From NCBI GenBank assembly GCA_022823465.1, contig JAJEHX010000049.1, positions 1-33,039 of the forward strand: DNA of 33,039 bases. The letters are read 5' to 3'. This DNA is from Candidatus Latescibacterota bacterium. Its GTDB lineage: Bacteria > JAAXHH01. The notes beneath the pieces are model-generated. The model was not told the DNA's origin. It ran no database searches and saw nothing but the letters and a program-made list of their open reading frames with translations. Every line of letters starts with the position of its first letter. Position 1 is the stretch's first letter. Below, in pieces: positions 1 to 33,039 of this stretch. Made by a program: the position numbers and the translations under genes.

Positions 1-2752
1 CTCTCGTCCCGTTGAAATGCGTGTCGGGCGCGGGCGTAATGGGATCTCCGAAGGAATCCAACGATGGGTTCTGCAGCAAGTCGAGATCCTCCCATACAGT
101 CCCAAATCCCAAGGCATGCCCAATCTCATGCGATACCAGATCCTGGAAGGCTACCGTCGTGAAGTCATCCAGATCATCTGAATCCAGCACCAAAACTGAC
201 AATGATGGCAGCTGAGAAGGAGATCTCTTAAAGACCGGTCCCGCGTATCCCAATAACCCCTCTTCGCCGTCAATCGACGTCATTTGCACGTAGAGCCTCA
301 GGTCGTCGACGTAACCGAATATCTTCTCATCGCTGCCATTTTCGAAAAGGTCGTCTATGTCGTCCCCATCATATGGGAGATCATCCCAGTACAGATATTC
401 ATCGTCGAGATCAGAAGTGATAATGCTCTCCCAGCGTTCAACCGCGGCATCGAAAGCCATCCTGTAAGCCCCGACAGGCTGCTCACCTACCCAGACAACT
501 TCCATATCAAAGGTATCGGGATCAGGCTCATCCACAAGTCTCCACTGCTCGAAATCCTGGAACGACCCTCCGTCGCAACTGTAACGCGTGGTGCCTCTTT
601 CCGGCTGGGCGAACAGCAGTTCAACCGCGCACGAGTCTATGGATACACCTTCATCATATGTAAGAGTCAGTACGCCGGTTCCGGAACTGGAATCCCCGAG
701 CGCATAAGCGTAGTTGCCCTCGTATTCACCGGTCTGGGTAAACCGTCCGCCAGAATCGAACTCGAGATAGTAAGATTCCACCGAGAGGATCTCTCCGGAA
801 ACGAGTGCGTCAAATGCATCCTGATCGACTGGCGCGCTGCCAGGAGTTCCACCGACGCAGTATGTGGCACGGCTGAAACCGATACTGCTGATCCAGGCCT
901 GGAATTCATCGGTCCGCGGCACACATACCGATGTCTCCTGTAGATACAGCCGGGTGAGGTTGACCAACTGAGTCATTTCAGTCGGCAACTGGCCCGAAAG
1001 ATCGTTCCACGACAGGTCAAGGCTCACCAAGTCGGTCAACTGTCCCAGTTCCGGCGGAATCTCTCCAGAGAAGTCGTTATCGGAAAGGTCAAGGTCTGTC
1101 AGGCTGGTCAGGCTGCCCAGTTCCGGGGGTAGTTCGCCCAGCAGGTCATTGTATTCAAGACTCAGCGTTGTAAGACCGGTCAATTGTCCCAGTTCCTGTG
1201 GGAGACGGCCAGCCAGGTTGTTGAAATCCAGGACAATACCCGTCACGACGCTCCCGTCTTCGCTGGTGGACACCCCGTACCATGATTCAACAGGCTCTTC
1301 ACTCAACCAGTTGGTGCTGACATGCCAATCCGGGCCGCCCGTTGCATTATAGAAAGCGATCAGTGCTTCCCTTGCCGTTGGGAGACTGGCAAACTGGTTA
1401 CCGGACAGATTGAGCCTCTGCAAGTTGGGCAGGCTTAACACAACGAACGGGATTTCACCGGACAACATATTGTTGCTGAGATCAAGCGTCACGAGACTGG
1501 CAAGTTTGCCAAGTTCTGAGGGGATAACACCGGACAACTCGTTCTCGCTTAAATCCATAGTCAGAAGATCGGTGAGATTGCCCAATGAGGCCGGTACGGT
1601 GCCGTTCAAATTGTTTTCTTCGAGCACCAGACTGTCTACACGTCCCTCGGAATTCACACTGACCCCGAACCAGGATTCCAGCGGTTCCCCGGTCAGCCAG
1701 TTGGTGCTGGTTTTCCAACTTGTTCCACCAGTTGAATTGTACAATGCAATCAGGACATTTCGATCAAGGACCGTGTCGTCTCCACAACTGACAACGCCGT
1801 TCTTGTTTACTATACCTTCAAGCCAGTCCCGAAACGTGGTGTCGTTCGGTGCGCATAGGAGCGTCCCCTCCAGAGACAGTGTTACCAGAGAGTCGAGATC
1901 GGTGAACGAATCGGGCAGCGGTCCCGTGAGTTCCGCATTTCCTTGCAGAGACAGTTCCTGTAGACTGCTCAGGTTGCCAAGTTCTGCAGGTATTTCGCCC
2001 GACAGCAGGTTGTTGTTGAGCCTTAACGTCTCCAGTTTGGACAGCTTACCCAGAGCGGCAGGGATCCCGCCGGTCAACGCGTTCTCGGATAAGTCCAGGT
2101 ATTGGAGATCGCTCAGGTTGCCCAGTGCCGCCGGAATCTTACCGGTCAACTGGTTGTTGGACAAGTCCAGCCGGGTAAGGCCCGACGCGCTCGATCTGGA
2201 TTGAAAACCATCCGCGTGACCGTTGGATCCGACGGAAAGCCCGTGCCACTCGCCAACAGGCAAGTCATTCAGCCAGTTCGTGCTGTTCGTCCAGTTCTCA
2301 CCACCCGTAGCATCATATAGCGCCTGAAGCGCCGCCCTGCCTGGATTGGAAACCGTCACCTTTGCGTTGCCCTGGACCTGGCCGGAAGTGGCTGTGACAA
2401 CCGCGGTACCGAAACCGACGGCGCGGACGAGCCCCTCTGCGTCTACGGTTACCACGGCATCGTTCCTGCTGAGCCATGTGACACCGGCGCCGGAAATGAC
2501 CTTGCCGTTCTGATCATTAACCGATGCGGTAAGGGATACCGTCTGGTCTATCGCTCCAAGATCGGTGGATTCAGGGGTGACACGCACTTTGTGCGGTCTT
2601 GCCGAAGTCGTCCCAGTCGGATTGTCTCTGCCGCAAGTAGTTACAACCAGTAGCCAGACGGGAAGAACGAGCACTGCCGCCAAGCACCAGTGCTTCCCAC
2701 CGAGAATCGGATCCTTGCCCGCACCGGGCCAAAAAAAACGTACAGGTCGCAT
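1..2752 (-). CDS. LRR/Big2 surface lipoprotein with leishmanolysin-like metalloprotease domain (partial)
   Basis: An unbroken frame of 917 codons runs off the left edge, so the C-terminus is missing. The ATG at 2752 has GGGAG about 7 nt upstream. A hydrophobic stretch (about 24-38) ends in VVTTC, suggesting lipidation at Cys40, although Thr at -1 is not ideal for a lipobox. Residues about 56-138 read as a bacterial Ig-like Big2 domain. Three leucine-rich-repeat blocks start near 139, 332 and 461. Each opens with a cap of the form ALxALYxATGGxxW..STNWL and continues with repeats of the LTGxIPxxLGNLxxL type. After about 610 comes a beta-rich region, then HEIGHALGFG at 875-884. This is an HExxH zinc site in the style of M8/leishmanolysin; residue 885 is Thr, so it is not the short metzincin HExxHxxGxxH. 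The third ligand would lie nearby or outside the window. A cell-surface role in adhesion or proteolysis is inferred. Confidence 0.85.
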   Translation of the reverse strand, partial: MRPVRFFWPGAGKDPILGGKHWCLAAVLVLPVWLLVVTTCGRDNPTGTTSARPHKVRVTPESTDLGAIDQTVSLTASVNDQNGKVISGAGVTWLSRNDAVVTVDAEGLVRAVGFGTAVVTATSGQVQGNAKVTVSNPGRAALQALYDATGGENWTNSTNWLNDLPVGEWHGLSVGSNGHADGFQSRSSASGLTRLDLSNNQLTGKIPAALGNLSDLQYLDLSENALTGGIPAALGKLSKLETLRLNNNLLSGEIPAELGNLSSLQELSLQGNAELTGPLPDSFTDLDSLVTLSLEGTLLCAPNDTTFRDWLEGIVNKNGVVSCGDDTVLDRNVLIALYNSTGGTSWKTSTNWLTGEPLESWFGVSVNSEGRVDSLVLEENNLNGTVPASLGNLTDLLTMDLSENELSGVIPSELGKLASLVTLDLSNNMLSGEIPFVVLSLPNLQRLNLSGNQFASLPTAREALIAFYNATGGPDWHVSTNWLSEEPVESWYGVSTSEDGSVVTGIVLDFNNLAGRLPQELGQLTGLTTLSLEYNDLLGELPPELGSLTSLTDLDLSDNDFSGEIPPELGQLTDLVSLDLSWNDLSGQLPTEMTQLVNLTRLYLQETSVCVPRTDEFQAWISSIGFSRATYCVGGTPGSAPVDQDAFDALVSGEILSVESYYLEFDSGGRFTQTGEYEGNYAYALGDSSSGTGVLTLTYDEGVSIDSCAVELLFAQPERGTTRYSCDGGSFQDFEQWRLVDEPDPDTFDMEVVWVGEQPVGAYRMAFDAAVERWESIITSDLDDEYLYWDDLPYDGDDIDDLFENGSDEKIFGYVDDLRLYVQMTSIDGEEGLLGYAGPVFKRSPSQLPSLSVLVLDSDDLDDFTTVAFQDLVSHEIGHALGFGTVWEDLDLLQNPSLDSFGDPITPAPDTHFNGTR

Positions 2753-3101
2753 GGTTCTGCTCCCGATTCAATTCAAAGGTGTTTTCGAACCAATGATCCA
2801 ATCTCCCCTACGGAACATTGACTCATCCGGTCGGGTGACAGCCAGTACCAGTATGCAAACACATACCGAGGCGGCTTTACTCAATCAGAACAGTTTTTGT
2901 TACGATAGATTCAGTATCGAGCAGAACGGTACAAATCGTACTCTACTACTGTGAACGGTCAGCCTTCAAACAGAACAGAAATGTAACCGGATCGCTGCAG
3001 TGTAGAACGTCCCGGTGGGAAGGCCAACGGGGAGGATATAACTCCGGTACTTATCTGAATTGCGAATGAATGTCAATTTAGATTTTAAATCAATCCATTC
3101 A
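2753..3101. other. Intergenic region between the LRR protein and the S1/P1 nuclease
   Basis: This gap of about 350 bp lies upstream of the minus-strand LRR gene and downstream of the minus-strand nuclease gene, so it should carry the LRR promoter. The part near 3060-3100 is AT-rich. I see no convincing -35/-10 pair, no terminator hairpin with a T-tract and no credible small gene. Confidence 0.5.
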
Positions 3102-3908
3102 CTAACGCTCGTCAAGGTCCGCCATGAACACGTCGTTCAGCAGTCCGCTCAGCCGGATGCCGGCCTGCAGCAGCCTGAGCTTGACGCCGTCGGCATGCTT
3201 GAAGATGTAGGCGTATCCCAGGTACGGCGTCTTGTCGGAACGGGATCCGCCGTAGTCGTACACGGCCGGGAGCATGCTGCGCGACTCCCGCACCCAGTCC
3301 CATACGGTGGACCGGCGCCACGCGGCGATCTCACCGGGTTCCGCGTGCCCGAAGAAACGGACCCACTCCGTGAAGCTCAGCCGCTGGTACTCGACGAGGT
3401 TTTCGTCCCATACGGTATGGAGGTTGGTGCTTTCACCAAACCAGCGGACGCGGATATCGTTGCCGCCGCGGTCGCTGGCATAGCCCGCGTGGAGCGGCTG
3501 GTGGATGTCGCCCACCAGGTGCACCAGGAATCTCAACGCGTCCACCCGTTCCTTCCTTCCCGCCTCCCGATCCCTAAGAACGCCTTCGAATCGCTGGATG
3601 GCATCTACCACGTCGCCGCGCGAACTTCTTCGGGCGCTTTCGGGGGCCTGGCCGGGCGGCACGTTGATGTAGTGCCAGGGCGATGCATGGCGCCAGGAAG
3701 GGTCGGACTTGATCTCGTCGGCCCAGGTGCTGATCTGCGCCAGCGAAGCGCGCCCCACGAGTTCCGCGATGCCCTTGCGGGCCGCTTCCGTGAGATGGTT
3801 TTCGGCGATCTGGCCCACGATGCGGTGGCCGTTAGGCCCCCAGGCCGCAACGGACGAAGACCAGCACGACAGGAAGACCGACGCGATCAGGATGCGAATT
3901 ACGGGCAT
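3102..3908 (-). CDS. S1/P1-type zinc nuclease, secreted
   Basis: A 268-residue protein of the S1/P1 nuclease family, which cleaves single-stranded nucleic acids (and often has 3'-nucleotidase activity) with a trinuclear zinc centre. The signal peptide (about 1-22) ends in VAA before Trp23. The mature N-terminal Trp is itself a zinc ligand in this family. The expected ligand pattern is visible: W23, H28 (GPNGHRIV), D64, H79 (PWHYIN), H130 and D134 plus H140 (LVHLVGDIHQPLH), H164 and D168 (NLHTVWDE). The length is normal for the family. AGGAGAG lies 6 nt before the ATG. It sits 21 bp downstream of the sulfatase on the same strand, suggesting co-transcription. It is probably periplasmic or secreted and may scavenge phosphate or nucleotides. 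Confidence 0.93.
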   Translation of the reverse strand: MPVIRILIASVFLSCWSSSVAAWGPNGHRIVGQIAENHLTEAARKGIAELVGRASLAQISTWADEIKSDPSWRHASPWHYINVPPGQAPESARRSSRGDVVDAIQRFEGVLRDREAGRKERVDALRFLVHLVGDIHQPLHAGYASDRGGNDIRVRWFGESTNLHTVWDENLVEYQRLSFTEWVRFFGHAEPGEIAAWRRSTVWDWVRESRSMLPAVYDYGGSRSDKTPYLGYAYIFKHADGVKLRLLQAGIRLSGLLNDVFMADLDER

Positions 3909-3929
3909 GAGTTACTCTCCTGCGTTTAT

Positions 3930-5417
3930 TCAGGGCACATAGGACGAGCCCGTATCCACGGGCGGCGGCGGCCAGTGCAGGCCCCGCTGGCCGGACAGGC
4001 CTCGGTTGGGCGGCAGCGTGTATTCGCGATCCGGCAGGCCGGTCAATTGTCCGTTTTGGATCCATGCCGGGTCCAGGTCGGCCATCTCCTCCACCAGCCG
4101 ACCCTTCAGCCGGCGCATGATCCCGGCGTGTTCCGGCGAATCCGATAAATCGGAACGCTCTTCCGGATCTTCTTCCAGGTCGAACAACTGGAACCGGTTG
4201 CCCACAGGATAGTAGATCAGCTTGTACCTTCCGCCGTGCATCATGCGCGTGGCCTGGGCGTTTTCCCCGCATTCTCCGTAAAGGTACTCCCGTTTCTCGT
4301 CGCCCGCCATGGATAGGCCTTCGACCGTATCCGGGACGTCGATCCCCGCCAGATCGAGCAGCGTGGGCATCACGTCCTGCCAGCCCACGAGCCGGCCGTC
4401 GACGCGGTTGTGACCGACCCGGTCATCGCCGGCCCGGCCCACGAGTATCATGGGCACGTTGGCCGACTGTTCGTAGTAGAGTCTCTTTGCCCAGAGGCCG
4501 TGAACGCCCAGCATGTCGCCGTGATCGGCCGTAAACAGCACGATCGTGTTGTCGACCAGGCCTTCCTCCCGCAACGTGCCGATCACCACGCGCAACTGGT
4601 GGTCTATATGGGTGCACAGGGCGTAGAAAGCGCGCCTCGCCCAGGCGATCTGGCTGTCGCTCAGCCCGCCGAACCGTCCCCGGACCGCCTTCAGCGCATA
4701 GGGCAGGTTGTCGGGATCCCGGGCCCAGTCGCCGAAGTACGGCTCGCCGGGATCCTCGTCGCGGTACAGGTCCAGGTAGCACTGAAGCGGGGTCAGCGGA
4801 GGATGGGGATGGCAATAGGACAGGTACCAGAATCCCGGTCGCGTGGGATCGCGCCTGCGTATCATTCGCGCCATCTGGTGCGTGGTCCAGTTGGTCACGT
4901 GCATGGCCTCTGGCAGGTGCCAGGGGCGCTGGCCGTATTCGTTATTGCTCATGCCGTGCGTGAACGCTTCCCCCGCATATCCGCCGTCACCAAGAAAGGC
5001 CTCGTAATCGTCCAGAGCGCCGATATTCGGTCGGCCCTCTTCGGCCAGGACGACATCATCGAATCCGATCCGGTCCCGCTGCGGGTACACGTGGAGCTTG
5101 CCCACCGCGTAGGCCTGGTATCCGTTGTCCCTGAAGGTCTGTGCCATGGTAGGGACCGGCGGCATGGGATTGTCGACCATGAACGTCCGGTCGCCGTGGG
5201 TTGCCGTCGTCGTGCCAGTCATGAGCGTCCTTCGGGCGGGAATGCATACCGGACACTCGCTGTAGGCGCGGTTGAAACGAACGCCGCTTCGAGCCAGTGT
5301 ATCCAGGGTCGGCGTCTGGATCACGGGGTGGCCCGCGTGGCCGAAGAGCGTGCCGGGCCAGTGGTCTGTACAGACGAGCAGGACGTGTGGTCGGGACGGC
5401 ATGTTTCTCCCGGGCAT
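3930..5417 (-). CDS. Type I sulfatase (formylglycine-dependent)
   Basis: A 495-residue alkaline-phosphatase-fold sulfatase that would hydrolyse a sulfate ester. The signature C58-I-P-A-R62 fits CxPxR, so Cys58 would be converted to formylglycine by a formylglycine-generating enzyme, which is not encoded in this window. N-terminal metal ligands are in VLLVCTDHW (D18). The distal site is FTADHGDMLG, followed by the WAKR lysine. No signal peptide is visible, so it may act in the cytoplasm or rely on another export route; the substrate cannot be told from sequence. A second in-frame ATG at 5402 (Met6) has GGGAGA just upstream and may be the true start. The S1/P1 nuclease follows 21 bp downstream. 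The gene is divergent from the ars operon. Confidence 0.92.
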   Translation of the reverse strand: MPGRNMPSRPHVLLVCTDHWPGTLFGHAGHPVIQTPTLDTLARSGVRFNRAYSECPVCIPARRTLMTGTTTATHGDRTFMVDNPMPPVPTMAQTFRDNGYQAYAVGKLHVYPQRDRIGFDDVVLAEEGRPNIGALDDYEAFLGDGGYAGEAFTHGMSNNEYGQRPWHLPEAMHVTNWTTHQMARMIRRRDPTRPGFWYLSYCHPHPPLTPLQCYLDLYRDEDPGEPYFGDWARDPDNLPYALKAVRGRFGGLSDSQIAWARRAFYALCTHIDHQLRVVIGTLREEGLVDNTIVLFTADHGDMLGVHGLWAKRLYYEQSANVPMILVGRAGDDRVGHNRVDGRLVGWQDVMPTLLDLAGIDVPDTVEGLSMAGDEKREYLYGECGENAQATRMMHGGRYKLIYYPVGNRFQLFDLEEDPEERSDLSDSPEHAGIMRRLKGRLVEEMADLDPAWIQNGQLTGLPDREYTLPPNRGLSGQRGLHWPPPPVDTGSSYVP

Positions 5418-5578
5418 GGGTTGATCAGAACGTGTTCGTCGTCCATCGCGCCATGCTCAGTCCGGTCGTTTCATCGACGCGTAAGGACGTGCAAGGACGC
5501 GGACTCACCTGTCTCAATATACACCCCCCGGCGCTCGATGTCCAAGACTTCCAGTGTAACCCGGTCGCCTCATTTCTA

Positions 5579-5606
5579 TTGACAAACCGAATTATATCCT
5601 TATATT
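5579..5606 (+). promoter_or_regulatory. Sigma-70-like promoter of the ars operon
   Basis: TTGACA at 5579-5584 is a perfect -35. TATATT at 5601-5606 is a good -10, with a 16-bp spacer. It lies about 50 bp upstream of the ArsR start codon and in one of the few AT-rich patches of the window. The -10 falls inside the palindrome described next. Confidence 0.75.
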
Positions 5607-5619
5607 CGATTATTAGGAT
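5596..5619. promoter_or_regulatory. Probable ArsR operator (24-bp imperfect palindrome)
   Basis: The left half ATCCTTATATTC (5596-5607) and the right half GATTATTAGGAT (5608-5619) match as inverted repeats at 10 of 12 positions. The palindrome covers the -10 box. ArsR/SmtB repressors typically bind such AT-rich 12-2-12-type palindromes and release them on binding metalloid. The location predicts autorepression of the whole operon. Confidence 0.7.
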
Positions 5620-5653
5620 GTAAAACCCGCCGCCTGACGACGGAGATACCGTT

Positions 5654-6082
5654 TTGGACAAGGACGTTGCCGTATTCAAGGCCTGTTCGGACGCGACCCG
5701 CCTGCGTATCCTGTTCCTGTTGACCGAGGGTGAATTGTGCGTCTGCGAAATCATGGCGGTTCTGGACCTTCCGCAGGGCAAGGTCTCGCGTCACGTGGCC
5801 GTTCTGAAACAATACGGTCTGCTCACGGACCGCCGCGACGGGGTGTGGATCTACTATGCCTTGGCCAGAGATTCTTCGATCGCCCTGAAGTACGTGTCGG
5901 TTTATCTTGTCTCGGCCCGTCAGGTTCACGACCGGGTCCTGGCGGACCTGGAGCGGTTGCGTGGACTGGTCAGCCAGGGTAAAATCTGCGTGCCCCGGCC
6001 GTCCATGGCCCAACTCCAGGTGGACGATCGCGAAGATCCGCATGTACACGGCCAGTCCCTGCCCGTACGGGAAGCGCAGTGA
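5654..6082 (+). CDS. arsR: ArsR-family metalloid-responsive repressor
   Basis: A 142-residue winged-helix protein. The motif ELCVCEI (Cys29, Cys31) at the start of the DNA-binding region is the arsenite-sensing site of classical ArsR proteins. Residues about 38-55 (LPQGKVSRHVAVLKQYGLL) form the recognition helix-turn-helix, followed by the wing DRRDGVWIYYAL. The start is TTG at 5654 with GGAGA 8 nt upstream; no better start is present. The tail after about 110 is longer than in short ArsR proteins and ends in a polar segment. The stop overlaps the next start codon by 4 nt (GTGA). It should repress its own operon from the palindrome at 5596-5619. Confidence 0.92.
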   Translation: MDKDVAVFKACSDATRLRILFLLTEGELCVCEIMAVLDLPQGKVSRHVAVLKQYGLLTDRRDGVWIYYALARDSSIALKYVSVYLVSARQVHDRVLADLERLRGLVSQGKICVPRPSMAQLQVDDREDPHVHGQSLPVREAQ

Positions 6083-6726
6083 ACCGGTCCGCTCAAGATA
6101 CCGTCTTCTACCCCGGTCTCAGCCGCTATCTGCAGGCGCGCCTCGCGGAAACGGACCTGCTACCGGCGGGCCGGGACAAGACGCTGGAACGCGTTTCGGC
6201 GTATATCGCTGATAGAATGAGAAACGGCCAGTCGGCCCGGCTCACCTTTATCTGTACGCATAATTCCCGCAGGAGCCAGATGGCTCAGATCTGGGCACAG
6301 GCCTCGGCGCAGTTCTTCGGATTATCCGGAGTATATACCTTCTCGGGCGGCACGGAAGCCTCGGCCTTCGATCCCAGGGCCGTATCGGCGATGGTTCGGG
6401 CGGGTTTCCGGATCGAACCATGCTCGGCGGAGGACAATCCGGTATACCTCGTTCAATCCGGACCTGAACTCCCTCCCGTACGCGCGTTCTCCAAGGCCTA
6501 CCTGGATCCCCCGAACCCCCGGGACGGATACTGCGCGGTCATGGCCTGTTCGAGCGCCGACCGCGGCTGTCCCGTGATTTCCGGCGCCGACGAGCGCATT
6601 CTCATTCCCTACGAAGACCCGAAAACCTCCGATGGAACGGACCGGGAGACGGCCGTTTACGACGAAAGATGCCGGGAAATCTGCCGGGAGATGGGCTGGC
6701 TGTTCGCAAGGGCCAGCGTCGCATGA
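6079..6726 (+). CDS. Arsenate reductase-like low-molecular-weight phosphatase
   Basis: A 215-residue protein of the LMW protein-tyrosine-phosphatase/ArsC fold. The P-loop is C59-THNSR-R65-S66 (CX5RS), preceded by a hydrophobic strand LTFI. The acid loop is YEDPK (Asp180-Pro181). Cys157 and Cys164 in VMACSSADRGC are candidates for a thiol relay. The first 50 or so residues are a helical extension also seen in a subfamily found beside arsenic genes. It is expected to reduce arsenate to arsenite for the exporter next door; a true tyrosine phosphatase cannot be excluded by sequence alone. It starts with GTG overlapping the arsR stop, implying translational coupling. Confidence 0.85.
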   Translation: MNRSAQDTVFYPGLSRYLQARLAETDLLPAGRDKTLERVSAYIADRMRNGQSARLTFICTHNSRRSQMAQIWAQASAQFFGLSGVYTFSGGTEASAFDPRAVSAMVRAGFRIEPCSAEDNPVYLVQSGPELPPVRAFSKAYLDPPNPRDGYCAVMACSSADRGCPVISGADERILIPYEDPKTSDGTDRETAVYDERCREICREMGWLFARASVA

Positions 6727-6789
6727 CGATCTCGGGATGCACCGCTTAGACCGATATTAGCCCACGATGAACACTGCAGGAGAGGGAAC

Positions 6790-7830
6790 ATGGATTCAAC
6801 GACGAAGCGGCTGTCGGTGCGGGACCGGTACCTGACCCTGTGGATCTTCCTGGCCATGGGCCTGGGGGTCGCACTCGGCGTCGGGGCGCCGGCCGTTCCG
6901 GCTTTGATCCAGCTGGGGCAGGTGGGTACGACCAATCTGCCCATCGCCATCGGGCTCATCCTGATGATGTATCCTCCGCTCGCCAAGGTGAAGTACGAGG
7001 AACTCGGGGACGTGTTCCGGAACGTGCGGATACTCGGAGCGTCCCTGTTCCTGAACTGGGTCGTCGGCCCCATCCTGATGTTCGGACTCGCCGCGCTCTT
7101 CCTGCCGGGACATCCCGAATACATGACGGGCCTGATCCTCATCGGCCTGGCCCGGTGCATCGCCATGGTCATCGTGTGGAACGAACTGGCGAAGGGAAAC
7201 ACGGAGTACGCCGCCGGTCTCGTGGCCTTCAACAGCCTGTTCCAGGTGTTCTTCTACAGCGTGTACGCCTACGTCTTCATCACGGTGCTTCCACCCTATT
7301 TCGGACTGGAAGGCAGCGTCGTACCGGTTACCATCGCCCAGATCGCGGAAAGCGTGTTCATCTACCTGGGCATTCCATTCTTCGGAGGCATGGCGACCCG
7401 CCTGATCCTGTTGCGGCTCAAGGGAAGGCGTTGGTACGAATCGACCTTCATTCCCCGCATCAGCCCCATTACCCTGGCCGCGCTGCTGTTCACCATCGTG
7501 GTCATGTTCAGCCTCAAAGGCGACACAATCGTTGCCATCCCCCTGGACGTGGTCCGGATCGCCTTGCCGCTGCTGGTCTACTTCGTGGTCATGTTCCTGC
7601 TCACTTTCTGGATGGGACGGAAGATCGGCGCGGACTATTCCCGGAACGCCACGCTCTCCTTCACTGCGGCGAGCAACAACTTCGAACTGGCCATCGCCGT
7701 GGCCGTGGCGGTCTTCGGCATCGAATCGGGCGTGGCCTTCGCGGCGGTCATCGGCCCCCTCGTCGAAGTGCCGGTCATGATCGCGCTGGTCAACGTGTCC
7801 CTTCGGTTTCAGAACACGTATAACAGATAA
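6790..7830 (+). CDS. acr3: Acr3-family arsenite efflux transporter
   Basis: A 346-residue protein with about ten transmembrane segments, of normal length for Acr3 (ArsB of the BASS superfamily). Two residues essential in Acr3 are in place: Cys123 in [18 protein letters not shown] (TM4) and Glu326 in [10 protein letters not shown] (TM9). The conserved [18 protein letters not shown] segment is also present. AGGAGAGGG sits just before the ATG. It exports arsenite made by the upstream reductase and completes a three-gene ars operon. The 63-bp gap from the reductase shows no terminator. Confidence 0.96.
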
Positions 7831-7950
7831 GCCGACCCGGCGCCCCGCGCCCGGCCCTTAACTTAAACGTTGCCCCCGGGCGTTCCGAGGCCGTATAATC
7901 TCGCCCTGCCGTTTCCCCTATCCGCCTGCATCATGTAAAGGCTGGCCCGT

Positions 7951-8835
7951 GTGAGCCACATCGATGAAAACCAGCCGTTGACGACGAGGTCCGTCCTCCT
8001 CGTACTGATGCTGTGTACGCTATGGGGCGGCCTGGTCGTATCGGTCAAGGTGGGACTGGAGGGAATACCGCCGATCCTCCTGGCGGTCCTGCGTTTCGGC
8101 GTCGCCCTGGTGTGCGTCTACACCTGGACGCGTCTGGCCGGCGTCTCCCTGTACGTGGCCCGGGGCGACCGCCTGATCATCGCCGTACCCGCCCTCGTCA
8201 TGGCCGCGCAGATCCTCTTCCTGAACATTGGAGCCGAACGTACCTCGGGAAGCCACGCGGTGCTGTTCATGCAGACCTATCCCTTCGTCGTCGCCGCCAT
8301 CTCGCACTACATCATTCCCGACGACCGCCTCACGGTGATGAAAAACCTCGGACTGGTCTTGGCCGGTGCGGGCATGGCGCTGACCATCTACGATGAAGCG
8401 GGTGGACCCTCGACGCCCCTGGGCGACGTGCTGGTTCTGTTCAGTTCTATCTCCCTGGCCATCCAGATCATGATCAACAAGGTGCTGGTCAGGCGCATTT
8501 CCCCCGTGGCGGTGATCTTCTGGCAGCAGGTGGTCGTACTGCCGATTTTCACGGTGCTCTGGATGTCGACCGAATGGGGCCTGCCGGTCACAATCAACCC
8601 GGCCATCATCGCCGCGATCCTCTACCAGGGCGCCATCGTGGCCGGATTCTGCTTTCTCGTGTGGATCCGGCTGCTTCAGCGTCACAGCGCCACCCAGATC
8701 AGCGCCTTTTTCTTTACGACGCCGCTCTTCGGCGTACTGCTGAGTTGGCTGATCCTCGGCGACCAGGTGACCACTTACCTCACCGGCGGACTGGTACTGC
8801 TGGCGGCCGGACTCTGGGTGGTGAACCGGTATTAG
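7951..8835 (+). CDS. EamA/DMT-superfamily transporter
   Basis: A 294-residue inner-membrane protein with about ten transmembrane helices arranged as two EamA repeats. The first begins at LLVLMLCTLWGGLVVSVKVG, the second near LGDVLVLFSSISLAIQIMINK. The C-terminal ATQISAFFFTTPLFGVLLSWLILGD is typical of the family. The substrate (metabolite or amino-acid exporter) cannot be predicted. The start is GTG at 7951 with only a weak upstream AAAGG. It lies 120 bp after acr3 and could be read from the ars promoter, but is more likely separate. Confidence 0.9.
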   Translation: MSHIDENQPLTTRSVLLVLMLCTLWGGLVVSVKVGLEGIPPILLAVLRFGVALVCVYTWTRLAGVSLYVARGDRLIIAVPALVMAAQILFLNIGAERTSGSHAVLFMQTYPFVVAAISHYIIPDDRLTVMKNLGLVLAGAGMALTIYDEAGGPSTPLGDVLVLFSSISLAIQIMINKVLVRRISPVAVIFWQQVVVLPIFTVLWMSTEWGLPVTINPAIIAAILYQGAIVAGFCFLVWIRLLQRHSATQISAFFFTTPLFGVLLSWLILGDQVTTYLTGGLVLLAAGLWVVNRY

Positions 8836-8922
8836 AGGCAAAACCGCGCTGGATTGGAAGTGATAAACGCGTAATCGAACGGATGCACAGGAACCCCGTA
8901 ACCGAACAAAGGAGAATAAAAG

Positions 8923-9762
8923 ATGATCATCGATTGCCATGCCCACGCGTGGGACTACTGGCCCTACGAACCGGTGGTTCCCGATCCGGAGAACCGGGGA
9001 CGGGCGGAAATGCTGCTTCACGAAATGGATCTGGTCGGGGTGGACAAGGCCGTGCTGGTTTGCGCGAGGATCGACCACAACCCCAATAACAACGACTACG
9101 GGGCCGAGTGCGTCCGCCGGTATCCCGACCGGTTCGTCCAGTTCGCAGACGTGGACTGCTCGTGGACTGACACTTACCACGCGCCGGGCGGCGCCGACAG
9201 GCTGGCCGACTCGGTGGAAAAGTACCAACTGAAGGGGTTCACTCACTATCTCAAGGGCGATACGGACTGGTTCGAGTCGCGGGAAGGCCTCGCGTTCTTC
9301 GAGAAAGCGGCCGAACTCAACCAGATCGCTTCCCTGGCCCTGGGTCCGGCCTGGATGCCCGCGCTGCGAAAGCTTGCGCTACGGTTCCCGGACACGCCCT
9401 TTCTCTGTCACCACATGGCCGGCGTCAAGGTGGGCGAACCACCTCCGCGGCCGGTGCTCCAGGCGGTGCTGGAGTCGGCGGACGTACCCAACATCCACAT
9501 CAAGCTGTCCGGTTTCCAGTATGTGTCGGAAACCGCCTGGGAATACCCCTACTCGGACTGCATGTGGATCGTCCGGAAGCTCTACGAGTACTACGGCGCG
9601 GACCGTCTCTGCTGGGCGTCCAACTACCCGCCCGTCGCCCGGGCGAGTACCTATCAGCATTCGCTTGAAGCCGTACGGACCCACTGCTCCTTCATCGCGG
9701 ACGCGGACATGGACCTGGTCCTGGGCGGCAATATGGAGCGGCTGCTGGCGGCCGCCGGATGA
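8923..9762 (+). CDS. Amidohydrolase (Amidohydro_2 family)
   Basis: A 279-residue TIM-barrel metal-dependent hydrolase or decarboxylase-like enzyme. Metal ligands are D4-x-H6-x-H8 (IIDCHAHAW), a His in CHHMAG (163-164) and the IKLSG strand. The final strand reads WASNYPP, with Asn234 where many members have the catalytic Asp of GSDxP; an Asn at this place is also known in some lactonase-like members. AAGGAG precedes the ATG by 9 nt. The substrate is unknown; relatives act on lactones or carboxylated rings. It follows the EamA transporter by 87 bp, so the two could be co-transcribed. Confidence 0.88.
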   Translation: MIIDCHAHAWDYWPYEPVVPDPENRGRAEMLLHEMDLVGVDKAVLVCARIDHNPNNNDYGAECVRRYPDRFVQFADVDCSWTDTYHAPGGADRLADSVEKYQLKGFTHYLKGDTDWFESREGLAFFEKAAELNQIASLALGPAWMPALRKLALRFPDTPFLCHHMAGVKVGEPPPRPVLQAVLESADVPNIHIKLSGFQYVSETAWEYPYSDCMWIVRKLYEYYGADRLCWASNYPPVARASTYQHSLEAVRTHCSFIADADMDLVLGGNMERLLAAAG

Positions 9763-9764
9763 GG

Positions 9765-9787
9765 TTTGTGGCGTTTCAGCCGCCAAA
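9765..9787 (+). terminator. Terminator-like hairpin after the amidohydrolase
   Basis: The sequence TTTG-T-GGCG pairs with CGCC-AAA around a 7-nt loop, starting 3 nt after the stop codon. There is no T-tract behind it, so intrinsic termination is uncertain. Confidence 0.35.
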
Positions 9788-9795
9788 TCTGTAGA

Positions 9796-10071
9796 TCAAT
9801 CCGAGTCATAGGCTTCCGCATAGACGCGGACGCCACCGAGCAATGGAATGCCCCGGGCTTTAAAATCCTGACCTTCCAATGGACCGAATCCTTCCGATCC
9901 GCCGTAGTCGTTAAAACCACCCTTGACGATGAGGTTTGTTTTTCCCTGCCTGCCGACAGGCAGAGAAAAGCCGGCAAGTATATTTCCGTAACTTATTTCC
10001 ACTATTGGAAGTCTTACATACAGATTAAAGGGAACTTCCTTTGAATTGAAGTCATTAAATGGTGTATACAT
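9796..10071 (-). pseudogene. Possible remnant of a beta-rich protein (91 codons)
   Basis: The frame is open for about 15 codons before the ATG at 10071, back to a TGA, and the in-frame lead (PLESYTIHV) continues the same alternating pattern. The peptide has strand-like stretches such as VPFNLYVRLPIVEISYGNI and LIVKGGFNDYGG, and ends RVYAEAYDSD. This looks more protein-like than the opposite strand does. No Shine-Dalgarno sequence is present and codon use is AT-rich, unlike neighbouring genes. A palindromic repeat in the middle encodes LPVGRQ. I do not recognise the family. It may be the 3' end of a transferred gene or a decayed gene. Confidence 0.35.
9946..9963. repeat. Palindromic LPVGRQ-type repeat
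   Basis: CTGCCTG and CAGGCAG form perfect 7-bp arms around a 4-nt loop. Read on the minus strand in the local frame it encodes LPVGRQ. Short dispersed palindromes of this kind, giving LPVGRQAG-like peptides, are known to me from Bacteroidota-related and candidate-phylum genomes; that link is from memory. Confidence 0.55.
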
Positions 10072-10126
10072 TACGTGAATCGTGTATGACTCGAGAGGTC
10101 GATTCAGGCTGTTTCAGGGAGCAATA

Positions 10127-11230
10127 ATGGGGCACATACGATCCTTTCTCCACGGAATGAAGTTTCTCCGGCTGTTCATCTTTGCGATCTTCGCGGCGTT
10201 CATCGCGTCAGGCTGCGGCGACGCCAGTTCCGGCACAGGCGATAACTCGGACGAAGGCAAAAACGGCGAGGCCGACGCGGATTCCACCGCTCCGCCTCCC
10301 GTCCCCGTAAGCGTGACACCCGCTTCCCTGGGCACCATTTCCGACGTTATCCTGACGACCGCCACGGTGGAGGCGGACCGCGACGCCCGCATCTTCCCGA
10401 GAACCACCGCCATGATCGAGGATATCCTGGTCCAGGAAGGGGACCGCGTGGAACAGGGCCAGACGCTGGCCGTCCTGGAACATGCCGAGGAAGAGGTCGC
10501 TCTGGCCCGGGCGGAGGCGATCAGACAGGCTCGGAAGCAGGAGTTCGACCGGTCGGTCGCCTTGCTTAACGGCGAGCTCATCAGCGAGGTGGACCACGAG
10601 TCCAAGGAACGGGAGTACATCATGGCCAAGGCGGACTGGGAAACCGCCAGGGTCTCCTACGACAAGACCACCATCACGGCCCCATTCAGCGGCACGATTA
10701 CGGAACGGCATCTCAATGTCGGCAACATGGCCAGGCCGGGCGACGCCCTCTTCACGCTGGTGGATCTGAACACCCTGCTGATTTACACCTACCTGCCCGA
10801 GATGGAGTGGGCGCACGTGAACGCGGGCCAGGACGTCGTACTGGAGACCGATACCCTGCCCGACGGTGAATTCGGCGGCAAGATCCATCGCGTGAGTCCC
10901 ATCATCAACCCGCAGAACGGCACCTTCAAGGTAACGATCCGGATCAACGACCCCGGCTGGCGCCTGAAGCCCGGGATGTTCGTCCGCGTCAAGATACTCG
11001 CCGACCAGCACAAGGACGTGCTGCTGGTCCCCAAGATCGCCCTGCTGGACAACAACCACGTCTTTACCGTGCGAGACGACAGCCTGGCGGTCCGCGCCGA
11101 ACTCACCCTGGGCCTGCAGGACGCCGATTTCGTCGAGATCGTGGAAGGACTTAACGCCGGCGACCAGATCGTCATCGCAGGGCACCGAAGCATGAAGGAC
11201 AGCACGCGGGTCAAAATCGTAACGCCCTGA
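10127..11230 (+). CDS. RND efflux periplasmic adaptor lipoprotein (membrane fusion protein)
   Basis: A 367-residue HlyD/AcrA-like adaptor. The ATG at 10127 is preferred over an in-frame GTG at 10082 because GGGAG lies 5 nt before it and because it gives a clean lipoprotein signal peptide ending in FIASGC. A low-complexity acidic linker follows, then a biotinyl-lipoyl-like half (DARIFPRTTAMIEDILVQEG), a short alpha-hairpin, the second lipoyl half (TTITAPFSGTITERHLNVGN), a beta-barrel (LINPQNGTFKV-type region) and the membrane-proximal domain (LLVPKIALLDNNHVFTV). It links an inner-membrane pump to an outer-membrane channel. It is the first gene of a three-gene operon with two RND pumps; no TolC-like gene is present here. 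Confidence 0.93.
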   Translation: MGHIRSFLHGMKFLRLFIFAIFAAFIASGCGDASSGTGDNSDEGKNGEADADSTAPPPVPVSVTPASLGTISDVILTTATVEADRDARIFPRTTAMIEDILVQEGDRVEQGQTLAVLEHAEEEVALARAEAIRQARKQEFDRSVALLNGELISEVDHESKEREYIMAKADWETARVSYDKTTITAPFSGTITERHLNVGNMARPGDALFTLVDLNTLLIYTYLPEMEWAHVNAGQDVVLETDTLPDGEFGGKIHRVSPIINPQNGTFKVTIRINDPGWRLKPGMFVRVKILADQHKDVLLVPKIALLDNNHVFTVRDDSLAVRAELTLGLQDADFVEIVEGLNAGDQIVIAGHRSMKDSTRVKIVTP

Positions 11231-11264
11231 TTTTACGGAAATCCCCCGATTTACGGAAATCCCC
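11229..11264 (+). repeat. Tandem 17/18-bp duplication between adaptor and pump genes
   Basis: GATTTTACGGAAATCCCC (11229-11246) is followed one base later by GATTTACGGAAATCCCC (11248-11264), differing by one T. The first copy starts in the adaptor stop codon, and the second sits directly before the pump start codon, supplying the only ribosome-site-like GGAA. Confidence 0.8.
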
Positions 11265-11267
11265 TCC

Positions 11268-14200
11268 ATGACCATAGTCGACTTCGCCATCCGCAGACCG
11301 GTCACCGTCACCATGCTGGTGCTGGCGGCGCTGATTTTCGGCTTCGTCTCCTTCGGCCGCCTCGCGGTAAACCTGCTGCCCGATATTTCCTATCCTTCGC
11401 TGACCGTTCGGACCGAGTACGAAGGCGCCGCGCCTGAAGAGATCGAGAACCTCATTTCCCGGCGTATCGAAGAAGCCGTAGGCGTCATCACCGGACTGGT
11501 CGAAGTCAGTTCCATTTCGCGCGCCGGCATCTCCGACGTGGTGCTGGAGTTCGATTGGGATACGGACATGAACCTCGCGGTCATGGACGTCCGCGAGCGG
11601 GTGGACCGCGTTTTCCTGCCGGAAGACGCCGAAAGGCCGCTGCTGCTCCGATACAACCCCGAGCTCGACCCGATCATGCGCCTCGGCCTGTCCGGCGAAG
11701 ACCTGATCATGCTCCGCAACCTGGCGGACTGGGAAATCCGCAGGGAACTGGAGACGATTCCAGGAGTAGCCTCGGTGCGCATGAAAGGGGGACTGGTCGA
11801 GGAAATCCAGGTGGAGATCGACGAAGCGCAACTGACGCGGCTGGGCCTCACCTTCGAACAGATCAACCGCCGTCTCGCCGCCGAAAACATCAACCAGGCC
11901 GGCGGGCAACTCCGGGAAGGCGACGAGGAGCTGATCGTTCGCGCGGTCAACGAATTCCAGACGGTAGAAGAAATCGGCGAAATCATCATCTCACGCCGGG
12001 GCGAAGTACCCGTCCGGCTGAACGACCTTGCAATGGTGCGGCGCCACTACAAGGAAAGAAAGACCGTTACCCGGATCAACGGGCAGGAGAGCGTGGAAAT
12101 CGCCTTGTTCAAGGAAGCCGACGCGAATACGGTAACGGTCGCCCGCGCGATCAAGGAGCGGCTTGGCGACATCGGGACCGGAATGGGAGAAGAGGACGGC
12201 GGCGATGAAGCGAGTCCCGCGGGTGGCGGCGGGGAGGAAGAAACAGCCGCTGAAGGGACAGAAACGGCCGGACCAGCCGGGCCGTCTGTCGCCGACGGAA
12301 GGCGCACCGTGGTTTCGACTCTGCCGGAAGGCGTCTCGCTTTACATCGTATCCGATCAGTCCCGTTTCATCGAAAACGCCATCGACGAAGTGATCAGTAC
12401 CGCCCAGTGGGGCGGTGTGCTGGCGATCCTGGTCCTCTTCCTGTTCCTGCGCAACTTCAAAAGCACCTTGATCGTGGGCGTGGCCATTCCGGTATCGGTG
12501 CTGATCACCTTCATCCTGATGTTCTTCAGCGACACCACGCTCAACATCATGTCGCTCGGCGGGCTGGCCCTGGGCATCGGCATGCTGGTCGACAACGCCA
12601 TCGTCGTGCTCGAGAGCATATTCCGGTGCAGGGAAGAGGGGGACTCCATCGTCGAAGCGGCCCGGCGCGGCGCGTCGGAAGTAGGCATGGCCGTGACCGC
12701 CTCGACCCTCACGACCATCGCCGTGTTCTTTCCCATCGTGTTCATCGAAGGGGTCGCCGGCCAGATCTTCACCGACCAGGCCCTGACGGTCACCTTCGCC
12801 CTGCTGGCCTCGCTCGCCGTGGCGCTCACGTTCATTCCCATGATGGCCTCCCGGGAAGGCGGGACGAGCGGCGCGGCGGGAAGCGGTCTCTGGGTACAGG
12901 CCGCGTACCGGGACTTCCGTCGGTCCGCGCCGGAAGAACGGGTCCGTGCCTGGCGTTGGTTCCCCCGGAAGGCGAGGCAGGATACCAAAGCCTGGTTCAT
13001 CGGAACTTTTCCCGGACTCGCCTGGTTCGGAGAGACCGCCGGAAGATTCAGGACGCGCAAGGATACTCCGCCATCCCGGGCGGGCTGGATCCTTTTCTAT
13101 CCGGTATATCTGGCCGGCCGTTTCTTCGTGCTGGTGTGGCGCTGGTTGAAGGGTTGCGTGGTTCAGGGCCGCGGCAATATCCTGCACGACGGCCGGACGC
13201 GGCGGCTGCTGGCGGCCGCAGGGCGGGTTCCGCGATGGATCGCCGTGTGCGCGTTCCGTTTCATACTGCCCTTCTTCCGGCTGGTCCGGTTCCTGATCGG
13301 CAGCCTGTTCAAGACCCTCTTTACGATCGTACCCAACGTGCTGGCGCTGGTGCTGACCCCATTGTGGCTGCTGGCTCGCGCCGTATTCTGGCTGCTGGGC
13401 AAGGTCGTCCACCCGGTACTGAATCTGTTCAACCTCGCGCTCTCGAAATGCCAGGCGCTCTACGTATCCGTGCTCTCCCGCGCGCTGGAACACCGGTTCG
13501 TCACGATGCTCTTCGTCGCGGCGATCGTAGCCACCTCGGCGGTGCTGATCCCCCGTCTGGGGACCGAGTTGATTCCTGAACTGGAACAGGGCGAGTTCGC
13601 CGTCGATCTCATCCTGCCGACGGGCACGCCGCTGGCCACCACCGACACGACCGCGACGCGGATAGAGAACCTGATCCGGGACGACCCGGACGTCGAACAG
13701 GTCTACGTCGTGGTAGGTGCGGTGGAATCGGGCGGCACGCTCGTCGAGGAAGAACGGGAGAACATCGCGCGGGTGGCCGTGATGCTCCAGCCGGAGGCGA
13801 TGAGGCGGCAGGGAAGCGACGACGTCATGGAACGGCTCCGGTCCCGCCTGGCGGACATCCCCGAGGCCCGGATGGAGTTCGTCCGCCCCGCCCTGTTCAG
13901 TTTCAAGACGCCGCTGGAAGTGGAAATCCGGGGGTACAACCTGCGGGATCTCCGTTCCGTCAGCGGCCGGATCGTCGACGCCCTCGAAGACGTGGAAGGC
14001 CTCAGGGACGCCCGATCCCTGATGGAGGTCGGGCATCCGGAGGTCGTGGTCGTCTTCGACCGCGATCGCATGGCGGCCCTGGGCGTGGACATCGGCCAGG
14101 CGGCCGACGCGATCAGGAACAAGGTCCGCGGCAGCGTCGCCACCCGGTTTTCCGCGGGAGACCGGAAAATCGATATCCTCGTCCGTGCCAGGGAGGAGGA

Positions 14201-15074
14201 CCGAAAGGAAATCGCCCAGTTGAAGGCCCTGGCCGTGAACACCGGCGAGCGCGGGAATACGAACGCAGAAAACCAGCCGGCCGGGAACGCGTCCGGGGAA
14301 GATCCCGGATCGACGAGCGGCGGGTCTTCGCAACCCGTTGCCGAACGCGGCGCCGTGCCGCTCAATGCCGTGGCGCAGGTGCGCCTGGACGAGGGGCCGA
14401 GCGAGATCCGGCGCATAGACCAGCAGCGTGTGGCGCTCGTGACGGCCAATCTGACGGGGATCGACCTGGGGAGCGTGGCGCGGGACATCCAGAACAGGCT
14501 GACCGGGCTCCCGCTGCCCGATGATTTCAGTATCGACCTGGGCGGCCAGTACCGGGAGATGAACACCGCGTCGCGCAGTATGCTGCTCGCCATTGCCATG
14601 GCCGTTTTCCTGGTCTACCTGGTCATGGCCTCCCAGTTCGAGTCGCTGCTGCATCCCTTCATCGTCATGTTCTCCTTTCTGCTCGCCCTTTCCGGCGTGC
14701 TGGTGGCTCTGTACCTGCTCGATATCACGATCAGCGTCGTGGTCCTGATCGGCATCATCATGCTCGCGGGCATCGTGGTGAACAACGCCATCGTACTGGT
14801 GGACTACATCAACCGGCTGCGGAAGAGAGGCGAAGACCGGATCAGCGCCGTCATCACGGCCGGCCGGGTGCGGCTCCGTCCCATATTGATGACGACCGCC
14901 ACGACCGTCCTGGGACTGCTGCCCCTGGCGCTGGGCATTGGCGAAGGCGCCGAAATACGCACACCGCTCGCCGTCACCGTGATCGCGGGACTGATTTCGT
15001 CCACTGTGCTTACCCTGATCGTAATTCCCGTCGTCTATACGCTGCTGGATCGAAAACCGGACGTGAACGCGTGA
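11268..15074 (+). CDS. RND efflux pump subunit with enlarged TM6-TM7 loop
   Basis: A 1268-residue HAE1/AcrB-type transporter, about 200 residues longer than usual. It starts IVDFAIRRPVTVTMLVLAAL (TM1), has the TM4 proton-relay motif GMLVDNAIVVLES, and TM10 GIVVNNAIVLVDYI; the N residues are normal for the VDN/VNN class. Three insertions stand out. First, a Gly/Glu-rich segment lies at about 302-345 in the first periplasmic domain. Second, about 210 residues lie between TM6 (ends near 527) and TM7 (near 739), with several long hydrophobic stretches, for example WILFYPVYLAGRFFVLVW. Third, an Asn/Gly/Ser-rich segment lies at about 990-1028. The frame is intact throughout. It lies 37 bp after the adaptor gene. 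The substrate is unknown. Confidence 0.95.
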   Translation: MTIVDFAIRRPVTVTMLVLAALIFGFVSFGRLAVNLLPDISYPSLTVRTEYEGAAPEEIENLISRRIEEAVGVITGLVEVSSISRAGISDVVLEFDWDTDMNLAVMDVRERVDRVFLPEDAERPLLLRYNPELDPIMRLGLSGEDLIMLRNLADWEIRRELETIPGVASVRMKGGLVEEIQVEIDEAQLTRLGLTFEQINRRLAAENINQAGGQLREGDEELIVRAVNEFQTVEEIGEIIISRRGEVPVRLNDLAMVRRHYKERKTVTRINGQESVEIALFKEADANTVTVARAIKERLGDIGTGMGEEDGGDEASPAGGGGEEETAAEGTETAGPAGPSVADGRRTVVSTLPEGVSLYIVSDQSRFIENAIDEVISTAQWGGVLAILVLFLFLRNFKSTLIVGVAIPVSVLITFILMFFSDTTLNIMSLGGLALGIGMLVDNAIVVLESIFRCREEGDSIVEAARRGASEVGMAVTASTLTTIAVFFPIVFIEGVAGQIFTDQALTVTFALLASLAVALTFIPMMASREGGTSGAAGSGLWVQAAYRDFRRSAPEERVRAWRWFPRKARQDTKAWFIGTFPGLAWFGETAGRFRTRKDTPPSRAGWILFYPVYLAGRFFVLVWRWLKGCVVQGRGNILHDGRTRRLLAAAGRVPRWIAVCAFRFILPFFRLVRFLIGSLFKTLFTIVPNVLALVLTPLWLLARAVFWLLGKVVHPVLNLFNLALSKCQALYVSVLSRALEHRFVTMLFVAAIVATSAVLIPRLGTELIPELEQGEFAVDLILPTGTPLATTDTTATRIENLIRDDPDVEQVYVVVGAVESGGTLVEEERENIARVAVMLQPEAMRRQGSDDVMERLRSRLADIPEARMEFVRPALFSFKTPLEVEIRGYNLRDLRSVSGRIVDALEDVEGLRDARSLMEVGHPEVVVVFDRDRMAALGVDIGQAADAIRNKVRGSVATRFSAGDRKIDILVRAREEDRKEIAQLKALAVNTGERGNTNAENQPAGNASGEDPGSTSGGSSQPVAERGAVPLNAVAQVRLDEGPSEIRRIDQQRVALVTANLTGIDLGSVARDIQNRLTGLPLPDDFSIDLGGQYREMNTASRSMLLAIAMAVFLVYLVMASQFESLLHPFIVMFSFLLALSGVLVALYLLDITISVVVLIGIIMLAGIVVNNAIVLVDYINRLRKRGEDRISAVITAGRVRLRPILMTTATTVLGLLPLALGIGEGAEIRTPLAVTVIAGLISSTVLTLIVIPVVYTLLDRKPDVNA

Positions 15075-15116
15075 AGCAAGGCTATCCTAGTACCGTAGAT
15101 ACGAAACACCGGAGGG

Positions 15117-18100
15117 ATGATGTTTCGATTCCTGACTCCCGCTAACTGGACCGCCTTCGCGTTCCGCAGGCCGGTGACGGTCTTCATGGTGCTGGTCAGC
15201 GCGATCCTCTTCGGCGCGGTCTCCTTCAGACTGCTGCCCCTCGAGTTCATCCCGGCCATCGAAGGAACCTGGATGAACGTCTGGGTCCCCTATCCCAATT
15301 CCACTCCCGAGGACAACGTGCAGATGATCGCCCGGCCGCTCGAGGGAGAGCTGAAGACCCTCCGGGGACTGCTTCGCGTGGAATCCAACGCGAGGACCAA
15401 CGGGGTAAGCGTCAACCTGCGCTTCGATTACGACACCGACATGAAGCTGGCCTATATGGAGGTCCGCGACCGCGTAGAGCGGGTGCGGCCCCGGCTGCCC
15501 GATGAAATAGACCGCATCTGGGTAAGGAAATTCTCCAGTACCGATATCCCGGTCATGTGGCTCGCCATGTCTTGGCACGGCGACCAGGACGCGTTGTACC
15601 AGGTGGTCGACGAGCAGCTCCGGCCCCGCCTCGAGCGCCTGGACGGCATCGCCGGCATCGACACCTGGGGATCGCAGTCCCGGCAGGTGATCATCGACAT
15701 GGATGAAGACCGGCTGAAGGCCTACCGGGTGAATCCCGAGCAGTTTCTGGGCGCCATGGAACAGGCCAACATGGACTCCCCGGGGGGATACGTGGAAGAC
15801 GGCGGCTTCCGATACCTGGTCCGGCTTACGGGCGCGTTCCAGTCCGTGGAGGACATCCGGGCGTTTCCCATCAACCAGCGCGGCCTTCGCCTAGGCGACG
15901 TCGCCGACGTGGCCTACCGCAAGCCCACGAGCCAGTGGGGTTACCGCCTCGACGGACAGGACGCCGTGGGCATGGTCATCCGCAAGGAGTCCAACGCCAA
16001 CACCGTGGAGGTGACGGCCGCCGTCCGGGAGACGCTGGACGAGCTGACCCGGGACCCGCGTTGGCCCGGCCTGACCTATCAGGTCTTCTTCCAGCAGTCC
16101 ACGTGGATACTGAGTTCGCTCAGCGCGCTCGGAAACGCGGGCATGTGGGGGGGACTGTTCGCCATAGGCGTGCTGTTCTTCTTTCTGAGAAGATACCGGA
16201 CGACCTTCATCATCGCCGCGTCCATCCCCGCGTCCATCCTGGTCACGTTCACGGCCATGTATTTCATCAATACGAGCTACCAGATCCTTTCGCTCAATCT
16301 CATTTCCCTGATGGGACTGATGCTCGGCATCGGCATGCTGGTGGACAACGCCGTGGTGGTGCTGGAGAACATCCTCCGGCTCCGGCGCCAGGGCGTGGAA
16401 CCCGTAAAGGCGGCCATCCAGGGCGCCCGCGAGGTCGCGGTGGCCGTCAGCGCGGCGACGCTCACCACGGCGATCGTATTCCTGCCCCTGCTTTTCATAG
16501 GAGACGGGGGAGCGCAGACGCAGATGCGGGAACTGGGACTGGTCATCACCATCGCCCTGATCTCGTCCCTGGTCATGTCGCTGAGCTTCATTCCGCTGCT
16601 CGCGTCCCGTCTGCTGAAGGACGGGGCCCTGCCTGCCGTCGGCCTGCTGGATGCGTTGGAGCGCAGGTATAGCAGGGTGATCGGCTGGGTGCTGAACCAC
16701 CGGCTCGACATGGCGCTCATCCTGGGTGGTTTCGTCATCCTGACCATACTCGTACCCATGAGGCATGTCAAACTCGACAACACGCCCACGGACCAGCGGC
16801 AGGTCTGGATGTACGTCGAACCCGGTCCGTTTCTCGATCTGGACGAGACGGACCAATTTGTGACCGAACGGGAAACCGAGTGGCTGGCAGCGGCCGATTC
16901 CCTGAATATCTCGGCCATTCGCACGGACTTCCGGCCCGGACGGGTCTGGTTCAACGTCTATCTTAAAAATGAACAGGACGATTCGGTCTGGGAGGGGCTG
17001 TTCCACCGGGCGAAGTACCCCTGGGTATGGGGTTCGCTCCTGGTCTGCGCCGGCCTGCTCATCGCGCTGCGGAGAAAGCCCTTCGCCTTCCAGGCCCTGG
17101 CCGTCGCCACGGCGCTGTACGTGGCCATCCTCCTCATACTCGGCTCACAGGGCGGGGTTGAGACCTACCGCTCATCGGAAGACGTCGCGAAGGTCCTGCG
17201 CGAGACGATTCCCGAGGCACCGGGGCGGGTCGTGAAATGGCGATGGGGCGAAGAAGGCGAAGAGGACCCGAGGGTGAGCATCGCCCTGAGCGGCGAAGAC
17301 CCCAGGCTGCTCGAGCAGATCGCCGCGGACGTGAACGCGCGGTTGAGCCAGTTGCCTGAAATCACGACGATCACCACCGACCTGGACGACGACGAAACCC
17401 AGGACGAGCTGAGGGTCACCGTGGACCGCGACCTGGCGGGCAAGTTCGGACTCACGCCCCAGCGTATCACCACCATGGCGCTGTCGGGCATCCGGGGGCA
17501 GGAGATGAAGCGGCTGAAAACCGCGGACCGGGAAATCCGGGTCTGGCTGCAAACGGACGAAGAGGACCGGGAGACCGTCCACCAGCTGCGCGACCAGGCG
17601 GTCTACCTGGACGACGGCACGCAACTTCCGCTGGCCACCATGGCCAGTTTCTCGCAGAGCCCCGCCTTCCGCACGATATTTCGCCGGGACAGCCAGACCA
17701 TCCTCATGGTCCGCGCGAACACGACCGCCGAAGGCATCGAGAACCTGGGTACCAGGATAAGCGGCTCCCTCGAGGACCTGTCCCTGCCCCGGGGGTACTC
17801 GTGGCGGCTTGGAGAGCGATGGCAACAACTGGAGGAAGACTCGCAGACCATGGTGCTGGCCGCCATGCTGGCCCTCGTCGCGGTGCTCCTGTTGCTGGGT
17901 TCGCTGTTTGAATCCTTCATCGATCCCCTGATCATCGTGCTGGTGTCCATTCCCTTCGCCTACTTCGGATGCTACTGGATGCTATTCGCTACCGGCACAA
18001 GCATGTCGGTGCTCGCTCTCATCGGGGTGGTCATCCTCATCGGGGTGGTCGTAAACAACGCCATCGTGTTCATCGACCATATCAAGCACCTGGAGAAAGA

Positions 18101-18383
18101 GGGCGGTCTGAAGGGCCATGAGGCGATCATTCAGGCCGGACGCGACCGCCTGCGGCCGATCCTGATGACGGCGCTTACGACCATGCTGGGCCTGCTGCCG
18201 ATGGCCATCGGCACGGCTTCGCTGGGAAATCTGCCCTACTATCCCATGGGCCGGTCCGTGATGGGCGGCCTCATCTTCTCCACCATCGGCGCCATGATCG
18301 CGCTACCCCTGGTCTACAGCGTCTTCGAAGACCTCCGGAACTGGTGGCGGGGCGTCCTGGCCAGGATCCGGCAGCCAGTGTGA
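15117..18383 (+). CDS. Second RND efflux pump subunit with a membrane hairpin in its second periplasmic domain
   Basis: A 1088-residue RND transporter. The start is ATG at 15117 or, more likely, the next ATG at 15120, since GGAGGG abuts the first. TM4 carries GMLVDNAVVVLENI and TM10 GVVVNNAIVFIDHI. In the second porter domain, at about 632-676, lie two strongly hydrophobic stretches (WVWGSLLVCAGLLIAL and ALAVATALYVAILLIL) joined by RRKPF, which ordinary RND pumps lack there. The rest is standard, including the C-terminal MTALTTMLGLLPMAIG. It follows the first pump by 42 bp. Tandem RND genes with one adaptor may form a heterotrimer, as in MdtBC. Confidence 0.94.
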   Translation: MMFRFLTPANWTAFAFRRPVTVFMVLVSAILFGAVSFRLLPLEFIPAIEGTWMNVWVPYPNSTPEDNVQMIARPLEGELKTLRGLLRVESNARTNGVSVNLRFDYDTDMKLAYMEVRDRVERVRPRLPDEIDRIWVRKFSSTDIPVMWLAMSWHGDQDALYQVVDEQLRPRLERLDGIAGIDTWGSQSRQVIIDMDEDRLKAYRVNPEQFLGAMEQANMDSPGGYVEDGGFRYLVRLTGAFQSVEDIRAFPINQRGLRLGDVADVAYRKPTSQWGYRLDGQDAVGMVIRKESNANTVEVTAAVRETLDELTRDPRWPGLTYQVFFQQSTWILSSLSALGNAGMWGGLFAIGVLFFFLRRYRTTFIIAASIPASILVTFTAMYFINTSYQILSLNLISLMGLMLGIGMLVDNAVVVLENILRLRRQGVEPVKAAIQGAREVAVAVSAATLTTAIVFLPLLFIGDGGAQTQMRELGLVITIALISSLVMSLSFIPLLASRLLKDGALPAVGLLDALERRYSRVIGWVLNHRLDMALILGGFVILTILVPMRHVKLDNTPTDQRQVWMYVEPGPFLDLDETDQFVTERETEWLAAADSLNISAIRTDFRPGRVWFNVYLKNEQDDSVWEGLFHRAKYPWVWGSLLVCAGLLIALRRKPFAFQALAVATALYVAILLILGSQGGVETYRSSEDVAKVLRETIPEAPGRVVKWRWGEEGEEDPRVSIALSGEDPRLLEQIAADVNARLSQLPEITTITTDLDDDETQDELRVTVDRDLAGKFGLTPQRITTMALSGIRGQEMKRLKTADREIRVWLQTDEEDRETVHQLRDQAVYLDDGTQLPLATMASFSQSPAFRTIFRRDSQTILMVRANTTAEGIENLGTRISGSLEDLSLPRGYSWRLGERWQQLEEDSQTMVLAAMLALVAVLLLLGSLFESFIDPLIIVLVSIPFAYFGCYWMLFATGTSMSVLALIGVVILIGVVVNNAIVFIDHIKHLEKEGGLKGHEAIIQAGRDRLRPILMTALTTMLGLLPMAIGTASLGNLPYYPMGRSVMGGLIFSTIGAMIALPLVYSVFEDLRNWWRGVLARIRQPV

Positions 18384-18508
18384 CGGCGATGAGGACGAGC
18401 ATCCGCTGAAAATCCTCGCGAGACCCCGCGGCCGCCGACGTTTCAATCCGGACCTTCCGGCGACGTTCGTTCCAGGCCTTCCGTCGAAGTTTCAGTTGTG
18501 CGGTTCGC

Positions 18509-19285
18509 TCACCTGGCGAGCTTTCCAATCTCCTCGGTCAGACGCCGTATCCGGGGACGCCCGCTCTTCAAGAAGGACGCGTGTGGCTTAAACGCGTTCG
18601 GAGCGCCGTCCCGCAGCATGGCCAGGTGCGCTTCCGTCTTCGGCCGGGGGCCGAACTTAAGCACGATGACCCGCCGTTTGCCCGTCTTCCCGTACACCGC
18701 GTGATACAGCCACTGGTTGAAGAAGACGAGATCGCCCGGATCGGTTTCAATGGCGCAGGCGGGCATTTCAGGTCCGTCGATACCGAAAGGGCTGGGATCA
18801 CCGCCCAGATGAGCGTCCTGAAGGGGAAACAGCGATCGGTGAAAAGGATCCCGGTGGGAACCTGGAATGACCCGAATTGCGCCGGTTTCTCTGCGCTGCT
18901 GATCGAGGTACAGCATGACCTTGGTCCTCGGGTAGTCGAGATGCCGTGACGTCTTGTGGCCGTCGAAATGCCAGGTGTGGTCGGCCAGCTTCGGGTCGAT
19001 GCCCCACATGACTTCGGAGCCGATCCAGATGAAGTCCTCGCCCAGCAGTTCGCTCGTGGCCAGGTAGATCCGGTCGTCTTCCAACAGCCGCATCAGAGCC
19101 GGCCGCTCCTCGACGACCTCCGACGCCCAGAGGTATGCCGACTCATCGCCGCCGCGGTCCAGTTTCTCCGCGTACGCCGCGTCGGCCTCGCTGATCAACG
19201 CCTCTGCCTCGTCCGTAGCAAAAGCCTGGCGCATGACCAGGAATCCAAAGGTGTGGAAATGGGCGATCTGTTCGTCGGACAGCAT
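18509..19285 (-). CDS. Phytanoyl-CoA dioxygenase (PhyH) family protein A
   Basis: About 258 residues of the Fe(II)/2-oxoglutarate-dependent PhyH family. The ATG at 19285 (MLSDEQIAHFHTFGFLV) has AGGAAG upstream and matches the usual N-terminus; a TTG 27 nt earlier at 19312 is possible but less likely. The iron triad is visible as H106-F-D108 (WHFDGH) and H195 (LYHAVYG), with Arg204 (KRRVIVLKF) placed to bind 2-oxoglutarate. GAIRVIPGSHR is the usual family strand. It would hydroxylate a small organic substrate, unknown here. It lies 62 bp downstream of a second PhyH gene on the same strand and converges with the RND operon. Confidence 0.92.
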   Translation of the reverse strand: MLSDEQIAHFHTFGFLVMRQAFATDEAEALISEADAAYAEKLDRGGDESAYLWASEVVEERPALMRLLEDDRIYLATSELLGEDFIWIGSEVMWGIDPKLADHTWHFDGHKTSRHLDYPRTKVMLYLDQQRRETGAIRVIPGSHRDPFHRSLFPLQDAHLGGDPSPFGIDGPEMPACAIETDPGDLVFFNQWLYHAVYGKTGKRRVIVLKFGPRPKTEAHLAMLRDGAPNAFKPHASFLKSGRPRIRRLTEEIGKLAR

Positions 19286-19347
19286 GAAACACGTCTTCCT
19301 GGGTTTTGGCAAGCGGCCGCGGCGGGCTTACCGGTCGGCGTGGCGGG

Positions 19348-20175
19348 TCAGGGTTGCACGATACTGCTTCGCGACAACATGGCTTTGCCGCGATCCGAAA
19401 GTTTCTCGTATTCCGCTTTAGCCATCTCGATTGTGGAAGTGCGGAACCACGGCAGAGAATAACAGATGACCAGCTCTCCGCGGGCGTGGTCCGAGCGGTT
19501 CGGCGTGCCCCGGTGAAGGGTCCTCGGATCCTGGACCCAGAAAGTGCCCTTCTTCAGGTTCAGGCGGTGGGCGGGCGGGAAATCTCCCCGAAGCAGCACG
19601 TCATTGTACGTCTTCTCCATGTCCGGGTCCGCCAGGTACTGCGTGCCGGGCATGACCTCGAAACTGCCGTTTTCTTCGCTCGTATCGACAAGAGGAAACT
19701 TGACGCCGAAATGGGGGCAGATGGGCAGGCCGACATGGGGCGTAACCAGGTGAATGTCCCGGTGCCAGGGTTGGTACTCGCTGCCCGGATACGGATTGTT
19801 CGAATGATAGCAGGTGACGTGGAAATCGTCGGTGCCCCAGTAACGTTCGAGAAACGCCAGGACGACGGGGTTTTCGTAGATCTCCGGATCGGAGAAGGGC
19901 GGTTCCCACGGGATGTGCATGGTGTAGCGGTTGACGAACTGCTGGCGGCCTTTGCCCGCGCGGACCTCGCCCCGCTCCTTCGGATGGATCTCGTGCGACT
20001 CGCGGGCCTTTAGCCGTTCCAGTCTTGGCATGAAGGCCTCTCGAACGCGGTCGATTTTCTCCGGTTCGACGAGGTCTTCGAAGGTCGTAAATCCGCTGAT
20101 CTTGAGTTCCGCCACCTTCAGGTCGAGATCGAAATCTCCTGGCGCGGTGGTCGTGGGTGGTTGCGCTGCAGTCAT
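19348..20175 (-). CDS. Phytanoyl-CoA dioxygenase (PhyH) family protein B
   Basis: A 275-residue Fe(II)/2-oxoglutarate oxygenase. The iron ligands are H138-R-D140 (WHRDIH) and H221 (TLHRGTPN), with Arg232 for 2-oxoglutarate. NGSFEVMPGTQYL is the counterpart of the family's GALRVIPGSH strand. The N-terminal 15 residues are disordered (TAAQPPTTTAPGD). The ATG at 20175 has no strong Shine-Dalgarno. It is upstream of PhyH A in the same orientation and probably co-transcribed; the two proteins are clearly different, so this is not a recent duplication. The substrate is unknown. Confidence 0.92.
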   Translation of the reverse strand: MTAAQPPTTTAPGDFDLDLKVAELKISGFTTFEDLVEPEKIDRVREAFMPRLERLKARESHEIHPKERGEVRAGKGRQQFVNRYTMHIPWEPPFSDPEIYENPVVLAFLERYWGTDDFHVTCYHSNNPYPGSEYQPWHRDIHLVTPHVGLPICPHFGVKFPLVDTSEENGSFEVMPGTQYLADPDMEKTYNDVLLRGDFPPAHRLNLKKGTFWVQDPRTLHRGTPNRSDHARGELVICYSLPWFRTSTIEMAKAEYEKLSDRGKAMLSRSSIVQP

Positions 20176-20307
20176 GAGTTGTCGCCGCGTGAGGAATACC
20201 GGGAGTGCGCGTGAGCGGAAGACATGATACCGGCGCCGCGTGGTAGTGTCAAAGGTAAATGCCGCGGCGTAAGAATATCGGATGCGGCAGGTAGTATCTA
20301 AAACTTT

Positions 20308-20670
20308 GTTTACGAGATGTACCGGTACTTTCCGACTAAGTGGTTCAGATCACGATTTAATTAAACCCTATCTTACCATACCGAAAAGGCGGCCGTGTTG
20401 GACCACAAGACGTGGATGGATACGACAATTAAGGCTGCCCTGATTGGGGCGGCCGTCCTGATGTATCTGGACTTGAAAGCCGAGATACGGGAACTGGGTA
20501 ACAGAATCGACCGAGTGGAAACGAAGGTGGATGAAGTCCGGGGATATCTCAAGTTCAGTGATTTCGCTCCAGACAAAGGGTTTCCCGCCGCTGTCCCTGA
20601 GAAGTAGCCTTATGTCAGCTACCCGCAGCACGCTCGGTGAAATCACGTTACGCTGACGGTTTACGAGATG
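20308..20670. repeat. 12-bp direct repeats flanking a small gene
   Basis: GTTTACGAGATG occurs at 20308-20319 and again at 20659-20670, about 340 bp apart on either side of the small ORF at 20395-20607. No transposase or inverted ends are seen between them, so this could be chance, recombination scars or a very small insertion. Confidence 0.4.
20395..20607 (+). CDS. Small membrane-anchored coiled-coil protein
   Basis: A 70-residue frame from GTG at 20395 with AAGG upstream; an ATG at 20416 would give 63 residues. A hydrophobic segment (TIKAALIGAAVLMYLDL) is followed by a charged heptad-like helix (KAEIRELGNRIDRVETKVDE) and a short polar tail. This plan, one anchor plus a coiled coil, is common in small phage-derived or cell-envelope proteins of unknown function. 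The pattern argues for a real gene, but there is no family I can name. It stands alone between PhyH B (divergent) and the GH89-like gene (convergent). Confidence 0.5.
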   Translation: MLDHKTWMDTTIKAALIGAAVLMYLDLKAEIRELGNRIDRVETKVDEVRGYLKFSDFAPDKGFPAAVPEK

Positions 20671-20705
20671 GTGACTTAACGATCGAGGAGATAGCGGCCA
20701 TCGGA

Positions 20706-23501
20706 CTAACTTGACACCGGTGTTCGCTTCACCACGAACGAAGCCACGTCAAGATCCGTCCCGCTGTCGAACCAGACCTTGTACTCCGTGTCCCCGGCAC
20801 TGAACGCAAACACCGCGACGTCATGGCCGTCCGAGGGGGCGGGTTCGTCCTCCTGGCGGGTCAGTATGATCTCCGGCAGTATGGTCACCTGGTACAGGGC
20901 GATCTCGCCCCGTGCGATATTGTATTCCCGACGTACCTCGCGCACCGCGATGATGTCCTGGAGTTCTCGTGGGGCGACGACCCTTTCCACGAATCCGGGC
21001 ACGTTGAATCCCTCGATCGTTTCACCCGGCACTCCGTGCAATACCAGCCGGTTGCCGGGCGGTGCGTAATCTTCCTCCGCAAGGATCTCCTCGATGTCTT
21101 CCGGTGGCGGGAACTCGTCCAGCATCTCGCGGACGAGGGCGTCCAGCGGCCCCTCGTAAAAATCGTACCGGCCGCTTACGGACCCGGCCTTGATGAGACG
21201 AAGGGCCAGCGCCTCGTCCTCTCCCGTCAACTCAGGCTCGCAGGTGTCGCCGTAGGGCGACCACGGCGTGTTGCCCTGGGGCGTCGCCCAGTTCGCAACG
21301 CGGGACGGCAGATCGACGTCTGAGTCCCGGTCGACCAGACGTTCCGAGATATCCTCCCCCCGGTCCATCATCGTCCGCATCCGGTCGATGTATTGCCGCA
21401 CGCGGGGGAGGAAGTAGTGGACGATCATTTCGGCGAAATCTTCCGGGAGGTAGTCCAGCAGCACCTGCCAGTTCTCCAGAGAGATCAGGGCGGTGAAGGT
21501 GATCCAGTTGCTTTCGCTGTTGGCGTGGCCCGGCACGATCTGGGGCCACCGGGCAGCCCAGTCGTCGTGGGTCTTGAGCCTGAACTGCTCATGGGTGCTG
21601 CAGTAGCGGGCCATTGCGATCATCACCCGCTCCGTTTCCTCGGCCACGCGTTCGAACTGTTCCCGGTCACCGGCGCGGAACGCCTTGCGCGTGTCGGCCA
21701 GGCGATGGTTGAAGATACCCGCCAGGTAGGTCCGGCCGATATCCACCAGATCGAAGCGGTACATGGGGGAATCTTCGAGGGCATCGTACTGAGAGAGCAG
21801 GATCTCGAGCATATCGTGCAGCGCCGGCAGAAAACCGATGAGCCGTTTCACGGAGCCTGAAGTGAGACCGGGCAGCAAAGTCCCGTCCCAGTTCCGGTAC
21901 AGGGGGCCGTTGTGGGTGCAAGGATCGAAGTATGCCATGATGGTTTCGGCGAAGATCCGGACGGCCGGGCGTGTGCCGTCCGCCGCCGGTCCGTACCGCC
22001 TGCGGTTCCACCGCTCGACGTAGTTGTCCGGCTCCAGGTCCGCGGGGTTCCAGGACAACTCCGCATAGAGATCCATGGTCATCACGTTCCGGTGATTGGT
22101 TTCGGTCGACACCATGAAGCCCTGCAGGTTCTGCGCCTTTGGATGATCGGCAAGCGAGCGGGCATTGTCGATCGCCGTTTCGATGTCGCCGTTGGGATTG
22201 GTCTCCCGACCGCACTGGCCACACATGCCCGTGGACCACGGCAGGCCCCAGTAGTAGTCGCACCGGAGGAAATCGTACATGCGGCCGCCGTGGTTGAGGA
22301 ACATGTTGCCGATCACGGGCAGACCGGCGTCGCGGACCGCCCGCGCCTGGGCGGCCGCCGTGGGGTTGTCCGTGCACACCCGGGGACTGAACAGCACCGC
22401 ATCCGGATCGCCGTCCCGGATGGCCTGGATCATGCCGTCGACCGACGCGTGTGTGAGTCCGGCGGCCCGATCCGGGTCTTCCTCCACCCAAGTTTCCTCC
22501 GTGGGCAGCCACAGGCTGTACAAGTGGTCCGTGCCCAGCGCTTCCCGGTAGGATTCCACCACGGCGGTAGTGAACCGCCGGGTCACAGGATCACGCGGGT
22601 CGAGGACGATCTCGGACTCTCCGCACCATTCGAGGGGCGCCACGCTGATCTTCGTGCCGGTCATGGCTTCGTACCTGTCTACGAATTCCTGTAGCTGGCG
22701 TCCGTCCGCATAGGGCGAAAAACCGGGATTGACCGCGGGCGTGCCTACGTGGAGTTGCATGCGGTAGCGGACGCGAATGCCCGCTTCCCGGGCGTAGTCG
22801 AATACGCGCCGCAACAGCGCGATTCGCTCCTTCTGCCAGTCCGTAAGCTCCACCGGGACGCCCAGCCGGTTGGCCGCCAGCGCGCCGATGCCGCAGCAGT
22901 CCGCGATGTTGCCGCTCTCGAGGATGTTGAAGCGTTTCTTGACCAGGTAGTCGATCCAGGGCCTGAACTCCTCCCACGTCCACCAGCGCATGCCGCTGTA
23001 GGCGTCCTGCATGTTCGCGAAATACATCCGCCACTTGAAGCGGGGTTTCCGGTAGTCCGCCAAATCGCCTATCGATAGCGATTCTCTCGGCGGGATCTGC
23101 TCGCCTTCTTCGAAGAAGCCGCAGCCCAGATGTTCTTCGAACAACCGGTACACGGCATACAGCGCGGAATAGGGCCTTCGACCGGCAAGCACCAGGCTGT
23201 TGCCGGTGCATCGGATCACGTATCCATCGTAGCCCAGGGCGGCTTCGGAGAGATCGATGGAGAGATCAGCGGGCGCCCAACCGATATACACGTGGCCGTC
23301 ATCGTCCTCACGATCCGGGTGAGGTCCGCTGGTCCCGTTCGAGGATGGCTTTTGCGTTTCCTGTAGAACGGACATGTCGACCCTGCCCATTTGCTTCACG
23401 ATGCGCCGGAACTCGCGGGCGGCGCGCCGTTCAGCCGGCCCGGCCGAAGGGGCCAGCACGATCTTCGGCGACGGCTGGCCTTTTTCGAAAAGGGTGATCA
23501 T
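20706..23501 (-). CDS. GH89-like alpha-N-acetylglucosaminidase family protein
   Basis: A 931-residue glycoside-hydrolase-like protein. Residues about 10-140 resemble the alpha/beta N-terminal domain of NAGLU and alpha-glucuronidases (GYVIRCTGNSLVLAGRRP, then ALYAVYRLFEEHLGCGFF). A TIM-barrel region follows (about 150-500), entering with RWRMYFANMQDAYSGMRWWT. The stretch GTDHLYSLWLPTEETW places Glu335/Glu336 where GH89 enzymes have the catalytic acid region (DxFNE). The C-terminal part is mostly helical, with a final beta-rich domain. No signal peptide is present, so it would act inside the cell. GH89 releases alpha-linked GlcNAc, but sequence divergence leaves both family and substrate uncertain. 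Confidence 0.7.
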   Translation of the reverse strand: MITLFEKGQPSPKIVLAPSAGPAERRAAREFRRIVKQMGRVDMSVLQETQKPSSNGTSGPHPDREDDDGHVYIGWAPADLSIDLSEAALGYDGYVIRCTGNSLVLAGRRPYSALYAVYRLFEEHLGCGFFEEGEQIPPRESLSIGDLADYRKPRFKWRMYFANMQDAYSGMRWWTWEEFRPWIDYLVKKRFNILESGNIADCCGIGALAANRLGVPVELTDWQKERIALLRRVFDYAREAGIRVRYRMQLHVGTPAVNPGFSPYADGRQLQEFVDRYEAMTGTKISVAPLEWCGESEIVLDPRDPVTRRFTTAVVESYREALGTDHLYSLWLPTEETWVEEDPDRAAGLTHASVDGMIQAIRDGDPDAVLFSPRVCTDNPTAAAQARAVRDAGLPVIGNMFLNHGGRMYDFLRCDYYWGLPWSTGMCGQCGRETNPNGDIETAIDNARSLADHPKAQNLQGFMVSTETNHRNVMTMDLYAELSWNPADLEPDNYVERWNRRRYGPAADGTRPAVRIFAETIMAYFDPCTHNGPLYRNWDGTLLPGLTSGSVKRLIGFLPALHDMLEILLSQYDALEDSPMYRFDLVDIGRTYLAGIFNHRLADTRKAFRAGDREQFERVAEETERVMIAMARYCSTHEQFRLKTHDDWAARWPQIVPGHANSESNWITFTALISLENWQVLLDYLPEDFAEMIVHYFLPRVRQYIDRMRTMMDRGEDISERLVDRDSDVDLPSRVANWATPQGNTPWSPYGDTCEPELTGEDEALALRLIKAGSVSGRYDFYEGPLDALVREMLDEFPPPEDIEEILAEEDYAPPGNRLVLHGVPGETIEGFNVPGFVERVVAPRELQDIIAVREVRREYNIARGEIALYQVTILPEIILTRQEDEPAPSDGHDVAVFAFSAGDTEYKVWFDSGTDLDVASFVVKRTPVSS

Positions 23502-23655
23502 GGGACGGTGTTATTTCCTGCGGTTACGGCGTTTGACGATGTAGCCAGCCATCGAAAGGAACAACCAGGATCTGTTCTTACGCCGGCTTGACCGATTCGC
23601 GCCGCGATGTATCTTCAGTTTGACCCGGCGATCAATACACTATCCAATCTATATC

Positions 23656-24387
23656 ATGACGCCAACCGGATTCCAGACTTTCGGTATGCCCCATCTGTTC
23701 GTGCTGGGCCTGACCCTGGCCCTTCCCATCGCGCTCTCGGGTCTCGCGCGAAGCGCGGGGGACGGCCGAACTGCAAAATCGATCGCCTACCTGCTCGCCG
23801 CCATGCTTTTGGTCAACGATGTAACGGCCGGGGGATACCGCCTCCTGCAGTTCGGATTGGACTACTTCATCCGGAACTACTTGCCGCTGCATATCTGCGG
23901 CGTCGCAATCCTTGTCACGGCGGCTACCCTGATATTCCGCAGCCGGCGGACTTACGAGATCGCCTACTTCTGGGGGCTTGTCGGTTCCGCCAATGCCGTA
24001 ATCACGCCGGGCGCCATTGAGACCGGCTTCCCTTCCTGGCGCTTCTTCCAGTATTTCATCGCGCACTCGGGTATCGTCGTGGGCGTCCTGTACGCTACCT
24101 GGGGCCTGGGCATGCGGCCTACGCTGGGCGGACTCTTTCGCGCCTTCATCATGCTGAATGTATTCGCCCTGGCCGTGAGCGTCATCAACCTGCTCCTGGG
24201 GTCGAACTACATGTACCTTTCGAAGCCGCCCTGGGGTACGGTTTCACCCTTCTTCTTCGCACCGTGGCCCTGGTACATTCCCATTCTCGACGCTGTGGCC
24301 CTGGCACTGTTCTTCGCGGTTTATCTGCCGGTGCATCTGGCACAACGCCGAAAAGTGCAGCCGGCGCGACAGGACAGCCAGCCGTAA
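23656..24387 (+). CDS. TIGR02206/YwaF family integral membrane protein
   Basis: About 243 residues with six to seven transmembrane helices. The ATG at 23656 is preferred to a TTG at 23620, since residues from MTPTGFQTFGMPHLFVLGL match the usual N-terminus. Family landmarks are visible: LPLHICGVAILVTA, FWGLVGSANAVITPG, FFQYFIAHSGIVVGVLY and GSNYMYLSKPP. The molecular function of this family is not established. Its stop is only 5 bp from the convergent stop of the next gene. It is divergent from the GH89-like gene, with about 150 bp between them. Confidence 0.88.
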   Translation: MTPTGFQTFGMPHLFVLGLTLALPIALSGLARSAGDGRTAKSIAYLLAAMLLVNDVTAGGYRLLQFGLDYFIRNYLPLHICGVAILVTAATLIFRSRRTYEIAYFWGLVGSANAVITPGAIETGFPSWRFFQYFIAHSGIVVGVLYATWGLGMRPTLGGLFRAFIMLNVFALAVSVINLLLGSNYMYLSKPPWGTVSPFFFAPWPWYIPILDAVALALFFAVYLPVHLAQRRKVQPARQDSQP

Positions 24388-24392
24388 CGCAC

Positions 24393-25838
24393 CTAGATGA
24401 TCCGAATCGTATCGCCGCCCTCGGATTCCCAGTCCGTCAACAGACGGACCGGTATCGTCCTCAGGCCGACCTGGGCGTTTCCGGTGTAAAACACGTAGCC
24501 CACGTCGCCCTTTACGACCATTCGGGGCCAGCCGGTCCAGGTGTTGTCGAATCGCTCCGCTCCGATGCCCAGCGCCGGCAAGGCCGGATTGCGGGGATAG
24601 TACGACCAGTTCTTCAAGTCCCTTGAACGGGCGAGGCCCACCGAATCGCACCACTGTTCCCGCTCGCACCACTGTTCCCGCTCGCACGACTGCGCCCGCC
24701 CAGTCAGGTCCGGCGGCGTCCAAGCGTTGCAGCCTTCGTACCAGAGATACCACGTGTCGCCGATACGGTTCAGGGACCGGGGCCGGACATGCACGGCGTC
24801 CCAGTCGTTCGCCGTCTCCGGACTGAACACGGGATTGTCTTCCGCCTCGCGCCAGTCCACGAGATTGTCGCTGTAAAGCAGGTATCCCCGGTCGCCGCCG
24901 GCCCAGCCTCCCGACGGCCGCGGCGTGTAACCCGCGTAGCACATGATGTAACGGTAGTCCGGATGGTCCACGCGTTGCAGATCGAATTCATGGGCGGCGT
25001 CATTGAAGTGACGGTAGACGGGATTCGCGGAATAGGGCATGAAGGGACCCATCGGATTGTCGGCAGAGGCGATCATGAATCCGAGCCAGGACGGATACTG
25101 CTGGACGGCGTACATGATGACGATCCGGCCTTCAGGTGTAACGACCGCGCCGTTCACATAGAGATTGTCGCCCGGCGCGTCCGCGTAAGAAAGAACCGGC
25201 GCCGGATGCACTTCCCATGACAGCAGATCATCGCTTTCCGCCACGGCGATGGTACGCCGCGAGGATCCCTCCTGGTCGCCTTCCATGCCCGCCATGCAGT
25301 ACATGTAGAAGCGGCCTTCAAATTCGAGGATGGCGCCCGGGATGATCTGCTTCTCGTAATGACTGCCCTTGGGCCCGCGCGCGATGACCGGCTCTGTTCT
25401 CTGATCCAGCCAGGACAGCATCGTGACCGTGCAGGACTCGAATCCGCATCCCTCGGTTCCCTCCAGGCCCAGCGTATTCTCCCACGGATCGTACACTCCA
25501 TCCCATTCGCCCGAAGGGCCGCGGATCCAGCCCGTGTTTCCGTTCACGCGGAACCGGAAGAAGTTGCCTTTTTTAAGCACGCGGACTTCCCATGGAGGAG
25601 GTCCCCCGCCGGGGCAGTCCTTCAGCACCGTGCGCTCTCCCCCGATCCGCCGGACCAAGCGAAAGCCGTGGCTGTCGATGTCCAGGGCAACACTCGCCTG
25701 TTCGCCGCCACCGGCAAACCGTATGCACGCCGCCGCGGACGGACCCGCCCCCGTAATCCTCGCGTCGAGTTCGTAGTTACCCGTTACCTGTCGATTAATC
25801 ATTGGTCCAAATCCGGCGTTCGTGCGGTACCGCAACAT
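24393..25838 (-). CDS. GH43-like five-bladed propeller protein with N-terminal concanavalin-like domain
   Basis: About 481 residues if the ATG at 25838 is used; TTG at 25937 and ATG at 25802 are also in frame and none has a good Shine-Dalgarno. The first 130 residues look like a beta-sandwich (NRQVTGNYELDARITG ... FFRFRVNGNTGWIRG). The rest is a beta-propeller of the GH43/GH32/GH130 type, with blades such as GRFYMYCMAGM, RTIAVAESDDLLSWE, GYLLYSDNLVDWRE and TWYLWYEGCN. No signal peptide is evident. The substrate is unknown, and catalytic residues cannot be fixed by eye. An 18-bp repeat near the C-terminal third inserts CEREQW twice. Confidence 0.75.
   Translation of the reverse strand: MLRYRTNAGFGPMINRQVTGNYELDARITGAGPSAAACIRFAGGGEQASVALDIDSHGFRLVRRIGGERTVLKDCPGGGPPPWEVRVLKKGNFFRFRVNGNTGWIRGPSGEWDGVYDPWENTLGLEGTEGCGFESCTVTMLSWLDQRTEPVIARGPKGSHYEKQIIPGAILEFEGRFYMYCMAGMEGDQEGSSRRTIAVAESDDLLSWEVHPAPVLSYADAPGDNLYVNGAVVTPEGRIVIMYAVQQYPSWLGFMIASADNPMGPFMPYSANPVYRHFNDAAHEFDLQRVDHPDYRYIMCYAGYTPRPSGGWAGGDRGYLLYSDNLVDWREAEDNPVFSPETANDWDAVHVRPRSLNRIGDTWYLWYEGCNAWTPPDLTGRAQSCEREQWCEREQWCDSVGLARSRDLKNWSYYPRNPALPALGIGAERFDNTWTGWPRMVVKGDVGYVFYTGNAQVGLRTIPVRLLTDWESEGGDTIRII
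24646..24699. repeat. Three 18-bp tandem repeats inside the GH43-like gene
   Basis: Two identical units (TCGCACCACTGTTCCCGC at 24646-24663 and 24664-24681) are followed by a third with three mismatches (24682-24699). In the gene's frame each unit gives a CEREQW-like hexapeptide, so copy-number change keeps the frame. Confidence 0.9.
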
Positions 25839-25998
25839 CGCACCGGGAGAAGGGAAATACCGATTTCTCTCACGGAAGATAAGCCCTATATTCCGGATTA
25901 TCCACAACGAAACAGGACACCGCAGGACCTGTTTCAAGCGTGGCGTAGGGGCGTTGCTGGGCGGAGTGTGCCGGCACGCTAATCAGGAGACGGCAGTC

Positions 25999-26658
25999 AT
26001 GACTGCTTCCAATACGAATCCGGGTACGGCCGTAGTGCTCAACGGTGCGCCCAGAGCCGGAAAATCCAGTATCGTGTCCGCCATCCAGCAGGCGTCGCAG
26101 GAACCGTGGTTGAACCTCGGCGCCGATCGATACATCGAGATCACGCCGCCGCGATTCCGGCCAGGGATCGGGCTGCGGCCCGCGGGTATCGCGGGCCGGC
26201 CAGGCGGTGAAAGGCCCGACCTGGAGCCCTTGATACCTACCATGTACCAGGCGCTTTACGATGCCATCGCCGTCCACCTCCACAAGGGCCTGAACGTGGT
26301 GGCAGACGTGGCCCATCACGATGATTACGTTTCGCTTAACGGTATTCTCCTTGACTGCGCAAGGCGCCTGGACGGACTGGAAGCGTATTTCGTCGGCGTC
26401 CGTTGTCCCGTCGACGTCGTGTGGCATCGCCGCAAGGAAACCTGGCTCAGGGACGAAGACATTCCTGCCGACGCACCCGTACCCGAACTGGTACGGATCT
26501 GGGACCGGGAAGTGCATAGACCCGGCATCTACGACCTCGAAGTCGATACATCAAAGTTGAGTTCAGAGGCCTGTGCCCGGTTGATCCTGGGTCATATTGA
26601 AACCGGACCCGAACCGGGTGCGTTCAGGACGCTCGCAACGATGTTCGGACAGGCCTGA
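25999..26658 (+). CDS. Chloramphenicol phosphotransferase-like kinase
   Basis: A 219-residue P-loop kinase of the CPT family. The ATG at 25999 has AGGAGA 8 nt upstream. A hydrophobic strand (TAVVLNG) leads into the Walker A motif G16-APRA-GKSS. PWLNLGADRYIE places Asp43 where CPT has its catalytic Asp (PWLxxGVDxxIE). VVADVAHHDDY and FVGVRCPVDVVWHRRKETW correspond to the Walker B and lid regions. The founding member phosphorylates chloramphenicol, but most relatives are uncharacterised, so drug resistance should not be assumed. It is divergent from the GH43-like gene, with about 160 bp between starts. Confidence 0.87.
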   Translation: MTASNTNPGTAVVLNGAPRAGKSSIVSAIQQASQEPWLNLGADRYIEITPPRFRPGIGLRPAGIAGRPGGERPDLEPLIPTMYQALYDAIAVHLHKGLNVVADVAHHDDYVSLNGILLDCARRLDGLEAYFVGVRCPVDVVWHRRKETWLRDEDIPADAPVPELVRIWDREVHRPGIYDLEVDTSKLSSEACARLILGHIETGPEPGAFRTLATMFGQA

Positions 26659-26700
26659 TCGACCGTTCTTGATTTGTAGGGACGTCTGGCCATATTTCCA

Positions 26701-26728
26701 TTTACCCTAAAGCTTCCACGGGTATATT
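26701..26728 (+). promoter_or_regulatory. Candidate promoter for the sialidase-like/PhyH gene group
   Basis: TTTACC (26701-26706) and TATATT (26723-26728) are spaced by 16 bp in an otherwise GC-rich setting, about 140 bp upstream of the sialidase-like start. The -35 matches the consensus at only 4 of 6 positions. Confidence 0.35.
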
Positions 26729-26774
26729 CTTGAATCCATCGTCGATTTAGCTGAGATGCTTACCAGCGTGTATT

Positions 26775-26855
26775 ACCGGACAGCATGCGTAATCGGGAGC
26801 ATGAGCGACCGGACGGCATGAGTAACCGAAACAGAGAAGCGGGCAGAGAAGCGGG
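26775..26855 (+). repeat. Repeat-rich leader before the sialidase-like gene
   Basis: Two nearly identical 22-bp units start at 26775 and 26808 (ACCGGAC-GCATG-GTAA-CG, with 4 differences). They are followed by two exact 12-bp tandem copies of CAGAGAAGCGGG (26832-26843 and 26844-26855), which end just before the GGGAGG ribosome site. Confidence 0.75.
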
Positions 26856-26868
26856 AGGCTGAGTCCAC

Positions 26869-27948
26869 ATGGGCTGGCGCGTTGCGGATCACCTTACGAT
26901 CTATCGCGAAGAGGGCTGGTACGGCGCCCATCCGAACATCATCCGGACGCCCGGCGGCGACCTGCTGGCCCTGTTTCACCGGTCGCCCGCCACGGGATTC
27001 AGTCATCACAGCCACCCCCTCTTCGACGTGCGGGCCTGCCGCTCAGGCGACGAAGGGCGGTCCTGGGGGCCGACCGAACTGGTCACGACCTACCCGTACG
27101 GCGGAGTGATCGATTTCGGGACCCATACACTCGCCAATGGCGAAATCTTCCTGCACGCCAGCACGGTGGACCTGCTACTTGCCCACGCGCCGGAAGTCTC
27201 CAAACATAGCTGGATTTCCCGTCCGGGCGTGGGTTTCCATGTACGATCGACAGACGACGGGAGGACCTGGTCACACCCCGAGTTGTTTCCGACGCTGCCG
27301 GATGCCGTGAACGGTCATCCCGCCTCGCACACCGGGGTCTGCCGAAGCGGATTGCTGGAGATGCCCGACGGCCGCCTGCTGCTTCCGGGCAAGGCGACCG
27401 ATCATCCGGAAGGCAGGCCGCCGTTTTTCGGCATGATGCAATCGTCTACGGATGGAGGCAGAACCTGGACGTATGCAGGCCGTATCGCCGAGGACGACGT
27501 CGCCCATTTCAGCGAACCGGCGATCTACAGGACGCCGGCCGGTCGGATCATCGTGCTCTTCCGCTGTCATCCGAACCAGCCGCCCGGACAGGACGTGCAC
27601 CTGGTGGAAGTGCACTCTGACGACGGCGGCGTAACCTGGTCTCCCTGGCGGTCGACGACCATGCGGGGATGTCCGGGACACCTGCTCGGACTGCGGGACG
27701 GCCGCGTCCTGGCCACGGTGGGCACCCGGTGGGAGGGACAGATGGGCTGCCTGGCGCGGGTCCTCGATCCCGAAGCCCGTGACCTGGATACCGCCCCGGA
27801 TATCGTCGTGCGCGCCGATTCCCTGGAATCGGACTGCGGGTATCCGTGGTCGCTCGAACTGAAAGATGGGCGGATACTGGTCGTGTACTATTATGTCTAC
27901 GAAGACGGAACACGGGGCATAGAAGGATCGGCGCTCGAGGAATACTGA
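26869..27948 (+). CDS. Sialidase-like BNR-repeat propeller protein
   Basis: A 359-residue six-bladed beta-propeller. Four Asp-boxes are visible: SGDEGRSW (59-66), STDDGRTW (127-134), STDGGRTW (193-200) and SDDGGVTW (250-257). The family includes exo-sialidases and other glycosidases, and the typical N-terminal element YGAHPNIIRTPGGDLLALF is present. I cannot place the sialidase arginine triad and Tyr/Glu pair with confidence, so substrate and activity are open. There is no signal peptide. GGGAGG lies 10 nt before the ATG. Two PhyH genes follow on the same strand after 35 bp, so they are likely co-transcribed. Confidence 0.85.
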   Translation: MGWRVADHLTIYREEGWYGAHPNIIRTPGGDLLALFHRSPATGFSHHSHPLFDVRACRSGDEGRSWGPTELVTTYPYGGVIDFGTHTLANGEIFLHASTVDLLLAHAPEVSKHSWISRPGVGFHVRSTDDGRTWSHPELFPTLPDAVNGHPASHTGVCRSGLLEMPDGRLLLPGKATDHPEGRPPFFGMMQSSTDGGRTWTYAGRIAEDDVAHFSEPAIYRTPAGRIIVLFRCHPNQPPGQDVHLVEVHSDDGGVTWSPWRSTTMRGCPGHLLGLRDGRVLATVGTRWEGQMGCLARVLDPEARDLDTAPDIVVRADSLESDCGYPWSLELKDGRILVVYYYVYEDGTRGIEGSALEEY

Positions 27949-27983
27949 TAGATTTCGACTGAAAGGCATATCGGGGAGTTTCA

Positions 27984-28772
27984 ATGTTTCAACTTGAATC
28001 ATACCAGAAGGAATTCATGGATACCTTCGGGTTCCTGCATTTTCCCGGACTGCTCGACGACAGGATCGGCGAGATAGCAGAGGCATTCGATGGACTGCTG
28101 AGGCAGCACGGCGGCGACGACCACGAAGGCGTCGAGCGACTGGCCGTCGTGCCCTTCATCAACCATGACCCGTACCTGTGCACGCTGCTGGACGATCCCC
28201 GCATCCACGGAATCGCCGCGGGCCTGCTGGGCGATCAGTACCAGTACTGGAACAGCGACGGCAACCTGTACGTGGGCGACACGAGATGGCACTCCGACAC
28301 CCAGTGGCCCGAACCGATACGGTTTTTCAAGATGGCCATCTACCTGGACCCCATGACGAAGGATACGGGGGCGCTCCGGGTCATTCCGGGCAGCCACCGG
28401 TTCGGCGAAGGCTACGCGGAGACGGTCCACGAACACCTTTCGGGCAAGAAGGGATTCTGGGGCGGACTACATGGCAGCGAGGTGCCCGCAGTCGCCGTCG
28501 AGACCCGGCCCGGGGACCTCGCCGTCTTCAACCATTCCACCAAGCACAGCGCGTGGGGCGGCGGCAAAAGGCGGCGCATGTTCACGATGGTGTTTACCGG
28601 ACATCATACGGAAGGCCAGGCGCTCGAGGCCTTCAGGAAGGTCATCCGCCAACACGGCTACACGACGCGGGAAGTATTCGGCAGGGAGGACGGCCCGCTG
28701 CTTACCACGGCCACTCCCGAACGGTTGCGGCACCTGCAGAATCTGATCACGCACATTCCGAAAGCGGCTTGA
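27984..28772 (+). CDS. Phytanoyl-CoA dioxygenase (PhyH) family protein C
   Basis: A 262-residue Fe(II)/2-oxoglutarate oxygenase. The iron ligands are H103-S-D105 (WHSDTQW) and H188 (TKHSAWGG), with an Arg in GKRRRMFTMVF (196-198) for 2-oxoglutarate. GALRVIPGSHRFGEGY is a textbook family strand. The N-terminus YQKEFMDTFGFLHFPGLL is also typical. GGGGAG precedes the ATG. It sits between the sialidase-like gene (35 bp upstream) and PhyH D (49 bp downstream), forming a probable three-gene operon. The substrate is unknown. Confidence 0.94.
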   Translation: MFQLESYQKEFMDTFGFLHFPGLLDDRIGEIAEAFDGLLRQHGGDDHEGVERLAVVPFINHDPYLCTLLDDPRIHGIAAGLLGDQYQYWNSDGNLYVGDTRWHSDTQWPEPIRFFKMAIYLDPMTKDTGALRVIPGSHRFGEGYAETVHEHLSGKKGFWGGLHGSEVPAVAVETRPGDLAVFNHSTKHSAWGGGKRRRMFTMVFTGHHTEGQALEAFRKVIRQHGYTTREVFGREDGPLLTTATPERLRHLQNLITHIPKAA

Positions 28773-28821
28773 ATTCCCAGAGCGGCCTGACGAGACGACA
28801 CGGAACGAGGAATAACCCACT

Positions 28822-29814
28822 ATGGCACTCACACAGGATCAGTTCCGGCATTTCGCGGAAGAAGGCTACGTCATCGTTGAAGGCGCGCTCACCGGTGGCG
28901 ACCTGGACCCCGTCATCGCCGGCATCGAAGCCTTTGTCGACGAACGGGCACGCAGCCTCCACGAAGAAGGACGGATTACCGAATTACACGAAGGCGAACC
29001 CTTCGAACGGCGCCTGGCTCTGGTTACCCGGGAAAATACCTCGATCTACGACGACATCGACATCATGAACATGCGGGCCGAAGCGGTATTCCGGTTTCTC
29101 GGCAACGACCGATTGCTGAACCTGGTACAGTCCCTCGTCGGACCCGAAATCACATGCAGCCCCATCCAGCATCTCAGGGCCAAGCTGCCGGACAACGTGA
29201 TCCACGGTGGGAACGGGGATGAGGGGGCCCAGACCCACGGTGGAAGTGGCGGTGTGGACGAACCGGCCGCGCGCAATGAAGACCTGGCCGAACGGGTCAG
29301 AGAGAACGTGGCGCCCTGGCACCAGGACGCGCAGGTACACCATGAAGACGCGGACCCCGTGTTCATTCTCACGGTATGGCTGCCCCTCTGCGACACCGAC
29401 GAAGAGAACGGATGCCTGCAGATCATACCCCGCGTGCACCGCCAACGGATGGTGTACTGGAGCGAGGGATTCGGCATCGGAGACGGTGGGTTGCCCGAAG
29501 GCGATATCCTTTCCTTGCCAATGAAGAAGGGCGACGTGCTGCTCATGCACAAGCTGATCCCGCACAGGTCTATCCCAAACCGTTCCGGATCGATCCGGTG
29601 GAGCCTCGACCTGCGGTATCAACAGACCGGCCTGCCCACGGGCCGCTCGTTCTACCCCAACTTCATCGTCCGCAGCCGGCGCCATCCCGAATTCGTGCTC
29701 ACGGACTACAACACGTGGAGCCGGGGCTGGGAGGAGGCCTTGAAGGTCACGGCGCAGCGTCCTCCCCGCAAGAACCGTCCGACCGGGCCGACTCCGATCC
29801 GGATGTACGGGTAA
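28822..29814 (+). CDS. Phytanoyl-CoA dioxygenase (PhyH) family protein D
   Basis: A 330-residue Fe(II)/2-oxoglutarate oxygenase. H167-Q-D169 (PWHQDAQ) and H248 (IPHRSIPN) are the iron ligands, and Arg259 is the likely 2-oxoglutarate anchor. NGCLQIIPRVHR replaces the usual IPGSH strand. An insertion of about 35 residues at 125-160, rich in Gly, Asp and Glu (GGNGDEGAQTHGGSGG), lies just before the HxD strand and is unusual. GAGGAA is found upstream of the ATG. It is the last gene of the sialidase-like/PhyH group and is convergent with the YgjV-like gene, 23 bp away. Confidence 0.93.
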   Translation: MALTQDQFRHFAEEGYVIVEGALTGGDLDPVIAGIEAFVDERARSLHEEGRITELHEGEPFERRLALVTRENTSIYDDIDIMNMRAEAVFRFLGNDRLLNLVQSLVGPEITCSPIQHLRAKLPDNVIHGGNGDEGAQTHGGSGGVDEPAARNEDLAERVRENVAPWHQDAQVHHEDADPVFILTVWLPLCDTDEENGCLQIIPRVHRQRMVYWSEGFGIGDGGLPEGDILSLPMKKGDVLLMHKLIPHRSIPNRSGSIRWSLDLRYQQTGLPTGRSFYPNFIVRSRRHPEFVLTDYNTWSRGWEEALKVTAQRPPRKNRPTGPTPIRMYG

Positions 29815-29837
29815 ATCCCACCGAGCCGGCTGTTCCC

Positions 29838-30338
29838 TCAGGCTTTCAACTCGTATCGGTAAATGCGGTAGTACCCGACCAGGTTGCTGACCAGGAACGT
29901 GGTTTCCATGAGGACGGCGACGGGGCTGCCGGCGATGTAGTTGTGGATCATCCAGGTCACCGCGCAGACCATGTAGATCAGACGTATCTTGCGGACGGAT
30001 TTCTGAAAGTTTCCGTAGGTCGGCAAGAGCGATCCGAAGAGCGCCAGGATGTCCAGGGGACGTTCGTAACTGACCGCGAATCCGGCCACGATCAGCGCCA
30101 TGAACACGTACATGAGGCGCCGGTCGGTCGTGAAGGCCGCCGTGAATACCCGCACGCCCATAACGATGTACAATGTTCCGGCGCCGTTCCTTCCGAGTAC
30201 GAAAAAGTGGAAGGCGTTCATCAACGCCGAGCCGCACAGCCAGAGCAAAACATTGCGCCGCTCTTTGCACTGGAAGGAGACCACGCCGCAGGTGAATGCG
30301 ACGGCGGCGAGCGCCTGGGAAATGAGGAAGGAATCCAT
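29838..30338 (-). CDS. YgjV-like inner-membrane protein
   Basis: A 166-residue membrane protein with about five hydrophobic segments, matching the Imp-YgjV family: FLISQALAAVAFTCGVVSFQCKERRNVLLWL at the N-terminus, ALMNAFHFFVLGR in the middle and TWMIHNYIAGSPVAVLMET near the end. The function of the family is not established. The length is normal. It faces away from the solute-binding-protein gene, with 178 bp between the two starts. Confidence 0.85.
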   Translation of the reverse strand: MDSFLISQALAAVAFTCGVVSFQCKERRNVLLWLCGSALMNAFHFFVLGRNGAGTLYIVMGVRVFTAAFTTDRRLMYVFMALIVAGFAVSYERPLDILALFGSLLPTYGNFQKSVRKIRLIYMVCAVTWMIHNYIAGSPVAVLMETTFLVSNLVGYYRIYRYELKA

Positions 30339-30422
30339 GGAGTGATTCGTCCGGCCTGTTGGTGTCCACGGGCAAAATAAAGACCGCCCGATAAGGGTTC
30401 AAGCCGAATCACCGTCCTTCTC

Positions 30423-30440
30423 TTGACGCGGGGGCGTCAA
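30423..30440. promoter_or_regulatory. Perfect inverted repeat upstream of the solute-binding protein
   Basis: TTGACGC and GCGTCAA are perfect 7-bp arms around GGGG, in the gap between the divergent YgjV-like and solute-binding genes. Position and symmetry suit an operator, with TTGACG also resembling a -35; I find no good -10 at 17 bp. No T-tract follows, so it is not a terminator. Confidence 0.4.
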
Positions 30441-30516
30441 GGGAATAACGTACCTTGTGGCCCTTCCATCGTGGCAGCCCTTCCATCTTCTATCGTGGCT
30501 TACGAATGGCCTCTCC

Positions 30517-32271
30517 ATGATCACAACAACCCGCGTCATCGCAATCATCGCGATATGCTGCGCGGCCTCGACCGGAATCCTGCACGTCCTGGCCGGCGGC
30601 CAACCATCGCAACCACCCATCCGGTACGTCAATTCCGCGGGCGTCGAACTGCCTCCCGACGCGGCGCCGCCCTCCGAACAGTACGTCCGCACGTTTCAGC
30701 TGGACAACACCTACATGGAGTGGTTCCGCACGATCTACAAGGGCACCTACGGCCACCGCATCATTGCGGAACCGCTGATCCGTTTCGACAAGAACTTCGA
30801 ACTGATCCCGGCGGCGGCGAACAGCTGGGAACCCACCGCGGACGGACTTGGTTGGTACTTCTACCTGCGCGATGACCTCGAGTTTTCCGACGGCAAGCCC
30901 CTGACCGCCCACGATTACGTATTCACGTTGCGGCGCGGCGCGGATCCGGACAACGCCTACGACGTGGAGTGGTACTACCGGCCGATCAGGAACTGGAGCG
31001 AGGTCGTGGGAGGCCGCATGCCGCTGGACTCGCTGGGCGTCCACGCGATCGACGACTACACGCTGCTGGTCGAGACCGACGAACCCTGCGCGTACATGCC
31101 GGACCTGATGGTCGACAGCTGGGTCTCGCCGCGCCAGGCGGTGGAGAAGCACGGCGATGCCTGGTCCACGAGCCCGGAGACCTCCATCGCCAGCGGTCCC
31201 TTCTATCTCGAGGAGTGGACCAAGGCGGACCGGGTCGTGCTCAAGGCCAATCCCCGTTACCACGGCGCCGCGCGGCCCTATCTGGAAACGCTGATCGCCA
31301 AGCTCCACAACGCGTCGACGCCGCCGCCCCTGCTCGCCTCCTACGAGGCCGACGAGGTGGATTTCGGTCTGGTGACCAACCATGCCGAACTCGCCCGGAT
31401 CAAGACCGACCCGCAGTTGAGCCGGGAGCTGCATTCCTACACCGACTTCGCGACCTATTACCTCACGATGGACACGTACAACCCGCCCTTCGACAACCTG
31501 AAGGTCCGCCAGGCCTTCAGCCACGCCATCGACCGGAACGCCGTGTGCGCTACGGCGCTCCAGGGGTTCGCGATTCCCGCCTACTCAATGCTGCCGCCCG
31601 GGTTCCCGGCGGAAGCGACGGAAGCGCTGAAACCCATCCAGCGGTACGACCCCGCACTGGGCCGTAAGCTGCTGGCAGAGGCGGGTTATCCGGACGGCAA
31701 GGGGTTCCCTCGGGTAGAGATGTGGGTCCGGCGCGACGTGCGGCCGGTGCATGAGGCGGGCGAGGCGATCCACGCCATGATCAAGCAGAACCTCGGGATC
31801 GACCTGGTGGTGCGCAACATGGAAGTCAAGATCTTCATGGACGCGATCAACAGCCACCAGCTTCCCTTGGGACTCGTTCGTTTCGGGGCCGACTTCATCG
31901 ATCCCAGCAGCCTGATGAACCTCTGGCTTTCCTCCGGGCGCCACGCTTGGAAACACGACCGATTCGACCAACTGGTGGTCCGGGCGGGAGGAGTCGTCGG
32001 CGACTACCAAACGCGGATGGACGTGTATCGGCAGGCCGAACGCATCCTGGTGGAGGAAGTGGGCGGCCTCTTCGTGTGGTACCCGACGATGAACCAGATA
32101 TGGAAGCCGGACATCCGGGGGGACGCACTCGAACCGAACCGACGGGGTTTCCGTTCCTGGCGCGGCGAGCAGATCGGGAACACGGCCTTTACGATCTATA
32201 TCGCGGAGGACGGACAGGGGAACGACGAGCCGAGGGGATTCTGGGAACGGGTGCTGGGGGGCGGAGGGTAG
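30517..32271 (+). CDS. ABC transporter solute-binding protein, peptide/nickel type (SBP_bac_5)
   Basis: About 584 residues of the DppA/OppA-type family. The ATG at 30517 gives a normal signal peptide (TTRVIAIIAICCAASTGILHVLAG); the GTG at 30457 would add 20 residues with no signal function. Family markers include IIAEPLIRFDKNFELIPAAANSWE, FYLRDDLEFSDGKPLTAHDYVFTLRR, SGPFYLEEW, NPRYHG and DNLKVRQAFSHAIDRNAV. It would capture oligopeptides or other small solutes in the periplasm. No permease or ATPase gene is next to it. It converges with the HicB-like gene, 15 bp apart. Confidence 0.92.
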   Translation: MITTTRVIAIIAICCAASTGILHVLAGGQPSQPPIRYVNSAGVELPPDAAPPSEQYVRTFQLDNTYMEWFRTIYKGTYGHRIIAEPLIRFDKNFELIPAAANSWEPTADGLGWYFYLRDDLEFSDGKPLTAHDYVFTLRRGADPDNAYDVEWYYRPIRNWSEVVGGRMPLDSLGVHAIDDYTLLVETDEPCAYMPDLMVDSWVSPRQAVEKHGDAWSTSPETSIASGPFYLEEWTKADRVVLKANPRYHGAARPYLETLIAKLHNASTPPPLLASYEADEVDFGLVTNHAELARIKTDPQLSRELHSYTDFATYYLTMDTYNPPFDNLKVRQAFSHAIDRNAVCATALQGFAIPAYSMLPPGFPAEATEALKPIQRYDPALGRKLLAEAGYPDGKGFPRVEMWVRRDVRPVHEAGEAIHAMIKQNLGIDLVVRNMEVKIFMDAINSHQLPLGLVRFGADFIDPSSLMNLWLSSGRHAWKHDRFDQLVVRAGGVVGDYQTRMDVYRQAERILVEEVGGLFVWYPTMNQIWKPDIRGDALEPNRRGFRSWRGEQIGNTAFTIYIAEDGQGNDEPRGFWERVLGGGG

Positions 32272-32286
32272 GCGCGGTTTGAGGTT

Positions 32287-32526
32287 TCAGACGACGTCCA
32301 GCATCTTGTTGGCGTAGTCTTTACCCGCGGTAGGTGAAGGAAGGGACCGGCCTTCACGTCTATACAAAGCGATGGTTTCTTCGACAATCCGGCATAACTC
32401 GGAGAACACTTCCTTTTCCTGATCACCATGACATCCACCGTAAAACAGGCCGGGACAGCTGCCAACGAAACACTGACCTTCTTCTGACCATTCCACTATT
32501 TTCACATATCGAGCACTCGTCTTCAT
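32287..32526 (-). CDS. HicB-like protein
   Basis: A 79-residue protein resembling the HicB antitoxin fold: VKIVEWSEEGQCFVGSCPGLFYGG, then a helix VFSELCRIVEETIALYRREGRSLP. No HicA-like toxin is seen beside it, and it lacks the DNA-binding tail of full antitoxins, so it may be an orphan or solitary form. AAGGAA lies 8 nt before the ATG. The start codon overlaps the stop of a short upstream frame (ATGA). Confidence 0.8.
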   Translation of the reverse strand: MKTSARYVKIVEWSEEGQCFVGSCPGLFYGGCHGDQEKEVFSELCRIVEETIALYRREGRSLPSPTAGKDYANKMLDVV

Positions 32527-32624
32527 TTCTGTGATTCCTTAATCGCTACGCGAATGGCCTGTTCCTGATAGTTTCTGGCATCGTCGCCAAGGTGCAAGGA
32601 AGGTATTGGGCAAGAAACTGTCAA
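32523..32624 (-). CDS. Possible mini-ORF overlapping the HicB-like start
   Basis: A 33-codon frame from TTG at 32624 ends with TGA inside the ATGA that also starts the HicB-like gene. Its end reads LGDDARNYQEQAIRVAIKESQK, an amphipathic helix-like sequence that looks coding. No Shine-Dalgarno is visible, and the frame upstream is closed by a TGA at 32642. It may be a leader for translational coupling, a truncated partner gene, or chance. Confidence 0.35.
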   Translation of the reverse strand: MTVSCPIPSLHLGDDARNYQEQAIRVAIKESQK

Positions 32625-32656
32625 GTAGGACGCGGGGTATCATTTTAAACGAACGA

Positions 32657-32675
32657 AACACCGATACACGGTGTT
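32657..32675. promoter_or_regulatory. Inverted repeat upstream of the ECF sigma factor
   Basis: AACACCG and CGGTGTT are perfect 7-bp arms around a 5-nt centre, about 45 bp before the sigma-factor start. It could be an operator or a mRNA hairpin. No clear ECF-type -35/-10 pair was found. Confidence 0.35.
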
Positions 32676-32719
32676 ATAGTTCTGAAGCCGGCGACGAATT
32701 GAGGAGTGTAGCAATCCAT

Positions 32720-33039
32720 ATGAGTGCAGTAAATGAACAATGCATCGCGCTGGAAATCCATCGCGGAAACAGGGACGCGGTGGCGGACCTGGTGGCGGCA
32801 TACAAGGACCGGCTCTTCACCTATGCCTTCCACATGCTCGGTGGTTCGGACGATGCCCTCGACGTTACGCAGGAAGCCTTCGTCAAGGCCTACGTCACAC
32901 TCACCGGAAAGTACGATGCGGATCGGTGCATGACGCTCGAAATCCGTCCCTGGTTGTACCGCATCGTTCGGAACCTGGCGTTGAACCGGTTGAGGTCACG
33001 CAAACGCATGGCAGGCGCAGTGGAGAAGATGAAGGAGGA
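32720..33039 (+). CDS. ECF-family RNA polymerase sigma factor (partial)
   Basis: The first 106 codons are present; the gene runs off the right edge. Region 2 is clear: AVADLVAAYKDRLFTYAFHMLGG, then DDALDVTQEAFVKAY (core-binding and -10 recognition), followed by WLYRIVRNLALNRLRSRKR. GAGGAG lies upstream with a long spacer of about 13 nt before the ATG. Region 4 and any anti-sigma partner would lie outside the window. Confidence 0.93.
   Translation, partial: MSAVNEQCIALEIHRGNRDAVADLVAAYKDRLFTYAFHMLGGSDDALDVTQEAFVKAYVTLTGKYDADRCMTLEIRPWLYRIVRNLALNRLRSRKRMAGAVEKMKE

Follow-up and report, generated by a model that had tools for sequence, protein, structure and literature searches.

The second of two tandem RND permeases encoded in the stretch of DNA analyzed here (33,039 nucleotides, hereafter the window) carries a hairpin of two hydrophobic helices inside its periplasmic porter subdomain PC1. 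We regard this feature as probably a lineage-specific expansion by which a PC1 loop facing the membrane became a two-helix membrane anchor encoded in cis, which would turn the pump into a 14-helix RND protomer. According to the literature, such pumps possess 12 transmembrane (TM) helices, and their porter domain lies outside the membrane (PMC8277102). Among the papers listed by full-text searches of the open literature, a scope that takes in little of the subscription literature, none deals with a porter subdomain of an RND pump that contains TM helices. The genome to which the window belongs, as contig C32, is 3.86 Mb in size, and its named relatives are MAGs that carry the label Candidatus Latescibacterota or Gemmatimonadetes.

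The permease that bears the hairpin, pump 2 of the tandem pair (15117-18383, + strand; 1088 aa, 14 predicted TM helices), matched the PF00873 profile in two stretches with 615 bits (curated cut-off 28), which places it in the family. A Kyte-Doolittle scan averaged over 19 residues yielded precisely 14 peaks with a value of 1.2 or more, 12 of which fall at the places of the canonical RND helices, with the large loops after TM1 and TM7, whereas the other two correspond to KYPWVWGSLLVCAGLLIAL (residues 633-651) and AFQALAVATALYVAILLIL (residues 657-675), connected by RRKPF (residues 652-656). The two added peaks score 1.46 and 2.34, respectively, compared to 1.60-2.83 for the canonical helices of the same protein, and both sit in the TM7-TM8 periplasmic loop. 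The earlier note on this DNA, which was concerned with positions 17008-17147 (+), corresponding to residues 631-677 of the ORF, had claimed that two hydrophobic segments joined by RRKPF lie in the porter region and that the overall topology is preserved by the even number of helices. The two extra peaks and their location in PC1 bear out the first two points, and the addition of precisely two helices supports the third.

Hydrophobic stretches of this strength are not found elsewhere in the porter and funnel regions of the sequences compared, as none of 20321 19-mers taken from 41 aligned sequences (window included, insert region excluded) reached 1.4, the maximum being 1.21. A second comparison covered 186 periplasmic loops from 92 RND ORFs (near-identical ones removed), to which the window was added, so that it enters the count twice; all nine rows of at least 2.0 were hairpin orthologues, and the next highest value was 1.67. 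Eight loops without a hairpin scored 1.42-1.67 in this set, and helix a reaches 1.46 in the window and 1.50-1.89 in 10 orthologues, so that helix a is only moderately hydrophobic and it is the pair, together with helix b, that stands out. The existence of a two-helix hydrophobic hairpin in the porter region of pump 2 is thus confirmed beyond chance at the level of sequence, and the claim is carried by the strong helix b, by the pairing of the helices and by their conservation.

To locate the hairpin within the fold, an AF2 model of pump 2 was built from 22 sequences, some diverged rows of which were visibly shifted around beta2/beta3 (mean pLDDT 71, pTM 0.63); a model based on eight close orthologues instead gave a mean pLDDT of 37. 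The 22-row model aligned with AcrB chains with Z scores of up to 44.5 (925 residues, rmsd 6.6), the best match being the AcrB of Klebsiella, and Foldseek also matched, so the modeled overall fold is AcrB-like. PC1 spans approximately residues 556-712 (16782-17252, +) according to the AF2 secondary structure, with the elements in the order beta1 (562-569), alpha1 (575-591), beta2 (598-606), beta3 (609-616), the insert, alpha2 (687-697) and beta4 (704-710), which is the order of the standard ferredoxin-like PD fold (PMC8277102). Within the insert the model gives helices at 624-631, 635-651 and 657-676. As the elements of PC1 are complete around the insert, the hairpin appears in the model as an insertion in the beta3-alpha2 loop of an intact subdomain. 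Insertions between beta2 and beta3 are named for PN2 and PC2 in the account given in PMC8277102, which calls PC1 a continuous fold. The possibility raised in the earlier note that these stretches are buried core helices of the porter domain does not hold in the AF2 monomer, in which PC1 is complete without either of the added helices.

Orthologues of pump 2 were present in all 12 genomes of the window's genus among the 16 genomes of the phylum that were examined; 10 are full-length (window included), that of G009 runs from residue 121 on, and that of G002 is split over two contigs. No intact copy was found in the four phylum genomes from other genera. A profile of pump 2 residues 545-770 (A3) matched over its entire length in 12 of the 384 genomes scanned, all of them from the genus, and in 2 of 385 genomes of an overlapping second set at E 1e-12, both also from the genus, with no match spanning both helices in the other 372 genomes of the first scan or the other 383 of the second, overlapping one. 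Three matches outside the genus begin within the hairpin region, at A3 positions 106 (G013), 125 (G222) and 123 (G413), but the pumps concerned (L032, L094 and L139) hold no hairpin, so the alignments arise by chance or from the flanks. Judging from sequence, a conserved hydrophobic PC1 hairpin is found so far in a single genus among the genomes scanned.

Residue-by-residue comparison of 11 genus sequences (G002 was left out) revealed 22 invariant positions within residues 632-680, including W636, W638, R652, Q659 and Y668, and W625 is invariant as well. This last residue lies in a short helix that precedes the hairpin (624-631; 16986-17009, +; pLDDT under 50). Helix a (635-651; 17019-17069, +; pLDDT about 49-54) has W636 and W638 at its putative periplasmic end, the turn RRKPF (17070-17084, +), which is predicted to be cytoplasmic, contains R652 and holds two or three Arg/Lys residues in 11/11 sequences, and helix b (657-676; 17085-17144, +; pLDDT about 43-54) keeps A657, Q659, A662, A666, Y668, A670 and G676. 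Neither helix has a charged residue in any of the 11 sequences, and the substitutions observed are among hydrophobic or small residues only. The earlier note had proposed that absence from all close homologues would suggest an error. On the contrary, the hairpin is present in 12/12 members of the genus, which, along with purifying selection (see below), rules out a sequencing or frame error. A Pfam scan of residues 611-692 returned only PEMT (E 0.12, below its cut-off), and the borrowing of a domain from a known family was accordingly rejected. Comparison with BFVD yielded nothing at E 0.001 or better, and no relatives were found in scans of viral contigs with queries P0002 and A4.

Pooled over 55 pairs, dN/dS was 0.297 for the hairpin, 0.380 for the stretch 617-632, 0.275 for PC1 before the hairpin and 0.157 after it, 0.091-0.118 for the TM domain and 0.156-0.166 for other porter regions. 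These sequence-based values indicate that the hairpin is under purifying selection, yet less constrained than the remainder of pump 2. Such a pattern, with the hairpin, the stretch before it and the preceding part of PC1 all above the TM domain and the other porter regions, is what would be expected of a tolerated rather than a critical addition, that is, of a loop that drifted into a membrane-inserting hairpin without acquiring specific work and whose loss would now destabilize the fold; the restriction of the hairpin to one genus among the genomes scanned also fits. We consider this explanation unlikely, as the hairpin is kept in all 12 genomes, with pump 2 identity down to about 78% (77% for the hairpin-bearing part of G002), and as the invariant positions number 22, the two Trp of helix a, R652, Q659 and Y668 among them.

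To analyze the origin of the hairpin, a pump-2 profile was run against 290 genomes, and the 30 best loci were retained, two from members of the genus and 28 from others. In 28/28 of these best-scoring relatives outside the genus the place of residues 610-690 is occupied by 40 residues, compared to 81 in the genus (+41), and a TM hairpin is absent from all of them; a paralogue on contig C26 of the same genome and its relative in G013 have 20 residues at this place. Relatives such as those in G359, G230 and G089 are 37-38% identical to pump 2, differing from it in the PC1 loop shorter by 41 residues and the lack of the hairpin, and their adjacent pump 1 matches that of the window with 56-57% identity over the first 500 residues or so. 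The loop of all 28 relatives contains a Trp, which aligns with W625 in a small alignment, whereas in a larger one it stands one column earlier, opposite V624. Because of this one-column disagreement, descent of W625 from the loop Trp of the relatives is likely, not certain. The stretch that follows the Trp in the relatives is partly amphipathic (mean z versus shuffles 1.29; 8/28 below 0.05 singly). In a tree rooted by choice on the C26 paralogue pair, the hairpin clade is monophyletic with support 1.0 and sister to the 28 relatives, so on this sequence tree the hairpin arose in one origin. The C26 paralogue belongs to a second tandem RND pair related to that of the window (G000:C26:45504-51844, L011), which has no hairpin and a TM6-TM7 loop shorter than in the window pair. 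A relic of pump 2 was observed in another genus of the same family (L098, G013:C151, approximately 5895-6294), in which residues of about 521-585 adjoin residues 1022-1087 in another frame and the hairpin-bearing middle is missing, possibly by a fault of assembly.

Beyond the existence, location, hydrophobicity, conservation and, on the tree, single origin of the hairpin, which are established from the sequences, its true insertion in the membrane is likely, the model being unsure of this part (pLDDT 43-54). From the positive-inside rule and the Trp belt we infer an orientation with the turn on the cytoplasmic side, in which the chain would go down from the periplasm at the W636/W638 end, make the RRK turn in the cytoplasm and come back up to alpha2 of PC1. 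Arg/Lys counts in the 11 sequences are 2-3 in the turn, 2-4 before helix a, together with 3-4 acids, and a single Arg after helix b, together with 2-3 acids. In the ferredoxin-like PD topology the end of beta3 shares an edge with the start of beta1, which follows TM7, and the hairpin would therefore leave PC1 on its membrane side. The most likely consequence of such an arrangement would be the pinning of PC1 to the membrane, with the hairpin acting as a built-in tether by which the movement of PC1 is restricted or coupled.

PN2/PC1 of AcrB is connected to TM2, and PN1/PC2 to TM8; drugs bind laterally in the TM1/TM2 and TM7/TM8 grooves (PMC5171871), the former being the starting point of CH4 and the latter that of CH1 (PMC8277102). 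A hairpin emerging from the underside of PC1 would sit close to one of these grooves, lining a lateral entrance for drugs on the membrane side near TM7/TM8 or TM1/TM2, and could shape lateral drug entry. AcrZ illustrates that an extra TM helix is able to modulate an RND pump, and as with AcrZ, a TM element is expected here against the RND membrane domain (PMC7267776). By analogy, the hairpin may act like AcrZ leaning on the membrane domain of AcrB, but in cis. AcrZ is a separate single-helix protein, whereas the feature of pump 2 is a two-helix hairpin within a porter loop, encoded in frame in the pump gene.

Several observations weigh against the membrane anchor. Few parts of the model have a confidence as low as the hairpin, at pLDDT 43-54 by blocks of ten residues against a mean of 71, and the hydrophobicity of helix a is only moderate (1.46). 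Evolution of the hairpin is faster than that of the canonical TM domain (dN/dS 0.30 versus 0.09-0.12), the positive-inside signal read from the sequences is modest, with Lys/Arg also preceding helix a, and the Trp of the relatives is off by one column from W625 in one of the alignments.

If the tether is selected, it would represent a natural test of how freely PC1, which swings during the transport cycle (PMC4403515), must move, and would also bear on how drugs enter sideways from the bilayer, with the short loop of the relatives serving as a natural tether-free control. A more ambitious version of the anchor hypothesis, which we put forward tentatively and rate as rather doubtful, is that this would be the first described RND pump with a porter subdomain wired into the membrane, where the hairpin would be a cis regulator coupling PC1 motion to the bilayer, or a rebuilt lateral gate for lipophilic substrates, the series from the short loop of C26 through the Trp loop to the hairpin documenting its evolution.

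The gene located directly upstream of the pumps encodes a periplasmic adaptor of the HlyD/CusB-like type (10127-11230, +; PF16576, PF13437), for which the ATG upstream of FIASGC was picked by eye as the start, the ORF beginning at 10082. Its signal, also judged by eye, is of the lipoprotein type. The position of this gene and its lipoprotein-like product would fit a role of the hairpin in docking or anchoring, by helping to seat the adaptor, as would the contact of the membrane-proximal domain of PAP1 with PC1 and the presence of one adaptor copy on PC1 in AcrAB (PMC6975555). Nevertheless, we find such a role distinctly improbable, as the hairpin is hydrophobic and most likely lies in the bilayer, off the exposed face of PC1.

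Pump 1 of the pair (11268-15074, +; 1268 aa, PF00873 at 807 bits) shows an expanded hydrophobic TM6-TM7 loop at approximately residues 530-745 (12855-13502, +) with several semi-hydrophobic stretches. This loop is conserved in 5/5 aligned orthologues and was found in 6/6 pump 1s examined outside the genus, where the region measures 168-286 residues (window, 250; C26 paralogue, 133). The pump 2s of those six genomes (L080, L081, L082, L084, L085 and L087) have no hairpin. As the loop is common to all six, it is older than the hairpin, and the two features were not gained together; a joint gain was hence rejected on the basis of these six pairs. From its distribution in these sequences, the loop looks like a family trait of the tandem RND pair. 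A relative of pump 1, 53-59% identical over the first 500 residues or so, was present in 8/8 extra-phylum genomes searched with it, adjoining pump 2 in seven of them and lying on a separate contig in G120.

The contact with the altered partner pump suggested in the earlier note, through which the hairpin of pump 2 would meet the modified membrane region of pump 1 in a heteromer, is not supported by this distribution and appears very unlikely. In the five loci of the genus where both genes are complete (L013, L015, L016, L017 and L019), pump 1 directly precedes pump 2, and a heterotrimeric assembly has been described for known tandem pumps such as MdtBC (PMC10872679), both of which would favor the contact, but the loop occurs in 6/6 outsiders whose pump 2s lack the hairpin, and it lies on the cytoplasmic side, whereas the hairpin leaves from the periplasmic side. 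Packing of both helices away from the membrane, either within the porter domain or in the center of the trimer, would agree with the low AF2 confidence of the hairpin but is equally improbable, given the modeled completeness of PC1 without them, the make-up of the two helices, which are 17 and 20 residues long, flanked by Trp, free of internal charge and joined by an Arg/Lys turn, and a hydrophobicity of helix b within the range of canonical TM helices.

Compared to known systems, pump 2 is homologous to the AcrB/HAE-type permeases (PF00873) and shares with them the 12 TM helices and the porter and funnel regions. The window pair resembles MdtBC, MuxBC and SmeJK, tandem heterotrimeric pumps of Clade B (PMC10872679), in having two adjacent homologous RND permeases and one adaptor gene, and differs from them in the hairpin of pump 2 and the expanded TM6-TM7 loop of pump 1. 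MdtB was the best PDB sequence match to pump 2. The scores of pump 2 against the NCBIfam equivalogs, 334.5 bits for MdtB/MuxB and 383.7 for MdtC, lie far below the respective cut-offs of 1584 and 1774.

Proton relay in AcrB relies on two Asp of TM4 together with a Lys of TM10; this trait belongs to the AcrB/MdtB branch and lies outside the Pfam definition. Pump 2 departs from the AcrB/HAE type in this respect too, in addition to the two extra TM helices in PC1, as the alignment places D410-N411 of TM4 and N980 of TM10 where MdtB has Asp-Asp and Lys. A comparison of 12 related RNDs, with the window pumps among them, showed D410 to be conserved in 12/12, N411 in 7/12 and N980 in 11/12. As these substitutions are common in the group, its proton coupling may differ.

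Analysis of the window on either side of the pumps revealed two adjacent genes of the PhyH (phytanoyl-CoA dioxygenase) family downstream (18509-20175, - strand). At 6079-7830 (+), a gene for a low-molecular-weight phosphatase-like protein is followed by one for an SBF-family transporter, an order that we take to be reminiscent of an arsenate reductase with an arsenite exporter.
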